Source: Haloglycomyces albus DSM 45210 (lineage in GTDB: Bacteria; Actinomycetota; Actinomycetes; Mycobacteriales; Micromonosporaceae). From it: 64,000 nt of DNA. Below are positions 1 to 64,000 of the stretch, in pieces (the stretch's first letter is position 1; every line of letters begins with the position of its first letter). The notes beneath the pieces were generated by a model that saw only the letters and a program-made list of their open reading frames with translations, did no database searches and had not been told where the DNA came from. A program made the position numbers and the translations under genes. Where the stretch lies: NCBI RefSeq assembly GCF_000527155.1, contig NZ_AZUQ01000001.1, positions 986,554 to 1,050,553 on the forward strand, read 5' to 3'.

Positions 1-286
1 CACTGACGTCACCCCAGGTTCCGCCGTGCTGGCCCACATACCCAATATCGCGACGTACCGCTTCGGCGTTCTTGCGCAAATCGTGTCCGACTACCTTCGC
101 TTCACCCGCGCTGGGCTCGAGGAGAGTGGACAGCATCCGCATGGTGGTGGTTTTTCCGGCTCCGTTTGGACCGAGGAGGCCAAAGATCTCACCTTCGGCG
201 ACCGACAGGTCCACGCCTTTTACGGCTTCCACCGTCTCGCCGCGGGCTTTGAAGGTCTTTTTGAACCCCTTGGTTTCGATCAACAT
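1..286 (-). CDS. ABC transporter ATP-binding protein, N-terminal part (runs off the window)
   Basis: Only the first 95 or so residues are present; the gene continues past base 1. The translation begins MLIETKGF and shows a Walker A motif GLLGPNGAGKTT near residue 38, then a Q-loop region (YVGQHGG) near residue 85. This is the DrrA/CcmA-type nucleotide-binding subunit that drives drug or lipid export with a separate membrane subunit, which should lie just outside the window. It is divergent from a PadR regulator, a common arrangement for such exporters. The start is the only ATG after the upstream GGGAAC stretch. The family call is firm; the substrate cannot be inferred. Confidence 0.9.
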   Translation of the reverse strand, partial: MLIETKGFKKTFKARGETVEAVKGVDLSVAEGEIFGLLGPNGAGKTTTMRMLSTLLEPSAGEAKVVGHDLRKNAEAVRRDIGYVGQHGGTWGDVS

Positions 287-309
287 GATGATGTTCCCTT
301 GTTTGCATG

Positions 310-331
310 ATGACACTATTATGATGTCATA
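310..331. promoter_or_regulatory. Candidate PadR operator between divergent ABC and PadR genes
   Basis: A perfect inverted repeat ATGACA-N9-TGTCAT spans 310-330. Its right half lies within a second near-palindrome, TATGA-TG-TCATA (320-331). It sits about 25 bp before the ABC gene start and 120 bp before padR, in an AT-rich stretch otherwise free of features. PadR proteins usually bind dyads in their own divergent promoter, so this is the natural candidate site; binding itself is inferred. Confidence 0.5.
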
Positions 332-450
332 ATGAAGTCTAATATATGCTCGCCTTTTGTTCAACTTTGACTATAGGCGCGACCATAACCAGTAGTCCAA
401 CGAATTTCTGGTGATACACATGATAGTCAAGGCTGGTATATTCTAGAACC

Positions 451-1110
451 ATGTGGAGCACTCGACTGACGGTTTTGGGACTGGTGCGTTGGCTCGGTCC
501 GGTTCACGGCTACCTCATTCGCCACGAACTCGAACGATGGAGCCCACCCGAGAGCCCGAACAAGCTCAAGGCCGGGTCGATCTATCACGCGCTGAAAAAG
601 TTGACCTCCGACGGCCTTGTCGAGATCGTCTCCACCGAATCGGTCAACGACCGTCCGGCCCGCACCAGCTACCGCATCACCACCGCAGGCGAGCGCGCCT
701 TCCACACCGAGCTGCGTCGGCAGCTGTGGGAGTTCACCCCGGCCACCGACCCCTTCGAAGCCGTCTGGGCGTTCGCCCCGGCCCTGGGAACCAAGGAAGC
801 CATCGCCGTGCTCCGTGAGCGCGCCGACGCGCTCTACGGGCACATCGAACAGCTCACTCAGTGCTTGGCGAATACCACGGGTGAATGGGAATCTCAGGAC
901 CTCGATTTCATGCCCGACCATGCTCGTGCGATGATGCGACGTCGGGCCGAAATGCTGGCCGTGGACGCCACCTGGTGTGAAGAGACCGCCGATCGCATCG
1001 CCAATGGGGAGATCGATCTGGGGACGGACATGAACTCTGACATGTCGCAACAATGGCGCGAAGCGATTCAGCACGACTATCAGAAAAAATCCACAAACGA
1101 ATCTGTGTGA
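451..1110 (+). CDS. PadR-family transcriptional regulator
   Basis: The protein has 219 residues. The N-terminal winged helix-turn-helix (about 5-85) contains the PadR signature GPVHGYLIRHEL followed by GSIYHALKKL, and the C-terminal half is helical and probably mediates dimerisation. PadR proteins repress genes for drug efflux or detoxification and release DNA on ligand binding. The divergent ABC ATPase gene is the likely target. A TATTCT box at 439-444 ends 6 bp before the ATG and there is no Shine-Dalgarno sequence, so the mRNA is probably leaderless. The ligand is unknown. Confidence 0.9.
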   Translation: MWSTRLTVLGLVRWLGPVHGYLIRHELERWSPPESPNKLKAGSIYHALKKLTSDGLVEIVSTESVNDRPARTSYRITTAGERAFHTELRRQLWEFTPATDPFEAVWAFAPALGTKEAIAVLRERADALYGHIEQLTQCLANTTGEWESQDLDFMPDHARAMMRRRAEMLAVDATWCEETADRIANGEIDLGTDMNSDMSQQWREAIQHDYQKKSTNESV

Positions 1111-1205
1111 ACCCTACAAATTATGCCCGGTTTATACCGAAATAACTTCACTAAATTGCTCTAGCCGTAGCAACCGGGTGAAGGCCACCCATTACACTGC
1201 CTAAC

Positions 1206-2945
1206 GTGCGTAAGGTATTGATCGCCAACCGCGGCGAAATCGCGGTGAGAGTAATCCGAGCTTGCAAAGACGCGGGCCTCGAATCCGTCGCAGTGTACGC
1301 CGATGGCGACCGGGACGCTCCTCACGTCCTGCTGGCCGATGAGGCGTACTCCCTAGACGGAACCACGGCGGCCCAAAGCTACCTCGATATGGACAAAATC
1401 CTAAAGGTAGCCAAGCGCTCCGAATCCGATGCCATCCACCCCGGCTACGGCTTCCTGTCGGAAAACGCCGACTTCGCCCAGGCGGTCATCGACGCCGGAG
1501 TCACCTGGATCGGCCCCAACCCACAGGCCATTCGCGACCTCGGCGACAAGGTGACGGCGCGAAAAATCGCCGAACGAGCCGGTGCGCCATTGGTACCCGG
1601 CACCAAAGACCCCGTCGACACCGCCGACGAGGTACTGGCCTTCGCCGACGAACACGGCCTGCCCGTAGCCATTAAAGCGGCCTTCGGTGGTGGCGGACGC
1701 GGACTCAAAGTCGCCCGCGAGCGCGAAGAAGTCGCCGATCTGTACGAATCGGCCGTCCGTGAAGCCGAATCCGCCTTCGGACGCGGAGAATGCTTTGTGG
1801 AGCGCTACCTCGACAAACCTCGTCACGTCGAAGCGCAAGTCATCGCCGACCAGCACGGCAACGTCGTCGTCGTGGGAACCCGTGACTGCTCCCTGCAGCG
1901 TCGCCACCAGAAGCTGGTGGAAGAGGCACCCGCGCCCTTCCTCAACAAAAAACAGCGTTCAAATATCCACGAAGCCGCCCGCAGCATCTGCAAAGAAGCC
2001 GGTTACTTCGGCGCGGGAACGGTCGAATTCCTGGTCGGCCAGGACGGAACCATCTCCTTCCTGGAAGTCAATACCCGCCTTCAGGTCGAACACCCGGTCA
2101 GTGAAGAGACCACCGGCATGGACCTGGTCCGCTACCAGTTCATGATCGCCGACGGGGAAAAACTGCCCCTGACGGCCGACCCCGAGCCGCGCGGCCACTC
2201 CATCGAATTCCGCATCAACGGCGAGGACCCCGCCCGCAACTTCCTCCCGGCTCCCGGCACGGTCGAGAAGGTCAGTTGGCCCTTCGGACCGGGCGTACGC
2301 ATCGACACCGGTGTCGAACCGGGCACGGTCATCGACGGCAACTTCGATTCGATGCTGGCCAAGCTCATCATTACCGGTGCCGACCGGCAGCAGGCGCTGG
2401 AGCGCTCGCGTCGGGCGCTGGACGAGCTGCACGTCGAAGGATTGCCGACGGTGATCGACTTTCACCGTGAGATCGTCCGCGACAAGGCCTTCACGGAAGA
2501 CTTCACCGTCTTCACCCGCTGGATCGAGACCGAATGGGCCAATAACCTGGAACCGGCCCCCACTCACGCTCCCGACACCGAATCCGAGGAACGCACCACG
2601 GTCCTCATGGAGGTCAACGGCAAGCGCGTAGAGGTCTCCATGCCCGCGAACCTGGTGAAACCGGCGGGCAACTCCAAACCTCGTAAGCGTTCCAAGTCCA
2701 AGGACAAGGCGTCACCCGCCGCGTCCGGTGGCAGTGACACCTTGGACAGCCCGATGCAGGGTACGATCGTGAAGCTCGCGGTAGAGGATGGACAAACCGT
2801 TACCGCTGGTGATACCGTCGTAGTGCTCGAGGCAATGAAGATGGAACAGCCGATTGAAGCCCACAAGTCGGGTACGATCGCGAAATTGGACCTGTCGATC
2901 GGTGACACCATTGCCGCAGGTGATTCCATCTGCGAGATTTCCTAA
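1206..2945 (+). CDS. accA3: Acetyl/propionyl-CoA carboxylase alpha subunit (biotin carboxylase plus BCCP)
   Basis: The 579-residue protein has biotin carboxylase at residues 1-450 and a biotinyl carrier domain at about 505-579. It starts [18 protein letters not shown], has the glycine-rich ATP-grasp loop [14 protein letters not shown] near residue 155, and carries the biotinylation site EAMKM near residue 545. It carboxylates biotin with ATP and bicarbonate and feeds beta subunits (AccD types) that make malonyl-CoA or methylmalonyl-CoA. No beta subunit is adjacent. The start is GTG, and a TACACT box ends 7 bp upstream, suggesting a leaderless transcript. A strong hairpin follows the stop. The symbol follows the mycobacterial AccA3 naming; other AccA paralogues cannot be excluded. 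Confidence 0.93.
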
Positions 2946-2962
2946 CGAGCCCGTAATCTCAT

Positions 2963-3003
2963 AAATATGCGCAGCCCACCCCGTTCGGGGGCTGCGCATA
3001 TTT
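2963..3003. terminator. Strong hairpin terminator after accA3
   Basis: Perfect 15-bp arms at 2963-2977 and 2989-3003 (AAATATGCGCAGCCC and its complement) are separated by 11 nt. The stem begins 17 bp after the stop codon and ends in a short T run, which fits an intrinsic terminator. Confidence 0.85.
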
Positions 3004-3177
3004 GTGTGTCCTGGTGTGCAGCCGGTCGGTTCCCGCATCAGGCCGCTTTGACTGGTCAGGTGATGGCTTGGTTTACTGCCGCATTGCTCTTGCGGAAGGC
3101 CTCTTGCCGCCCGGAACAACATCACGCTCGGCGTGCGGTCCTGGCATCTGGCAAGTCTCCGATTTCAAACAATGTAA

Positions 3178-4737
<1,560 letters not shown>

Positions 4738-4753
4738 AGCACCACCAAGACGT

Positions 4754-4815
4754 CATGTGAGAGAGCTGTGGTGTCCGACCTCCTTATAGGTCGGACACCA
4801 CAGCTCTCTCACATG
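4754..4815. terminator. Perfect 28-bp inverted repeat downstream of guaB1
   Basis: The arms at 4754-4781 and 4788-4815 are perfectly complementary over 28 bp with a 6-nt CCTTAT loop; the left arm starts CATGTGAGAGAGC. It lies 16 bp after the guaB1 stop. There is no T tract on either side, so it may act as a hairpin-only terminator, an mRNA stabiliser or a protein-binding dyad. The arm is longer than at any other terminator in the window. Confidence 0.75.
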
Positions 4816-5045
4816 TTCGAAAGGCGGCGATACAACGATCCACGATAGACCACGTATCCGTGCAGAGGCGGCGACAAGGGCGGCTGCCCGGCCGCCTTAC
4901 GGAGAAAACAACCGGCGAGCTGCCAGCGAAACACAGAAACGGCAGAACTGCCTGTGCTTTCACAGCAAGACTCGATGTCCCGCAAACCCTTACGTAACTG
5001 GCGAGCCGCTAACAACGCGCGCAGCGCGTGTGCAGCGGCGGTAGA
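4816..5045. repeat. Gene-free stretch with degenerate direct-repeat units
   Basis: I see no supported gene here. Part of it (4911-4956) is a diverged copy of the 41-bp unit found twice near 11.5 kb: both run ggcgagct-ccagcgaa followed by a ggcagaactg/ggtagagctg segment and CTGTG. A second partial unit starts at 4997 (actggcgagc) and ends in gcggtagagctgg at 5050, with a different internal GC-rich hairpin between the conserved ends. The stretch leads directly into the structured element at 5046-5155. Confidence 0.6.
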
Positions 5046-5155
5046 GCTGGGATGGGCTGAGGTGCTGCGAATTCGTGCGAGGAGGATTCGTAACGACCTT
5101 CAGGTCGTGAGAATCCCCCGCAGCGCGAAGGCGTAGTGCCTCAGCCCATCCCAGC
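5046..5155. repeat. Structured intergenic repeat element, copy 1
   Basis: An outer stem pairs 5046-5062 (GCTGGGATGGGCTGAGG) perfectly with 5139-5155. It encloses a 76-nt core with an inner hairpin: GGATTC (5084-5089) and ACGACCT (5093-5099) pair with AGGTCGT (5102-5108) and GAATCC (5111-5116). The core is nearly identical to that of copy 2 at 11588-11697, while the outer stem sequence differs but still pairs. Both copies abut GGTCA and then the 3' end of a minus-strand gene, here the NlpC/P60 gene. I do not recognise the family; it could be a small mobile element, a REP-like unit or a structured RNA or terminator. Confidence 0.75.
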
Positions 5156-5157
5156 GG

Positions 5158-6186
5158 TCACGGACGACCAAAGCCGGCTATGCCCATCATGTCCATATCG
5201 GCCACTCGGACTACGTCACCGGTTTGCGGTGCGTGTACTACTTCGCCGTTTCCAATGTAGAGGGCATTGTGGCTCAGTCCGGAGTAGAAGACGATGTCAC
5301 CGGGCTGCAGTTCACTTCGGGATACTTTGGCAACCTGGTTCCACTGCATGTTGACGTTGTGCGGCAGGCTAACGCCCGCTTGTTTCCAGGACCCGAGGAC
5401 CAATCCCGAGCAGTCCCAACTGTCGGGCCCTGCCGAGCCCCACACGTACGGTTCTCCCTGTTGGTTGAGCGCGAAGTTGACTACCTCGGAGTTGTCTCCG
5501 TTGTAGTTGGGTTGGCGCGCGTCAGGGACCTCCGGGGCCGTCACCTGGTCCAGCAGGTATTCCAGGTCGGCGACGTCGGCTTCGATCTCTTCTTTTTGCT
5601 CTTCCAAGTCGCTGATGATCTCATCGGCGTCTTCCTGCAGGGTTTCGAGCTCCTTTTTCTTCTGCTCGAGTTCCTGCACATTGTCGACGAACTCTTGGAG
5701 GTCGGCCTGTTCGTTGGCCGTCAAGGTCTCGAGGTAGCTCATCCGGTCGGCGATGTTGCCGGAATTTCCACTGAGCACCGCGTTGACGAACGCCGTGTCG
5801 CCGTTGATGTGGGCGTTGGTGACGAGGTCGGCGATTTGATCGCGGGCTTCTTCAACGGCCGCTTCAGACTCGGGCAGGTCTTCGTTGATCTGGTCGATCA
5901 GGTCTTCGGCGTCCTTGAGCTCTTCACGTTTCCCGTTGTATTCTTCGATGACCTCTTCGAGCTCGTCGTTGCGGTCTTCGATTTCCTCGCGTAGCTCTTC
6001 TTCGCTGGGTTCGGCTTGGGCGACGCCTGAACCGAAGAGTACGAGTCCCGCCAACACGCCTGCCGTGCCGACGCTGAGGATACGTTGCCAGGAGGAGCGT
6101 CCTTCAGACTGCGATGATGTCCGGGGCGGGGCAGTCCCTGAAGTGGAGTGGGGGCGCGAATCGGTCATTGGTTCACCGTCAAGCAC
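5158..6186 (-). CDS. Secreted NlpC/P60 peptidoglycan endopeptidase with coiled coil (RipA/RipC-like)
   Basis: The 342-residue protein has a long N-region and a signal peptide or membrane segment at about residues 31-50, ending in an AQAEP-like cleavage region. A highly charged coiled coil follows (about 52-215), and the C-terminal NlpC/P60 domain (about 228-342) has catalytic Cys in DCSGLVLGSW and His in LSHNALYIG. Such enzymes cut peptide stems of peptidoglycan during cell separation, with the coiled coil controlling activity. I kept the GTG start at 6186 because AAGGAG lies 8 bp upstream; the ATG six codons in has no such site. A paralogue lies at the right end of the window. Confidence 0.9.
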   Translation of the reverse strand: MLDGEPMTDSRPHSTSGTAPPRTSSQSEGRSSWQRILSVGTAGVLAGLVLFGSGVAQAEPSEEELREEIEDRNDELEEVIEEYNGKREELKDAEDLIDQINEDLPESEAAVEEARDQIADLVTNAHINGDTAFVNAVLSGNSGNIADRMSYLETLTANEQADLQEFVDNVQELEQKKKELETLQEDADEIISDLEEQKEEIEADVADLEYLLDQVTAPEVPDARQPNYNGDNSEVVNFALNQQGEPYVWGSAGPDSWDCSGLVLGSWKQAGVSLPHNVNMQWNQVAKVSRSELQPGDIVFYSGLSHNALYIGNGEVVHAPQTGDVVRVADMDMMGIAGFGRP

Positions 6187-6377
6187 GCACTGTGCTCCTT
6201 TCTTCTGAATACGCGGGTCCGGTTCATCGGGTCGGGGTTACGTCGGACTCCGCGCCGGGAGAAATGAACCATTCTGACGTTAGTCCGGGGTGTCACGCTT
6301 GACAAGGGCTAGGAGAGGAATTCTCAATAACTGGCACAATTTAATACGGACGGGTCGGGGTGTGTTACGGGCCGCGA

Positions 6378-6407
6378 TTTGCATGATACCCCCTAGGGGT
6401 ATATAAT
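6378..6407 (+). promoter_or_regulatory. CsoR-type copper operator embedded in the csoR promoter
   Basis: ATACCCC-N3-GGGGTAT at 6386-6402 is the classic CsoR box. It lies between a TTTGCA -35 (6378-6383) and a perfect TATAAT -10 (6402-6407) spaced by 18 bp, so bound repressor would block polymerase directly. Expected transcription starts near 6414, just before the csoR ribosome binding site. This indicates autoregulation of csoR, probably with copZ. Confidence 0.88.
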
Positions 6408-6426
6408 GAACGATGAGGAGGTCGCG

Positions 6427-6756
6427 ATGGAACAACCGCAGGAAACGCTCAGTCACGAAGAGACTGGCGAACACTACTGGTATCACGATGACAAGGACGC
6501 GATCGTACGCCGTCTGAAGCGTATTGAAGGTCAAGTTCGGGGCCTGCAACGCATGGTCGATGACGATAAGTACTGTATCGATATTCTGACCCAGATATCA
6601 GCGGTCAATAAGAGCCTGCAGTCCACTGCGGTGACCCTCCTCGAAGGACATTTGGCTCACTGCGTGGCCGACGCCCAAACCTCGGGTGACGCGCAGGAGG
6701 CCGAAACCAAAGTCAAGGAAGCCAGCGCCGCCGTCGCCCGCCTGCTGCGCGGCTAA
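6427..6756 (+). CDS. csoR: Copper-sensing transcriptional repressor CsoR
   Basis: The 109-residue all-helical repressor carries the Cu(I)-binding triad Cys50, His75 and Cys79 (YCIDIL...EGHLAHC), plus the family opening VRRLKRIEGQVRGL. Cu(I) binding releases it from its operator and turns on copper-handling genes. An ATG lies 21 bp upstream in frame, but GAGGAGG is placed 5 bp before the ATG at 6427, which decides the start. The CsoR box overlaps its own promoter, and the copper chaperone gene copZ follows 91 bp later. No copper ATPase gene is present in the window. Confidence 0.93.
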   Translation: MEQPQETLSHEETGEHYWYHDDKDAIVRRLKRIEGQVRGLQRMVDDDKYCIDILTQISAVNKSLQSTAVTLLEGHLAHCVADAQTSGDAQEAETKVKEASAAVARLLRG

Positions 6757-6847
6757 CGCCGACACGGCGTGTCCACCAGCGCGGAATCGTGGTATTCGAC
6801 GACGACACTCCCTCCCGCCGACCACCATTGGAAACAGGAGATACATC

Positions 6848-7105
6848 ATGCAGAGCACCTATAAAGTCGAAGGAATGAGCTGCCAGCACTGCGTCAACAG
6901 TGTCACCGATGAGTTGAAGGGCGTTTCGGGAGTCACCGGCGTGGACGTCAACCTTGAATCGGGCACCGTCACCGTCGCCAGTGACGCCGAGTTGGCCCTC
7001 GACAAGGTACGCGAGGCCGTGGACGAGGCCGGTTACGAACTCACCGGGAAGGTCGCGGCCGAACTCAACGACACCAAGGAGGGTGGCGGCTGCGGCTGCT
7101 GCTAA
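6848..7105 (+). CDS. copZ: CopZ-like copper chaperone (heavy-metal-associated domain) with Cys-rich tail
   Basis: The 85-residue protein has one HMA domain (residues 1-68) with the Cu(I)-binding MSCQHC motif near residues 11-16. AGGAG lies upstream of the ATG. It normally passes Cu(I) to a P1B ATPase or to CsoR. After the domain there is a short linker and an unusual ending GGGCGCC with three cysteines, which could be a second metal site. It is probably cotranscribed with csoR and followed by a terminator. Confidence 0.88.
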   Translation: MQSTYKVEGMSCQHCVNSVTDELKGVSGVTGVDVNLESGTVTVASDAELALDKVREAVDEAGYELTGKVAAELNDTKEGGGCGCC

Positions 7106-7120
7106 GTCCCATACCTCACC

Positions 7121-7166
7121 AAGCGGGTTGGTTTCAGCGTATGCGCTGTTCACCAACCCGCTTTTA
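7121..7166 (+). terminator. Intrinsic terminator after copZ
   Basis: The 12-bp arms AAGCGGGTTGGT (7121-7132) and ACCAACCCGCTT (7152-7163) are followed by TTATTAT. The stem starts 15 bp after the copZ stop codon. Confidence 0.85.
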
Positions 7167-7206
7167 TTATGTCGCGAGCCGATTGAGGGCGACGTGAATC
7201 CTCGAC

Positions 7207-7230
7207 ACTTTACCAACCGGATGGTAAAGT
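7207..7230. promoter_or_regulatory. TetR-type operator overlapping the tetR promoter
   Basis: A perfect inverted repeat ACTTTACCA-N6-TGGTAAAGT occupies 7207-7230, and its right end is the TAAAGT -10 box (7225-7230), 6 bp before the tetR start. The overlap implies autorepression by the TetR protein and co-control of the downstream SMR pair. Confidence 0.8.
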
Positions 7231-7236
7231 AATTTT

Positions 7237-7788
7237 ATGAGCACCGATACCAGGGATCGCATCATGACGGCCGCACGCAGCCTCGCGGAAGAAGATCAGT
7301 CGGTCAACGGCGTGACGATCTCGTTGAATTCCGTCGCGCAGCGGGCGGGCTTGACCAAGGCCGGGTTGCTGTATTACTACGGCACCAAGGAGGAGCTTAT
7401 GCTCGGGCTCGTCGACCACACCGCAGAGCGATGGGCCGAAATGCTGCGTAAAGCAGCGGGCGCGGGTCCCGACGAGCTCACGCCCTTCGACAAACATCGG
7501 GCGTACGTCGAAGTCGCCACGGCCAACGAATTGTCGCGCGGAGACTACTGGATCTGCACCGATACACATTTCCTTCCCGTCCTGGCCGAACCCTGGCAAC
7601 GACACCTCGGTACGTGGCTCACCACCGAAGGACTGTCAGAGCAGGCCACGGCACTGCTCGATACCGCACGATTCGCCGCCGACGGCGCTTGGATGGCGAA
7701 TGCGACCGGCGTCTTTCCCGCACACAACCTGGAGTCGGTGCGCACGTCTGCTTGCCGACTCATCGACGACGCGGAGGTGTTGCCGTGA
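7237..7788 (+). CDS. TetR-family repressor of the SMR efflux operon
   Basis: The 183-residue protein has an N-terminal TetR helix-turn-helix (about residues 5-52: VAQRAGLTKAGLLYYYGTKEEL) and a helical ligand domain. The C-terminal half resembles the TetR_C group often linked to drug sensing. The start ATG lies 6 bp after a TAAAGT box with no ribosome binding site, so the mRNA is probably leaderless. The stop overlaps the next gene's GTG start by GTGA, so it heads a three-gene operon with the SMR subunits. An operator overlaps its promoter. Inducers are probably cationic drugs, but this is inferred. Confidence 0.9.
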   Translation: MSTDTRDRIMTAARSLAEEDQSVNGVTISLNSVAQRAGLTKAGLLYYYGTKEELMLGLVDHTAERWAEMLRKAAGAGPDELTPFDKHRAYVEVATANELSRGDYWICTDTHFLPVLAEPWQRHLGTWLTTEGLSEQATALLDTARFAADGAWMANATGVFPAHNLESVRTSACRLIDDAEVLP

Positions 7789-8138
7789 AGAAATGGCTTT
7801 TGCTGAGCGCGGCGATCGTCGCCGAAGTAGTGGGCACGATGTCCCTGCGTGCCGTGGTCGACAACGCAATATGGGCACCTGCTGTGGCAACCAGTTATAT
7901 CGCGGCGTTCGTCCTGCTGGGGTTGACACTGCGGTCCGGACTCACCATCGGCGTGACCTACAGCATCTGGGGCGCCAGTGGTGTCGCACTAACAGCACTC
8001 CTCGCGGCACTTCTGTTCAACGAGCTGCTACAGCCCGTCTCCATCGCGGGAATCGCGCTCATCGCCGCCGGCGTCATCATGATCGAAAGCGGATCGCATT
8101 CCGCCGCCACTCGCGTGTCTAAGGAGTCCCTGTCATGA
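7785..8138 (+). CDS. Small multidrug resistance (SMR) family subunit 1
   Basis: The 117-residue protein has four membrane helices. The essential Glu of TM1 is present in AAIVAEVVGTMSLR (near residue 14), and SIWGASGVALTALL matches the SMR TM3 signature. SMR proteins exchange protons for cationic compounds such as quaternary ammonium ions or guanidinium. It overlaps the tetR stop (GTGA) and the next SMR gene (ATGA), the arrangement of paired, heteromeric SMR exporters (EbrAB/YkkCD type). A polar tail of about 13 residues follows the last helix. Substrate range is unknown. Confidence 0.9.
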   Translation: MKKWLLLSAAIVAEVVGTMSLRAVVDNAIWAPAVATSYIAAFVLLGLTLRSGLTIGVTYSIWGASGVALTALLAALLFNELLQPVSIAGIALIAAGVIMIESGSHSAATRVSKESLS

Positions 8139-8455
8139 GCTGGATCTGGCTGATTGCCGCCATCGCGTGCGAAATCATCGCCACCCTGGGGCTGCGCGTC
8201 TCCGACGGACTCAGGAAGCGTATCTGGATCGCGCCGGTCATCGGCGGCTACCTCATCGCCTTCTTCTTCCTCGCACTCGCGCTGGACGAAGGCATGGCGA
8301 TCGGAGTGGCCTACGGCATCTGGACGGCGACCGGGATCGCGCTGGTAGCGCTCTTGGCACGGGCCATTTGGAAAGATCCGCTGACGATGCGTATGGCCTT
8401 GGGCATCGCGACCGTCAGTGCCGGTGTGGTGCTCGTGGAATTGGGAGCACACTAA
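8135..8455 (+). CDS. Small multidrug resistance (SMR) family subunit 2
   Basis: The 106-residue protein has four helices with the TM1 Glu in AIACEIIATLGLRVSDG and the SMR segment AYGIWTATGIALVALL. It starts inside the previous stop codon (ATGA overlap), implying translational coupling and a fixed ratio. It probably forms an antiparallel heterodimer with subunit 1, inserted in opposite orientation. The positive residues differ between the two subunits (RKR after TM1 here), which supports opposite topologies. No drug has been linked to it from sequence alone. Confidence 0.9.
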   Translation: MSWIWLIAAIACEIIATLGLRVSDGLRKRIWIAPVIGGYLIAFFFLALALDEGMAIGVAYGIWTATGIALVALLARAIWKDPLTMRMALGIATVSAGVVLVELGAH

Positions 8456-8514
8456 CCACGACACCGCCGCAATCCGATTGTGTCCCGTCACCTGGCAGCG
8501 CTATCCTCTGAATC

Positions 8515-8715
8515 ATGGCTCAATCCGACGATGACCGCCCTGTTGAATTCGGCGATGATGACCTCTCCGTCATTCCTGACCAGACCTCGGACGATACCGA
8601 CATCGGCTGGGGTGAACCTCCGGAACGGATGAGTTCCCGCAGCGCCCGTAAGGGCCCCAAGCTATCGGCACACGACCTCGACATCCTCAACGAACGACCA
8701 CCCCATTGGTCCTAA
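8515..8715 (+). CDS. Small acidic conserved hypothetical protein
   Basis: The 66-residue protein has an acidic N-terminal half with the segment TDIGWGEPPERM, a basic patch (SRSARKGPK), and the ending DLDILNERPPHWS. I recall similar short proteins in other actinobacteria with a DxGWGE-like core but know no function. A TATCCT box ends 7 bp before the ATG with no ribosome binding site, suggesting a leaderless transcript. A hairpin terminator follows immediately. No signal peptide or membrane segment is visible. Confidence 0.75.
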   Translation: MAQSDDDRPVEFGDDDLSVIPDQTSDDTDIGWGEPPERMSSRSARKGPKLSAHDLDILNERPPHWS

Positions 8716-8718
8716 TAC

Positions 8719-8754
8719 CGCCTTGGGCGCTCGATTGAGCGGGCGTCCAAGGCG
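8719..8754. terminator. Bidirectional hairpin between convergent genes
   Basis: CGCCTTGG (8719-8726) pairs with CCAAGGCG (8747-8754), enclosing a GCTC-GATT-GAGC stem. It lies between the small hypothetical gene and the convergent peptide transporter gene and could serve both. Confidence 0.7.
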
Positions 8755-8763
8755 TTGTTGTCG

Positions 8764-10293
8764 CTAATGATGCCCGGCGGACACCAGCAGGCGACTCAGT
8801 TTCGGGACCGACACCAGCATGAGCAAACCCGCCACACCTGAAATCGCGGCCATCGCGAAGAAGAAACCCGACTTACCGATGTGCGGTACCAGCAGGGCGT
8901 ACAACTGCCCACCCACCGGAGTGCCGACCGCCGGAGCCAAGAACCACACCCCCATCATCTGCCCACGCAGCTTCTGCGGAGCCAGTGCCGACGTCACGCT
9001 CAAACCAACCGGCGAAATGGTGAGCTCGCTCCACGTCATCAGCAGATACACTACACCGAACCACAACAGCGCGATCGTCGCGCCCCCATCGGCGATGATC
9101 TGCAGCGAACCCAACAGGGCAAAGGCCGCTGCGATCAACACAAGCCCGACGGTGAACTTCTTGACCGTGTTGAAACGGTCGCCCAGTTTGACCCACAGCC
9201 CCGCGGCCACCCCACCGAACAACAGGATGAAAAGCGTATTGAAGTTCTGTGTTGCTCCGGCGGGGATCTCCCAGCCAAACAGATCCAGGTTGACCTCCTC
9301 ATTCGCGAAGACGGTCAACACACTGCCGATCTGCTGGAAAAGCATGAAGAACACGACGGCAGCGAGGAACAGGCCCACGTAGACCTGCATACCGGTGAAC
9401 TCCGCAGGCGTCATCTGGTGTTTCTGCGCAAAGATGTAGACGAAGTAACCGACGACCACCAGCACGCCAAGCACGGTGATGACTGTGGGTACGGTGACCA
9501 AGTTAAACGTTCCGCTCGCCACCCAGACGACCATGACGACGGAAACCATCGCCAGACCGATCAGGATAGAGCGCAGAGCCAATGAGCGCTCACGCGGGTC
9601 GAGCGGGCGGCTGGGGCCGTTGCCAGGGCCGGAAATGCTACTCCACCCTCGCATGTACCACAGCAGACCGATGGCCATTCCCACCGCTGCCGCCGAAAAC
9701 CCGAGGTGCCAACGATCATCGCCGGCAAGGAACGGGGTAACGATCAGACCGAGGAGCGCCCCGATGTTGATGCCGATGTAGAAAAGGGAGAACCCCGAGT
9801 CGCGGCGGGCGTCCTGATCTTCGGGATAAAGATTCCCGACCATCACGGAAATATTGGGTTTCAACAGCCCGGTTCCGATGATGACCAGAGCCAGTCCGGC
9901 GAATACGAACGCCGGCCCCGTTACGGGCAGGGCCATGGAGATGTGGCCGAGCATGATGACGATCCCGCCGATGAGTACCGCACGCCGTGATCCCAGTACT
10001 CGGTCGGCGAGCCATCCTCCGGGAAGCGCGGTCAGGTACACCATTCCGGCGTAGATGGAGGCGATCGGCACCGCCACGGTGTCGTCGAGACCGAGACCGT
10101 TATTGGCCAAGGTGGCGGTCAGATAAAGAACGAGGATCCCTTGCAGCCCGTAGAAACTGAACCGTTCCCACATTTCCGTACCGAACAGGACCGCCAGGCC
10201 GCCCGGATGCCCGAGAAAGCGACGGTCGTTCGCAGCGGGCACCGCGTTGTTACGCCCGGAGTCGGCGACTCCGGCGGGTTCGGAATGACGCAT
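8764..10293 (-). CDS. POT/PTR-family proton-dependent oligopeptide transporter
   Basis: The 509-residue integral membrane protein has about 14 helices. The POT signature EMWERFSFYGLQ, the ExxERFxxY proton-coupling motif, lies near residues 42-53, and the second PTR motif region (GLLKPNISVMVG) is near residue 145. It imports di- and tripeptides with protons. The N-terminus has about 25 polar residues before the first helix. It is transcribed alone, convergent with the small hypothetical gene. Related members carry nitrate or drugs, so dipeptide uptake is the likely but not certain role. Confidence 0.92.
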   Translation of the reverse strand: MRHSEPAGVADSGRNNAVPAANDRRFLGHPGGLAVLFGTEMWERFSFYGLQGILVLYLTATLANNGLGLDDTVAVPIASIYAGMVYLTALPGGWLADRVLGSRRAVLIGGIVIMLGHISMALPVTGPAFVFAGLALVIIGTGLLKPNISVMVGNLYPEDQDARRDSGFSLFYIGINIGALLGLIVTPFLAGDDRWHLGFSAAAVGMAIGLLWYMRGWSSISGPGNGPSRPLDPRERSLALRSILIGLAMVSVVMVVWVASGTFNLVTVPTVITVLGVLVVVGYFVYIFAQKHQMTPAEFTGMQVYVGLFLAAVVFFMLFQQIGSVLTVFANEEVNLDLFGWEIPAGATQNFNTLFILLFGGVAAGLWVKLGDRFNTVKKFTVGLVLIAAAFALLGSLQIIADGGATIALLWFGVVYLLMTWSELTISPVGLSVTSALAPQKLRGQMMGVWFLAPAVGTPVGGQLYALLVPHIGKSGFFFAMAAISGVAGLLMLVSVPKLSRLLVSAGHH

Positions 10294-10654
10294 GGGGAGC
10301 TCTCCTCGCTGTCCAAATACCGGTCACAACCGCTTACTCACACAGATCCTCCATAACGGAACGACGTGGTCAGGATCGGCGTAATGTCGTCGGGCAATAA
10401 TCACGTTCACCTCCAGGTCGTCTCACCGGCGTGAACCCCAGTGTGCTCGTGACGGTACCCAGCGTGCGGTTGTTTTTCGAATCTAACTCTCAAAATCCTC
10501 CGCGACGAGAAAATGTTTCGAACAGAACACCAGGTGGCATATGACAACCGAGCTGATGGCAACAGGACGGCACTAACCCTCAAGAGTCGTAAACCTGACA
10601 GGGTGCGGGCGTGTTCGGCGACCATCTCTCGGTAAATCGAAGTAACCTTGACAG
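10294..10654. other. Intergenic stretch between divergent POT and GNAT genes
   Basis: No gene is supported here. It holds the divergent promoters; a TAACCT box at 10643-10648 lies 6 bp before the GNAT gene GTG. In related oriC-region maps parB/parA would lie on this side of the GNAT gene, but no trace of them is visible. Confidence 0.5.
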
Positions 10655-11302
10655 GTGGAACAGAGGCGTATTGAGAACCTCACCTTGGACTCCCTGGATC
10701 GGCTACCACGCAAATGCCGGCACTGCATATTCTGGGAGCTCTCCCCCGTCTGTGCCGATGCCGCCGCTGAGGTCGGAGACCCCTCACTGGAGAAGGAAGC
10801 CTGGATTTCACAGACGCTCCTCCAATGGGGATCATGCGGACGACTCGCCTTCCAGGGTAAAAAACTCGCCGGATTCATCATGTACGCCTCCCCCAAGTTC
10901 GTCCCGCGTGCCGAGGAATTCCCGTCCGGACCGGTATCCACCGACGCCGCGCTCATCATGACCGCCTACGTGGCACCGGAACTGACAGGACGGGGTCTCG
11001 GGCGACAACTGATTCAAGCGGCGGCCACCGACGTGCGGCGCAAAGGACTGTACGCATTGGAGGCTTTCGGCGACGCACGGGGAGAAGGGGAAGCCTGCGT
11101 GGCTCCGGCCGACTTCTTCCGCTCGGTAGGGTTCAAAACCGTCACTCCCGACCACGGCTACCCCCGATTGCGCCTGGAGATGCACAGCGCCATCGCCAGC
11201 GACGCCGAAGCGGCCAACGAGAACGACATGGAATCCGAATTCGACCTACTGCTACTCGATACCGGGCACATCGACATGATTCGCGAATACGAGTCCTCGT
11301 AG
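10655..11302 (+). CDS. GNAT-family N-acetyltransferase (oriC-region type)
   Basis: The 215-residue protein opens with LPRKCRHCIFWEL, a CxxC-containing lead-in typical of the GNAT protein found between trx/cwlM and parB in actinobacteria (Rv3916c-like position). The acetyl-CoA binding region reads TAYVAPELTGRGLGRQLIQAA near residues 108-128. The substrate is unknown. A GTG start follows a TAACCT box by 6 bp with no ribosome binding site. It converges on trxA, as in the conserved map, but cwlM is absent between them and parAB is absent upstream. Confidence 0.85.
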   Translation: MEQRRIENLTLDSLDRLPRKCRHCIFWELSPVCADAAAEVGDPSLEKEAWISQTLLQWGSCGRLAFQGKKLAGFIMYASPKFVPRAEEFPSGPVSTDAALIMTAYVAPELTGRGLGRQLIQAAATDVRRKGLYALEAFGDARGEGEACVAPADFFRSVGFKTVTPDHGYPRLRLEMHSAIASDAEAANENDMESEFDLLLLDTGHIDMIREYESS

Positions 11303-11346
11303 TCAGAGCTCATCGCTCGGTCTCATCGACACCGACAGGGCACGCA

Positions 11347-11379
11347 AAAGCCGCGAGCGCCATTAGCGCTCGCGGCTTT
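11347..11379. terminator. Bidirectional terminator after the GNAT gene
   Basis: Perfect 14-bp arms AAAGCCGCGAGCGC (11347-11360) and GCGCTCGCGGCTTT (11366-11379) with a 5-nt loop. The A and T runs on opposite sides suit termination on both strands. Confidence 0.88.
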
Positions 11380-11410
11380 AAATCTATGGAACCGCTCCAC
11401 CAAGACCTAG

Positions 11411-11581
11411 GAAGCTTCCAGCGAAGCCTCGACTACCACACAAGTCCTTTACGTCACTGGCGAGCTTCCAGCGAAGCGCAGAAGCGGTAGAGCTGGCTGT
11501 GTTCCCTACAGAGCTCAACCACCATGAATACCCCGACGAAACTGGCGAGCTTCCAGCGAAGCGCAGAAGCGGTAGAGCTGG
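11411..11581. repeat. Direct repeats of a 41-bp unit next to structured element copy 2
   Basis: Two identical 41-bp units lie at 11456-11496 and 11541-11581, 85 bp apart; each starts ACTGGCGAGCTTCCAGCG and ends GCGGTAGAGCTGG. A partial third (cttccagcgaagc) lies at 11413-11425. Each unit can fold, since CCAGC pairs with GCTGG and GCTTC with GAAGC. Diverged units occur at 4911-5050, in the same order relative to structured element copy 1. Spacers are unrelated to one another and only two full units exist, so this is not a CRISPR array. Confidence 0.8.
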
Positions 11582-11587
11582 AGGGGA

Positions 11588-11697
11588 GCTCAGGTTGTTC
11601 CAGGTGCTGCAGATTTGCGCGAGGAGGATTCGTCGCGACCTTCAGGTCGTGAGAATCCCCCACAGCGTAAATATGGAGTGCCTGGGGCAAGCTGAGC
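11588..11697. repeat. Structured intergenic repeat element, copy 2
   Basis: The outer arms at 11588-11604 (GCTCAGGTTGTTCCAGG) and 11681-11697 pair over 17 positions with two G-U pairs and one mismatch. The 76-nt core matches copy 1 (5063-5138) closely, including the unchanged inner hairpin ACGACCT-TC-AGGTCGT or its CGACCT equivalent flanked by GGATTC/GAATCC. The arm sequence differs from copy 1 yet pairing is kept. It ends 7 bp before the trxA stop. Function is unknown. Confidence 0.75.
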
Positions 11698-11704
11698 GGT
11701 CACC

Positions 11705-12046
11705 TTACTTCAAACCAGCGAACTTTTTGATGACCGGTTTGGAGTTGGCTCCTACCATTTGGTCGGCGGCTTTGCCGTCCTTGAACAGGATCATGGTCGG
11801 AATGCTCATGACGCTGAACTGACGGGCAATGTCCGGGTTGGCGTCTACGTCCAACTTGCGGATGTCGACCTCGTCGGTTTCGTTGGCCAGTTCGTCCAGG
11901 ACCGGCGCGACTTTGCGGCACGGGCCGCACCAGGTCGCCCAGAAGTCGACCAGAACCGGTTTGTCCGACTGCAGCACTTCGGCTTCGAATTCGTCGGTGG
12001 TTACGGGTACGGCCTTACCGGCGGCTCCGGATTTCGTGTCAGCCAT
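11705..12046 (-). CDS. trxA: Thioredoxin
   Basis: The 113-residue protein has a single thioredoxin fold with the redox motif WCGPC (Cys40 and Cys43) and the cis-Pro region MSIPTMILF. It reduces protein disulfides and is recharged by TrxB, encoded 28 bp upstream. The open frame extends 15 codons further, but AAGGAG lies 7 bp before the ATG at 12046, which fixes the start. It is probably transcribed with trxB from the SigR-type promoter upstream of trxB. The expected neighbour cwlM is missing; a structured repeat lies there instead. Confidence 0.95.
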   Translation of the reverse strand: MADTKSGAAGKAVPVTTDEFEAEVLQSDKPVLVDFWATWCGPCRKVAPVLDELANETDEVDIRKLDVDANPDIARQFSVMSIPTMILFKDGKAADQMVGANSKPVIKKFAGLK

Positions 12047-12074
12047 GATTTCTCTCCTTGCGATCGGGAAGGTA

Positions 12075-13004
12075 CTACAAGTAGTTGTCAACGTCGAGCG
12101 CTGCCATGCAACCGGTTCCGGCTGCCGTCACCGCTTGTTGATAGAACGGGTCGGTCAGGTCGCCGGCGGCGAAGACGCCCGGCAGGTTCGTGCGAGTCGA
12201 GCCCGGCTGCGTGACGACGTAGCCGTTGTCGTCGAGGTCGACCTGGCCTTTGAACAGGTCGGAACGCGGGTCGTGGCCGATTGCCAGGAACACCCCGGTC
12301 ACATCGTCCATCACGCTTTCCTCACCGGTCACGGTGTCTTTGATCTGAAGGCCGGAGACCTTCTTGTCTTCGCCCAGAATCTCGGTAACGACGCTGTTCC
12401 AGCGAACGTCGATCTTCGGGTTGTCCATGGCCCGCTCGGCCATGATGCGTGAGGCCCGGAAGGTGTCACGGCGGTGTACGATCGTCACCTTTTCAGCGAA
12501 CTTGGTGAGGAACGTGGCTTCCTCCATGGCGGTGTCACCGCCACCGACCACGACGATGTGCTGGTCGCGGAAGAAGAAGCCGTCGCAGGTGGCGCAGGCC
12601 GACACTCCGTGCCCCATGTATTCGTCCTCGCCGGGGACGCCGAGTTTACGGAAGGCCGAGCCGGTGGACAGAATGACCGTACGGGCACGGTATTCCTGGT
12701 CGCCGACCCAGACGCGCTTGATGGTGTCTTCCAACTCCATGCGGCTGACGTCTTCGGGAACGAGCTCGGCACCGAAGCGTTTGGCTTGTTTCCGCATTTC
12801 ATCCATGAGATCGGGTCCCATGATGCCGTCCACAAACCCCGGGTAGTTCTCCACGTCGGTGGTGTCCATCAGCGCCCCACCGAACTGCGAGCCTTCAAAC
12901 ACCAGCGGTTTGAGGTCCGCACGTGCGGTGTAGACCGCAGCGGTGTAGCCTGCCGGTCCCGAACCGACGATGATCACGTCTCGTACTTCTTCAGTCTCGC
13001 TCAC
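12075..13004 (-). CDS. trxB: Thioredoxin reductase
   Basis: The 309-residue low-molecular-weight thioredoxin reductase binds FAD through GSGPAG (residues 14-19) and NADPH through [10 protein letters not shown] near residue 155. The redox motif CATC is at residues 137-140. It moves electrons from NADPH to thioredoxin. The GTG start has AGGAG 6 bp upstream. A sequence matching the SigR/SigH thiol-stress promoter lies just before it, and trxA follows as the second gene of the operon. Confidence 0.96.
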
Positions 13005-13041
13005 AGCAATCTCCTGGGGCTTAAGTCTGTTTCAATTAGCT

Positions 13042-13067
13042 AACGCCAGTGCCGGTTGGCCTATTCC
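13042..13067 (-). promoter_or_regulatory. SigR/SigH-type thiol-stress promoter of trxBA
   Basis: On the minus strand GGAAT (13067-13063) is followed by exactly 18 nt and GTT (13044-13042). This matches the GGAAT-N18-GTT consensus of the actinobacterial oxidative-stress sigma factors SigR and SigH. The GTT ends 37 bp before the trxB start. trxBA is a textbook target of that regulon; the sigma factor gene itself is not in the window. Confidence 0.8.
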
Positions 13068-13142
13068 CCTCTAGGCTGACATGTGCCGCCAGTCACGCAC
13101 CGGGCACGTCCGGCCGCTGTCGGTCCGCTCCCGTCGGTGTGT

Positions 13143-13952
13143 TCAGTCGGAGATGTAGAGCTCGTTGATGATGCCGTCGCTGCATTCGGGACCTACCGCT
13201 ACTGCGGTGTCTCCCGAATCCGAGGCCAGTAGGAACACCACGGCCGGTTCGCCGTCGAAGGTGGCGAAATCAGCCACGAGTGGGAGGGCGTAGGTTTCCA
13301 GGATCGCTTTCTGGCAATCCCGCCAGGAGGATGAATCCGCGATCATTTCGCGCAGGTCTTTCGGTGCCTCGCTGACCTCCGCGGCGGGGTCGTTCTCCAG
13401 AGTGCGGAGCATCTCTAGGACGTTATCGCTGGAATCGTATTCCGTACCGCTGGTCACACGCTGAATGGTGCCGCCGCTCTCGTCGGTTTCGCCGGTCGTG
13501 TCGCCGTTCTCTCCGTCTCCCATCGCGCCTAGGTCGTCCTCATCGGTGGCGTCGGGGCCGGAGAATTCAGGGCCGGACTCCGAGTCTCCGTTCGCCTCCT
13601 CGGTCGCGGTGGCGTCGTCTTCGTCGTCCTGCGAACCGACTGCGCTGTTGGGAGCTTCCTGTGGCCGCGAATTCAATAGAATCGGTGTCGCCACCACTCC
13701 CACTACCAGGATCGCAAGCGCTGAAAACGCCACGGTGGCGACCGCGAGGCGCGGTCGGGTGGCGCGGAGGCGGTCGGTCCATCGGGCGGTTTTGGAGACC
13801 GGGCGGAGTTTCTGCGAGTCGGGAAGGTTGTCCAGCACGCGGTCCAGTTGCCGCTCCACCGATTGGGGAATATCGTCGTAGTCTGCGCTGCTGCGGCGAA
13901 GGACGGAGGCAATGTCGTCTTGGCTCCAGGGTGACTGGCTGGGGGACGTCAT
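13143..13952 (-). CDS. Membrane-anchored putative anti-sigma factor of the SigM-like protein
   Basis: The 269-residue protein has a cytoplasmic N-terminal part (1-75) with an acidic SADYDDIPQSVERQLDRVLDNL segment, one membrane helix (about 72-94), a long acidic low-complexity linker and an extracellular domain with two cysteines (DCQKAI and GPECSDG). It starts right after the sigM stop (TGAATG), so the two are translationally coupled. The same position downstream of sigM is held by a regulator (Rv3912 type) in mycobacteria. I see no HxxxCxxC zinc motif, so anti-sigma function is inferred from layout. Confidence 0.75.
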   Translation of the reverse strand: MTSPSQSPWSQDDIASVLRRSSADYDDIPQSVERQLDRVLDNLPDSQKLRPVSKTARWTDRLRATRPRLAVATVAFSALAILVVGVVATPILLNSRPQEAPNSAVGSQDDEDDATATEEANGDSESGPEFSGPDATDEDDLGAMGDGENGDTTGETDESGGTIQRVTSGTEYDSSDNVLEMLRTLENDPAAEVSEAPKDLREMIADSSSWRDCQKAILETYALPLVADFATFDGEPAVVFLLASDSGDTAVAVGPECSDGIINELYISD

Positions 13953-14615
13953 TCAGGCCCTCCTCCTTTCTGGTGGCTGTGGCGGCGCGGCTGTGGGGTG
14001 CGGTGGTCTCTTCTCTGAGACGTCTCGCTGCTCGGGTGGGTTCCCGTCCCATCCGACCGAACGTAGATGGGACGCCATCTTCTTTCTGCCGCGTGCGGCA
14101 CGGGATTTGACCGTGCCCGGGCGGATCGACAGTATTTCGGCGACTTCGTCGACCGGGTAGCCCAGCATGTCCACGTAGACGAGAATGGTGCGTTGATTGG
14201 CGGGAAGTTCCTGGAGTGCTTGGCGTACCGTCACCGACAGGCTGACGTCTTCGTGGTTGACGTAGGCTTCCTCGGGGTTTTCGCGGATATTGCGTTCGGC
14301 GAGTGCGCGGCGGCGCTGGTTGGAGCGGATGCGGTCGAGGCAGGAGTTGACCACGATGCGGTGCAGCCAGGTGGAGACGGCCGACTTCCCTTTGAACCCC
14401 CGCGCGGATTGGTAGGCCTTGATCATTGAGTCCTGTAGCGCTTCGGCGGCGTCGTCGGGGTTGCCGAGAGTGCGCACGGCGACGGCCCAGAGCCGATTGC
14501 GGTGGCGTCGAAAGAGTTCGCCGAAGGCCTCCCGGTCGCCGTTGACGTGTCGGTCGAGTAGTTGGGCGTCGGGGAGGTCCGGATCCGGGGGCCGGGGTGT
14601 GGAGGACTGGGTCAT
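13953..14615 (-). CDS. sigM: ECF RNA polymerase sigma factor, SigM-like
   Basis: The 220-residue protein has sigma region 2 (about residues 20-95: AEALQDSMIKAYQSARGF) and region 4 (about 125-180, ending VAEILSIRPGTVKSRAARGR). A Pro-rich tail follows. It lies between murJ/pseudokinase and trxBA, the exact position of sigM near oriC in mycobacteria and streptomycetes. It directs RNA polymerase to a stress regulon, released when the coupled membrane regulator lets go. GGTGGTGATG precedes the ATG. The orthologue name rests on synteny. Confidence 0.9.
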   Translation of the reverse strand: MTQSSTPRPPDPDLPDAQLLDRHVNGDREAFGELFRRHRNRLWAVAVRTLGNPDDAAEALQDSMIKAYQSARGFKGKSAVSTWLHRIVVNSCLDRIRSNQRRRALAERNIRENPEEAYVNHEDVSLSVTVRQALQELPANQRTILVYVDMLGYPVDEVAEILSIRPGTVKSRAARGRKKMASHLRSVGWDGNPPEQRDVSEKRPPHPTAAPPQPPERRRA

Positions 14616-14710
14616 GGCATCACCACCCTTAGGTGACCCCGTCGCTGTGGTGGGAGGCTTCGGTGCAGTGCGAATGCGCAGGGTCGGGGTGGGACACCGC
14701 CATCGCGTCG

Positions 14711-16282
14711 TTATTCGCGTACGTACACATCAATCGAGCTCACTGTCACCTTGTATCCGCTGGGCACCTGGGGCAGGTGGGTTATCCATACCACTATATA
14801 CCGCGCCTCCAAATCACCGTCCGGGCGCAGTTCCAGGTTGGAATTGACATTGTCCAACGGTTCGACGACGGTGTCAAAGGCGTCGACGATCTCCTGGTCA
14901 CCTGAGGTGCTGTCACCTGGATCGTCGCTTCCCGTCAGCAGTCCGACCGTGGCACCGGGCGAGGTCATGGTGACGCGTACGGAGGAAATGTCCTGTTTTT
15001 CCCCCAGGTCGACCAGTATCCCCATTCCGGGTTTCAGGTTTCCAAAGTTGGGGTCGCGTTTGTAGGTGTCGGTCGTCCAGCCGGTCGCTTCGTCGCCGTC
15101 GAAGAGGAGGTCGGTTCCCCCGAGTTCGGTACGTGTTCCTTTCGGCGGATCGACGATACGCACCATATCGGCGCTGAGGTCGATCGCTTCGGGAGCGGCG
15201 GGCTCGTCGGAACCTTCCTCGCCGGAGCCTTCCCTGTCGGATTGTTCGTTCTCGCTGGCGGACTGGGCGGTCTCGGGTTCCTCTTCGAAGAACACCAAAC
15301 CGCCGATGACGACCACCAATGCCAAACAGGCGGCACCGGCCGCGATCAGGGCCGTACGTTTCATCGACCGGGGCGGTCGGTCTGTTCCAATGGAGACCTC
15401 GGAGCTTCCGGTGGCGGTGTCAGAACCCGCGTGACCTCCGAGCTCGGCCGCAGCGACGTCGTGTTCTCCAGAAACGTCCACCCGAGTCGGTTCCTCAACC
15501 GCGGCCGGCGTCACCATAGCCAGACCGCGTTCCTGCTCATCACTTGCCAGGTCACGCAGACGCTCGGCGAGACGACCCGCCGACGGCGGTTCGGCGGAAG
15601 GATCTACGAGCCCAGCGACGACACTGGATACCTCTGCCCCGACCTCGGGGTTCAGTTCGCGTACGTCTTGGGGTCGGCCCTGTTCATCCGGCGGGGCAGC
15701 AGGCAGGTTGACGTTGACCGGTACGTCGCCGGGCCAGGATCCGGTCAGTGCCGCGTAGAGAATCGACCCGAGCGCTCGTACGTCGTCGGATTGACTGTGT
15801 CCGGTCTCCCCATACGGTTCGGTCACCATGATGCGGTCGTCTTCGGACAACAGCAGAGAATTGGTGTGCAGATGGCCGTGAGCGATTCCCGCGTCATGAA
15901 CGGTTTGCACGGCGTCGGCGATGGAAGCGGTGATTTCGAGCGCGTCCGATTCCGGCAGGGTTCCGTGCCGGAGGACCTTGGTCAGAGGTTCGCCCTCCAC
16001 CCATTCGCGTACGACGTAGGCGAACCGGTGTTCGTCGACGGCGTCGTAGACCGACACCATCGAGTCGGTGATCACTCGGGAGGCCGCGACGGCGGCGTTC
16101 ATGGTCGCGGACGCCTCTTCTCCGCCGGGGATCCGAACGACGACGGCCACGGTTCGATTCAGGATGATATCGGTACCACGCCACAGGTTCCGTGCCCCGC
16201 CATCGCCTCCGATGTGCTCGTCCAGACGATAGCGTTGGGCGAGAAGCTCCCCGACCTCTGGCAGGTCAGCGCTGACAGTCAT
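14711..16282 (-). CDS. Membrane pseudokinase with discoidin-like extracellular domain (MurJ partner)
   Basis: The 523-residue protein has a kinase fold at residues 17-245, one membrane helix (about 311-332) and a C-terminal beta-rich domain resembling discoidin/F5-8-type folds. Every catalytic residue is lost: the VAIK lysine is Val48 (VAVV), the HRD loop reads HGHLHTN (135-141), and DFG is EPY (155-157). In mycobacteria this pseudokinase and extracellular domain are fused to the end of MviN, where phosphorylation and FhaA binding regulate lipid II flipping. Here they form a separate gene 65 bp after murJ. GAGGGG precedes the ATG. Confidence 0.88.
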   Translation of the reverse strand: MTVSADLPEVGELLAQRYRLDEHIGGDGGARNLWRGTDIILNRTVAVVVRIPGGEEASATMNAAVAASRVITDSMVSVYDAVDEHRFAYVVREWVEGEPLTKVLRHGTLPESDALEITASIADAVQTVHDAGIAHGHLHTNSLLLSEDDRIMVTEPYGETGHSQSDDVRALGSILYAALTGSWPGDVPVNVNLPAAPPDEQGRPQDVRELNPEVGAEVSSVVAGLVDPSAEPPSAGRLAERLRDLASDEQERGLAMVTPAAVEEPTRVDVSGEHDVAAAELGGHAGSDTATGSSEVSIGTDRPPRSMKRTALIAAGAACLALVVVIGGLVFFEEEPETAQSASENEQSDREGSGEEGSDEPAAPEAIDLSADMVRIVDPPKGTRTELGGTDLLFDGDEATGWTTDTYKRDPNFGNLKPGMGILVDLGEKQDISSVRVTMTSPGATVGLLTGSDDPGDSTSGDQEIVDAFDTVVEPLDNVNSNLELRPDGDLEARYIVVWITHLPQVPSGYKVTVSSIDVYVRE

Positions 16283-16347
16283 CCAAACCCCTCATCCTAT
16301 AGTCCGGGCCCACGTCGCCTCATCACACTCCACTGACATTCTACTGT

Positions 16348-17979
16348 TTAGCGCCCCAGTTTAGAGCGCACCAGGGTGTGAAGATCACGCACCTCGTTCA
16401 CCCGCAATGCCATGCAAATCAGGACGTATACCAGCAATGCCACCATACCGGGCACGGCCGTGCTGAGGATTTGGCTGAACTTGTCGTCTAGCGGACTCGG
16501 CCAGACTTGGTAGACCAGCCACGCCACTCCCGCCGCACAGACGGCGGCGAAGGCCATGACCGCCTGCCCCTTCAGGACCCCGAACATGCCCAGCAGTCCC
16601 ATGCGGCGCCGCAGAATCACAAACGCCAGGAATACCGACACCAGATAGGAAACTCCGTTGGCGGCGAACAAACCGACCACGATCCATTCCAGTGGCAGTA
16701 GCACGAAGGCGAAAATGTAGCAGCCGACGCGAATGGCGATGACCGGAATGTTGATCAGGGCGACCATACGGGTGTCGGTCTGCGCGAAGAAGGCGTACAG
16801 CTGCATTTGGCTGATCCCGAACGGAAGCAACGACAGCGCGGCCGCGACCAGTACGTAACCGGTGGCTTCGGCTTGGGCGGGGGTGTATATCCCCCACTGG
16901 AATACCGCGAAGGCGGCGGGCTGGTTGAGGGCGACCAGTATCGCGGCGGCGGGAATGACCAGGAACGACATCATGCGGAGTCCGCCACGTAGATGCGCCT
17001 TCAGATCCTCCCAATTGGAATCGTCGGCCGCACGCGTCATACGCGGCATGAGGGCGGTCACGATGGAAACTCCGATGATGCCGTAGACCATCATCATGAT
17101 CAAATACGAGTTGTTGTAGACGGTCGCACCGGCGACGAACGGTCCGTCGTCATCGGCACTTCCTGCGGCGCCGTTCGCGAACCGCAGCACGGCCGCCACC
17201 GACGCCTGGTTCAACACGACGAACACCATCGACCACGTCGCCATGTGCGCGATCTCCCGCAGCGGCAGAGCCCGGAAGTCAAAGCGCCACTTCCAGTGGA
17301 AACCGGCCTTCCGCAGGGCCGGGAAGAGCGCCATGACCTGAATGACGATACCGGCCGTCGTACCCGCACCCAGCAGCATGATCATCCCCGGCGTCACTTC
17401 GTCGGGCGACTCGATTTGACTGGAGCCGGTGAACAAGACGTAGAAGGCCACACCGACCGAGATAACGACGATGTTGTTGATGATCGGTACCCACATGGGA
17501 GCCGCGAAACGCTCTCGCGAATTCAAGACACCGCCCAGAATGGCGGCGAGACCGTAGAACATGAGCGCGGGCATCATCCAATAGGTCAGCTTGGTGACCA
17601 GGACCGCCTGTTCCGCGTTTTCGGACATGGCGCGCGCGATCAGAGGTGAGGCCAGGGTAGCGGCGACGGTTGCCAGAGCCAGCAGCAGGAACGCCAGGGT
17701 CAACAGTCGCTGTGTGAACGCCGCACCGTCGTCCGGGTCGTTCTTGCGGGCCTTGACGAACAGGGGCAGGATGATACCGGTGAAAATACCCCCCATGACC
17801 AGCTCAAAGATCATCTGAGGGAAGAATTGCGAGGTGGTATAGGAGTTACCCAGCAACCCCGCGCCGATCGCCGCCGAAATAACGACGGTACGCCCGAATC
17901 CGGTGATGCGACTCACCAGTGAGCCCAACCCCATTATGACGCTTGACTTACCAACACCTTCTGTAGCGGTTGCGCTCAC
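16348..17979 (-). CDS. murJ: Lipid II flippase MurJ (MviN)
   Basis: The 543-residue protein has about 14 membrane helices of the MOP exporter superfamily; the N-terminal GLGSLVSRITGFGRTVVISAA is the usual MurJ opening. It flips lipid II across the membrane for peptidoglycan synthesis. An in-frame GTG exists at 18027, but AAAGGA lies 5 bp before the GTG at 17979, so I use the latter. It ends soon after the last helix (short tail VNEVRDLHTLVRSKLGR); the pseudokinase part is the next gene. It is divergent from pcnA with only 88 bp between. Confidence 0.93.
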   Translation of the reverse strand: MSATATEGVGKSSVIMGLGSLVSRITGFGRTVVISAAIGAGLLGNSYTTSQFFPQMIFELVMGGIFTGIILPLFVKARKNDPDDGAAFTQRLLTLAFLLLALATVAATLASPLIARAMSENAEQAVLVTKLTYWMMPALMFYGLAAILGGVLNSRERFAAPMWVPIINNIVVISVGVAFYVLFTGSSQIESPDEVTPGMIMLLGAGTTAGIVIQVMALFPALRKAGFHWKWRFDFRALPLREIAHMATWSMVFVVLNQASVAAVLRFANGAAGSADDDGPFVAGATVYNNSYLIMMMVYGIIGVSIVTALMPRMTRAADDSNWEDLKAHLRGGLRMMSFLVIPAAAILVALNQPAAFAVFQWGIYTPAQAEATGYVLVAAALSLLPFGISQMQLYAFFAQTDTRMVALINIPVIAIRVGCYIFAFVLLPLEWIVVGLFAANGVSYLVSVFLAFVILRRRMGLLGMFGVLKGQAVMAFAAVCAAGVAWLVYQVWPSPLDDKFSQILSTAVPGMVALLVYVLICMALRVNEVRDLHTLVRSKLGR

Positions 17980-18067
17980 TACAGTCCTTTCTTCGCGAAA
18001 CTGGCTCTTCACACCCTTGACATTCACGTCCGCACCTGAAAAGGAGGGTCTGTAAGCTTATGGGGCG

Positions 18068-19495
18068 ATGTCTGAATCTAACCATAATGCAATTACCGTT
18101 CCGCCCCTAGCCGACGACCTTGGCGAGCTGTTCACCGCTGCCGGTCATCAGCTCTATCTGGTCGGTGGGCCGGTACGTGACGCCATCCTGCGTCGAGGAG
18201 TCCACGACTTGGACTTCACCACCGACGCCCGTCCCGATGAGACACTGCGCCTCCTCAAAGCGGCTTGCACCGCGACCTGGACCACCGGCGCAGAGTTTGG
18301 AACCATCGGCGGCGTCTTTCGTGGCGAACAGGTAGAGGTTACGACTTTCCGGGCAGATGCCTACGACGGTATCACCCGCAACCCCATAGTCGCGTTCGGA
18401 GACAATATAACCGACGACCTAAAGCGGCGCGACTTCACCATCAACGCCATGGCCGTCTCACTCCCCGACCACAAATTCGTCGATCCTCACGGCGGTATCA
18501 CCGACCTGGTCCAAGGGACGATTCAGACACCGGGATCGGCCGAGACGTCGTTCCGCGACGATCCCCTGCGCATGTTGCGAGCCGCCCGATTCTCCTCTCA
18601 ACTGGGATTCGACATTGAATCCTCAACGTTCGAAGCGATGCACAACCTCGCCGACGAACTTCAACGCATCACGGCTGAGCGTATCCGCGACGAATTCGTC
18701 AAACTCATCGCCACGCCCGACCCCGTACGCGGCCTGAAGGCACTGGTCAATACCGGCCTCGCCGACAGGTTCCTTCCCGAACTCAGTGCGCTGCGTATGG
18801 AGATCGACGAGCACGCCCAGCACAAAGACGTATACGAGCACTCCCTCCAAGTGCTCCAGAACGCCATCGAGCTCGAAAACCGATACGACGACACCGGGCC
18901 CGACACCATCCTGCGCATCGCGGCCCTACTCCACGACATCGGCAAACCGGATACCAAACGCGTACTGGCAGGTGGCGGCGTCACCTTCTACCACCACGAC
19001 GTCGTCGGGGCCAAAATGGCCCGGAAACGCATGCGCGCGCTCAAATTCCCCAAGTCCGAGATCGAAACGGTCGCCCACCTCATCTTCCTGCACCTGCGCT
19101 TCTACGGCTACGGTCAGGACGGCTGGACCGATTCGGCGGTGCGCCGCTACGTCAACGACGCCGGAGACGATCTCGATCGGCTCCATCTTCTGGTACGTTC
19201 CGACGTCACGACGCGGAACAAACGCAAAGCGGCCCGCCTCAAAGCCGACTACGACTCCTTTGAGGAACGCATCGCCGAAATCCGCGAAAAAGAGGATTTG
19301 GCCGCCGTACGACCCGATCTCAACGGCAATGAAATCATGGAGCTACTGGGTATCGGACCAGGACCCCAAATCGGCAAAGCCTGGAAACACCTCAAGGAGC
19401 TGCGCCTAGAGCACGGACCCATGAGCCGAGAAGAAGCCCGAGCGCACCTGACTGAATGGGCCGAAAAAGAAGGGATCCGCCCCGAAGAACACTAA
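18068..19495 (+). CDS. pcnA: CCA-adding tRNA nucleotidyltransferase / poly(A) polymerase family protein
   Basis: The 475-residue protein has a class II nucleotidyltransferase head with LVGGPVRDAIL near residue 31 and the metal-binding DLDFTTD near residue 49, a tRNA-binding middle, and an HD domain (IAALLHDIGKPDTK near residue 290). Actinobacterial members add or repair the CCA end of tRNAs. It is divergent from murJ; the MutT4-like and DUF6049 genes that usually lie between them are absent. AAGGAGGG lies 20 bp upstream, farther than ideal. The terminator stem overlaps the last codons. Confidence 0.92.
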   Translation: MSESNHNAITVPPLADDLGELFTAAGHQLYLVGGPVRDAILRRGVHDLDFTTDARPDETLRLLKAACTATWTTGAEFGTIGGVFRGEQVEVTTFRADAYDGITRNPIVAFGDNITDDLKRRDFTINAMAVSLPDHKFVDPHGGITDLVQGTIQTPGSAETSFRDDPLRMLRAARFSSQLGFDIESSTFEAMHNLADELQRITAERIRDEFVKLIATPDPVRGLKALVNTGLADRFLPELSALRMEIDEHAQHKDVYEHSLQVLQNAIELENRYDDTGPDTILRIAALLHDIGKPDTKRVLAGGGVTFYHHDVVGAKMARKRMRALKFPKSEIETVAHLIFLHLRFYGYGQDGWTDSAVRRYVNDAGDDLDRLHLLVRSDVTTRNKRKAARLKADYDSFEERIAEIREKEDLAAVRPDLNGNEIMELLGIGPGPQIGKAWKHLKELRLEHGPMSREEARAHLTEWAEKEGIRPEEH

Positions 19496-19520
19496 ACGTG
19501 TTCCCAGGCAGGATCCCTTT
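19470..19520 (+). terminator. Terminator overlapping the pcnA stop codon
   Basis: AAGGGATCC (19470-19478) pairs with GGATCCCTT (19511-19519), enclosing a second stem GAACAC-TAAAC-GTGTTC that contains the TAA stop. A T run follows. The last eight codons of pcnA therefore form the left arm, so ribosomes finishing translation would compete with the hairpin. Confidence 0.75.
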
Positions 19521-19562
19521 AAGGAAGCGTAAGGCGCTCCACTGAGAACGCCCTAGCGGTGT

Positions 19563-21191
19563 CTACGCGTACGGGTCGTCGTCCTCGTCGGTAACGCCCC
19601 AGACATCGTCGTCTTCGACAAGCCAAGCGTCGGCTTCGCCTTTGCTCTCCTTGTCGCCGTCGTTCATGCCGCGCATACCGCCGCCGCCACCGCCGCCGCC
19701 CATCATCATGCCGCCACGGCCGCCGCCACCGGCACCAGCACCGGCCGCACCGGCACCGCCCATACCGGGGCCTGCACCGGCCATACCCGAACCACCGGCA
19801 CCGGGACCGCCGCCTACACCAGGCACGCCGCCGCCGGGTCCACCGATTCCGGGAGGAGCACCGGGTCCGCCGGCGCTGGCCAGACCGGCTCCGCCGGACC
19901 CGGACCCCGCCGGTACAGGGTTGCCGTTCTCATCCCATTCCCAGCCTTCGGGGTCGTCGGGGTCGTATTCGCCAGGTGCCGGACCGGTCCCTGGGCCACC
20001 AGGACCCGGATAGCTCGGGCTGCCCGGTCCACCACCGGAGCCGCCGCCTCCCGGCATGCTGGGTGTCTGCCCTGGTGCAGTGGGTGACTCGTAATCGCCG
20101 GTTCCCGGCGCACCTCCGCCTCCAGCGGGTGCGCCTCCAGCCGGAGGAGAATACGGCTTGGGGCCATAGTCCTCGGGGTTCATATCCGTGTCGTTGGAGG
20201 GGCTGACATCGTTTTCAACCTGCCCGGCATCATCGCTGGCGATATTCATGCGCTCTACGATGTTGCGGTTCAAATCGGTCGCGCGAGCCTCATAATCGTC
20301 CTTCGGATCGTAGTCACTTTCCGACCGAGACTGCTGGTCTAGCTCATCTTTGGCCTGTTCGGTCGCCATGTCCATGGTGAACCAACCGGGTTCTTTGCCT
20401 TCGGATTCGGCCACCTCGGGACGATTCTTGTACTCGTGCAAATATTCAGCACGATCGGCCGTCCAGTCCTGAACCTCTGTAACCGTGCTGGTGTCGAATC
20501 CCGCCAACTCGGCCACATCATCGGCTTTGTCACAGGTCTCATCCTGACATTCGGCGATGTACGGTGGACGAACATGGATCTCGTCCCACCACCACCAGCG
20601 GTCTCCAACGGTCGTAATGTGCACAGCCGGGTAGGGAGTTCCCTCGGATCCTTCTCCCCCTTGCATGCTGGCGATAGTGGTTTCCCGCTGACGGAGATTT
20701 TCGATCATACCGTCATCCTTATTTTCACCGCCGATCTCAGCAGTTAGCCGTTTCAGATCATCTACTAGACCTTCCACCTGGTCGGCGAACGCATCGGCAT
20801 CATCACCCGTCCAGTTGTCATCTATATCTTTTAGCTTTTGTTTGAGTTCCGATTCCGAAGGGCTCAGGGTATCGAAGAAATCTCCCCATTTTTCCCGAAT
20901 ATGTTCTATAGAGTAATCGTTCTGCTCGGCAGGGCGCAATTGATTGACGAATTCCGTCACAGTCCAGCCGCTCGGCATTTTCATTTCCGAGCTCCGCATT
21001 TGAATTTCCTGGTTTTTAACCGGAATCGCAGACATGAGGCGCAGCCACGCGTCTTCTGCTTCAGAGTCCTCTATATTCTCGCAGTCACCGTTCTTACACG
21101 ACCCGATATTCAAAAGACGGGAAGACAGGTCATTGTAATAGTTGGCCGATTCTGTAATTCCGCCGTATTCTTCTGCTTGATACTCTGCCAT
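19563..21191 (-). CDS. WXG-like ESX-associated protein with Gly/Pro-rich C-terminal region
   Basis: The 542-residue protein has a helical N-terminal part with a WXG motif in DDNWTGDDADAFADQVEGL near residue 127. The middle is charged and contains WWWW and a Cys pair (CQDETC). The region from about 345 to 510 is made of Gly, Pro, Ala and some Met, and the tail is acidic. This layout resembles large substrates or chaperoned partners of type VII (ESX) secretion in actinobacteria. The next gene is 3 bp upstream, so it is in an operon with the lipoprotein. No secretion ATPase gene is present. Exact role unknown. Confidence 0.75.
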   Translation of the reverse strand: MAEYQAEEYGGITESANYYNDLSSRLLNIGSCKNGDCENIEDSEAEDAWLRLMSAIPVKNQEIQMRSSEMKMPSGWTVTEFVNQLRPAEQNDYSIEHIREKWGDFFDTLSPSESELKQKLKDIDDNWTGDDADAFADQVEGLVDDLKRLTAEIGGENKDDGMIENLRQRETTIASMQGGEGSEGTPYPAVHITTVGDRWWWWDEIHVRPPYIAECQDETCDKADDVAELAGFDTSTVTEVQDWTADRAEYLHEYKNRPEVAESEGKEPGWFTMDMATEQAKDELDQQSRSESDYDPKDDYEARATDLNRNIVERMNIASDDAGQVENDVSPSNDTDMNPEDYGPKPYSPPAGGAPAGGGGAPGTGDYESPTAPGQTPSMPGGGGSGGGPGSPSYPGPGGPGTGPAPGEYDPDDPEGWEWDENGNPVPAGSGSGGAGLASAGGPGAPPGIGGPGGGVPGVGGGPGAGGSGMAGAGPGMGGAGAAGAGAGGGGRGGMMMGGGGGGGGMRGMNDGDKESKGEADAWLVEDDDVWGVTDEDDDPYA

Positions 21192-21194
21192 GGA

Positions 21195-21980
21195 TCAGCT
21201 CTCCATCTCCTCGTTCACAATGTCTCTCAAACCGGGGAGGTAATCCTCCAAGACGAAGGTGCCTAGCTCGTCATACGTAAAGTCGTAATAGGCATACTCT
21301 TCGGGACTCTTATTCGGGTCATACCAGGAATATTCTGGAAGATCCGGGTATTCGGCAGCAGTTTGAGCTTGCGTGTAACCTTGGTCCTTATCAAGTTCGA
21401 CAGTGACCTTGTAATAAGTAGGTCCGTCACGGAAACCAGCGAATACATATCCTCGCCTGGAGTCATCATCCTGTTCTATAATGACAACCGCACTATCGTC
21501 TCCTAGAGACGAGCTGAGATCGGTGCTGGTGTAGTTGTCATCAGAACGGAAATTATCGATCTGATCCAACAACTTCTCGTGATCACGTTCTGCAAGATCG
21601 GTCCGATCGCTTTCATACGCCGATACGTCTACATAGAATTTGCCGCGCGCACCGTATCCCCGTTCCGGACCAAGTTCCTCATTGTGCTCAATTAGAGGTG
21701 ATCCACTGCAGCGCGCGCCCAGTTCCCCGTCAATCGGGCTACTCTCCCACGCATCGGAGCCGTCGTTGATTCCATCAATGTCAATGAAATCGACCAGTGG
21801 CTGCAAATTGTCATACGTCTTGCATGGATCCGCCCACGATTTCACAACTTGTCGAACCGAATCGCCGTCACTGCCACCTGAGGAGTCCGACCCGTCCTCC
21901 GAATTACACGCCGACAGCAACACCAACGAAGCCGCACCGATAGCGGCCAACCCGGTGCGACCGAACTTATTCACAGTCAC
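21195..21980 (-). CDS. DUF3558-like lipoprotein
   Basis: The 261-residue protein has a signal sequence and lipobox LLSAC (Cys25), followed by a Ser/Asp/Gly-rich linker and a compact domain with conserved-looking DPCKTYDN and ARCSGSPL segments (two cysteines). This pattern fits DUF3558 lipoproteins, which occur near ESX-type genes in actinobacteria. It stands between the two small YxxxD/E proteins upstream and the WXG-like protein 3 bp downstream, so surface display linked to secretion is plausible. Base composition is lower in GC than in neighbouring housekeeping genes. Function unknown. Confidence 0.75.
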   Translation of the reverse strand: MTVNKFGRTGLAAIGAASLVLLSACNSEDGSDSSGGSDGDSVRQVVKSWADPCKTYDNLQPLVDFIDIDGINDGSDAWESSPIDGELGARCSGSPLIEHNEELGPERGYGARGKFYVDVSAYESDRTDLAERDHEKLLDQIDNFRSDDNYTSTDLSSSLGDDSAVVIIEQDDDSRRGYVFAGFRDGPTYYKVTVELDKDQGYTQAQTAAEYPDLPEYSWYDPNKSPEEYAYYDFTYDELGTFVLEDYLPGLRDIVNEEMES

Positions 21981-22007
21981 TTCAACACTCCTTCATCACG
22001 ACCGCGC

Positions 22008-22337
22008 CTACTGCGCGGCGTTGTCCAGTCCAGTCGTATTGGCGTCTTCGGCGCTTCCAGAGTTGTCGATCGACTTCTGGAGCGATTCCTGCAGTCCGTA
22101 AATCGTCTTGCGGATCTTCTCCAGGTTCGACCAAACCGTTGAATGGAACTCACCGTAATTGGTTCGAGCGGTGTTCGAACCGTCCATGTACCCGAATGCG
22201 GGTTCCTTGTGCAAGTCTCCGCCGTCCTGCATCATAGGCTGAAGCTCGTTCTCCAGCTTCTCGCGCTGACCGTCCAGGAGTTCAATCCACTCACGCAGAT
22301 ACTCTTCGTCAAACTTTCTCTCACCACTGCCCGCCAT
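22008..22337 (-). CDS. Small ESX-like helical protein, paralogue 1
   Basis: The 109-residue protein is predicted to be mainly helical. It shares with the 22739-23074 gene an N-terminal GERK segment, a central KEPAFGYMDGS/KQPAFGHLGSS segment, and FHSTVWSNLEKIRKTIYGLQE. The last holds YxxxE, the general type VII secretion signal form, after a Trp turn. The open frame extends 23 codons upstream but GAGGAAAGG lies before the ATG at 22337. It is probably first in the run to the lipoprotein and the WXG-like gene. I infer a secreted ESX-like dimer subunit. Confidence 0.75.
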   Translation of the reverse strand: MAGSGERKFDEEYLREWIELLDGQREKLENELQPMMQDGGDLHKEPAFGYMDGSNTARTNYGEFHSTVWSNLEKIRKTIYGLQESLQKSIDNSGSAEDANTTGLDNAAQ

Positions 22338-22738
22338 GGCCGTTCCTTTCCTCACTGAGGATCGTGATTGAGTTTTCTTGGCGCTCAAGCAGACGTTCCC
22401 GCACAACCGTCACGCCGATCCGACACGAGCGCCAAGTTACCGCTCGCAACCGGTACATACACCTTGCAGCGCAAATACTCAGAGTATATGTCAATCACTA
22501 TTATATTGACAGTCCCTTCTGATAACGCTCCTGGTGCCTAGGAGGAGTCACTCGCCTCAAGGGCGCTCACACCCATTTTACGAACACTCCACAAATTCCA
22601 TTGCAGCCCAGTCCTCCCAATGTGGCAACCCGTTATCGCTCACGGCTTAGGTACTTGTCGCGTAGGCGACAAGCAGGTTTCGCGGCATAGCAAACGGCAA
22701 AGGGTTGGCCGACAACCCCTCCTAGAGCATTGTCCCCA
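22338..22738. other. Intergenic stretch between the two ESX-like paralogues
   Basis: AT-rich for this genome and without a supported gene. It probably holds the promoter for 22337-19563. Near-identical leader segments (gaggaaaggaacggcc before the first gene, gaggaaaggcaggccc before the second) support tandem duplication including the translation start region. Confidence 0.5.
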
Positions 22739-23074
22739 TTAGGTAAGGTCGTCAGCGGCTTTGTTGAAGCCGTATTGGCTCGCATCCTCATCGGTCCTTG
22801 AACTCTCAATAGCCTTCTCTGCAATATCGATCAGACCGTAGAGATTGAGCCTGAAGTTCTGTAGGTTGTCCCAGGTCGAACGATGAAACCCTTCATACGT
22901 CTCCTGTGCCGAATCCGAGGAACCCAGGTGCCCGAATGCCGGTTGCTTTCCCAGCACTTCACCAGGACGGAGCTTTTTGACCAGCTCATCTTCAATAACG
23001 TCTATCTGTTCGCGTGCCTTGGTAATAAATTCTTCCAAAGCTTCGGGGTCAAGTTTTCGTTCACCGCTACTCAC
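22739..23074 (-). CDS. Small ESX-like helical protein, paralogue 2
   Basis: The 111-residue protein is a diverged tandem copy of the 22008-22337 gene. Shared features are GERKLDPEALEEFI at the start, KQPAFGHLGSSDSAQ in the middle, and HRSTWDNLQNFRLNLYGLID with YxxxD near residue 80. The start is GTG with AAAGG about 13 bp upstream. The pair could form a heterodimer like EsxA/EsxB, although neither has a canonical WXG turn; the Trp instead lies in STW/STVW. There is no signal peptide. Function inferred only from motifs and neighbours. Confidence 0.72.
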   Translation of the reverse strand: MSSGERKLDPEALEEFITKAREQIDVIEDELVKKLRPGEVLGKQPAFGHLGSSDSAQETYEGFHRSTWDNLQNFRLNLYGLIDIAEKAIESSRTDEDASQYGFNKAADDLT

Positions 23075-23397
23075 CGCCGGGCCTGCCTTTCCTCACTAGC
23101 GGTCATGTTTCAGTTTCCTTGGTGGTCTTCCGAATAGGGGCGTTCAACCAACTCGCTGAATCCCTTCTCGCGCTGAAGAGCATTCACCAGCAAGTCGTCT
23201 ATAGATACAAGGCACTTACATCAAGTAAGCGTTGCTCATAGCGACCGACCATTTGAACAACGGGAATCGTACTCGCAAGCATCAATGGCCGCCATGGCAT
23301 TCGGCTCCATTCTACGAATGCCCCACAAGCATTATTACAACCCCGGCCAGGGAGAAAAGCACGCAATAAATATCGACAAACGTATTGCTGTCCGCTA
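23075..23397. other. Intergenic stretch between the GT87 gene and the ESX-like cassette
   Basis: No gene, RNA or clear repeat could be supported. It is relatively AT-rich and presumably contains the promoter of the 23074 gene on the minus strand. Confidence 0.4.
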
Positions 23398-24864
23398 TTA
23401 GACCTTCGCTTTGGAGTCAGCATCAGGAGGTGTCTCGCTTGGCGTTTCAGCGTCGGTGGGGGTTGGTTCAGATCCGCCTTTACCAGTCGCACGATAGGAG
23501 TTCGAAAGTACGTCTCTGACAACAAACCCACAGACCACCGCCAATGCGACCCACCGCAGTCCAGCCGCCGCCAAGAACGTCGCTTCACTAATACCGCGCT
23601 CCGCATCAGTGCTCACCTGCAACATCTTGCCGTAGAAGGCGAAGAAGTAGACCAGTTCGCAGACCTGCCAAAATACAAAGAGCGTCCAGCGAGGTCGCGC
23701 CAGTACCAGCAGAGGCAGCAACCACAGAACGTACTGCTGCGACCAGACCTTTCCGGTGAGAACAAAAGCGGCGACAACCAGGAAGCACAACTGCGCCAGC
23801 TCCGGCCTGCGCGGCGCGAAATAGGCTAGAGCGGCAATCCCAAGGCAGCACAAGGCAAAGACCACGAAGTAGGCCGTATTGACCCACTCCACGTCGTGGA
23901 ACTGCTCGACCGGAGTCACTTCCTTGAGGACGTACCAGAGAGTGCCCCAGTCAATGTAGCGCTCGGAGTTCAGTTCAAAAAATCGCATCCACGATTCGGG
24001 CCACAGCCATGCCACCGGGCCGTTGACCAACGTCCAGGTGAACGCGGCAACGGTGAGTGTCGTCAGGGTGTGCCGCAAGCGAACCTGAGAGAATCCCTCC
24101 CGTCTGAGCGCCAATACGAGCATCGGCCCGGCGAACAGCAAGGGGTAGAACTTGGCGGTCACCGCCAAGCCCAGAAAAAGCCCTGACGTGACGTGTTTTT
24201 CTCTCTGCCAGAAGAAAAAGAACGCCACCACACCCGCTACGGCGAGGAGATCCCAATTGACATACGCGGTCACGATCATGACCGGCGTCGCGACGAGCAT
24301 CATTGCGTCCCAAGGCCGGGACGCTTCTCCGTCGCGACGGTACCGGGTCCGCATCAAATAAATCATCGTGATCGTCAGCAACGCCAAAGCTCCCAGCACT
24401 ATGGCGTTGAGATTGAAAAACAGGGCACCGCCGTTGACTCCGAATATCGTTTCCGCTTGGAAGGCGATCTGGCCCCACAGGCCCATGAACCACCCGGTGA
24501 GCACCGGATATTCGACCGGATGGTCTTTATAGGGTACGGCGCCTTCATGGAACCGTTCGGCTCCCCAGAGGGCACGGACGTCGCTGTAACAGCCGGAACT
24601 GTACTGGATATTGTCGGTCCACCCGCCGTCGACACACGGCGATTTCTGTAGCCAGGCCAGGGCCAATACCCCGATGGCAACGGCCATGGTCACGTAAAAC
24701 GGGCTCCAGAAACGCCGTCGTGGCGGATCGACCGCGTGGGCTCCCAATGGCCCCCCGATGAGTTGCGATGCGAAACGCACAAAACGATCGGTTCGGGAGG
24801 GCGCGACGGGTCGATTGCGATCGCCTGTCGGCGCCTCAAGGTAAGCCCTCTGTTTATCCATCAT
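23398..24864 (-). CDS. GT87-type polyprenol-phosphate-mannose-dependent membrane glycosyltransferase
   Basis: The 488-residue multi-helix protein (GT-C fold, DUF2029/GT87) has about 10-12 helices. The first loop contains DNIQYSSGCYSDVRALWGAERFHEGAVPYKDHPVEYPVL, with the acidic pair expected of GT-C enzymes that use lipid-linked sugars. In mycobacteria a homologue sits beside ponA1 (Rv0051 position), as here near the ponA gene. It probably adds mannose or arabinose to envelope glycans outside the membrane. The Ala/Glu/Asp-rich C-tail is cytoplasmic. The specific product is unknown. Confidence 0.85.
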   Translation of the reverse strand: MMDKQRAYLEAPTGDRNRPVAPSRTDRFVRFASQLIGGPLGAHAVDPPRRRFWSPFYVTMAVAIGVLALAWLQKSPCVDGGWTDNIQYSSGCYSDVRALWGAERFHEGAVPYKDHPVEYPVLTGWFMGLWGQIAFQAETIFGVNGGALFFNLNAIVLGALALLTITMIYLMRTRYRRDGEASRPWDAMMLVATPVMIVTAYVNWDLLAVAGVVAFFFFWQREKHVTSGLFLGLAVTAKFYPLLFAGPMLVLALRREGFSQVRLRHTLTTLTVAAFTWTLVNGPVAWLWPESWMRFFELNSERYIDWGTLWYVLKEVTPVEQFHDVEWVNTAYFVVFALCCLGIAALAYFAPRRPELAQLCFLVVAAFVLTGKVWSQQYVLWLLPLLVLARPRWTLFVFWQVCELVYFFAFYGKMLQVSTDAERGISEATFLAAAGLRWVALAVVCGFVVRDVLSNSYRATGKGGSEPTPTDAETPSETPPDADSKAKV

Positions 24865-24891
24865 CGTCGAGCTTAACGGAGTAGCTTCCCG

Positions 24892-26268
24892 TCACCCTTG
24901 AGGTGGGAAGGGATATTGATTGTGCCCTTGATGCGGCGGCTGTTGCGGTCCGGGGTTTGGTGGAGGAGCCGGTGGCGTTCCCCCGTTCGTGGGACCGTAC
25001 TGCGGCGGTGGAGCCTGTGGTGCAGGCCCATACTGCGGCTGAGCTTGCTGTGGACCACCATAGGTTCCTTGCGACGCTCCCCCAGGACCTGCCTGCTGCT
25101 GTGACTGTGCCAGAAGCATTTGTTTGAACGGTGACGGCTTGGCCGGAGTCCAGGCTCGACCAGACCGTCCGAATAGAAAGATAAAGCTCAGGACAATCAA
25201 TAGGAAACCGATGCCTAGGAGGACTACATTGACGGTGAATGCCTGCGTGGCGACTTCGGCACCGTCTGAGGGTTGGCCGCTCGCACTGGTAGAGGAGCCG
25301 GCATCGACTTCGTCCTGTCTCTCCGAGAGAGTGAAGAGTACCTGCTGAATGAAAGGGAGAACCAAGATACCGAGGGCGATGGCCGAATAGACACGTCCCC
25401 AGAACTTACCTTTCGCCAATCCGATCATGGCCGGGACCAGAAGCGCGATCATCACGGCCATCACGATGACCGAAACGATGACGAAGTCGTTGAACTCGGC
25501 CACATCCTCCAGCCATGTGTCTATCGCGTCCGACCACGTACCCTCGGCCCGGTATCCGGTGGCGGCGTATGCAAGACGCATGAACACGGACACCGCGATG
25601 GAGATGAGAATCAACGACGTCATCGCAAGCAGGACAAAAGTGATTGCGCCGGGCCGCTTTTCCGGGCGTTGTGGTTCTCCATTTCCGTCCGTCCCCGTCG
25701 CCTCACCGGAAGGCACCGTCAGGCCACTACGCCGCATGCGTTGCATCAGAATGTATTCGCGCGCCGAAGAGCTGACCAAGAGGCCGAAGAACGTACCAAA
25801 GTAGGCGGTATAGGCGAGCGCGACGGCGAAAACCAACGGCCCGTTCGATCCCGAAGGCATGGCCAGGCTGGCTACGATGCCCACCAAACCGATTAGTGTG
25901 CCCATGATCGACCCGATCAACGACCAAATCCAGGCCCACCGTCGTCCTCGGGAGATATAAACGGGGTTGATCAATCCTTGCACGACACCGTAAAGCCCGA
26001 TCGCGGCGCTGACGAATCCAAGCGGATTGGGATATTGAATGAGTACCGATATATTGTATAGCTCAATCAGCAGGTAGAAGACCGCTGAAATGTAGAGCAT
26101 CACGACGAGGGCTTTGATCGTTCCCGGTTTTTCGTCGCGCAGTCTCGGATCGGGCCCTTGTCCGGGAACCGGTTGCCCAGCCGGTCCGGTCGTCGACGTT
26201 CCGTACGCACCCGCCGGTCCTGGCTGCGGCGGCATAGGTTGGGGCGGTGGGGCGGGAGGATAACTCAC
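24892..26268 (-). CDS. Polytopic membrane protein with Pro/Gln-rich termini
   Basis: The 458-residue protein has a Pro/Gly-rich N-terminal 50 residues, about eight membrane helices between residues 50 and 375, and a C-terminal tail of about 90 residues rich in Pro, Gln, Gly and Tyr (QYGP-type repeats). I do not recognise a catalytic domain. The GTG at 26268 follows AAAGGA by 5 bp and is a better start than the in-frame ATG 54 bp upstream. It is upstream of and codirectional with the GT87 gene (27-bp gap), so they may form an operon and share an envelope role. Confidence 0.8.
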   Translation of the reverse strand: MSYPPAPPPQPMPPQPGPAGAYGTSTTGPAGQPVPGQGPDPRLRDEKPGTIKALVVMLYISAVFYLLIELYNISVLIQYPNPLGFVSAAIGLYGVVQGLINPVYISRGRRWAWIWSLIGSIMGTLIGLVGIVASLAMPSGSNGPLVFAVALAYTAYFGTFFGLLVSSSAREYILMQRMRRSGLTVPSGEATGTDGNGEPQRPEKRPGAITFVLLAMTSLILISIAVSVFMRLAYAATGYRAEGTWSDAIDTWLEDVAEFNDFVIVSVIVMAVMIALLVPAMIGLAKGKFWGRVYSAIALGILVLPFIQQVLFTLSERQDEVDAGSSTSASGQPSDGAEVATQAFTVNVVLLGIGFLLIVLSFIFLFGRSGRAWTPAKPSPFKQMLLAQSQQQAGPGGASQGTYGGPQQAQPQYGPAPQAPPPQYGPTNGGTPPAPPPNPGPQQPPHQGHNQYPFPPQG

Positions 26269-27082
26269 ACTGGTCCTTTCGTGTAAGGCGCACGGTAATA
26301 CCATCGTATCCCGCTGCGACAATGTGAAAAATACTGCCTTTGCCCTAGTCCAGAATCGGGAAGAGGCCGGCGCGACTATTTAAGGCAACTGTGGAGTATT
26401 GACGACTTCGTTGTTGTTCTCTTATGCCCCAGCATGGTTCATCTTCTGATGGGAACCGTTTGAGAGTGGCGTTCATTCAAATCAGTCCGTATTGTCACGA
26501 CGTGGTGTATACGGTAATGGATGTCGAAGACATCGCAGCCGACCAAGTGACTTCCTGAATGTGGCGTTTTGAAAAGTACTTCGGGTGGATGGCGCATGAA
26601 GTCGCGTACTACTTGTGCGTCTGTTCCGGCAGGGCCGACCATATTCACACTGATGTCCGTCGCCGGGACGCGCTGCGGCATCCGATGAAGTCCAGAGACA
26701 ATGCCTACTAGGCCCGAACGTGGAGCCTAGGTACCGGTATATCGTGATGGCCTCCTACACCACTGCATTCGTGGCCATCAGCACAATCGGTGAACCTCGA
26801 TCCCAGGCAGACTGCCCAGCTTCCAGCGGCCGGCCCGGTTTCCCCGAATCGAGAATCTCCACGCCGTCTTTCTCGATCGTGGTCCGCCGGTTGTCAATCA
26901 ATTTCGTGTAAACTCCGAACAGCTCAACGATCTCTACATCCGAAACCCCTGCGCGAATCGCCCCTACTCAATATTCACGCAGGGCCCTCCTTATAAGGGA
27001 CAGGATTCTTATGTCGGACTTCAACTCATCAGCACTAATGCCACGTAAAACTACTCAGAAATCTTAAAGCGACGGATCAATA
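26269..27082. other. Gene-poor, AT-richer stretch between the membrane gene and ponA side
   Basis: Apart from the frameshifted remnant at 26755-26978, no gene is well supported. An 80-codon minus-strand frame at 26439-26681 starts with ATG but has no ribosome binding site or recognisable motif. Composition and broken frames suggest decayed acquired DNA. Confidence 0.5.
26755..26978 (-). pseudogene. Frameshifted small-gene remnant
   Basis: On the minus strand GGAGGG is placed 6 bp before a GTG at 26978, but that frame stops after four codons (VNIE-stop). The adjacent frame then stays open for about 65 codons to TAG at 26755, reading VEIVELFGVYTKLIDNRR, then DGVEILDSGKPGRPLEAG and AWDRGSPIVLMATNAVV. 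The good start signals and protein-like reading in a shifted frame indicate a broken gene of about 75 codons. I do not recognise the family. Confidence 0.5.
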
Positions 27083-27466
27083 TTATGAGTCGTAAACCCT
27101 ATTTCTATACTCAAACCTCGTCCATACCACTCGAAACAATAGATATAGGCACCGACCGAACACCATTGCGATTCCAATACCAAGCAGCACGGGAAGCAAC
27201 TCATTCAAAAATACGGGACCTATGTGCTCTTCCGCATTACAGGGTAGACCAATTTCCTGGGTATCGAAATGTTCCCACCAATAGTCAGGATCCAAAGAGG
27301 CACCAAAGCGCCTACACTGGTCATGGGCCGAGTATCCACCATATTTCCATAGATAATATAGACGAACTAGATACAGTATGAATAGCATACCGATCGTATA
27401 AAGCCAGTAATGTCTCCGATATCGGACCCAAGACCGTTTAATATTCCAGACAAGACTCATTTGCAC
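27083..27466 (-). CDS. Small two-helix membrane protein, unrecognised
   Basis: The 127-residue protein has one helix near residues 22-40 (YTIGMLFILYLVRLYYLW) and another near 88-110 (FLNELLPVLLGIGIAMVFG). Between them lies an extracytoplasmic loop with two cysteines (DQCRRFG and LPCNAEE) and WWEHF. Its DNA is clearly AT-richer than the neighbours and rich in Tyr and Arg codons, suggesting recent acquisition. There is no strong ribosome binding site before either of the two possible ATG starts. It lies between ponA and the decayed stretch. I cannot assign a function; it could also be an orphan of the lost element. Confidence 0.6.
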   Translation of the reverse strand: MQMSLVWNIKRSWVRYRRHYWLYTIGMLFILYLVRLYYLWKYGGYSAHDQCRRFGASLDPDYWWEHFDTQEIGLPCNAEEHIGPVFLNELLPVLLGIGIAMVFGRCLYLLFRVVWTRFEYRNRVYDS

Positions 27467-27553
27467 ATAGCCCTACGAATTCGATGTACGGTCCATTATT
27501 AAAACCGCATATCCCTCAAAACGTGTCACTTCGATTTGCTCTTTACGCAAATT

Positions 27554-27589
27554 TAAAGGGCCGCAATCGATGTCGATTGCGACCCTTTA
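27554..27589 (-). terminator. Terminator of ponA
   Basis: TAAAGGG pairs with CCCTTTA and the inner GCAATCGA (27563-27570) with TCGATTGC (27573-27580) across a 2-nt loop. It begins 12 bp after the ponA stop on the minus strand; a run of T-rich bases follows in that direction. Confidence 0.8.
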
Positions 27590-27600
27590 CTTCAGCTGGT

Positions 27601-30600
27601 TCAGTTGTTCAGAAGTTCTCGCGAAGAGCGAGGCTCCGTCTCATCGAAGACGCCGGGTCCGTCTTGGCGGTTATCTTCGCCGCCACCGGGAAGATCGTCT
27701 TCACCGCCGCCTTGGCCACCGTCTCCGTCTCCGTCACAGAGGAATCCACAATCTTCTTCCTCGTTGCCGCCGTCTTCCTCTCCAGGGCCGTTACCGTTTC
27801 CGGGACCGTCCCCTTCTTCGCCTTCGTTCTCACCGTCTTCATCGCATTGGTCAAAGAATTCGTCCACCGCAGAACATTCGTCGTCATCATCGTCTTCGCT
27901 CACACAGCGTTCATCCTGGGAGCCTTGCTCTGTCCTACAATAAGGACTGTCGGCGTCGATGGTGCCGTCTTCGTTCTCAATGTCGAAGGCCGTCACGTCC
28001 CCGACTCGGGGTGCCTGTTTCCAATCGACGACTTCATAGGACTTGGCATCGATGACCTTAGTCATGAGGTCGTACCATACTGGTTGAGCCAGTTCAGAAC
28101 CGTATGAACTCCCCATGGCCCAACCGTCCTTGTTAAGCATCGGGAATACGTCCGACCCTACGTTTCCGACCCAGGCGGCGATGGACAGCTGTGGAATCGC
28201 ACCGGCGTACCACGCGTGGGCGTTGGCGTCGGAGCCGAAATCGTCATGCGCTTCCCAGGTACCCGTCTTACCGGTCTTGGGACGTCCGATATTTCCACCG
28301 GCACCACCGATTTCGGAACCGACTTCTTGCAGGTCCTGGGCGATACCGGGGTCGAGTACCTGGTCTTTCCGATAGTCGTCGATGGGTTTGACCACGTTGC
28401 CGTCACGGTCGCGGACCTCTTCGACATAATGTGTCTCGTTGTACTCGCCGTCGGCGGCGAGAGTGGCGAACACCGCCGACATGTCACGAACGCTGACTCC
28501 GTACTGTCCGAAGGCAATTTCCCGGTCGAAAGGGAATTTCTGCCGAGACATGTCCAGGTCGTACCAGACCGGTTCACCGTCATCGGTGGCGTACACACCC
28601 GCGTTGGAATTATCCGGATCGGCCCATTCCAGGTAGGCCATGGAGTCGATGGTTTCGTTGTCGGTCAGGCTCCATTCGCCGTCGGCTGTTTTGGCTTCAC
28701 CGCGCAGGGCATATTGCGTACCGTCCTCGCTGAATTCAAAGGTGGCGGTAATATCCTGACCGTCTTCCCAAGCTGCCTTGACCGGACGCTCCATGTGCTC
28801 GACACCCATATCGATGGCGACCTTGAGGAGGTTCGTGGCACCGAATTCGTCCGCGATGGCGTACATGGGGGTGTTCAAGGACCATTTAACAGCGTTTTGC
28901 AATGTGAGGTCCCGGTCGGGTTCATCGTCCCCCGCATTGTGCACTGGCCCAGCCGGGTCGTCCTCGGTACGCCCTTCGAATTCGCGAGGAGAACTGCCGT
29001 CCCACCAGGAATCGATCGACGACTCATTAAGGATCGCCAAAGAAGCGGTGATCATCTTGAACGACGATGAAGGCGGCTGCGCACCTTCTATACCCGCTCG
29101 GTCGATACCCATACCGTCGTCGCCACCGTAATACCCCAGCACACGGCCCGTGCCTGGTTCGACGACGACCACTGCGTCGGCCATGGACGGATGCCGGTCA
29201 TACAGAGCCGCTTTCTCATTGTCGTTCTCGAACCGCGGCATTTCAAGCGGTTCGTCGTTGAACGTCAGTTTGTCGCTTTCGAAGTATTTCGGAGCGGCGG
29301 CAGCCTTCGAATCGACGACTTCACCGTCAAAGCCGATCCATTCGTCGTCTTCATTCTTCTTTTTGATCAAGTCGCCTCGGCTGGCCGTCTCCTCAGTCAA
29401 TTTCTGGATTTCCGGGTCGAGAGTCAGAGAGATGTCATAACCGCCCGGGCCGTTCTCGCCGCCGTACAGATCGGACTTCGTCAGCCCGTAATGTTCTTCC
29501 AGTTCGTCGAAGACGTAGCCGTCAACCTCGTTGGTGATGAACCCGGTTGGGGAGTCTCCACCCCAGGTCGGGCCGTGCCCCTCGATTTCGACGGTTTCCG
29601 GGACCTCCGCGTTTTCGTATTCCTCCTTGGTGATGCCACTGTCGTCGCGGATCTCCCAGAGGTTGTCCATGACGTATTGCCACCGTTCGGCCGATACGGT
29701 GCCGTCCTCGTCCTTCAGCTTCGGATCATAGGTCCCGCTGGGGGCTTTGACCTGCATGACGATAAAGGCCGCTTCCTCCCAGGTCAGTTCCTGGTAGTCC
29801 TTGTCGAAATAGGCTTGGGAAGCGGCGCCGATACCAATGGCGCCACGTCCGAAGGGAGCGATGTTGAGGTAGTGGCGCAGGATTTCCTTCTTGCCGTATT
29901 CCTTCTCCAACTTCATCGCCATGACCGCTTCTTGAGCTTTACGGCCGTAGGAGATGTCGTCGCGGAAATCGGCCAGCGCACCGGCGTACTGCTGACTGAT
30001 GGTCGAGGCACCCTGTTGTTCCCCGCCGGTCACGTTGTTGATGAACGCCCGAAACGTACCTTTCATGTCGACACCGTCGTGTTCGAAAAACTTCTTGTCT
30101 TCCGAGGCCAACATGGCCCAGATGACGGTATCGGGCAGTTCGTCGTAGTCGTCGACCAGAATACGGAACTCGTCGCCGTAACCGCCGACTTCTCCCTCGT
30201 ATCCGGCATAGTAGAACGTCGTGTTCTCCCCGTACGGAGTGTCGTCGGGTGTCTCCACGTTCTGGAAGAACATCGCACCGACTACGGTTCCCGCGCCCAA
30301 AAGCAGGATCGACACGGCAATCAGCACCGCATAGATGCGGCGACGCACTTTCTTGCGCTTCTTCTTTTTCTTGCCTTTGAGGTCGTCTTCACTCATGGCA
30401 CCGGGACGCTTGGACCCTACCGAGGCACGTCCGCTTCCGGAACCCGCCGGCCCTTCCGGCCCCGACGACGCCGCACCCGATGGTCCATTGCCACTGCCGC
30501 CACTTGGCGGTACAGAACCACCGCCACCTCCTGGCGGTGGTACGGAAGCATGGCCGCCTCCAGGCGGCACAGAAGAACTACCACCTGCTGATCCGACACT

Positions 30601-30861
30601 GACGCGGCCGCTCTGATTGGGGTTGACGCTTGCCGAGGCCCGGCCCGGCGACGGGTTCGGGTTGCCGGGCGGCACGGAGGCATTGCCACCGGCCGGTGGA
30701 ACCGCGGCCCCGCCGCGTGCGGGACCGGGATTGTTCTGCGGTGTACTGTGCCGTCCCGTGTCCGGGCGGTCGCTACCCTGACCCCAACCGTAGGAGCCCC
30801 GCGGATGAGAGCCTCCGCTGGAGTCGCCTCCGGTGTCAGGGCGGTAACCATAATCAGTCAT
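27601..30861 (-). CDS. ponA: Class A penicillin-binding protein (PBP1, bifunctional)
   Basis: The 1086-residue protein has a cytoplasmic Pro/Gly/Ser-rich arm (1-160) ending in a Lys/Arg cluster, one membrane helix (about 176-198), glycosyltransferase GT51 (about 235-420, motif EDKKFFEHDG near 254, then GASTISQQ), and a transpeptidase domain. The active-site SSFK is near Ser599, SLN near 661 and KTGT near 865. It polymerises and crosslinks peptidoglycan. The last 110 residues are very acidic and Gly-rich with several cysteines; there is no PASTA domain. The location beside PadR, ino1 and a GT87 gene matches mycobacterial ponA1. Confidence 0.95.
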   Translation of the reverse strand: MTDYGYRPDTGGDSSGGSHPRGSYGWGQGSDRPDTGRHSTPQNNPGPARGGAAVPPAGGNASVPPGNPNPSPGRASASVNPNQSGRVSVGSAGGSSSVPPGGGHASVPPPGGGGGSVPPSGGSGNGPSGAASSGPEGPAGSGSGRASVGSKRPGAMSEDDLKGKKKKKRKKVRRRIYAVLIAVSILLLGAGTVVGAMFFQNVETPDDTPYGENTTFYYAGYEGEVGGYGDEFRILVDDYDELPDTVIWAMLASEDKKFFEHDGVDMKGTFRAFINNVTGGEQQGASTISQQYAGALADFRDDISYGRKAQEAVMAMKLEKEYGKKEILRHYLNIAPFGRGAIGIGAASQAYFDKDYQELTWEEAAFIVMQVKAPSGTYDPKLKDEDGTVSAERWQYVMDNLWEIRDDSGITKEEYENAEVPETVEIEGHGPTWGGDSPTGFITNEVDGYVFDELEEHYGLTKSDLYGGENGPGGYDISLTLDPEIQKLTEETASRGDLIKKKNEDDEWIGFDGEVVDSKAAAAPKYFESDKLTFNDEPLEMPRFENDNEKAALYDRHPSMADAVVVVEPGTGRVLGYYGGDDGMGIDRAGIEGAQPPSSSFKMITASLAILNESSIDSWWDGSSPREFEGRTEDDPAGPVHNAGDDEPDRDLTLQNAVKWSLNTPMYAIADEFGATNLLKVAIDMGVEHMERPVKAAWEDGQDITATFEFSEDGTQYALRGEAKTADGEWSLTDNETIDSMAYLEWADPDNSNAGVYATDDGEPVWYDLDMSRQKFPFDREIAFGQYGVSVRDMSAVFATLAADGEYNETHYVEEVRDRDGNVVKPIDDYRKDQVLDPGIAQDLQEVGSEIGGAGGNIGRPKTGKTGTWEAHDDFGSDANAHAWYAGAIPQLSIAAWVGNVGSDVFPMLNKDGWAMGSSYGSELAQPVWYDLMTKVIDAKSYEVVDWKQAPRVGDVTAFDIENEDGTIDADSPYCRTEQGSQDERCVSEDDDDDECSAVDEFFDQCDEDGENEGEEGDGPGNGNGPGEEDGGNEEEDCGFLCDGDGDGGQGGGEDDLPGGGEDNRQDGPGVFDETEPRSSRELLNN

Positions 30862-31640
30862 AACGTTTTACCATCCACATAGGTCGTCGTAACCGTCACG
30901 ATGTCGGTTGCGCCGGTCGAATCATGGTGCCCGGGATCGGCCCGGACTCCATCGGGGTAGTAAACACTCCCTGGGAAGTCAGGAGCGGCGGATTCTAATT
31001 TCGGTCAATTTACAGCAGTGTGCCATAGGCAGCCTGAAAACCAACTGACAGGCCACTGAGTCCGTGACCCCTTCGCCTTCCAGGCTCGTCGCCGTCCGGT
31101 GGCGTCATCGACACAGAATTCGCGCCTGTATTTACCACGCCTGGCGGCGACTGAAGGTTGCACTTCTTATCTAATTGTTATATCCGACTCAGGCCGCCAA
31201 ACACGGCATACGCGGCATGGGGAACTTCCAGACTACTACAAGCCATAGACGACCTTAAAATTTTTCGTTTTATGCAAAGTTGCGACGACATTCGGTTGAC
31301 AGCCGCGAAACGCGCTTGTACCGTACAATTGTTATATCGCTTCGATACATCAGACCGATATGGGAACCTCGTCTCGGCGAGCACGGCCCGTCGTCCTCCG
31401 GACACGGCGTCGTGTGACTTACGGGACGCGTTACTTGCTCTGAGACACCCACCACCGCCTCATGGCAAGCCGACCTGCCAGTACCGAACAGGCAAGGACC
31501 CCAGCGGACGATCGGTTGAGCGTCGAACGAAGCCGGTCCGAAGGCATCGCTGATTCCCTCGGTCGGCCCGGTCGGTCGGGCATCGCGTTCCGACCGGCGA
31601 CGTAGACAGACATGCCATGGAGAGCTCCTGAGGAGGACGG
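30862..31640. other. Long intergenic stretch between divergent ponA and padR
   Basis: No gene is supported over 779 bp; open frames here lack start signals and family motifs. Two copies of AATTGTTATATC (31176-31187 and 31328-31339) occur about 150 bp apart, and the second overlaps a small dyad TATCG-N3-CGATA (31335-31347). These AT-rich repeats in front of padR are candidate regulator sites. In mycobacteria two extra genes occupy part of this interval; they are missing here. Confidence 0.5.
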
Positions 31641-32300
31641 ATGTTGGAGTTGGCGATCCTGGGCCTTCTTCACGAGTCGCCCATGCATGGATACGAGCTC
31701 CGGAAACGACTTCTGTCGCTTCTGGGGGCGATTCGGGCCGCCATCAGCTATGGATCTCTGTATCCGACCCTTCGCCGCATGCGTCAGCGAGGCTGGATTG
31801 AGGAGGAAACGCCACGGAAACAGGAGGCCGAGGCGGGTATTCTGACCGGCCGCCGGGCCCGAAAGGTCTATCGTCTGACCGCTGCCGGTAAAGAGCACTT
31901 TGAAGAACTCATGTGTGATTCCGGTCCGGAAAGTGCCGATGAGGCAATGTTCGGGGTTCATTTGGCGTTCTTCTCACGGACGGATCCGGCGAACCGCCTT
32001 CGCATTCTGGAGGCGCGTCGTCAGCGTGTCCAGGAACGTCTGGAACGGCTCAGTTCCGTCCTTAAAGGCAAGGCCGAGCGTTTCGACGCCTACGGTTTGG
32101 CTCTCCAACGCTACGGCTTGGAAACGGCCGAACGGGAGGTGCGTTGGCTCAACGAGCTCATTGCGTCAGAGGAGAATCACAACCTCGGTCACAGTGACCT
32201 CGGCGACCGGCTGATCAGTCCGCGTCATTACGAGTCTGAACACCTGGACGATACTGAAGGAAGCAGAAACATCAGTAAAGGAGACAAACGCGATGAGTAA
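31641..32300 (+). CDS. PadR-family transcriptional regulator upstream of ino1
   Basis: The 219-residue protein has a PadR winged helix ([21 protein letters not shown], then [17 protein letters not shown]) followed by a C-terminal helical PadR domain. AGGAGG is placed 5 bp before the ATG. The last codons overlap the ino1 start by 8 bp, so the two are cotranscribed and translationally coupled. The pairing is conserved in mycobacteria (Rv0047c with ino1), suggesting it senses some aspect of inositol or envelope metabolism and controls its own operon. The ligand is unknown. Confidence 0.9.
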
Positions 32301-33378
32301 AATTCGCGTGGCCATTGTTGGCGTCGGTAACTGTGCCTCGTCACTGGTGCAAGGCGTCGAGTACTACAAGGACGCTGATCCGGGCGACCGCATCCCCGGC
32401 CTCATGCACGTCCAATTCGGTGACTATCACGTCAATGACGTCGAGTTCGTCGCCGCCTTCGACGTCGATGCCAAGAAAGTCGGGCACGACCTCTCCGACG
32501 CGATTGTGGCTTCGGAAAACAACACCGTCACCTTTGCCGAGGTACCACCCACCGGCGTGACCGTACAACGCGGCCCCACCATGGACGGACTCGGACAGTA
32601 CTACACCGACATGATGGAGGAGTCCACCGAACAACCGGTTGACGTGGCGCAGGAACTGCGTGACGCCCAAGTGGACGTGGTGGTCTGCTACCTTCCCGTC
32701 GGCAGCGAGGAAGCCGCGAAGTTCTACGCCCAGGCCGCCATCGACGCCGGGGCCGCCTTCGTCAACGCGCTTCCGGTATTCATCGCCTCCGACCCCGAAT
32801 GGGCCCAGAAGTTCACCGACGCCGAACTGCCCATCGTCGGTGACGACATCAAATCCCAAGTCGGAGCCACGATCGTGCACCGCGTACTGGCGAAGCTGTT
32901 CGAAGACCGTGGAGTCCGCCTGGATCAGACCTATCAGCTGAACTTCGGCGGAAACATGGACTTCATGAACATGCTGGAGCGCACGCGACTGCAGAGCAAA
33001 AAGATCTCCAAGACCCAGTCGGTCACCAGCCAGATCCCGCACGAAATGCGCGGCGCCGATGTACACATCGGACCGTCGGATCACGTGCCATGGCTGAGCG
33101 ACCGAAAATGGGCCTATATCCGTTTGGAGGGAACCACTTTCGGTGATGTTCCGCTTAACGCCGAACTCAAGCTGGAGGTGTGGGACTCCCCGAACTCCGC
33201 CGGCGTCATCATCGACGCGCTACGTGCGGCCAAGATCGCCAAAGACCGTGGCCATGCCGGCCCCGTCCTCAGCGCCTCTTCGTACTTCATGAAGAGCCCG
33301 CCCGAACAGTACAGCGACAATGAGGCCCACGCGGCCGTGGAGGAGTTCATCGGCGTCAAAGCCAACGTCGCCGACTAG
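32293..33378 (+). CDS. ino1: Inositol-3-phosphate synthase
   Basis: The 361-residue NAD-dependent enzyme converts glucose 6-phosphate to 1L-myo-inositol 3-phosphate. It starts with the NAD-binding loop [16 protein letters not shown], and the family segments [19 protein letters not shown] and [14 protein letters not shown] (catalytic Lys region) are clear. The product feeds phosphatidylinositol, PIM lipids and mycothiol. The length matches the short actinobacterial form. The start overlaps the padR end. A hairpin lies about 100 bp downstream. Confidence 0.95.
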
Positions 33379-33480
33379 ATCGACACACTGGTCAGGTGCC
33401 TTCGGAGGCCATCGGTCACCGCGCCGGTACCAACGCTGTCACCTCACCACAGCCGATCGGTGGAGGAGCAATTCAATCCA

Positions 33481-33518
33481 CTCCGGTCGTGAAGGCACAT
33501 CGACCGTCACGACCGGAG
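33481..33518. terminator. Hairpin downstream of ino1
   Basis: Perfect 12-bp arms CTCCGGTCGTGA (33481-33492) and TCACGACCGGAG (33507-33518) around a 14-nt loop. There is no T tract, so termination is likely but not certain. Confidence 0.65.
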
Positions 33519-33625
33519 AACGTTACTTGTGAAACCAAAACCCGCCCCCGCCCGTCACCCCATCCGACGAGGCACAATCTCGCGTAGTCTGTACACGGTC
33601 GGACGTCACCGACTATCCTCGCCCT

Positions 33626-34948
33626 GTGAGAACCGAGGGCCATCTACGTAAAGCCATATCCCAGCCACTTTTTCGTCGCCTGCTGGCCGTTCGTCTCACC
33701 AGCCAGGCCTCCGACGGCCTTTTTCAAGCCTCCCTGGCTCTCAGCGTCTTCTTCAACCCCGACATCCAGGCCGATCCGCTCTCCTACGCCGTCGCGTTCA
33801 CCATTCTGGTGGGACCCTATTCTCTCCTCGGCCCGTACGTCGGGGTGGTCCTCGATCGGTTCAGCCGACGCAACCTCACCATCGCCGCCAACCTCACCCG
33901 CGCGGCCCTCACCCTGATGGTGGTGATGGTGTTGCCCATCGGCTTCGAATGGTTCTGGGTCGTCTGCGCCATGGGGGTTCTCGCCCTCAACCGCTTCGTC
34001 CTCGCCGGTCTCACCGCCGCGCAACCTCACGTAGTGGCCGAACCGGAACTGGTCACCGCCAACTCGGCCGCCTCCACCCTTGGGGCAGTGGCCTTCGGAC
34101 TCGGCATCGCCTCCGCTGGTGCCGCGCAGCTGTTCCACAGCGGACTCTCCTATGCCTTCCTCGCCTTTCTGGCCGCGATCGGCTATGCCGTCTCCGCCGC
34201 CGTCGCCTCCCGCTCGTTCCGTCCCGCCGCTCTAGGTCCCGAAGGAGGCGAGCGCCCCTCCTCCGGAATATGGCAAGGCGTGCGGGACACGACACGGGGA
34301 TTGATTGAAGGACTGCGCTACCTGCGGCACGCCGCGAAACCGGGTTGGGTCATGGTTCTGCAGGGCGTGCATCGCATGCTCTACGGCATCGTTTTCATTG
34401 TGGCGATCGTATTGTTCTTCGGTTTCTTCCACAATCCCAATCTGCACCCCAACGGCGAGGACTCCCTGCGGTGGTTGCTGATACTCGCCGTTCTGGGCAA
34501 TCTCGGCGTCGCATTGGCCGCCTTGACCACTCCCCGCGCTACCCGATGGTTCGGGCCCCGACAGTGGGTGCTCGGATTGGCGCTTACCTGCTCGATCATG
34601 GCCGCCGCCCTGGCGGGAACCATGCTTCCCGCCATGTTCGCCATCGCCGTCATCTTCATCAACATCGCCTCGCAGGGCATCAAGATCACCGTCGACACCT
34701 CCATCCAGACCGAAGTCGCCGATTCCTATCGAGGTCGAGTGTTCAGCCTGAACGACACGATTTACAACGTCGGCTATCTCGGTGGGCTGTTTCTGGGGGC
34801 CCTCTTCGTCCCGGGCGACGGCTACACCCCTCGCACGCTGGCAGGGGTCGCGCTGGCGTACTTGATAACCGTAGTGGGGTACGGCTACGCCTCCCGAAAC
34901 GCACCCCCGTACGATACTCATCATGAGCACCACAGCAAAGCGCTCTGA
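33626..34948 (+). CDS. Major facilitator superfamily transporter
   Basis: The 440-residue protein has 12 predicted helices and the MFS loop motif DRFSRRNLTIAA between helices 2 and 3. It starts LRKAISQPLFRRLLAVRLTSQASDGLFQ, like a family member found near ino1 and pcnA in streptomycetes. Substrate is unknown; export is most likely. The GTG start is 6 bp after a TATCCT box (33614-33619) with no ribosome binding site, so the mRNA is probably leaderless. It overlaps the cyclophilin-like gene by 26 bp. Confidence 0.88.
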   Translation: MRTEGHLRKAISQPLFRRLLAVRLTSQASDGLFQASLALSVFFNPDIQADPLSYAVAFTILVGPYSLLGPYVGVVLDRFSRRNLTIAANLTRAALTLMVVMVLPIGFEWFWVVCAMGVLALNRFVLAGLTAAQPHVVAEPELVTANSAASTLGAVAFGLGIASAGAAQLFHSGLSYAFLAFLAAIGYAVSAAVASRSFRPAALGPEGGERPSSGIWQGVRDTTRGLIEGLRYLRHAAKPGWVMVLQGVHRMLYGIVFIVAIVLFFGFFHNPNLHPNGEDSLRWLLILAVLGNLGVALAALTTPRATRWFGPRQWVLGLALTCSIMAAALAGTMLPAMFAIAVIFINIASQGIKITVDTSIQTEVADSYRGRVFSLNDTIYNVGYLGGLFLGALFVPGDGYTPRTLAGVALAYLITVVGYGYASRNAPPYDTHHEHHSKAL

Positions 34949-35909
34949 ACGCCCCGGACGCTCCCCGGAAGAGGAGCCGGTAGCGTCCAACCCCTTTCGT
35001 ACCACTCCTCCATGGCAACGCGAAAACGCCGGTTGGAAAGGCGCGCTCGCGGGGCTGACCGTCTTGATCCTGGCGTTGGGTAGCATCGCCGGTGTCGTCT
35101 ATCTGGCCTGGTACGCGGTGGGCGACGACGAGTCCTCTGACGCGGCCACACCCATTGCGACCACCGGTTCCTGTGGAGCCGTGACGGCCGATGACACCGA
35201 ACCGCTGGCGTCCGAGCCGGATCTGTCACCACCTCCGGACCGATCGATCGCCGTGGTGAACACGAACTTCGGGCCCTTGGAAGTGTTGTTGTTCGGGGAT
35301 TTGGCGCCGTGCGGCGTAGCGGGATTCAGCGAACTGGCCGAAGCGGGCTTCTACAACAATCACGCGTGCCACGGGATGACCGTGCAACCCGAACAGCCCA
35401 CCTCCACCGTGAACTGTGGCGAACCCGGACGCGCCTCGGCGCATCTCGAGGAGTTGGACGACTGGTCGGACGACGGTGAAGCGACCTTCGGGCCGGGCTG
35501 GCGTTTCCGTTCGGAGGTGGACGGTTCCGGAAACCTCGTCGGAGACGTTCTCGCTCTGCCTTTGGACGACACCGGGAAAGCCGGTAGTGAATTCACCATA
35601 GTGCGGGGAAGCGCCGTCCCCAGTTCGCAGTTGAGCGTCGTAGGGCAGGTCGTCGACGGTTTCCGTACCTTGGACGACATCGCCGCCACGTCACCGTCCG
35701 AATTGTACGAGGGTTATCCTCCGCAACAGGTCATCGTCACCGGAGTACATCTCCAGGACGTGGAGGCCAACGGCGACGCTGCACCCGGCGGAGACGAAAG
35801 CAGCGCATCGACCGACACTCCGGAACCGACCGACGACGACGCGTCGGAACCCGTACCGGGGGCCGATGCCTCGAACACCACCGATACGGGACGCCGTGAA
35901 GACGGCTAA
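34923..35909 (+). CDS. Membrane-anchored degenerate cyclophilin-like protein
   Basis: The 328-residue protein has a cytoplasmic N-terminus (1-40), one membrane helix (about 42-66), then an extracellular cyclophilin-type fold (about 105-280; NTNFGPLEVLLFGDLAP opens it) and an acidic tail. The normal catalytic Arg in the FHR segment and the FMIQGGD segment are replaced (ACHGMTVQ and a Cys-containing TVNCGEPG). Prolyl isomerase activity is therefore doubtful, and the fold may serve only for binding. It starts within the MFS gene (26-bp overlap) and meets plsC tail to tail 10 bp later. Confidence 0.82.
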   Translation: MSTTAKRSERPGRSPEEEPVASNPFRTTPPWQRENAGWKGALAGLTVLILALGSIAGVVYLAWYAVGDDESSDAATPIATTGSCGAVTADDTEPLASEPDLSPPPDRSIAVVNTNFGPLEVLLFGDLAPCGVAGFSELAEAGFYNNHACHGMTVQPEQPTSTVNCGEPGRASAHLEELDDWSDDGEATFGPGWRFRSEVDGSGNLVGDVLALPLDDTGKAGSEFTIVRGSAVPSSQLSVVGQVVDGFRTLDDIAATSPSELYEGYPPQQVIVTGVHLQDVEANGDAAPGGDESSASTDTPEPTDDDASEPVPGADASNTTDTGRREDG

Positions 35910-35919
35910 GAACTCCGGC

Positions 35920-36633
35920 TCAGTCCTCGGACGTCGCCTCCGGCTCGGAGTTTTTCTTGGAACGCTTCTTGGCGGCATTACGTTTGGCGTACTTGTCCAC
36001 GTATTCCTGACCTGTCAGACGTCGAATCGAATCCATGATCTCGTCGGTCACGGTACGCAGTACCACCCGGTCGTTGGCCATGTCGGAGAATCGACTGAAG
36101 TCGAGAGGTTTGCCGACTCGTACCCCGACGGGTGCGACGCGGGGTCGTGACTCGCCGATGGGGAGAACCTTCTCCGTGCCGATCAGACCGACCGGAACGA
36201 CCGGAGCGCCCGATTGGAGAGCCAAGCGTGCCACCCCGATCTTGCCGCGGTAGAGACGGCCGTCCGGAGAACGCGTGCCTTCGGGAAAGATCGCGAAGAC
36301 GCGGTCTTTCGCCAGAACCTCCAGGGACGGCTCCAGAGCGTCGGCGCTGCGACGCCCTCCCGATCGGTCAACGGCCACTTGCCCCAGTGCTTTGACCGTG
36401 CGTGACACCATTTTCCCTTTGATTCCCGCTCCGGTGAAGTACTCGACTTTGGCCATGGTGGCGATATGCCGCTTCGTCGTCAGCCCAAGGAAGTAATGGT
36501 CCGCCACCGACAGGTGGTTAGCGGCGAGGATGACCGGGCCCGTGGCCGGAATGTTTTCCCTACCGTCAATCCAGGGACGCCAGATCATGTTGATCGTTGG
36601 CACAGCTGTCCACTGCAAAGTCTTATAAAGCAC
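35920..36633 (-). CDS. 1-acyl-sn-glycerol-3-phosphate acyltransferase family protein (PlsC-like)
   Basis: The 237-residue protein has the catalytic HX4D motif in ANHLSVADHYFLG near residues 38-50 and the phosphate-binding FPEGTRSPDGRLYRG near 117-131. It transfers an acyl chain to lysophosphatidate, or a related acceptor, at the membrane during phospholipid synthesis. The C-terminal 35 residues are Lys-rich with an acidic end (KKRSKKNSEPEATSED). It lies 89 bp after bpa on the same strand and may be cotranscribed. Actinobacteria carry several such paralogues, so the acceptor is uncertain. Confidence 0.9.
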   Translation of the reverse strand: MLYKTLQWTAVPTINMIWRPWIDGRENIPATGPVILAANHLSVADHYFLGLTTKRHIATMAKVEYFTGAGIKGKMVSRTVKALGQVAVDRSGGRRSADALEPSLEVLAKDRVFAIFPEGTRSPDGRLYRGKIGVARLALQSGAPVVPVGLIGTEKVLPIGESRPRVAPVGVRVGKPLDFSRFSDMANDRVVLRTVTDEIMDSIRRLTGQEYVDKYAKRNAAKKRSKKNSEPEATSED

Positions 36634-36722
36634 GCTCGCTCAACTCTCCATGAAGTCTCACCCAGGATTGGGGAAGGCCGGATGTCCTCTCGGAAATTCG
36701 AGTCTATGACATCACAACAGCC

Positions 36723-37391
36723 CTAGAGATATTGGCCAGGATGTGAGTCGTGATCCTCACCGCGTGCGGCTCGTTCGGCCATGACGGCACGCAGCTGGGG
36801 CGACATATTCGCTTCCGCCCCTGGCGGAAGTGCCTTCATGTCTCCGGTACGCATTTGTTCCAGCTGCACCCGGGCGGCCATCTGCTGGGCGACCAGGGCG
36901 GCTTGGATGCCGTGGAACAGTCCTTCCAGCCAGCCGACCAGTTGCGCCTGAGCGATGCGCAGCTCCGGCTCGGACGGGGTCTCCTCCGCGCTGAAGGGCA
37001 ACGACAGGCGCTCCAACTCGTCACGGAGTTCAGGGGCCAGGCCGGACTCCAATTCGGCGATGGAGCGCTGGTGGATGTCGCGCAGTCGCTGCCGACCCTT
37101 GTCGTCCAAATCGGCGGAGCGCACCTCCTCCAGCAGTTGCTTGACCATCGAACCGACCCGCATGACCTTGGCGGGCTCGGCGACCAGCTTCGACGGGTCG
37201 GGTTCAAAGGTCTCGTCGGATTCCTCGGCGGCCTCGGCGTGACGTGCTTTGGCTTCCTCCAACGACACCACATTGCCCTCGGCGTCTACAATCTGAAGTT
37301 CCTCGTCCGCGCCGCCTTCTTGGTCCTCGGTGCGGTCTTTTTCATCGGTGGCGTCCGATTCGGGATTCCTCTGGTGGGTGTTGTCAGCCAT
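36723..37391 (-). CDS. bpa: Bacterial proteasome activator Bpa
   Basis: The 222-residue protein has an acidic disordered N-terminus (1-60), a four-helix core (about 75-185) and a disordered tail ending in GQYL. That C-terminal motif inserts into the pockets of the 20S proteasome alpha ring. Bpa forms a dodecameric ring and opens the proteasome without ATP, for example for HspR. The open frame runs 217 codons further upstream in Arg-rich nonsense-like sequence, but AGGGAG lies 7 bp before the ATG at 37391. Its presence implies the genome has prcBA. Confidence 0.93.
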   Translation of the reverse strand: MADNTHQRNPESDATDEKDRTEDQEGGADEELQIVDAEGNVVSLEEAKARHAEAAEESDETFEPDPSKLVAEPAKVMRVGSMVKQLLEEVRSADLDDKGRQRLRDIHQRSIAELESGLAPELRDELERLSLPFSAEETPSEPELRIAQAQLVGWLEGLFHGIQAALVAQQMAARVQLEQMRTGDMKALPPGAEANMSPQLRAVMAERAARGEDHDSHPGQYL

Positions 37392-37582
37392 TGGGTTACT
37401 CCCTGTCGTTGAATTTCGCATCGAATCGGTGGGCGACGGTGTCGCGACGGCTGCGGGATCGTGCCCACGGCCCTCCGCGTCGCCCGATTCAATTCTAGTG
37501 ACCTTCCCAATCGGTAACGACAGGCAACCTGGCATTCCTTCCCGGTTGTGACCTTTGTTTCGATCCACCGGGACGTGTGTTC

Positions 37583-38311
37583 TCAGTCCGACACCTGCTC
37601 CGGAACGGTCCGTGTCGCCGACTCCTGTGCCCGCGCACCGCCTTTCTCGTCGATCAGAGCCCACATGAGCTGGGCATAGGCCCAACCGGTCATGGCAGTG
37701 GCGGAATCGACGCCCGACCCGACCGATTTGCGGGCCCGCAGCAGGGCCGCCGAGGTCTTCGGTCCCCAGATTCCGTCGACGGCGCCCGGAGAGTGCCCCG
37801 AGTAACGCAGTAGGACCTGGACGCCCTTGACGCCTTCTCCTTCGTCGCCTTCTTTCAATCCGATCACTGACGTTCCTCCTATCGGTGATATGGGAGCGAT
37901 GCCCCACGATCCGGTGTCGTCGTACGGGGGACGCGAGCGCCCGTCGGGTCCGCGCCCCACCGACACGTGCATGTGGCGGGTATGGGGATTGCTTCCGTGG
38001 TAGGCCCACCAGTTCCAATTGGTGTGGATACCGGCGATCCAACGGTTGAAGATGCAGTACTTGAGGGCTGGATTGCGGGTGGAAGGGTCGACGAGCACAT
38101 CGGACAACCGCTCCATGTCGGCCCCGGCCCCCGGGTCGTGGGTGAAATCGGCGGCACAGACGACCCCCGCCGAATTGGGGTTGTGATCGCTGGCCGTCCC
38201 CGCATGGGCCGAGTCACCGATCGTTCCGTCACTGCGACGGGATCGGTGTGGGGCCAGAGCGTCGATCTCATCTCTCAATACTTCTAGACTGGTGGCAAGT
38301 CGCCAGGACAT
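37583..38311 (-). CDS. LAS-metallopeptidase-like protein with peptidoglycan-binding domain
   Basis: The 242-residue protein begins WRLATSLEVLRDEIDALAP. It has possible zinc ligands in the order typical of M15/LAS peptidases: His in SDHNPN, Asp in CAADFTHDP and His-x-His in TRHMHVSVG. A PG_binding_1 domain follows (GEGVKGVQVLLRYSGHSPGAVDGIWGP, about 160-205). Similar proteins occur as endolysins in actinophages and as lone genes in actinobacteria. No signal peptide is visible, consistent with a phage-like origin or an unusual route out of the cell. GGAG before the ATG at 38311 decides the start. Confidence 0.8.
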   Translation of the reverse strand: MSWRLATSLEVLRDEIDALAPHRSRRSDGTIGDSAHAGTASDHNPNSAGVVCAADFTHDPGAGADMERLSDVLVDPSTRNPALKYCIFNRWIAGIHTNWNWWAYHGSNPHTRHMHVSVGRGPDGRSRPPYDDTGSWGIAPISPIGGTSVIGLKEGDEGEGVKGVQVLLRYSGHSPGAVDGIWGPKTSAALLRARKSVGSGVDSATAMTGWAYAQLMWALIDEKGGARAQESATRTVPEQVSD

Positions 38312-38905
38312 CGTGGATTCTCCAGATCGCTGGGTGGGCACCGGCCGGATCGCTGGAACGTGTACGCACCTCTGGGCGGGCGTGACATGCGTATCGCTCA
38401 ACGACCAAGACGGTATTCATCGGTCGCACCGGGCAGGGTCGAAACGAATCCGCGGGGACGGCGGCGACGAGGGTGCGTATAGCACCATCAGTCCGTTTCG
38501 GCCGATAGACGAATTTTACGATGCTTTCGGAGGAAATGGAAGTGTCCCGGCTGGTTTCGCCTGCGGAAAGCCCATAATTCCGTCGTACGGATGACGCGAT
38601 ACACCTCACGACTGCGACCCGGCCGCCGGTGCCATCGCTGATCGGAGATTCCAGCGGCGCAGACCTCCGGATTTGTCCGTGGGGAGGAGGTCAACCGGTC
38701 CTAGCAGGTCACGTCAAACTCGCTCGCAATAGCGGCGGGACCGGAGTCGGTCCGCGCAGTCATCACAGCTGAATCCGGTGTTCACTGACAGATCGCGCAC
38801 TCGGTTAACCTGTCGGGATCGCAGAGCGGTGGGATAGAAGCGCCATCATCGACCGGCAGATCCCTGTTCGACTGACTATCGTAGGACTCGACGTCATCCC
38901 CGTAA
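38312..38905. other. Intergenic stretch upstream of the LAS-peptidase-like gene
   Basis: I could support no gene in these 594 bp. It must contain the promoter for the minus-strand peptidase gene. It ends at the terminator of the surface protein gene. Confidence 0.4.
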
Positions 38906-38943
38906 CGCCTGTCGCCCGAAGTGAGTACTTCGGGCGACAGGCG
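38906..38943 (-). terminator. Terminator of the surface protein gene
   Basis: Perfect 17-bp arms at 38906-38922 (CGCCTGTCGCCCGAAGT) and 38927-38943 with a GAGT loop, 9 bp after the surface gene stop on the minus strand. Confidence 0.82.
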
Positions 38944-38952
38944 AAAGTCCCC

Positions 38953-40941
38953 TTATTCGGCCGGCTTCCGCTTCGCGGTTGCGATGAGAATTGCCGCCGC
39001 GCCGACTACGAGGGCCGTCACGGCGAATGTGATCACGCGTGTTCGGTCATATCCGGTTTGGGACAACGTCGGCAGCGTCAGTGTCACCGATGTGTCGTGG
39101 ACAAGGTAGTTGGGCGGCGGTTCTTTCTCCGGGTTCCAGACTCCGTCAGGTGTGTCCGGTTGCTGCGGTGGACTGACAATTTCGCATGTACTGTCGGCGC
39201 TGTCTTCGCAGACCGCTCCGGGGGCGGTGGTCACGACGGCATTCGACAGTTGAACGCCGGGTTGGATGTCGGGCGCGACCGTGACTGAGTAGGTGAGGGA
39301 TACCGTATTGCCCGTAGAGATCGGCCCGCTCCAAGTCAATACCGGTTCATCGTAAGTTACCGATCCGGTTGTCGCTGTGGCGTCGTTGTTGTAAGTGGCA
39401 TGCTGAAGAACCTCGGTGAGGTCGTCGGTGATGGTGAAGGGGTGGTTTTCGGTGTAGTCCACTTCTCCTGTGTTGGTCATTTCGACCTGGTAGGTAATCG
39501 TGTCTCCGGGGCCGGCAGTGGTGGTGTCGGCTGTTTTACCAATAGTGACTTCAGAGCAGGGCAGATGGATGGGAATTTCCGCAGAGCGTATGTTGGCTTT
39601 GTTGAATGCCCAGTCTTGGATATCCCTGTTGTTGCCCCACGAGTTCCTGGAATAGTCCCAGCCGTGAACTCCCCCAGTGGAATTGATACCTTCGGTGCCG
39701 TCTTTTACCGGTGTCGAGTTGGAACGATCGTCGGATAGTGCGGTGTCGTTCCAGTACACTGTGTCGTCTCCGGTCTGCGGTCCGTTGAGATGCTCCAGTT
39801 CGAATCCACCATCGCGCCCTTCGACGTCGTGGTTGACGAAGTAGATCGGTGCCGCCTCGTCGATGAGGGCGACGGCCGAAAGCTCGCGGCAGTTTTCTAC
39901 CGGCAGGCCAGTGCCGTCGAGTCCGTCCCAAGCGATTTCGACGTCGCTGGTTTCACTGACGGTAACGCCCCATGAGATTTCCCGGTCGGTATCCGGGTCG
40001 AAGGTCCCATTGTTGTCTATGTCCAGTCGGATGTGTACGGTCCCATTGAAGTTGCTGACTTCGAGGTGGAACGTACCTTCGCTGCTTATGGGCGATGTCG
40101 GCCGGTAGGAGAGCTCTCCCAGCGACGGAGCCGATATGGGGTTGAGCAGCCAATCGCCGGTTCCATCAGGCAGCGTGACATTGGCGGGTAGATCGGTTGC
40201 CGGAGGTGCGAAGAAGATTTTGTACAGTCCGCAGGCAGATCGGTCCGCGATCACGCTCGAGGTGTGTTCAACACTGGCGTTGACCGGTACGCACGTGTCT
40301 TCGATGGTGACACCCGTGGCAGTGGATTGGAAGTCGGACCAGATGCCGTCGTAGTCGCGATACGTGCCACGATACTGGTAGCCGAACTCGGAAAGATAAT
40401 AGAGGTTGAAATCGTCCGCTTCCTGCTGTTGTACAGCGTATACGGAAGTCCAAACGCGACCGGGTACGGCGGTTCCGTTGTCGGTTACGCTGATGTCCCA
40501 GTGCGCCGGCGGGCTTTTCCTGGAGGTGCCGTTGAGGTAGGAGATCTGCCATGTGCCCGCGGTGGCTGAGGACAGGCCGGAGTATGAGCAGGTCTTTCCT
40601 ACCGGGTCGGCTTTGGTAATGGTGCAGGAGGGCAGGGCGGTTCCATCTGGACTGGTGACAGTGAGAACCGAATCGATGTCACGTTCAGTGGAATCAGCTT
40701 CGGCTCGTGTGAAGGCCACATCAAGCGTTTCTCCCGGCAGCACGTAGGCGTAGAAAGTGTTCTGAGCCCGGGAGGACGCAATTTCTCCTCCGGTGTACTC
40801 GGCGAGCGGTTTGGTCGGCGCATCGGTGATGACCGGGCCGACGCTTTGAGCCTGAGCCGGCAGTGCCATCAGCGAAGCAATCGTCGCTATCACGAACACG
40901 AAGATAAGCAGAGTCCGGCACGTTCGCATTTGATCAGTCAC
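38953..40941 (-). CDS. Sortase-anchored surface protein with DUF11-type domain
   Basis: The 662-residue protein has a signal peptide (1-30, ending PAQAQS), a large beta-rich N-terminal region, a DUF11/conserved-repeat domain (about 485-585: KTADTTTAGPGDTITYQVEM) and a C-terminal sorting signal. The latter reads PTLSQTG, then a hydrophobic helix and the ending KRKPAE. LSQTG differs from the canonical LPXTG and from the LAXTG of class E sortases. It is therefore exported and probably attached to peptidoglycan. The only possible starts are GTG at 40941 and ATG at 40929; neither has a clear ribosome binding site. Ligand unknown. Confidence 0.85.
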   Translation of the reverse strand: MTDQMRTCRTLLIFVFVIATIASLMALPAQAQSVGPVITDAPTKPLAEYTGGEIASSRAQNTFYAYVLPGETLDVAFTRAEADSTERDIDSVLTVTSPDGTALPSCTITKADPVGKTCSYSGLSSATAGTWQISYLNGTSRKSPPAHWDISVTDNGTAVPGRVWTSVYAVQQQEADDFNLYYLSEFGYQYRGTYRDYDGIWSDFQSTATGVTIEDTCVPVNASVEHTSSVIADRSACGLYKIFFAPPATDLPANVTLPDGTGDWLLNPISAPSLGELSYRPTSPISSEGTFHLEVSNFNGTVHIRLDIDNNGTFDPDTDREISWGVTVSETSDVEIAWDGLDGTGLPVENCRELSAVALIDEAAPIYFVNHDVEGRDGGFELEHLNGPQTGDDTVYWNDTALSDDRSNSTPVKDGTEGINSTGGVHGWDYSRNSWGNNRDIQDWAFNKANIRSAEIPIHLPCSEVTIGKTADTTTAGPGDTITYQVEMTNTGEVDYTENHPFTITDDLTEVLQHATYNNDATATTGSVTYDEPVLTWSGPISTGNTVSLTYSVTVAPDIQPGVQLSNAVVTTAPGAVCEDSADSTCEIVSPPQQPDTPDGVWNPEKEPPPNYLVHDTSVTLTLPTLSQTGYDRTRVITFAVTALVVGAAAILIATAKRKPAE

Positions 40942-41159
40942 AAGAGACTAAATATCATATTCAGTGCGCAATTATCATTTAACATGCGGAATGAGGGCAA
41001 TGCGGATTCCCTAGCATTAATGTCCCTCGTCAATCCGATGACGTTCACGGTGGCGGCGAGGCGTGCGTAGAACCGGGCGAGCTCGGACGGTAGGGAGCCG
41101 CAGGAGCCCGATCCGTTGGGCGGGTTTATATCGGTGTAGATGCTGAGATGAGCGGTCAT
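40938..41159 (-). CDS. Possible small protein upstream of the surface gene
   Basis: A 73-residue frame starts with ATG 10 bp after GGGAG and ends in TGA that overlaps the surface gene GTG by GTGA. The sequence contains GSCGSLPSELARFYARLAATVNVIGL, which looks protein-like. However, a TATGAT box lies inside its end and could be the real promoter of the surface gene. I recognise no family. It may be chance; treat as tentative. Confidence 0.3.
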   Translation of the reverse strand: MTAHLSIYTDINPPNGSGSCGSLPSELARFYARLAATVNVIGLTRDINARESALPSFRMLNDNCALNMIFSLL

Positions 41160-41244
41160 TTCTGACGGGCTCCCGATCGGGCCCGGCCTGATCTGGTACG
41201 CAGTCCGCCGATTTCTGAACCGGTACTTCACACAGCTCAAATGC

Positions 41245-41284
41245 ATTTCGGCGCCTACCCGCTTTACCAGGTAGGCGCCGAAAT
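41245..41284 (-). terminator. Terminator after tRNA-Leu
   Basis: Perfect 15-bp arms ATTTCGGCGCCTACC (41245-41259) and its complement (41270-41284) around a 10-nt loop, 17 bp beyond the tRNA 3' end on the minus strand. Confidence 0.8.
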
Positions 41285-41300
41285 CGCTGTTCATAATCAG

Positions 41301-41383
41301 TGCGCGAGGTGGGAGTTGAACCCACACGTCCTATCGGACACTGCCACCTGAAGGCAGCGCGTCTGCCATTCCGCCACTCGCGC
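41301..41383 (-). tRNA. tRNA-Leu (anticodon CAG)
   Basis: The 83-nt RNA folds as a class II tRNA. The acceptor arm GCGCGAG pairs with CTCGCGC, the anticodon loop reads TTCAGGT with CAG in the centre, the long variable arm is GTCC-GATA-GGAC, and the T arm is GTGGG-TTCAACT-CCCAC. It decodes CUG, the main leucine codon in such genomes. The 3' CCA is not encoded, so it must be added by the CCA-adding enzyme encoded at 18-19.5 kb. Confidence 0.96.
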
Positions 41384-41506
41384 TCATATACAATTTGCCG
41401 ACCACGCTCTTCCGCGCGGTCCCCACCATCATAACCGATGCCCTCATTGGAATCCGGCGCGGGGGTACCGCCGCCGTGACGCACACTGCACCGGCACCCG
41501 AAACCT

Positions 41507-42487
41507 CTAAATCAACGGACGCAAACGCCCCACCGGTTGGCCGCCACCGTAGATTTCCGGCCACGACAATTCCTCGATCACCTTGTGGGCTTCGTGGCTC
41601 GGCAGGAAATCGGTGTGCTGCACCAGAGCACGCAAGGCCACCGGCATCGCCGCACGTTGACCCCCGTCGTCGATCTTGACCACCACGGTGCCGACACCCG
41701 GAATCGACAGCGCCTGCACCGCCTCGGCTCCGCCCTTCGATACCAGGCCGTCGATCGCGATCATGGCCTTGGAATCCACCCCGTCGGAGCCCTGGATCAG
41801 TTTGGGGTAATGCCGCATCGCATCGGCGATCGCACGCTCCTCGGTTCCCTCGACCGCCGCAGTCAAGCGATGGAAAGCGCGCCCCAGGCCGGTCAGGCTG
41901 TAGGCGAACAGAGGTGCACCGCAACCGTCGACCCCGGTCGCGGCGATGTCCTCACCGGTCATCTCCTCCACCGTCGCCGCGACCTGCTGCTGCAGCGGGT
42001 GCTCCGGATCCAGATACGACGCCGGATCCCATCCGTTCAGCTTGCTCACCGCCACCATGGCCGAGTGCTTACCCGAACAGTTCATGTACACCCGACGCGC
42101 GGCCCCACCATGCGCCACCACAGCGCGGCGAGCGGCCGGGTCGCCCGGCAGGTCCGGCGGACACTGCAGAGCCTCCTCGCCCAGCTCGGCGCTGCTCAAC
42201 AGGCTGTCCACCTCGTCGACGTGGAACTCCTCGCCTCGATGGCTGGCGGCGGCGATCGCCAGATTCGCCTCCGTGGCCGGCTTCCACCCCGCCCGCAGCG
42301 CGGCCAAAGCCTGAAAGGGTTTGGCCGAGGAACGCGGGAAGACGGGCGATGCGATATCGCCCACGGAGTGGACCACCGTGCCTTCGCCATTGAAGACGGC
42401 GACCGAGCCGCGATGGAAGCTCTCCGAAAAACCGGAACGAACGACTTCAGCGACCAGTTCGCCACCACAGTAATGCTTAGTTGTCAT
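41507..42487 (-). CDS. L-asparaginase II family protein (rhizobial-type asparaginase)
   Basis: The 326-residue protein belongs to the asparaginase_II family, unrelated to the E. coli enzymes. Clear family motifs are PRSSAKPFQALA (Ser-Lys active-site pair near residue 55), MNCSGKHSAMV near 134 and TGVDGCGAPLFA near 183. It hydrolyses asparagine to aspartate and ammonia. The ATG has a TAATCT box ending 7 bp upstream inside the end of ygfZ and no ribosome binding site, so it probably has its own leaderless promoter. It lies in the ygfZ/fur group, a placement I recall from other actinobacteria. Confidence 0.88.
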   Translation of the reverse strand: MTTKHYCGGELVAEVVRSGFSESFHRGSVAVFNGEGTVVHSVGDIASPVFPRSSAKPFQALAALRAGWKPATEANLAIAAASHRGEEFHVDEVDSLLSSAELGEEALQCPPDLPGDPAARRAVVAHGGAARRVYMNCSGKHSAMVAVSKLNGWDPASYLDPEHPLQQQVAATVEEMTGEDIAATGVDGCGAPLFAYSLTGLGRAFHRLTAAVEGTEERAIADAMRHYPKLIQGSDGVDSKAMIAIDGLVSKGGAEAVQALSIPGVGTVVVKIDDGGQRAAMPVALRALVQHTDFLPSHEAHKVIEELSWPEIYGGGQPVGRLRPLI

Positions 42488-42497
42488 ACTGGGCAGA

Positions 42498-43547
42498 TTA
42501 AAGGTCCGTTTCCGCGCTCGCGCTCTGATCGCCGACTTTGTAAGTTACGTCCGAGCGTTCGACCACATTACGTTTCAGCAACGCGAGCGCGATCTGTCCT
42601 TCATCCACGTGCTGAACAGCTGTTCCAATCGTTCCGACCTGTTTTTCGCCGGCGAAAACCGGCGTACCGGGCTCGGGTGGATTCTCGTCCGAGCCGTCCA
42701 GGTGTAGTTTCACCAATCGACGAGGCGGCTTGCCGAGGTGGTGGACCCGTGAGACGGTTTCCTGTCCTCGGTAGCAGCCTTTGTCCAGGTGGACGGCGGC
42801 GTCCAGCCAGGCGCCGACTTCGTGGGGAACGGTCTTGTGGTCGGTGTCGACTCCGAAGACCGGTCGTCCGGCGGCCACGCGGAGGGCGTCTTCGGTCCAG
42901 GTCCCGGCGATCGGCTGGTCGTCGGGCATCGCACTGCGCGGCACGAGAACGTCGGTGGTCTGTTCCACGAGGTGGTCGGTCCGGCGGGCCCATCCCGTCT
43001 CGGTGGCGGTTCCCGGGTACCGCTGGGTGGTTTCGGCCAACAGGTCCTTGGAGGCGAACTTCGCCGGCGGGACATCCTGTCCGCTGGGGGCGGCGAGGTC
43101 CAGATCGCGACGGCCTCGGGTGTAGGTGACCAGGGCGTACTGATCGGAGACGTCGACGATGTCGACTTCGGTGCGGAATTTCATCATCTGGAGGAACGTC
43201 AGGAACGGCTCCACCGAGTCGGGGGCGACGTCCAGCCACGTGGTGGTGCCGTCGTCGTAAAGCCCGGCGTGATGTTCGATCCGTCCGGTCGGCGAGAGAA
43301 CCATCACCTCGGTCCCGGTGTGCTCCGGAAGTTTTTCGATGTGCTGCGTCATCAGTGAGTGCAGCCAGGTCAGGCGGGCGTCGCCCGTTACGGTGACGAT
43401 GTGGCGGTTCGAGCGATCCAGGATCGCTCCGTCCTCGAGCGCTTGCCGCTGTTCCTTCAACGGCTGGCCGAAATGCCAGGCTCGGTCACCGGACGCATTG
43501 GGCACTGCCCCAGGTAGGTCGAGGTAGGGAGAACGATTGTTATCCAT
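42498..43547 (-). CDS. ygfZ: YgfZ/GcvT-family folate-binding protein for iron-sulfur cluster repair
   Basis: The 349-residue protein resembles the glycine-cleavage T-protein but carries the YgfZ signature KGCYRGQE with its essential Cys near residue 245. YgfZ proteins use tetrahydrofolate to help build or repair iron-sulfur clusters under oxidative stress. The frame is open 68 codons further upstream through the fur gene, but I chose the ATG at 43547, which overlaps the fur stop as ATGGATAA, a sign of coupling. An ATG nine bases earlier is also possible. Pairing with a Fur-type regulator fits an iron or redox role. Confidence 0.88.
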   Translation of the reverse strand: MDNNRSPYLDLPGAVPNASGDRAWHFGQPLKEQRQALEDGAILDRSNRHIVTVTGDARLTWLHSLMTQHIEKLPEHTGTEVMVLSPTGRIEHHAGLYDDGTTTWLDVAPDSVEPFLTFLQMMKFRTEVDIVDVSDQYALVTYTRGRRDLDLAAPSGQDVPPAKFASKDLLAETTQRYPGTATETGWARRTDHLVEQTTDVLVPRSAMPDDQPIAGTWTEDALRVAAGRPVFGVDTDHKTVPHEVGAWLDAAVHLDKGCYRGQETVSRVHHLGKPPRRLVKLHLDGSDENPPEPGTPVFAGEKQVGTIGTAVQHVDEGQIALALLKRNVVERSDVTYKVGDQSASAETDL

Positions 43548-43986
43548 GAGTTCCATCTTTCTTGTCGAGACATTGCGCGCAGGTGCCGAACAGGGCCACG
43601 TGTCCGATATCGAGTACGAACCCGGAGTCCGAGGCGATCGCGTCGCGGGCGGAGGAAAAAACGGCGGGACTGACTTCTTCGGTCTTTCCGCAACGGTGAC
43701 ATACCAGATGGGCGTGGCCGCGATCTCCCGCCAAGTGGTAGGTGGGGGCACCGTGCGACAGGTGCGTATGCGTCACCAGGTTCAACTCTTCCAGGAGGTC
43801 GAGGGTCCGGTAGATGGTGGTGATGTTGATGCCTTCAACCCGTTCGGCGACGCTGTCGTGGATGTGCTCCGGTGTGGCGTGTCCGAGATCAGCGATGGCA
43901 TCAAGCACCAATTGCCGCTGCGGTGTCATTCGCATGCCTCGAGAACGCAGTACTGCGGCGAGATCGACGGTGTGGTTGGCTGACAT
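43540..43986 (-). CDS. Fur-family metalloregulator
   Basis: The 148-residue protein has a winged-helix N-terminus (MRMTPQRQLVLDAIADLGHATPEHI), the HAHLVCHRCG segment that combines metal-binding histidines with the first CxxC, and a second CxxC (CAQC) near the end. The two pairs form the structural zinc site. Zur, Fur and PerR types cannot be separated with certainty from sequence alone. An ATG exists three codons earlier; AGGA lies 8 bp before the ATG at 43986. It is divergent from the pabC-like gene by 38 bp and coupled to ygfZ. Confidence 0.88.
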   Translation of the reverse strand: MSANHTVDLAAVLRSRGMRMTPQRQLVLDAIADLGHATPEHIHDSVAERVEGINITTIYRTLDLLEELNLVTHTHLSHGAPTYHLAGDRGHAHLVCHRCGKTEEVSPAVFSSARDAIASDSGFVLDIGHVALFGTCAQCLDKKDGTHG

Positions 43987-44024
43987 GTACACCATCCTAA
44001 TTTCCCGACCGTCACAATGGAGCC

Positions 44025-44873
44025 ATGGCTGAAGTGACTGTTGCTATGGGTAGGGGCCTCGTACCGCCCGACCAACCGATCGTGTGCGCCGACGACCTGG
44101 GTGTGGTGCGGGGCGACGGCGTCTTCGAAACGATCAATGTGCGACACGGCGTTCCTTTCCTACTGAAGGAACATCTGGAGCGAATCCAAAATTCCGCCCA
44201 GGCGATGGAGATCGACGCACCCGGCTCGGGGGAACTGCGCGGTTTGGTGGAATCGGCGGTGGAGGAATGGAACACGCGTTCGGCGGAGGAAGCGGCCTTG
44301 CGGTTGGTGGTGACGCGGGGACGGCCGAGCGGCGGCGGGCCGACGGTTTTCGCCACGGTGGACCGCGTTGACGATTTGTCGAAGCGCCCCCGCACGACCG
44401 GGGTCGCACTCAGGTCGGCGTCGCTCGGGGTGGCGGCCATGGCCCGAAAGGACGCGCCCTGGCTTCTGGGCGGCGTCAAGGCCGTGTCCTATGCGACCAC
44501 GATGAGCGTGTTGCGCTGGGCCAAAGGTCAGGGTGCCGACGATGCCCTGTGGGTGTCGTCCGACGGCTATGCCTTGGAGGGGCCGACGTCCTCGCTGTTG
44601 TGGCTGCGGAACGGCACGCTCTACACGACCTCCACTGAAACCGGGGTACTTCCGGGCACGACCAGCACGTTTCTTCTCAATCAAGCCGCGCGCATCGGCC
44701 TGGACGCCAAGAGCGACGTCATCGGTTTGACCGATCTCTTCGAGGTGGACGCCGCGTGGCTGAGCTCGTCCGTCAGAGGTGTGGTATTTATCACAGAAAT
44801 CGACGGCAGGCCCATGCCCCAACGCCCCGATATCCACTCTGAGCTGCAAAAACTTAGTGGTTTTACCGCCTGA
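44025..44873 (+). CDS. pabC: Class IV aminotransferase-fold enzyme, probable aminodeoxychorismate lyase
   Basis: The 282-residue PLP enzyme has the class IV opening DDLGVVRGDGVFETINVRHG, the PLP-binding Lys in GGVKAVSYATTMSVLRWAKG near residue 150, and the later LEGPTSSLLWLRNGTLYTTS and TGVLPGTTSTFLL segments. Enzymes with this layout make p-aminobenzoate from aminodeoxychorismate for folate. That would suit the divergent folate-dependent ygfZ. Branched-chain or D-amino-acid aminotransferase activity remains possible. It is transcribed alone, with a double hairpin about 260 bp downstream. Confidence 0.83.
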   Translation: MAEVTVAMGRGLVPPDQPIVCADDLGVVRGDGVFETINVRHGVPFLLKEHLERIQNSAQAMEIDAPGSGELRGLVESAVEEWNTRSAEEAALRLVVTRGRPSGGGPTVFATVDRVDDLSKRPRTTGVALRSASLGVAAMARKDAPWLLGGVKAVSYATTMSVLRWAKGQGADDALWVSSDGYALEGPTSSLLWLRNGTLYTTSTETGVLPGTTSTFLLNQAARIGLDAKSDVIGLTDLFEVDAAWLSSSVRGVVFITEIDGRPMPQRPDIHSELQKLSGFTA

Positions 44874-45295
44874 GCATCACAGTTTGGTATCAATTTTCAG
44901 GGAACTCTCAGGTACAGCCCAGCGCCAGCCCAGAGTCATGAACCAACATAATAATCGTTCCGGTCACGCCGACACAGAACTCGAAGAGTTCACTCGATGA
45001 AACACGGGCAGTTTTGTCGGGCTAACGTGTACAGCAGCGAACAGCCTGCCACACAGGCATATCGCGACAGACAGGAACAATCCGGGGGCACAAAACCGGT
45101 TCGGGTCATCGGGCACAACCCAACCGGTGCCATAGAAAAGTGGAGCTCCTCCACTTTAACGAGGGTGTAGTGAATGGGCAAGCACTACACCCTCATCTTT
45201 TACTCAGATCACTCAAAGAATTCTTATTATCCCAGCGCACAGCCATTAGTATCGTTTAGGTATCGATACGGTCACGAAACGGTCCACTGACCGCT
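44874..45295. other. Intergenic stretch after the pabC-like gene
   Basis: No gene was supported. It contains the double hairpin at 45137-45194, listed separately, and otherwise nothing that I recognise. Confidence 0.45.
45137..45194 (+). terminator. Double hairpin terminator
   Basis: AAAGTGGAG (45137-45145) pairs with CTCCACTTT (45149-45157), and GAGGGTGTAGT (45161-45171) with ACTACACCCTC (45184-45194), followed by ATCTTTT. It is the likely end of transcription from pabC and possibly from the opposite strand. Confidence 0.7.
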
Positions 45296-46291
45296 CTATA
45301 CGTCCTCGGCCCTGGCCATCAGGTCTTGCGCTTCGGGAGCCAGCGTCTCGATCACGTCAATCGCCTCAGCCTGAGTGTCGAAGCCACTGGTCATAATCAC
45401 CAGGCGAATCGGCTCCCCGGCTTCGTCGGTAACCTCGCCGGACGAATGCACCACCCAAGGCACTCCGAATTCATAACGGGTGTCCCAGCCGTTCTTCACC
45501 CAACCGGATTCGCCGTCCTCGACGGCGGCACTGACACCCCACCGCTGTTCGGGTACCACCTCGGCGAGCACACTGCGGAAGTATTCCCGCTGTTCAGGGT
45601 TGAAGTATTCGGACTCTTCAGAGAACATGACGTCCAATAGGCGCTTCTGATCCCCCGCCGTCGACTCGGTGTAACCCCAGCGCTGTTCGGGGTGCTCGTG
45701 AGTGGAGTCCATCCCGTAGTGTTCGTGGGCCTCACGTAGAGCGGAATGGCCGTCCAAGATGTTGAACAACAGCCTGTTGGTGGCCTCATTGTCGGACTTG
45801 CCGACCATGTCGTGGATGAGTTCGTCGACCCAGCCGGGAATCTCCGCCGGCGAGCCGTAGTGCTCCACCAGCATCGCCAATACCTCCAGCTTGACGATGG
45901 AGGCGGCCGAATGCGTCTGGTCGGCGTTGAAGTCCAGTTCGTACTTACCGTCACCCGCCGCTACCGATACCGAGACGTTCTCATCGAGGTCCATATCCGC
46001 GACGACCTCGGAGAAGGTATCGGACAAGGTCTCATTGACGGCTTGACGCCGGTCTTCTTCGTTCGGCATCAGATCCGACCCCGACAGATCCTCGGGGTCC
46101 ATCTGCGAGGAATGACGTTCGCGGTCATCGCCGCCCTCGGCACCCTGACCGTCGGTCTCGTCGGCATCCCGATTGAGTGCGACGACTACGGTAGCCACAA
46201 CCAGTATCAGGACAATCGGAGTTGCCGTGAAAAACCAAAAATTCGGTCGAGTCAAGAATCGTAGACTCAATTTCCACCTACCCAGCCACAT
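45296..46291 (-). CDS. Membrane-anchored serine hydrolase with class A beta-lactamase fold
   Basis: The 331-residue protein has one N-terminal membrane helix (about 20-39), an acidic linker and a penicillin-recognising domain (about 90-325). The SxxK is SIVK at Ser131 and the SDN is at 166-168, but the third motif reads KNG (about residue 272) instead of KTG. It may hydrolyse or bind a peptidoglycan-like or beta-lactam substrate at the cell surface; many actinobacterial members of this group have no known function. The next gene upstream on this strand begins after 112 bp. Resistance should not be assumed. Confidence 0.8.
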   Translation of the reverse strand: MWLGRWKLSLRFLTRPNFWFFTATPIVLILVVATVVVALNRDADETDGQGAEGGDDRERHSSQMDPEDLSGSDLMPNEEDRRQAVNETLSDTFSEVVADMDLDENVSVSVAAGDGKYELDFNADQTHSAASIVKLEVLAMLVEHYGSPAEIPGWVDELIHDMVGKSDNEATNRLLFNILDGHSALREAHEHYGMDSTHEHPEQRWGYTESTAGDQKRLLDVMFSEESEYFNPEQREYFRSVLAEVVPEQRWGVSAAVEDGESGWVKNGWDTRYEFGVPWVVHSSGEVTDEAGEPIRLVIMTSGFDTQAEAIDVIETLAPEAQDLMARAEDV

Positions 46292-46403
46292 AACCGTTGA
46301 TGTGGATTAACTGATACGCCGTCGGCTGGGCACCGCTGGTGTTCGTGGGGCGGGGCCATGACCGGGGGCTATTTCCACAGCCTGGCCGCGCCGCCACGCT
46401 GCG

Positions 46404-47429
46404 TTATGCTACTGAACGTACCTTCGACTTCAGAACAATTCTCATCACCGCTGCCGATACTCCTACCAGGCAGGCGATGGCGACAATCGCGAGCAGTCCG
46501 GAGGCTCCGTCGGACAGAGCGTCCGGATCGACCGCTGCCGCTTCCTCACTCATCTTAGCAAAATCGTCGTCGGACCCGAAATCCTCGGAATTCGCCGACT
46601 CGCCGAAGTTGAACGTTTGCTCCTGGTCATCCCCGGTATCATCCTCGGTCTCCGGCTGGGTGCCCTGAGTCTCGGTATCCGACGACACATCGGAATCGGT
46701 CTCTGTGGCAGGTTCCGAATTCGACGGCTCGCTCGTCTCAGAAGCGGGGGAATCGCTCATTCCGGAATGTTCGTCAACCTGCGGCTGTGGATCGGACCGA
46801 GTGTCGTCCGCAGGGGCCTGCGCGTCTTGCGCTGACTCGTCGGCGTCCTCCTCATCGCTCGCGGTCGCCTCGGAATCCGAATCGTCGGTCTCTTCGTCGT
46901 TCTCCGCCTCCACGGAGGCCTCATCGACGACGATTTCCGCCGGTTCATAATCGGGAAACAGCCCGCGGCATTCGGGAATCATGGCGACCTCCGCCGAGGT
47001 GTTCATGGTGAAGGTGTGGGTCTGGCCCGCCTGTATCTCATACGTGTCCTGACCGACGTGCAATTCCGCGTTCGTGTCCAGGTCATTGGTGTATCCGACG
47101 TGCGTTCCGGCCGTCACCGACAGGGGATTCTCGCTGGGAGCCGACGAGGCGGAAACAATGTTCAGAACGCCGCAACCACCGCTGAAGACGATTTCGTTCT
47201 CCGCCCCCGTCTCCGTGGTATCGGCGAAGGCGATACTCATGGTGGCGGCTCCCCCGATCGTCATCACCGACGCCGACAGTGCCGCGACACGACCCCGTTT
47301 ACGACGCTCGCGCTTCATCTGCGCCTCGCGCAAACGCGGTGACATTCGGCCGTCGTTCACCGGATATGGCAAGGGCGGACGATTGTTGGACATTGCCGTG
47401 CGACGGTCAGCCTTACTGTGTTTCCCCAT
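46404..47429 (-). CDS. Secreted or anchored acidic protein with C-terminal membrane helix
   Basis: The 341-residue protein has a long basic cytoplasmic N-region and a signal or anchor helix (about 48-70, ending SIAFADT), followed by a small domain with two cysteines (GGCGVLNI and PECRGLF). A 150-residue linker almost entirely of Asp, Glu, Ser and Thr follows, then a C-terminal helix (about 312-332) and KSKVRSVA. The layout is that of a wall-spanning stalk. AGGAG lies before the ATG. I do not recognise the globular part. Confidence 0.78.
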   Translation of the reverse strand: MGKHSKADRRTAMSNNRPPLPYPVNDGRMSPRLREAQMKRERRKRGRVAALSASVMTIGGAATMSIAFADTTETGAENEIVFSGGCGVLNIVSASSAPSENPLSVTAGTHVGYTNDLDTNAELHVGQDTYEIQAGQTHTFTMNTSAEVAMIPECRGLFPDYEPAEIVVDEASVEAENDEETDDSDSEATASDEEDADESAQDAQAPADDTRSDPQPQVDEHSGMSDSPASETSEPSNSEPATETDSDVSSDTETQGTQPETEDDTGDDQEQTFNFGESANSEDFGSDDDFAKMSEEAAAVDPDALSDGASGLLAIVAIACLVGVSAAVMRIVLKSKVRSVA

Positions 47430-47818
47430 GATCCGTCTCCTGGACGATTAGCGTGTGATGTTTGAGAGATAGCCGCCGTACAGGTTCGAGGGCATGTTCT
47501 TCGGCTCCCCATCTCAGTGGCCCTGCGACGACGGGGTCTGGGCCAACCTGGAACACACGACCCGGGCGGTCTCACATTTTCCGGTCTCAACCTGGTACAA
47601 CGAACCACCGCCCCACAGGTGACGCCCCCGAAGCCAAAAAGCGAGCGAATACCACCCGACCGAGTGCGGACCTAGGACCGAAACGCCCGCCCCGCCCGCA
47701 ATCATCACCCCGCCGTCACCGCCCTATCGGGCGAAATCACAGCACACAGACGTCGATAGCACGGCTGTCCCCATCGCATAGACTCTCTGCAGACGCATCG
47801 TCAGACAAGAGAGGTCCC
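47430..47818. other. Divergent promoter region
   Basis: The plus-strand frame of the next gene is open through this stretch, but codon usage and the Arg/Pro/Thr-rich translation look non-coding, and a ribosome binding site marks the start at 47819. It probably holds promoters for the two divergent genes. Confidence 0.5.
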
Positions 47819-49618
47819 ATGGCCGCGGAAACGTCCCTCAGCGATCAGGACAAGTGGGAGGCCTTCGTCTCCCACGCCCAAGCAGATCCCGCACCACCAC
47901 GGCTCACGTGGTGGAAACGCGCCCTCCACCGCGTCATACGCTGCGAATCCCTCTACGCACTCGTCATCAGCGTCGCCGCCGCCGTGGCGTTCACCTGGCC
48001 ACTGGCCGCCCACCTCGACGACGGCGTCCTCGGCGACCTGGGCGACCCCATGCTGCAGACCTATACCCTCGCCTGGCTCGGACACGCCCTCAAGGAGGGA
48101 CTACCGGTCTTCGGCACCAACACCCTCTGGCCGGCACCCGATTCACTGTTGTTCTCCGACACCCTACTGGGCTACCTACCCGCCGGGGCCCTGATACACG
48201 ACCAAAGCTCGGCACTGGTCGTATACAACCTACTGTTCATCGCGAGCTTCGCGCTCGCCGCCTTCTCCGGTTACGTACTCCTGCGTCAGTTGGGGGCCCG
48301 CATGGCCGGATCGGCCGTCGGCGCCGCCGTGTTCGCCTTCGCGCCGTGGACGATCAGTCAGTTCGGCCACATTCAGGTGCTCTCCTACGGCGCGATCGCG
48401 CTCAGTCTGGCCATGCTCGCCCGCGGACACGGCTGGTCACTGCGCGAGGGATTCAAACCGGAACGTCAACGCCCGATATGGATTCTCCTGGGCTGGCTGA
48501 CAGCACTGTGGCAGTTCAGCATCGGTGCGGGGCTGGGGGTTCCCTTCGTCTATCTCCTTGCCGTGCTGGCCTTGGCCTTCGCACTGGCGTGGCTGGTGAA
48601 ACGCCCCCGCCTGAAATGGGGCACACTCGCCGCGAACGCTCTCGGCGGAGTCACCTTCAGCCTCGCGGTGCTGTGGTTGGCCGACAAACACGCCGCCGTC
48701 GCCGCCACCCGGCCCGAGGCGAGTCGCGACCTGGACTACATACAGCATTTCTCCCCTACCTGGCAGAGTTTCATTCTGGCCCCGGAGAAGTCCTGGCTCT
48801 GGGGAGACGCCCACGCCGCCGCCCGTGCCGACCTCACCTGGCAGCCGGAACAGACTCTCCTCATCGGATTCACCGCCCTGGCGTTGGCCCTGGCCGGACT
48901 GGTCTGGTCCAGCTGGAGTCGCACCAGCCGGTGGGTCCTGGGTCTGTCGATTCTGGTCCTCACCGCCCTGTCCCTCGGCCCGAACTTTCTCGACAACGGC
49001 GCGTGGGCCTGGGGGCTGTTGTACGAGTACGTGCCCGGGTTCGACGCGATACGCACCCCGGGGCGTTTGATCATCTATCTGACGCTTCTGGTGGCGATTC
49101 TGGCAGCGGGAACGCTGACCCACCTGGCCGATCGAGCCGATCGGATCGCGCATCTGGGTCGCATCGATCCACGGCGTCGGGGCCGTGCTCCACGTCGGGT
49201 CCAGGCGCTGTTCTTCCTACCTCTGCTGCTGGTGGCCGTCGAGGCCGTCCATACCGATCAACGGCATTCCCCTCCAGCGGCTCCCGTGGAGTTCAGTGCT
49301 CTGGAGGAGCCGATTCTGGTCCTTCCAACCGGCGGTAACGACGGCATCGTGCAATTTTGGTCCATCGACGGCTTTCCCGACACCGTCAACGGGATCACCG
49401 CCTTCACCCCAACGGAATACACCGAGATCCAGCGAAGGGCGGAAGGCTTCCCGTCGGTCGAATCGGTGCGATCGCTCCAGGAAGCGGGTATCTCCACGGT
49501 GGTCGTCATACCGCAATGGGCACGCGGCACGGAGTGGGAACAGCTCGACGTGGACGATCCTCCGGGGCATGTGGACGTCGAACGCCGCCCGGGCGCGGTG
49601 GTGTACTCCCTGGACTGA
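47819..49618 (+). CDS. Polytopic GT-C-type membrane protein (probable glycosyltransferase)
   Basis: The 599-residue protein has about 11 helices between residues 40 and 480 and a smaller extracellular C-terminal domain. The first loop holds DLGDPMLQTYTLAWLGHALKEG, with the Asp of the GT-C/DPM-dependent type, and later FAPWTISQFGHIQVLSYG. Similar actinobacterial proteins are annotated as uncharacterised membrane glycosyltransferases; a lipid-phosphate sugar is the likely donor. GAGAGG lies 4 bp before the ATG at 47819. It ends 5 bp from the convergent PAS gene. Acceptor unknown. Confidence 0.8.
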   Translation: MAAETSLSDQDKWEAFVSHAQADPAPPRLTWWKRALHRVIRCESLYALVISVAAAVAFTWPLAAHLDDGVLGDLGDPMLQTYTLAWLGHALKEGLPVFGTNTLWPAPDSLLFSDTLLGYLPAGALIHDQSSALVVYNLLFIASFALAAFSGYVLLRQLGARMAGSAVGAAVFAFAPWTISQFGHIQVLSYGAIALSLAMLARGHGWSLREGFKPERQRPIWILLGWLTALWQFSIGAGLGVPFVYLLAVLALAFALAWLVKRPRLKWGTLAANALGGVTFSLAVLWLADKHAAVAATRPEASRDLDYIQHFSPTWQSFILAPEKSWLWGDAHAAARADLTWQPEQTLLIGFTALALALAGLVWSSWSRTSRWVLGLSILVLTALSLGPNFLDNGAWAWGLLYEYVPGFDAIRTPGRLIIYLTLLVAILAAGTLTHLADRADRIAHLGRIDPRRRGRAPRRVQALFFLPLLLVAVEAVHTDQRHSPPAAPVEFSALEEPILVLPTGGNDGIVQFWSIDGFPDTVNGITAFTPTEYTEIQRRAEGFPSVESVRSLQEAGISTVVVIPQWARGTEWEQLDVDDPPGHVDVERRPGAVVYSLD

Positions 49619-49623
49619 GCCGG

Positions 49624-50106
49624 TTAAGTACCGACTTGACGCAGAAACGCCACGACTCCCGAGGGTTCGGACTCGTCGTGGCGATGCAGTGGGCTGGCGA
49701 TGATGTCCATCGTCAGCCGCGAACCGTCCATCTCGATCCGTGCCAATCCCCGTTCCAAGGTGTTGCTCTGCATGGCTCGCAGCATGGGGAGGCGTCCCAG
49801 TTCGGGCGTGCCCAGCCGATGTCCGCCGGGGCTGAAATCCACAAACCGTATCCCGGCGTCCAGAAACCTCGGCATTGTCTCTTCGACCTCCGCCGAGAGC
49901 CCGAGAAGCCGCAAGGCGGATATGGACATGGCCCGGATACGGAGGTTTTCGTCCAGCAGAGCACAGGGATCCCCACTACCTTGAATCGCCGACTTCCACG
50001 GAATGAGGTTTGCCGGCAGTGGAGCGGAGTGGGCGTAACGCGAACGCGCCGCCAGACGCGAGGAATTGTCGTTTCCCTGGGGCAGAGACATTTCCAGTTG
50101 GGTCAT
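49624..50106 (-). CDS. Stand-alone PAS-domain protein
   Basis: The 160-residue protein consists mainly of one PAS-like domain (about 35-150): ACALLDENLRIRAMSISALRLLG in the N-terminal strand-helix region, then DFSPGGHRLGTPELGRL, and a C-terminal SGVVAFLRQVGT strand. No kinase, HTH or GGDEF part is attached, so it would signal by binding a partner. Streptomycete-like genomes have similar short PAS proteins acting on transcription. It converges with the membrane protein gene (5-bp gap). Ligand and partner are unknown. Confidence 0.7.
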   Translation of the reverse strand: MTQLEMSLPQGNDNSSRLAARSRYAHSAPLPANLIPWKSAIQGSGDPCALLDENLRIRAMSISALRLLGLSAEVEETMPRFLDAGIRFVDFSPGGHRLGTPELGRLPMLRAMQSNTLERGLARIEMDGSRLTMDIIASPLHRHDESEPSGVVAFLRQVGT

Positions 50107-50347
50107 CGACGCAAGCGCTCCTCGTCCGACCCCTGGACGGACCAGTGGTCGATATCAGGGTGTGATCGCGATCTTCGGCTCTTCCAACGGTAAGCGATCA
50201 GTGACAGTGAAATACTCTCAGTTCACTCAAGTTAACACATACTCGCTAAGATTGGAAAGCACTGGACAAAACCACCAGAGTTCGCAGGGTCACGCGAGCC
50301 GCCGCGTCATGCGTCATTTCCCTGGTTTATTAACTAGTATCTGCCCT

Positions 50348-51226
50348 ATGACAGACAATCCGTATTGGAATGAATCGGACCAGTCGCGCTTCGACGAGTC
50401 CAGCGATCCCATCGTCACCGGCGACTTCTCCTCCTGGTGGAACGCCGGTATCAATGTGGTGCAACGGTCCTGGCGTTCCATGGGAACGATCCTCCTCATC
50501 GGGGTGGCGATCCCCGGCTTCGTGCTGAACCTGCTCAATACCCTGGCCTATCAGGACACCGAATCCGGCATGTTCGACATGGGGGCGGCCAATGCCGAGA
50601 CCTACGACCCCGGTGCGGCCCTCGGCTTTTCCTTGCTGGCCATTCTGCTCCTGTATCTCTACGCCGCCGCGACCATGGCCGCCACCCGTACCGCCGCGGC
50701 CGACGCCGCCGGCGGTTTTGTGACGACCTCAGAGGCATTGAAAGCCGCGTTTCGAGTGGGCTGGAAGCTATGGCTGTGGATGGTGCTGGGGTACCTCTGC
50801 GTCTCCATTGGACTGGTTTTGCTGGTCGTTCCCGGATTGTTGGTGGCCTTCGGTCTGGCCGTGATCGTTCCGGCCGCCACGTTCCAGAAGAACGTCAATC
50901 CGTTCGCACGGTCGTTCGCGCTGACCTATACGAATTTCGGCCCGGCCTTGGGACGTGTGGTCGTCACCGTCATCATCGCGGCCGTCATCAACTGCCTGAT
51001 TTCCGTCTTCATGGGTTTCCTGGCCGATGTGTTCCTACAGCACGCCCCGGTGGCGATCGGAAACATCATGGCCGTGGTGCTGTCGGCGCTCACCGCTCTG
51101 CTGATGTTGATTCCCATGCTGTGGATGACGGCGGCCAATCTCTGTACCTATGCGGCCCTACGCGGTCGATCCGAGGCGATTTCCGCCGTCTCGCTGTCGT
51201 CCGAAGCGACCGACGTCGCCCGCTGA
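50348..51226 (+). CDS. Six-helix membrane protein, function unknown
   Basis: The 292-residue protein has a short acidic cytoplasmic N-terminus and about six membrane helices. The segment VLLVVPGLLVAFGLAVIVPAATFQ is typical of the DUF975/glycerophosphoryl-diester-phosphodiesterase membrane-domain group. I cannot assign a function. A TAGTAT box (50335-50340) ends 7 bp before the ATG and no ribosome binding site is seen, so the mRNA is probably leaderless. The frame is open 94 codons further upstream but without support. It lies just before the groEL regulatory region. Confidence 0.78.
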   Translation: MTDNPYWNESDQSRFDESSDPIVTGDFSSWWNAGINVVQRSWRSMGTILLIGVAIPGFVLNLLNTLAYQDTESGMFDMGAANAETYDPGAALGFSLLAILLLYLYAAATMAATRTAAADAAGGFVTTSEALKAAFRVGWKLWLWMVLGYLCVSIGLVLLVVPGLLVAFGLAVIVPAATFQKNVNPFARSFALTYTNFGPALGRVVVTVIIAAVINCLISVFMGFLADVFLQHAPVAIGNIMAVVLSALTALLMLIPMLWMTAANLCTYAALRGRSEAISAVSLSSEATDVAR

Positions 51227-51280
51227 ATTCGTCTACGACACAATTCACATCCTGAATCACCAGGAAAAATTCCCCCCAGT

Positions 51281-51307
51281 TTGGCACTCGGAACCGGAGA
51301 GTGCTAT
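51281..51307. promoter_or_regulatory. CIRCE element 1 (HrcA operator)
   Basis: TTGGCACTC-N9-GAGTGCTAT matches the CIRCE consensus TTAGCACTC-N9-GAGTGCTAA with two changes. It lies 162 bp before groEL. Confidence 0.92.
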
Positions 51308-51314
51308 ACCTGAA

Positions 51315-51341
51315 TTGGCACTCGAACGCTGTGAGTGCTAA
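51315..51341. promoter_or_regulatory. CIRCE element 2 (HrcA operator)
   Basis: TTGGCACTC-N9-GAGTGCTAA differs from the CIRCE consensus at one base. It is 7 bp from element 1, so HrcA dimers could bind side by side about 128 bp before groEL. Confidence 0.94.
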
Positions 51342-51441
51342 ATAATCGTGCGCGCTGAGGTGGCCGTAAGCACTGGGCCGTGTGGGCCCACAATGCTTGA
51401 GTCGTCGCGGGCTGCCGCCTCACCGTCGAAACAATGTGTAA

Positions 51442-53109
<1,668 letters not shown>

Positions 53110-53146
53110 GCCGACACCGTTCCGCGTTTCGACGCGACATGCTTTC

Positions 53147-53178
53147 CGCCGTGTGGCTCCGCGCCACACGGCGTTTTT
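53147..53178 (+). terminator. Intrinsic terminator of groEL
   Basis: CGCCGTGTGG (53147-53156) pairs with CCACACGGCG (53164-53173), followed by TTTTT. It starts 37 bp after the groEL stop. Confidence 0.9.
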
Positions 53179-53488
53179 CATGCTCGATTCCCTGGGGGCC
53201 ATGGATAGAACCCCGCCGATCCGCAGGATACGCCTACCGCCCAGGCCTTCCTGTCATAGTTCCGACATTTTCTATATTGTTCGGTTGGCATATGTTGGGT
53301 AACCTGGTATATGACGCGGCAGTCGACTGACTCACGTTTGAGGTGTACATCCGTATTAGTAGTACGTACCGTCCGCCCCCGAATCACCTGCCCGTTCACC
53401 GCGAAGTCAGCCACGCCCGGAGGCGGTCCACGGCCCTGAACGTCTCCGCCCCCGATTCACGAACTCGACCGGCCCGAGCTGAGGTTTC
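53179..53488. other. Intergenic stretch upstream of the ATPase gene
   Basis: I see no gene here. It must include the promoter for the 53489 gene; GAGG lies 4 bp before that ATG. Confidence 0.45.
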
Positions 53489-55459
53489 ATGTTCACGCAA
53501 GTAAATATGACAGGTACGACCGTCCTACGGCGCGAACTACACGACATCATCCTGGAGGCCTGCCCCCTCGACGGCGGCAAGGCAGCACCTCATAATCTCG
53601 TTTTCCACGGCCCCACGGGAAGCGGCAAAACCACCTTCCTGCAGCAGGCCAACGAGCTGTTCGACCTACTGACCAACACCGGATTCGTCGACTGCGAAGA
53701 GCGTCATCCCGACGATCTTCCGCAGATCCTCAACGACCTGCGCCTCAGTCTCACCGTGACGACCTCCGGCGTCACCCCTCTGAAGCTTCCTCACCTCGAA
53801 ATCGCCCTCGCCGCCTACGAAGAGAACATGGAGCCGGACGGAAACTTCGAGCAGGAATGGCCGAACATCCTGGAAAGGCTGAAAAAACGCCGTAAAGACG
53901 AACGACGCAAGCGCAAAGGGAGCCGAGCCCCGTCCCCCATCACCCTGAAACTGTCGTTCAAGCTACTGTCGATCCTGAACATCGACCTCGAACGTCGCCT
54001 GATGCCGCGAGGAACCGTCACACCGCGTTTTCCCGCACACGTGGAAGAGTGGTTCAAACGCAAGTCGTGGGGAGTCATGATCAACAGCGTCCCTCCCAAA
54101 CCGACCACGACGACGCCGGAGGTGGATCGAGACGACCCGCAGAATGTTCACCACCTCCACAACTGGGAAACCCGCAAACGACTCGCCCGCAACGAATGGC
54201 TCGTGCGGGCGTTCGTGGAGGACTTGAAGCACCACCGGGCCTCGTCCAGCGAATACCGGAACATCGTTTTCCTCGACGACGTGGCCGTCCCCTCCACACA
54301 TGAAGCCAGCGCCGGACAGGAATTCATCGACCTACTTCACTCCGCCCAGGCCTCCCCCCGCATCGACCGCGACCTGCCGCTTCTGCTCGTGGCCACTGGA
54401 TCTCGCTTCGTCCGACGCCCACTCACCAAGGGCATACCCATGCCGGACTTCACAAAAGACGACCTCGATCGACTGTCGAAGGTCTACAACTACCCCATCG
54501 ACCGCTTCTTTCCCGAACTCATCGGAGAGCTCACCGGAGGATACGCCGCCGCCAGCGCCTTTCTCATGAGCAATCACGCCATTTCCCAGCAGAAACCCCA
54601 CAACGGACTCGATGCCCTACTGCGCACCGAACTGCCCACCGCCTCCCCCGACGGCCTCCCACAGACTATGGAACAGGATCTCTGCCGTCAACTGATCGAA
54701 CACCTGCTCCCACCGGAAGTGGCCGTCCACCCCGAAGCGGTCGCCATCTGCTCCCTCGCCAAGGATCGCGACGACGTGGAATACCTCATCCACACCTACG
54801 AACTCTCCCATGCCCTCGACCGCCTCAACGACTATTCCTGGCTGGCCTGGGACGCCGATTCCGGTGCGGCCCAATCCGCCCACACGCTCCTCATGCGGCT
54901 GCTCCTACGACGCTGGAACCAAGAGCCCGATTGGAACCGATGCGACCGGTTCATGGCCTTCCGGCGTCTCGCCGCGCTCGCCAAGACTCGGTATCGCCGC
55001 CACAACGACCACGCTCAACTGCGAAAGTGGTTCTATTACAGCCTGGGAGCCGGGCATATTCGCGAGGTCGGCCATGCGCTGCGTACCGTACTGGACGCAC
55101 CGTCCGGAGAGCTGGAATTCATCCGTCTCATCGATTACGCCACCAAGGTTCCGCAACCGCCGCCGGACCCCGGTGACGATCTCACCCCGCTGCAGCGGTT
55201 CGAATTGATGGCCGAAGCGCTGCCGGGAGACGACTTCCGCCTGGTCCGCATTCTGCGAGTGGTAGCCGGGAAATGGATCATCGAAGACCCCATGGAAAGC
55301 ATGTACACCCGCGATATCCACCAGCGCGTCAAACGCGCCTATCGCGACCTGGCCACGACGTGCGGCGACCCCGCTCTGCTGGAGGAAGAGGCCGAAATCC
55401 ACGATCAGCTGGCGCTGGAACGTCCCTTCAACCCGTTGGACGCCCATTTGCACGCCTGA
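53489..55459 (+). CDS. P-loop ATPase of STAND/AAA-like type, unrecognised family
   Basis: The 656-residue cytoplasmic protein has Walker A GPTGSGKTT at residues 41-49, a probable Walker B NIVFLDDVA near 255 and LLLVATGSR (sensor-like) near 298. The first 100 residues after Walker A continue the ATPase, and a basic Lys/Arg-rich segment occurs near 130-150. The C-terminal half is helical, reminiscent of winged-helix and repeat regions of STAND signalling ATPases, without a recognisable effector domain. It is followed at 72 bp by an anchored solute-binding protein, suggesting a two-part sensor system. No integrase or known defence gene is adjacent. Confidence 0.75.
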   Translation: MFTQVNMTGTTVLRRELHDIILEACPLDGGKAAPHNLVFHGPTGSGKTTFLQQANELFDLLTNTGFVDCEERHPDDLPQILNDLRLSLTVTTSGVTPLKLPHLEIALAAYEENMEPDGNFEQEWPNILERLKKRRKDERRKRKGSRAPSPITLKLSFKLLSILNIDLERRLMPRGTVTPRFPAHVEEWFKRKSWGVMINSVPPKPTTTTPEVDRDDPQNVHHLHNWETRKRLARNEWLVRAFVEDLKHHRASSSEYRNIVFLDDVAVPSTHEASAGQEFIDLLHSAQASPRIDRDLPLLLVATGSRFVRRPLTKGIPMPDFTKDDLDRLSKVYNYPIDRFFPELIGELTGGYAAASAFLMSNHAISQQKPHNGLDALLRTELPTASPDGLPQTMEQDLCRQLIEHLLPPEVAVHPEAVAICSLAKDRDDVEYLIHTYELSHALDRLNDYSWLAWDADSGAAQSAHTLLMRLLLRRWNQEPDWNRCDRFMAFRRLAALAKTRYRRHNDHAQLRKWFYYSLGAGHIREVGHALRTVLDAPSGELEFIRLIDYATKVPQPPPDPGDDLTPLQRFELMAEALPGDDFRLVRILRVVAGKWIIEDPMESMYTRDIHQRVKRAYRDLATTCGDPALLEEEAEIHDQLALERPFNPLDAHLHA

Positions 55460-55530
55460 GTTCGCCATCGCAAGTCCTCTTGCCCCGGACGCCAAACCGG
55501 GCACAGACCCTGCCCGAGGAGTGAATCACA

Positions 55531-57192
55531 GTGACAACGGAAAGAACGCTCAAGAACCTCGACTTCCCCATCAAGAAGAGCCGACTGATCATGCGGTTCG
55601 GTTCGGATCGCCAGCGCAATCGGATTCGACTGCGACGGCGCTTGGGAATCGTGGGAACCGTGCTCGTACTCGTCGCGACGACGGCGATCACGGTCGTCGC
55701 CTGGCCGTACGTGGTGTGTGGGTCCGGGCTGCAACGAGTGGAGGGCGAATGTGTCGGCGTCAATGACGGCTCGGCCTCCTTCCATCCGGATCTCGATTGG
55801 CTGACGAACCGGATCGAGCGCATGAACAACGAAGTGGCCGAACGTAGTGCGACGGTCGAGGGGGTCAGCGCGGTTCGGATCGCGCTGATGACGTCCTTTT
55901 CTCTGGACGGAGACGCCGACCTGGGTCAACGCCAGATCATACGCGCGGTGGAGGGAACCTATGCGGCGTTCATGCGAGAGAACGACTTTAAAGAGAACGA
56001 CCTGGGTAGTTCCATCTCCGTCGAATCGAACCGTGCGCGACTCTTTCAGCTGTATTTGGCCAATGAGGGCAGTACGCAGCAAGGTGCCGACATCGTGGTG
56101 CAGGATTTGGAGGGCATGATCGACGATGACATTCCCCTGACCGCCGTCATCGGACAGTCCTCGACCACGGCCGTGACCGAACGTGTCGCGCGGGAGCTGT
56201 CGCAACGCAACATTCCCATGATCGCCGGATCAAGTACCTCCACCACCATCAATAATGAGAATTCCCCGGGCCTCATTCGGGCGGCGCCCAACAACGAGGA
56301 CTATGCCGTCGCCATCCGGGATTATCTCGACGGGCAGCAGGCCGACCGCGATGACCTGTCCGACGGGATGCTGGTGTCGGACGAGAACGAGGCCGACATC
56401 TTCTCTCTCGATCTTCGCGATCAACTCCACACCTATCTTGAACCCTATTTGGTGCACCATGAGAAGACCTTTGAAGGCAATGCCGGTTCGGGTAACCGCG
56501 AGGTGTACTTCGATTCGATTGTGAACGAGATCTGTTCAGCCGACCCCGACATGATTTTCTTCGCGGGTCGATTCTCCGATCTGGAGAATTTCTTGGAGTC
56601 GTTGGAGCGGCGGAACTGCACTCGCTCCGATCAACTGCGCGAAATCACGGTGTTTTCCGTCGAGATCGGGCTGCATCCCGGGGTCATCGACGATTACGCC
56701 GCCTCCGATTGCACTGCCGACGATGAGGATTCCAGTGGCTCCCAGGTCAACCTGATTCAGGCCAGCGCCTTCGATCCCGCCTGGCTGAACGCGGAGTCAT
56801 GGCGGCCGGCGGGATTCAGTCGGTTCCATGCGGCCATGACCGAGATCGTCCAAGGGGAGGAACGCAGTGCGAATACCGACAGCGATTTCTATAACGGCTA
56901 CGCTTTGATCTATCACGACGCCGCCGTGGCGGCGATAGCCGCCACCAAACGCGGATTGGAGGCCGCCGACCGCGATACGGTCGCGGAAAGCACCCGAGGG
57001 CAGCTGTTTCGGGTGAGCGAACTGCTGACCGGCAGTGGGCACCTGGATTATTTCGAGGAGTTGGAGGGGCGAGTAACCGGCCGCCATGTCCCGATCGTGT
57101 CGTTCCCCTGCATTGCGGAGACGGAGAACGGCACGCCGTTCCAGATTCCCGACCAGCCGTATCCCGAACTCTACGACGATATCGAGGATTAG
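55531..57192 (+). CDS. Membrane-anchored type I periplasmic-binding-protein-like sensor
   Basis: The 553-residue protein has a basic cytoplasmic N-terminus (1-36), one membrane helix (about 37-60) and a large extracellular domain. The latter has the two-lobed fold of Leu/Ile/Val-type binding proteins: RIALMTSFSLDG starts lobe 1, TAVIGQSSTTAVTERVARELSQR and NIPMIAGSSTSTT are its typical sites, and MIFFAGRFSDLENFLESL belongs to lobe 2. There is no lipobox and no ABC permease nearby, so it is a receptor rather than a transporter subunit. It probably works with the upstream ATPase. GTG start with GAGG close by. Confidence 0.78.
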   Translation: MTTERTLKNLDFPIKKSRLIMRFGSDRQRNRIRLRRRLGIVGTVLVLVATTAITVVAWPYVVCGSGLQRVEGECVGVNDGSASFHPDLDWLTNRIERMNNEVAERSATVEGVSAVRIALMTSFSLDGDADLGQRQIIRAVEGTYAAFMRENDFKENDLGSSISVESNRARLFQLYLANEGSTQQGADIVVQDLEGMIDDDIPLTAVIGQSSTTAVTERVARELSQRNIPMIAGSSTSTTINNENSPGLIRAAPNNEDYAVAIRDYLDGQQADRDDLSDGMLVSDENEADIFSLDLRDQLHTYLEPYLVHHEKTFEGNAGSGNREVYFDSIVNEICSADPDMIFFAGRFSDLENFLESLERRNCTRSDQLREITVFSVEIGLHPGVIDDYAASDCTADDEDSSGSQVNLIQASAFDPAWLNAESWRPAGFSRFHAAMTEIVQGEERSANTDSDFYNGYALIYHDAAVAAIAATKRGLEAADRDTVAESTRGQLFRVSELLTGSGHLDYFEELEGRVTGRHVPIVSFPCIAETENGTPFQIPDQPYPELYDDIED

Positions 57193-57411
57193 CCGGTTCG
57201 TCTTGCGCTGGAATACATTTACTTCGATTGAAGGATTTGACTCCGCTGTGGGTGAGGAATCGATCGCTTTCCACCCACCTGGTCTTTCCTTCTGTTTGAA
57301 TGTAGTTCCAGGGGGCAATCCTCGTGGCGAGCCCGTATCCGCATCGCGGTGTTAGGTATTATCGCAATTGTCAGACTTGCCCACAATTATCGTCCTTTTA
57401 GGGAGGTACCG

Positions 57412-58239
57412 GTGCCTACAACGACCGGAACGAAGTTTAGGGTTCTTGTGCTGGGCTCCGGCCCGGAGGCGGACGAGGCTCGCTCACTGGCAAACGACCG
57501 CAGCGAAATTTCGGTTGCCGCCAAATTCACCAAGACCGTCACGCACCTCATCGTCGACGACACCGTCAAGAAGTCGGAGCCGCGCCTGAAAAAGGCCGCC
57601 GACGGCGATGTCCCCGTGATTCGCGTGGATGAGCTGAAGGCTCTTGTGGACGGTGACGGCGATACCACTACGGCTTCCACCCGTTCGACCGATAAGCCCG
57701 AACCGACGTCCGATGCCGACGAGGCGGACGCTACGTCGGAGACGGACACCGAGGTTCCCGCGCAGGCCGAAGCCCCGGAAGCGGAGACGGAAGCGGACGA
57801 GGTCGACACCGATACGACTGCGGAAGCAACCTCCGAGCACGTCTCGTCTACCGCCGCCGAACCCGACAGCGATTCCGACGGTTCGGCCACCGCCGACCCG
57901 GAGGCCTCCATCGAAACCGACGTTGACGCCAACGAGGTTTCCCCTGAGGCCGCTTCGAGCGAGGCGATGGTGGAGCCGACGTCTGACACGGAGTCCGGCT
58001 CGCTCTCCACTGAGTCCGACTCAGAGGTCCGCGCCGAGGAGTCCGAAACGCCGGACGATTCGGAAGCGGACGCCGACCCCGGCACTCCCGAGTCACGCAC
58101 TCAGGAGACCGACGAAACGGAGTCGACGCCCTCGACCGACGGTGCCGCCGAGGAGGCACCGGAGGCCGGCAATGAGGAGTCGACTCAGGCAAAACCGGGC
58201 CTGTGGGCCCGTATTAAGAGCATGTTCGGACTCAAATAG
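57412..58239 (+). CDS. BRCT-like domain protein with long acidic linker and amphipathic C-terminus
   Basis: The 275-residue protein starts with a domain of about 80 residues whose segments TVTHLIVDDTVKKSEPRLKKA and DGDVPVIRVDELKALV look like the C-terminal half of a BRCT domain. About 175 residues of Asp, Glu, Ser, Thr and Ala follow, and the protein ends AKPGLWARIKSMFGLK, an amphipathic membrane-binding or docking helix. GGGAGG lies 5 bp before the GTG start. In bacteria BRCT domains are mostly in DNA ligase, so a free one is unusual. It lies 219 bp after the solute sensor and ends at a terminator. Confidence 0.72.
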   Translation: MPTTTGTKFRVLVLGSGPEADEARSLANDRSEISVAAKFTKTVTHLIVDDTVKKSEPRLKKAADGDVPVIRVDELKALVDGDGDTTTASTRSTDKPEPTSDADEADATSETDTEVPAQAEAPEAETEADEVDTDTTAEATSEHVSSTAAEPDSDSDGSATADPEASIETDVDANEVSPEAASSEAMVEPTSDTESGSLSTESDSEVRAEESETPDDSEADADPGTPESRTQETDETESTPSTDGAAEEAPEAGNEESTQAKPGLWARIKSMFGLK

Positions 58240-58274
58240 GTGATGTAGACGATAACTTCATCCTATTCACCCGA

Positions 58275-58302
58275 AAGGCCCAGGCCAGAGCGCCTGGGCC
58301 TT
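58275..58302 (+). terminator. Terminator after the BRCT-like gene
   Basis: AAGGCCCAGG (58275-58284) pairs with CCTGGGCCTT (58293-58302) around an 8-nt loop, 36 bp after the stop codon. Confidence 0.8.
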
Positions 58303-58367
58303 AGTCTGTTCGCATGACGGAAACAACGCGTCGGAATAATCGCTCGCCAATGGCGCTTGTTCCTCGT

Positions 58368-58394
58368 AAAGTTGAGTCTAGGCGACTCAACTTT
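58368..58394. promoter_or_regulatory. HAIR element (HspR operator) of clpB
   Basis: AAAGTTGAGT-N7-ACTCAACTTT is a perfect 10-bp dyad that contains TTGAGT-N7-ACTCAA, matching the HspR-associated inverted repeat CTTGAGT-N7-ACTCAAG except at the outermost pair. It lies 53 bp before clpB, a known HspR target in actinobacteria. Confidence 0.93.
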
Positions 58395-58446
58395 CGCTGT
58401 GTTGTTCCGAGCAATCATGAGTCATGACAGAAAAGGATGATGACCA

Positions 58447-61050
58447 GTGGATGTCAATCGTTTGACCACCAAGAGCAGGGAGGTCATTACTCAGGCGGCC
58501 CGACAGGCGGCCGCCAACGGCAACGCCACGGTTGAACCTTGGCACCTACTCGACGCCCTGATGACCGTCGACGGATCCACTGCACCGGGCCTACTGCAGA
58601 TCGTAGGTATCACCCCCGGAACCGTGTCGGCCGAGACCGAGCGCCGCATCGATGAAATGCCCTCCGCCCAGGGAGCCTCGGTGGCGGAACCCTCCATGGC
58701 GCAGGTGTCGGTCCGGTCCATCAACTCCGCTGACAAATCCGCTTCCGACTACGGCGACGACTACGTGTCCACCGAACACATCCTCGTCGGCCTGGCCTCC
58801 AGCGGCGGAGAAGTGGCCGAATTCCTCAATAAGCTGGGAGCAAGCGAGAAAAAACTGGTCGGGGCGTTTCCCCAACTGCGCGGCGGTGACCGTAAGGTCA
58901 CCAGCCAGGACCCGGAGGGGTCGTATCAGGCGTTGGAGAAGTACGGCGTGGACCTGACCGAGCGCGCCCGTTCCGGGAAAGTCGACCCGGTGATCGGCCG
59001 TGACCAGGAGATACGTCGCGTCATTCAAGTCTTGTCGCGCCGTACGAAGAACAACCCCGTCCTGATCGGTGAACCGGGCGTCGGAAAGACGGCGATCGTG
59101 GAGGGCCTCGCCCGCCGGGTCATCGCCGGGGACGTACCCGAATCCCTCCGGGACCGCCGGATCATCGCTCTGGACCTGAGCAGCATGATCGCCGGTGCGC
59201 AATACCGTGGTCAATTCGAGGAACGCTTCAAGTCCGTACTCGACGAAATCAAACAGTCCAACGGGGAGGTCATCCCCTTCATCGACGAGCTGCACACCAT
59301 TGTCGGCGCGGGCAAGACCGAGGGGTCGATGGACGCGGGCAACATGATCAAGCCCGCCCTGGCGCGCGGTGACCTGCACATGATCGGGGCGACCACCCTC
59401 CAGGAATACCGCGAGAACGTCGAGAAGGACGCCGCCCTGGAACGTCGCTTCCAGCAGGTGTACGTGGGCGAGCCGTCCGTTGAGGATACCGTCGCCATTC
59501 TGCGCGGACTGAAGGAACGCTACGAGGTGCACCATTCGGTGCGCATCACCGACTCCGCTCTGGTATCGGCCTCGCAGCTGTCGGACCGCTATATTCCCGA
59601 CCGGCAGCTTCCCGACAAGGCCATCGACCTCATCGACGAGGCCGCCAGTCGTCTACGCATCGAAATCGACTCCCGTCCCGAAGCGATCGACGCGGTCGAA
59701 CGCGACGTCCGACGCCTCGAGATCGAGGAGACCGCGCTGCAAAACGAGACCGACGACCCCGGCAGTGCCGAACGTCTGCGCACTCTGCAGCGGGAACTGG
59801 CCGATAAGCGCGAAGAACTCGCCGCCCTGTCGTCGAAGTGGGAGCACGAGAAGGAACGCATCACCAAGGTCAGCGACCTCAAGGAGCAATTGGACGATCT
59901 CCGTACCGAAACCGAACGCGCCGAACGTGAGTACGACCTCGAAAAGGCGGCTCAACTGCGGTACGGACAGATTCCGCAGTTGGAAGAGGATCTGGCGACC
60001 GCCGAGCAGGAATTGGTCACCGCCTCCAGCGAGTCCAAGGGAAATCCCATGTTGAAAGAGGAGGTCGACTCCGACGAGATCGCCACCGTCATCTCCTCGT
60101 GGACGGGAATTCCCGTCGGCCGCCTGCAGGAGAGCGAGACGCACAAGCTCCTCCGTGCCGAGGACGAACTCGGCAAACGCGTGGTGGGTCAGGCCGAGGC
60201 CGTCCAGGTCGTCTCCGACGCACTGCGCCGGGCGCGCGCCGGACTGTCCGACCCGAACCGCCCCACCGGATCGTTCCTCTTTTCCGGTCCCACGGGTGTC
60301 GGTAAAACGGAGCTGGCCAAGGCTCTGGCCTCTTTCATGTTCGACGACGAACACGCCATGATTCGCATCGACATGGGCGAGTACGCCGAGCAGCACTCGG
60401 TGGCGCGCTTGATCGGCGCTCCTCCCGGCTACGTGGGTTACGAGGAAGGCGGGCAACTGACCGAGCCGGTTCGCCGACGCCCCTACAGTGTGGTGCTACT
60501 GGACGAAGTGGAGAAAGCGCATCCCCGAGTGTTCGACACACTGCTTCAGGTGCTCGACGACGGTCGCCTCACCGACGGGCAAGGGCGCACGGTCGATTTC
60601 CGCAACGTCATTTTGATCATGACGTCCAATCTCGGTTCCCAGGCGCTCACCGATCCGGCTCTGGAGGAGCACGCCAAGCGCGAGACGGTCATGTCGGCGA
60701 TTCGCGGTCACTTCAAACCGGAGTTTTTGAACCGACTCGACGACATCGTGGTCTTCCACGCTTTGGGTGAGGAGAACTTGAAGGCCATCGTGCGCGTGCA
60801 GTTGCGGCAGCTCCAGAAGCGTATGGACACCCGTCGCCTGACTCTGAACGTGGACGACGCGGCGACCGGCTGGCTGTCCGAACGTGGATTCGATCCCGTC
60901 TACGGAGCCCGTCCGCTGCGGCGTTTGATTCAAACGGCGATCGGAGATCCCCTGTCGCGTGAATTGCTGGAAGGCAAGATCGTCGACGGCGACACTGTCA
61001 ATGTTACGACCGCCGAGGCCGGTTCCGGTCTGGCGGTATCGAAGGGATAA
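58447..61050 (+). CDS. clpB: Disaggregase ClpB
   Basis: The 867-residue Hsp100 ATPase has a Clp N-domain (about 1-145), NBD1 with GEPGVGKT near residue 208, the long M-domain coiled coil (about 405-525), and NBD2 with GPTGVGKT near residue 615. It pulls proteins out of aggregates with DnaK. There is no IGF loop for ClpP binding that I can see, as expected for ClpB. The start is GTG with AAGGA upstream. The HAIR dyad implies repression by HspR, which itself is degraded through Bpa and the proteasome in mycobacteria; bpa is at 37 kb. Confidence 0.97.
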
Positions 61051-61175
61051 CCACGTATGCGCCGGTCCGGGACGGACGACTCCGGTCCGGCGCACCATCG
61101 TCTTAGTCTGCGCCGGTTACATATTTTGCACGCCTCGTAGTGTCGATAGCGCATTTTGCATGGCACTCTGGAATA

Positions 61176-61547
61176 GTGATTATCTCGGTGGGCATAGACG
61201 TCGTGGCGTTGCCACGTTTCGAACGAGTCGTAGAACGGACGCCGCATATCGTGGAGCGACTTTTCACGGACGTCGAACGAACGGGGCGGGACGGTTCACG
61301 CCGACGCCTGCAGTCCCTGGCGGCACGGTTTGCCGCGAAGGAAGCGATCGCCAAGGCCCTGGGCGCACCGGACGGTCTACATTGGCATGATTGCGAGATT
61401 CATTCGGCCTCCAGCGGTCGACCGGAGATCGTCCTCCACGAAACCGTCGCCCAAGCCGCCGAGGATCGCGGCATCAATCGTTGGCACGTCTCATTGACAC
61501 ACGATGGAGGGATAGCCTCCGCCGTGGTGGTAGCGGAAGCTGTGTAA
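61176..61547 (+). CDS. acpS: Holo-[acyl-carrier-protein] synthase
   Basis: The 123-residue enzyme attaches the 4'-phosphopantetheine arm of CoA to acyl carrier proteins. It has the two magnesium motifs: [11 protein letters not shown] with Asp8, and [14 protein letters not shown] with Glu near residue 58. [16 protein letters not shown] is the family ending. I use the GTG at 61176, which begins VIISVGID like other members; an open frame 12 codons longer has no support. It is followed after 11 bp by the NAD(P)HX repair gene, a pairing common in bacteria. Confidence 0.93.
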
Positions 61548-61558
61548 AGGGGTCTCTC

Positions 61559-62992
61559 ATGCGCCGAGCGTGGTCTGTCACGTCAATCCGAAAAGCCGAA
61601 GCCGCCGCCATGTCCGAACTGCCGGAAGGAACGCTCATGCAGCGGGCGGCGGCCGGGCTGGAACAGCAATGCGTCCGCCTGCTGAAACGTTACTGGGGCG
61701 GCGTTTACGGCCGCACCGCCGTTCTTCTGCTCGGCAGCGGCGACAACGGGGGCGACGCGCTGTTCGCCGGAGCTCGCCTAGCCCGCCGGGGCGTGCAGGT
61801 GACCGCCCTACAGGTGCTCGGCCAGGACTGTCACGCCGGAGGAAAAGCGGCCCTGCTGGCAGCCGGAGGCCGCCTCGCCGACGCCGACGAGGCCGTCCAA
61901 TGTGACATCGCCGTCGACGGAATCACCGGAATCGGCGGACGACCGGGTCTCCCGGTCGACACGATTCAACGACTCAAGGCCATCCGCGCCGGAATCATCG
62001 TGGCCGTCGACGTCCCCAGCGGGGTCAACGTCGACACCGGCGAAGTCATCGGGCAGACCGTACGCGCCGACGTCACCGTCACCTTCGGAGGCCTCAAGGC
62101 CACCCACGTGATCGGAGAGGCCGCCGCGCTGTGCGGCGACGTCCGCTTGATCGACATCGGCATCACCACCCAGCTGACCCACGACCACCCCGCCTTGACT
62201 CTGCCGCAGGCGCACGACGTCGCAGGCTGGATTCCCCAGCCCCGACCGAACGACAACAAATACAGTCGCGGCGTCGCCGGAATCGCCGCCGGATCACCCG
62301 AATACCTCGGTGCACCCCTGCTCGCCTGCCACGGGGCCCGATCCGGAACGGCGGGAATGATCCGATACGCCGGACCCGCCCGAGAACAGGTCGCCGCGCG
62401 GCACCCCGAAGTCGTCACCACTCCCTCCGTGGCCGACACCGGCCGCGTCCAGGCCTGGCTGGCCGGACCCGGCATGGGCACCGACGAGCGCGCCGCAAAC
62501 GAACTGGCCGACGTACTCGGCGCCGAACTCCCCACCGTTCTCGACGCCGACGCCCTGACTCTGGTGGCGCGGAACCCGTGTCTACTGGCCGAGCGAACCG
62601 CACCGCTCATCCTCACGCCCCATGACGGCGAATACGAACGCCTCTACGGTTCCAAGCCGACGTCCGACCGAGCGCGCTCGGCCCAGGCGCTCGCCGCGCG
62701 ACTCAATGCGGTGGTACTGCTCAAGGGATTCCACACCGTCATCGCCGACCCGCACGGCACCACCCTGGTCAATCCCACCGGACACCCGGCTTTGGCCACG
62801 GCCGGGAGTGGAGACGTGCTGAGCGGTCTGACGGTGTCGCTATTGGCTTCGGGAATGGACTGTACACGCGCGGCGGTCACCGCCGCCTACCTGCACGGAG
62901 AAGCCGGAGCCATTGCCGCGGAACGGGGACGACCGGTCAGTGCCTCCGATATAGCCTCCGCCTTGCCGACGGCGTACGAACGTCTCTACTGA
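61559..62992 (+). CDS. nnr: Bifunctional NAD(P)H-hydrate epimerase / ADP-dependent dehydratase
   Basis: The 477-residue protein fuses an YjeF N-terminal epimerase (about 1-210: VLLLGSGDNGGDALFAGARLARRG) with a ribokinase-like dehydratase (about 225-475), whose ATGSGDVL-like catalytic segment here is TAGSGDVLSGLTVSLLASG near residue 420. Together they repair hydrated, damaged NADH and NADPH. AAAGGGG lies 6 bp before the ATG at 61559, which fixes the start within a longer open frame. It is probably cotranscribed with acpS. Confidence 0.94.
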   Translation: MRRAWSVTSIRKAEAAAMSELPEGTLMQRAAAGLEQQCVRLLKRYWGGVYGRTAVLLLGSGDNGGDALFAGARLARRGVQVTALQVLGQDCHAGGKAALLAAGGRLADADEAVQCDIAVDGITGIGGRPGLPVDTIQRLKAIRAGIIVAVDVPSGVNVDTGEVIGQTVRADVTVTFGGLKATHVIGEAAALCGDVRLIDIGITTQLTHDHPALTLPQAHDVAGWIPQPRPNDNKYSRGVAGIAAGSPEYLGAPLLACHGARSGTAGMIRYAGPAREQVAARHPEVVTTPSVADTGRVQAWLAGPGMGTDERAANELADVLGAELPTVLDADALTLVARNPCLLAERTAPLILTPHDGEYERLYGSKPTSDRARSAQALAARLNAVVLLKGFHTVIADPHGTTLVNPTGHPALATAGSGDVLSGLTVSLLASGMDCTRAAVTAAYLHGEAGAIAAERGRPVSASDIASALPTAYERLY

Positions 62993-63112
62993 AAGGCATT
63001 CAGGTAAAAGATCACACGGGTGTCGGTCATGTTCTCCACCGGGCCTTGCGTAACTCGTTGCTGAAGCGAGATATCCTCGCAATAGTTCAATGATTTCCGC
63101 AAGGAGCCACCC

Positions 63113-64000
63113 GTGACACCATCACTCCGCAAACCCCAGCGTGTTCTCACGTGGACGGTGACCCTCGGCCTGCTGTCCACCCTGGCGGCCGGTCCCGCCT
63201 TCGCGCAGCGGGACGTCGATGACATCGAAGACGACATCGAGCAGGAGGACGAGACCCTCCAGGCCACCATCGAAGAGTACAACGCTCTGTCGGAGGACAT
63301 CTCCGATACTGACCAGGCCATCACCGAGGTAACCGACGAGCTGGAGCCCTACGAGGAAGAGCTGGAGGAACTTCGGTCTCGTGTCGCCGATTACCTGGCC
63401 GAAATCCATATGAATCAGGGTCAGTCGGAGTTGCGGACGGTATTGGAATCCGGCTCTCCCGACGATTACGTCGAACGCCTGACACAGATGGGTGCGGCGA
63501 CCATGTACCGTTCCGACGACATCAACGATTTGGTCACCGTCGCCGAGGACTACCAGGAACGCCTTGAGGTGCTGGAAGAACTGCAATCCGACCAGGCCGA
63601 ACAGGAAGCCGAACTCGACGAACTGATCACCGACATCGAAAGCCGTATCAGCGACCTGCAGGACGAGTGGCAGACCGCCCCGGGAAACGCCATCGCCGAC
63701 TACGGAATCGACTATATTCCCGGCGATCGTGGGGACATCGTGCGGCGTGCATTGAACAATGTCGGCGCTCCCTATCGCTGGGCCGAATCCGGTCCCAACG
63801 GCTACGACTGCTCCGGTCTCATTCTCGACGCCTACCGCGAAATCGGAATCTCCTTGCCGCACAACGCCCGGATGCAGTACAACCAAGCGGCCATCATCTC
63901 CCGCGACGAACTACAGCCCGGAGACCTGGTCTTTTACAACGGACTCAACCACGTCGGCATGTACATCGGCGAAGGAATGATCGTCCACGCGGCCACGTTC
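63113..64000 (+). CDS. Secreted NlpC/P60 endopeptidase, partial (runs off the window)
   Basis: About 296 codons are present. A signal peptide (1-32, ending AGPAFAQR) is followed by a charged coiled coil (about 33-195) and an NlpC/P60 domain from about 205 with catalytic Cys in YDCSGLILDAYREIG and His in NHVGMYIGEG. AAGGAG lies 6 bp before the GTG start. It cleaves peptidoglycan stem peptides at the septum, like RipA/RipC. It is a paralogue of the 5.2-6.2 kb gene with the same layout (IGISLPHNARMQYNQ against AGVSLPHNVNMQWNQ) but lacks the long N-terminal region. Only the end is missing. Confidence 0.92.
   Translation, partial: MTPSLRKPQRVLTWTVTLGLLSTLAAGPAFAQRDVDDIEDDIEQEDETLQATIEEYNALSEDISDTDQAITEVTDELEPYEEELEELRSRVADYLAEIHMNQGQSELRTVLESGSPDDYVERLTQMGAATMYRSDDINDLVTVAEDYQERLEVLEELQSDQAEQEAELDELITDIESRISDLQDEWQTAPGNAIADYGIDYIPGDRGDIVRRALNNVGAPYRWAESGPNGYDCSGLILDAYREIGISLPHNARMQYNQAAIISRDELQPGDLVFYNGLNHVGMYIGEGMIVHAATF

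What the first reader, a model, noticed from the sequence alone, without database searches (positions are those of the whole stretch)
4911..5160. Two-copy structured intergenic element with covarying outer stem (copy 1)
Together with 11588-11697 this forms an element of constant design: a 17-bp outer stem, a 76-nt core of the same length, and an inner hairpin GGATTC/ACGACCT-TC-AGGTCGT/GAATCC. The stem arms differ in sequence between copies (GCTGGGATGGGCTGAGG against GCTCAGGTTGTTCCAGG), yet both still pair with their own partners. Compensatory change is strong evidence that the structure matters. Both copies have the same orientation and end in GGTCA at the 3' end of a minus-strand gene. I know no family that fits.
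Basis: partly seen in the sequence, partly recalled or inferred. Interest (0 to 1): 0.8.

Follow-up and report, generated by a model that had tools for sequence, protein, structure and literature searches.

The report
Dispersed hairpin-capped repeat family
The two look-alike folded elements belong to a family of about 52 repeats scattered through this one bacterial genome; each is a decaying row of small repeat units ended by a long hairpin that often sits right against the stop codon of the gene facing it.

Summary
In detail: both copies have 17-nt arms around a 76-nt core, the same orientation, and end in GGTCA at a minus-strand stop codon. "Two-copy" is wrong. The genome (3.54 Mb, one contig) holds 52 elements that I compiled: 41 with this core (A/B) and 11 with a different core (C) in the same frame and of almost equal length. 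Each hairpin ("cap") ends a row of 1-5 recognisable units of about 76-112 nt, freshest next to the cap.

Cap pairing is strongly conserved, and the + strand folds better in 48 of 48 caps tested. Some "compensation" may be hairpin self-templating: one cap is a near-perfect palindrome, one has a perfectly palindromic inner core, one a flipped core.

Of 51 caps, 28 end within -4 to +8 nt of an opposing gene's stop (3.2% of intergenic positions in the window would). None of 8 single-unit elements does.

No relative was found in 249 other family genomes, 100 relatives, Rfam, plasmids, phages or viral contigs. Pfam RVT_1 and Y1_Tnp are absent from the genome.

Verdict: a new lineage-restricted family of the REP/BOX kind, probably selfish, its cap often standing in the terminator position. 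It is not a two-copy regulatory RNA. How it moves is unknown.

The parts
4914..4999 (+). copy 1, array unit -2 (degraded): GGCGAGC, hairpin 1, GGCAGAACTGCCTGTG..., spacer
   Evidence: unit profile hit, (W1)
5000..5043 (+). copy 1, array unit -1: GGCGAGC + hairpin 1 + GCGGTA, joined directly to the cap
5044..5162 (+). copy 1, terminal hairpin (cap, type B): arms 5046-5062 / 5139-5155, core 5063-5138, then GGTCAC
5158..6186 (-). NlpC/P60 gene whose TGA stop lies inside the cap's terminal GGTCA (start codon uncertain: 6186 in the ORF listing, 6057 in my caller)
   Evidence: Pfam PF00877
11414..11453 (+). copy 2, fragment of an older unit -3 (weak, 5.5 bits)
11459..11543 (+). copy 2, array unit -2
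11544..11585 (+). copy 2, array unit -1 and linker
11586..11704 (+). copy 2, terminal hairpin (cap, type A): arms 11588-11604 / 11681-11697, core 11605-11680, then GGTCACC
11705..12046 (-). thioredoxin gene; its TAA stop is immediately followed by GGTGACC (reading minus)
   Evidence: Pfam PF00085

Best explanation
It is a lineage-restricted dispersed repeat family (REP/BOX kind): [unit]n - linker - long hairpin cap - GGTCACC - (YACC)n tail. Shown: copy number, modular build, conserved cap pairing, + strand folding preference of the cap, polar decay of the array, fragments of older caps downstream of newer ones, frequent stop-codon adjacency, no match elsewhere in what was searched. Inferred: it spreads as a selfish element, by copying unit+cap from one locus to another. 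One side of each new junction falls in homologous unit sequence (so a fresh unit is added next to the cap); the other side falls at a variable point in or beyond the old cap. Repeated rounds delete flank on that side until the gene boundary is reached, which selection does not allow to be crossed; this ratchet would explain caps abutting stop codons. At those places the cap takes the position where this genome often has a long hairpin terminator, and probably serves as the 3' end of the opposing gene. The folded + strand (RNA or single-stranded DNA) is probably what an unidentified enzyme of the spreading process recognises.
For: 52 elements compiled. Pairing: 99.1% of cells, covariation score 0.270 vs 0.132 shuffled. 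+ strand: G·T 225 vs A·C 77 over 50 opposing columns (A/B, 40 caps; 74 of the 77 A·C come from two near-invariant mismatch columns), 42 vs 3 (C, 8 of 11 caps); mean fold -78.5 vs -61.0 and -81.3 vs -56.1 kcal/mol, + better in 40 of 40 and 8 of 8. Cores A/B and C keep almost equal length (134/135 nt) and a tandem T·G/G·T at the same place. Unit profile score falls 0.455, 0.340, 0.264, 0.208 bits/position from unit -2 to -5. Older cap 3' remnants downstream in 9 of 51; cap types swapped on similar arrays (L002 A-cap / L094 C-cap; L015/L093 junction). Stop adjacency 28 of 51 (-4..+8), 2 more running into the cap; background 369 of 11,688 intergenic nt in the window; 0 of 8 single-unit vs 30 of 43 multi-unit elements, Fisher p 3e-4. 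In L016 and L028 it is the older remnant that lies next to the stop. Seven of 10 opposing proteins scanned have a Pfam domain ending within 25 residues of the C-terminus. Long hairpins: 12 intergenic vs 1 intragenic in the window, 9 of the 12 lying 8-102 nt after a stop; in relative G013 trxA is followed at once by such a hairpin, without this element.
Against: No empty site from the same species exists to show an insertion; the genus holds one genome. No mobilising enzyme was identified. The + strand preference is the wrong strand for a terminator of the opposing gene, and internal units do not show it (+ better in 15 of 60). In the inner stem alone G·T is 33 and A·C 40. 21 of 51 caps were not called stop-adjacent; several precede a same-strand start by about 30-40 nt (L022, L081, L083, L086), others a tRNA (L090) or what I read as an ordinary terminator (L006, L029). 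In L007 and L085 the called gene runs through an old cap remnant, so those two stops are doubtful. The ratchet test is post hoc. Gene calls come from my own codon model. The unit profile was trained on the same arrays, and unit -1, cut by the cap, is not comparable. Relative G011 has no long inverted repeat after trxA. No expression data.
Confidence: 0.6

Rival explanations
1. A functional cis-acting 3'-end module of the host: the cap is kept as a terminator, mRNA stabiliser or translational brake right after the stop codon, like E. coli REPs near stop codons, and copies persist because they are useful.
For: 28 of 51 caps at -4..+8 nt of a stop; caps occupy the place where long hairpins often lie; relative G013 has a long hairpin directly after trxA; REPs within 15 nt of a stop stall ribosomes according to passages of PMC12306157.
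Against: G·U pairs favour the strand opposite to the gene's mRNA; decaying arrays and cap remnants look like turnover, not upkeep; 21 of 51 caps not at a stop; the ten genes scanned are of unrelated function.
Confidence: 0.2
2. A retroposon-like element: a + strand RNA is reverse transcribed from its 3' end, giving a fixed 3' end, a simple-sequence tail (YACC)n(AACC)n and ragged 5' ends.
For: Sharp 3' boundary, variable tetranucleotide tail (a run of nine AACC in the minus element of L089), + strand structure preference.
Against: No RVT_1 domain in the genome at E 0.01 (controls ring in 3 of 14); 5' ends are arrays of older units rather than clean truncations.
Confidence: 0.08
3. DNA-level only: long quasi-palindromes spread and homogenise by ectopic gene conversion and self-templated hairpin correction; no strand is selected.
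For: L091 near-perfect palindrome, L025 palindromic inner core, L088 flipped core; B-type arms pair perfectly though different; L091 has lost the tandem wobble, as self-correction would do; cap swapping on similar arrays.
Against: Self-correction would remove the tandem T·G/G·T, yet both wobbles are kept in 35 of 38 distinct A/B rows and in 6 of the 8 C rows other than L091; G·T exceeds A·C in two cap types.
Confidence: 0.12

Closest known systems
REP / BIME elements with RAYT transposases
   Same: Palindromic, dispersed, extragenic; a share lies just after stop codons (E. coli: passages of PMC12306157)
   Different: REPs are 20-40 bp (abstract start of PMC3733652, listing); here the cap alone is about 119 nt and follows an array of units; no Y1_Tnp match in this genome
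BOX elements of Streptococcus pneumoniae
   Same: Modular (A-Bn-C), structured if transcribed, 125 copies in one genome, largely restricted to pneumococcus and close kin, a middle module in variable number (PMC3049150, abstract and section 5)
   Different: BOX has terminal inverted repeats and target duplications (same source); here no consistent inverted copy of AGCGGTCACC was found upstream; similarity to the BOX sequence was not tested
Integron attC sites (recalled)
   Same: Imperfect palindrome directly after a gene's stop, variable sequence, better fold on the strand opposite to the gene
   Different: Opposing genes scanned include dnaA, a sigma factor and trxA, not cassette genes; no integrase search was made
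CRISPR arrays (recalled)
   Same: Array with one fresh end next to a fixed element and decay towards the other end
   Different: Units fall into a few recurring classes by eye, not unique spacers; no Cas search was made

Membership tests
REP/RAYT system | RAYT (Y1_Tnp) gene in the genome | tested here: not met
   PF01797 in own genome: 0 matches at E 0.01; controls ring in 6 of 14
REP/RAYT system | short palindrome of 20-40 bp | tested here: not met
   cap is about 119 nt with 42 consensus pairs; size taken from the listing of PMC3733652
REP/RAYT system | GTAG or CGTC tag at one end | not tested
   named in the title of PMC3733652; no systematic search made
BOX-like / MITE | terminal inverted repeats | tested here: not met
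   reverse complement of AGCGGTCACC within 400 nt upstream, up to 2 substitutions: 5 of 51 elements had any, at scattered positions; other possible inverted repeats were not tested
BOX-like / MITE | target-site duplication | not testable with these tools
   no empty site in a close strain
BOX-like / MITE | modular, dispersed, lineage-restricted, structured | tested here: met
retroelement | reverse transcriptase in the genome | tested here: not met
   PF00078: 0 matches at E 0.01
Rfam RNA family | match above gathering score | tested here: not met
   0 matches in four element loci; only sub-threshold hits in window 4700-5300
integron attC | integron integrase / cassette array | not tested

The most novel reading that the evidence does not exclude
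A self-copying folded + strand nucleic acid (RNA or single-stranded DNA) that adds a fresh unit next to a fixed hairpin at many loci, CRISPR-like in polarity, through a one-sided homologous and one-sided end-joining reaction carried out by an enzyme of no known mobile-element class, and which ratchets itself against stop codons.
Probability: 0.12. Interest if true: 0.8.

Novelty: new variant of a known kind. Interest (0 to 1): 0.5.

Why it matters
If right, it is a well-preserved record (52 loci, 1-5 recognisable units each) of how a structured bacterial repeat grows and turns over, with exchangeable hairpin caps and a testable explanation of why such repeats end up against stop codons. REP sequences in E. 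coli share that position in part, and the abstract of PMC12306157 (as shown in the listing) says that their biological roles remain unclear. It also warns that covarying arms in long bacterial palindromes can arise by self-templating as well as by selection on RNA.

Tried and rejected
Known RNA family: rejected; the weak Rfam hits were all below gathering, mostly microRNA models. RAYT and own reverse transcriptase: Pfam searches empty. Phage, plasmid or viral origin: no match to the copy 2 stretch or the junction pattern. Relatives: the G080 hit (query 10-43, 86%) lies in a coding stretch that I took by eye for a thiolase; the Neomegalonema and Nocardia junction matches lie inside called genes and lack the 3' motif within 200 nt. 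Lagging-strand single-stranded DNA model: 37 of 52 elements point toward the origin (dnaA at 1.203 Mb; terminus assumed opposite), p 0.003 against 0.5 but p 0.20 against an assumed 62% gene co-orientation, so it adds little. In-situ tandem duplication alone: adjacent units often carry different hairpin-1 forms by eye. RNAalifold on all 60 unit candidates together gave no consensus, so no covariation claim is made for the units; their length range (76-112 nt) reflects a 75-115 nt filter, and some of the 60 are probably not true units. In-57 copy 1 (W1) was anchored 8 nt too far upstream, so its row there (131 nt, unit -1 hit) is off; one search gives 123 nt.

Full report
CHECK. Both copies are as described, with exact arm positions and a 76-nt core, and fold far better than shuffles on either strand. 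The inverted-repeat search lists the copy 1 hairpin as one pair of 54-nt arms (72% complementary); it does not list the less perfect copy 2 cap.

COPY NUMBER. A search of the window's own genome (G000, 3,535,419 bp, one contig) with copy 2 gave 66 matches from 40 scored of 61 candidates, so the list is incomplete. A core pattern gave 39 sites with 0 in the reversed control; the 5' junction pattern gave 50 with 4 in the control. Collecting stretches gave 51 elements plus L092: 41 with A/B cores (one of them, L088, with an inverted core) and 11 with a different core C. A and C share parts of the outer arms (GAGCTCAGG, GCTGAGC) by eye. More degraded copies may have been missed.

ANATOMY. Reading 5' to 3': units of about 76-112 nt (GGCGAGC, hairpin 1 in several interchangeable forms, GCGGTAGAGCTG, a spacer), then a linker, then the cap from GAGCT to AGC, then GGTCACC and, in many copies, a tail of YACC/AACC repeats of variable length. 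A unit profile gives two or more hits in 45 of 52 elements, three or more in 30, four or more in 12, five in 3, before dropping weak distant hits; the score per position falls away from the cap from unit -2 on (the profile was trained on these arrays). Caps from CGGTAG to GGTCAC are 134 nt (A/B) or 135 nt (C); exceptions are 133 in L013 and L025, 135 in L033, 101 in L095 and 123 in copy 1; L092 was not measured.

STRUCTURE. On 40 A/B caps (38 distinct; L088 left out) the consensus of 42 pairs is 99.1% paired and 15 pairs change on both sides; no shuffle of 500 matches it on four of five measures (12 of 500 on the fifth), and sliding the partner destroys it. These controls ignore relatedness, and much of the two-sided change is the A versus B split; changes inside B (six different perfect arms) and inside A (L017, L026, L030) add further cases. 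Over 50 opposing columns A/B holds 225 G·T against 77 A·C (19 against 5 columns); 74 of the 77 A·C sit in two near-invariant mismatch columns. In the inner stem alone the figures are 33 and 40. In 8 of the 11 C caps (L091, L092, L095 not used) they are 42 and 3. So the + strand is the one that folds best. A tandem T·G/G·T sits at the same place in both types, both wobbles being kept in 35 of 38 A/B rows and 6 of those 8 C rows. Against a purely RNA reading: L091 is a near-perfect palindrome and has lost the wobbles, L025 has a perfectly palindromic inner core and L088 a flipped core, as expected of self-templated hairpin repair; and the units show no + strand preference.

POSITION. With gene calls from a codon model trained on the window, 30 of 51 elements face the stop of an opposing gene: 28 within -4 to +8 nt of the cap end, L088 and L011 with the reading frame running 11 and 62 nt into the cap. 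In L007 and L085 the called gene passes through an old cap remnant, so these two are doubtful. In 13 of the 28 the stop is the TGA of the cap end itself (offset -4). Only 369 of 11,688 intergenic nt in the window lie within 9 nt after a stop. Ten opposing proteins were scanned: nine have Pfam domains, in seven ending within 25 residues of the C-terminus (thioredoxin, DnaA_C, sigma r4, TrkA_C, UDPG_MGDP_dh_C, NlpC/P60, Iso_dh); one has none. One element lies between the dnaA stop and a cluster of 15 DnaA-box-like sites before a gene that I take, from position, to be dnaN. Of the other 21, one follows a tRNA-Met, two follow what I read as ordinary terminators (L006, L029), and several precede a same-strand start.

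TURNOVER. Nine of 51 have one or more 3' fragments of older caps downstream of the present cap, including 60 nt matching a B cap below an A cap (L025) and 27 nt matching a C cap (L085). In L016 and L028 the older fragment, not the present cap, lies next to the stop. Arrays that align over about 206 nt carry different cap types (L002 and L094). Single-unit elements were never called stop-adjacent (0 of 8) while multi-unit ones mostly were (30 of 43; p 3e-4, test chosen after seeing the data, L092 not included; the rank test on unit number gives p 0.037). I read this as one-sided replacement that erodes the cap-side flank down to the gene.

DISTRIBUTION. Of 101 genomes searched with copy 2 DNA, only the own genome and one chance hit matched, at most 8 candidates being scored per genome; of 250 family genomes searched with a covariance model of the A/B cap, only the own one, with 14 scored candidates per genome and strict filters. 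C caps were not searched for elsewhere. The genus holds one genome. Pattern searches of named genomes gave 0 and two chance matches; viral contigs 0; plasmids and phages 0; these tools may leave out the own genome. In relatives G011 and G013 the same trxB-trxA / acetyltransferase neighbourhood exists without this element; in G013 a plain long hairpin follows the trxA stop, in G011 none was found.

FUNCTION. Long hairpins after stops look like this genome's ordinary terminators, so caps next to stops probably end the opposing transcript; the strand preference suggests that selection acted on the element's own + strand form. Both statements are inference. Literature: no paper on such a repeat came up in the searches (listings); I saw passages of PMC12306157, PMC8289206 and PMC2267715 and the abstract and section 5 of PMC3049150. 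Most subscription papers are not in that library.

MENDED ON CHECKING.

Noticed in passing
L121 about 1596-1960, DnaA boxes 2270-2570 (genome about 1203.4-1204.4 kb): A copy of the element lies directly after the dnaA stop codon, between dnaA and a cluster of 15 DnaA-box-like sites (up to one mismatch) upstream of the next gene, probably dnaN: a repeat at the edge of oriC.
   Followed up: partly
window 4753-4816: 28-bp hairpin without a T-run, 15 nt after the stop of the IMP-dehydrogenase-like gene (name from memory); one of 12 long intergenic hairpins in the window that look like the ordinary terminators.
   Followed up: partly
L089 (genome about 1488.2-1488.9 kb): Two elements, a B cap and an A cap, back to back in opposite orientation; the A cap is followed by three more tandem GAGCGGTCACC fragments and a run of nine AACC.
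   Followed up: no
L011 around the cap boundary: The arginine-rich C-terminus of the opposing gene, as called, reads through about 62 nt of the cap, so the repeat may supply its last 20 or so residues.
   Followed up: no
L088: A cap whose inner core is inverted relative to the other A caps, consistent with hairpin flipping.
   Followed up: no
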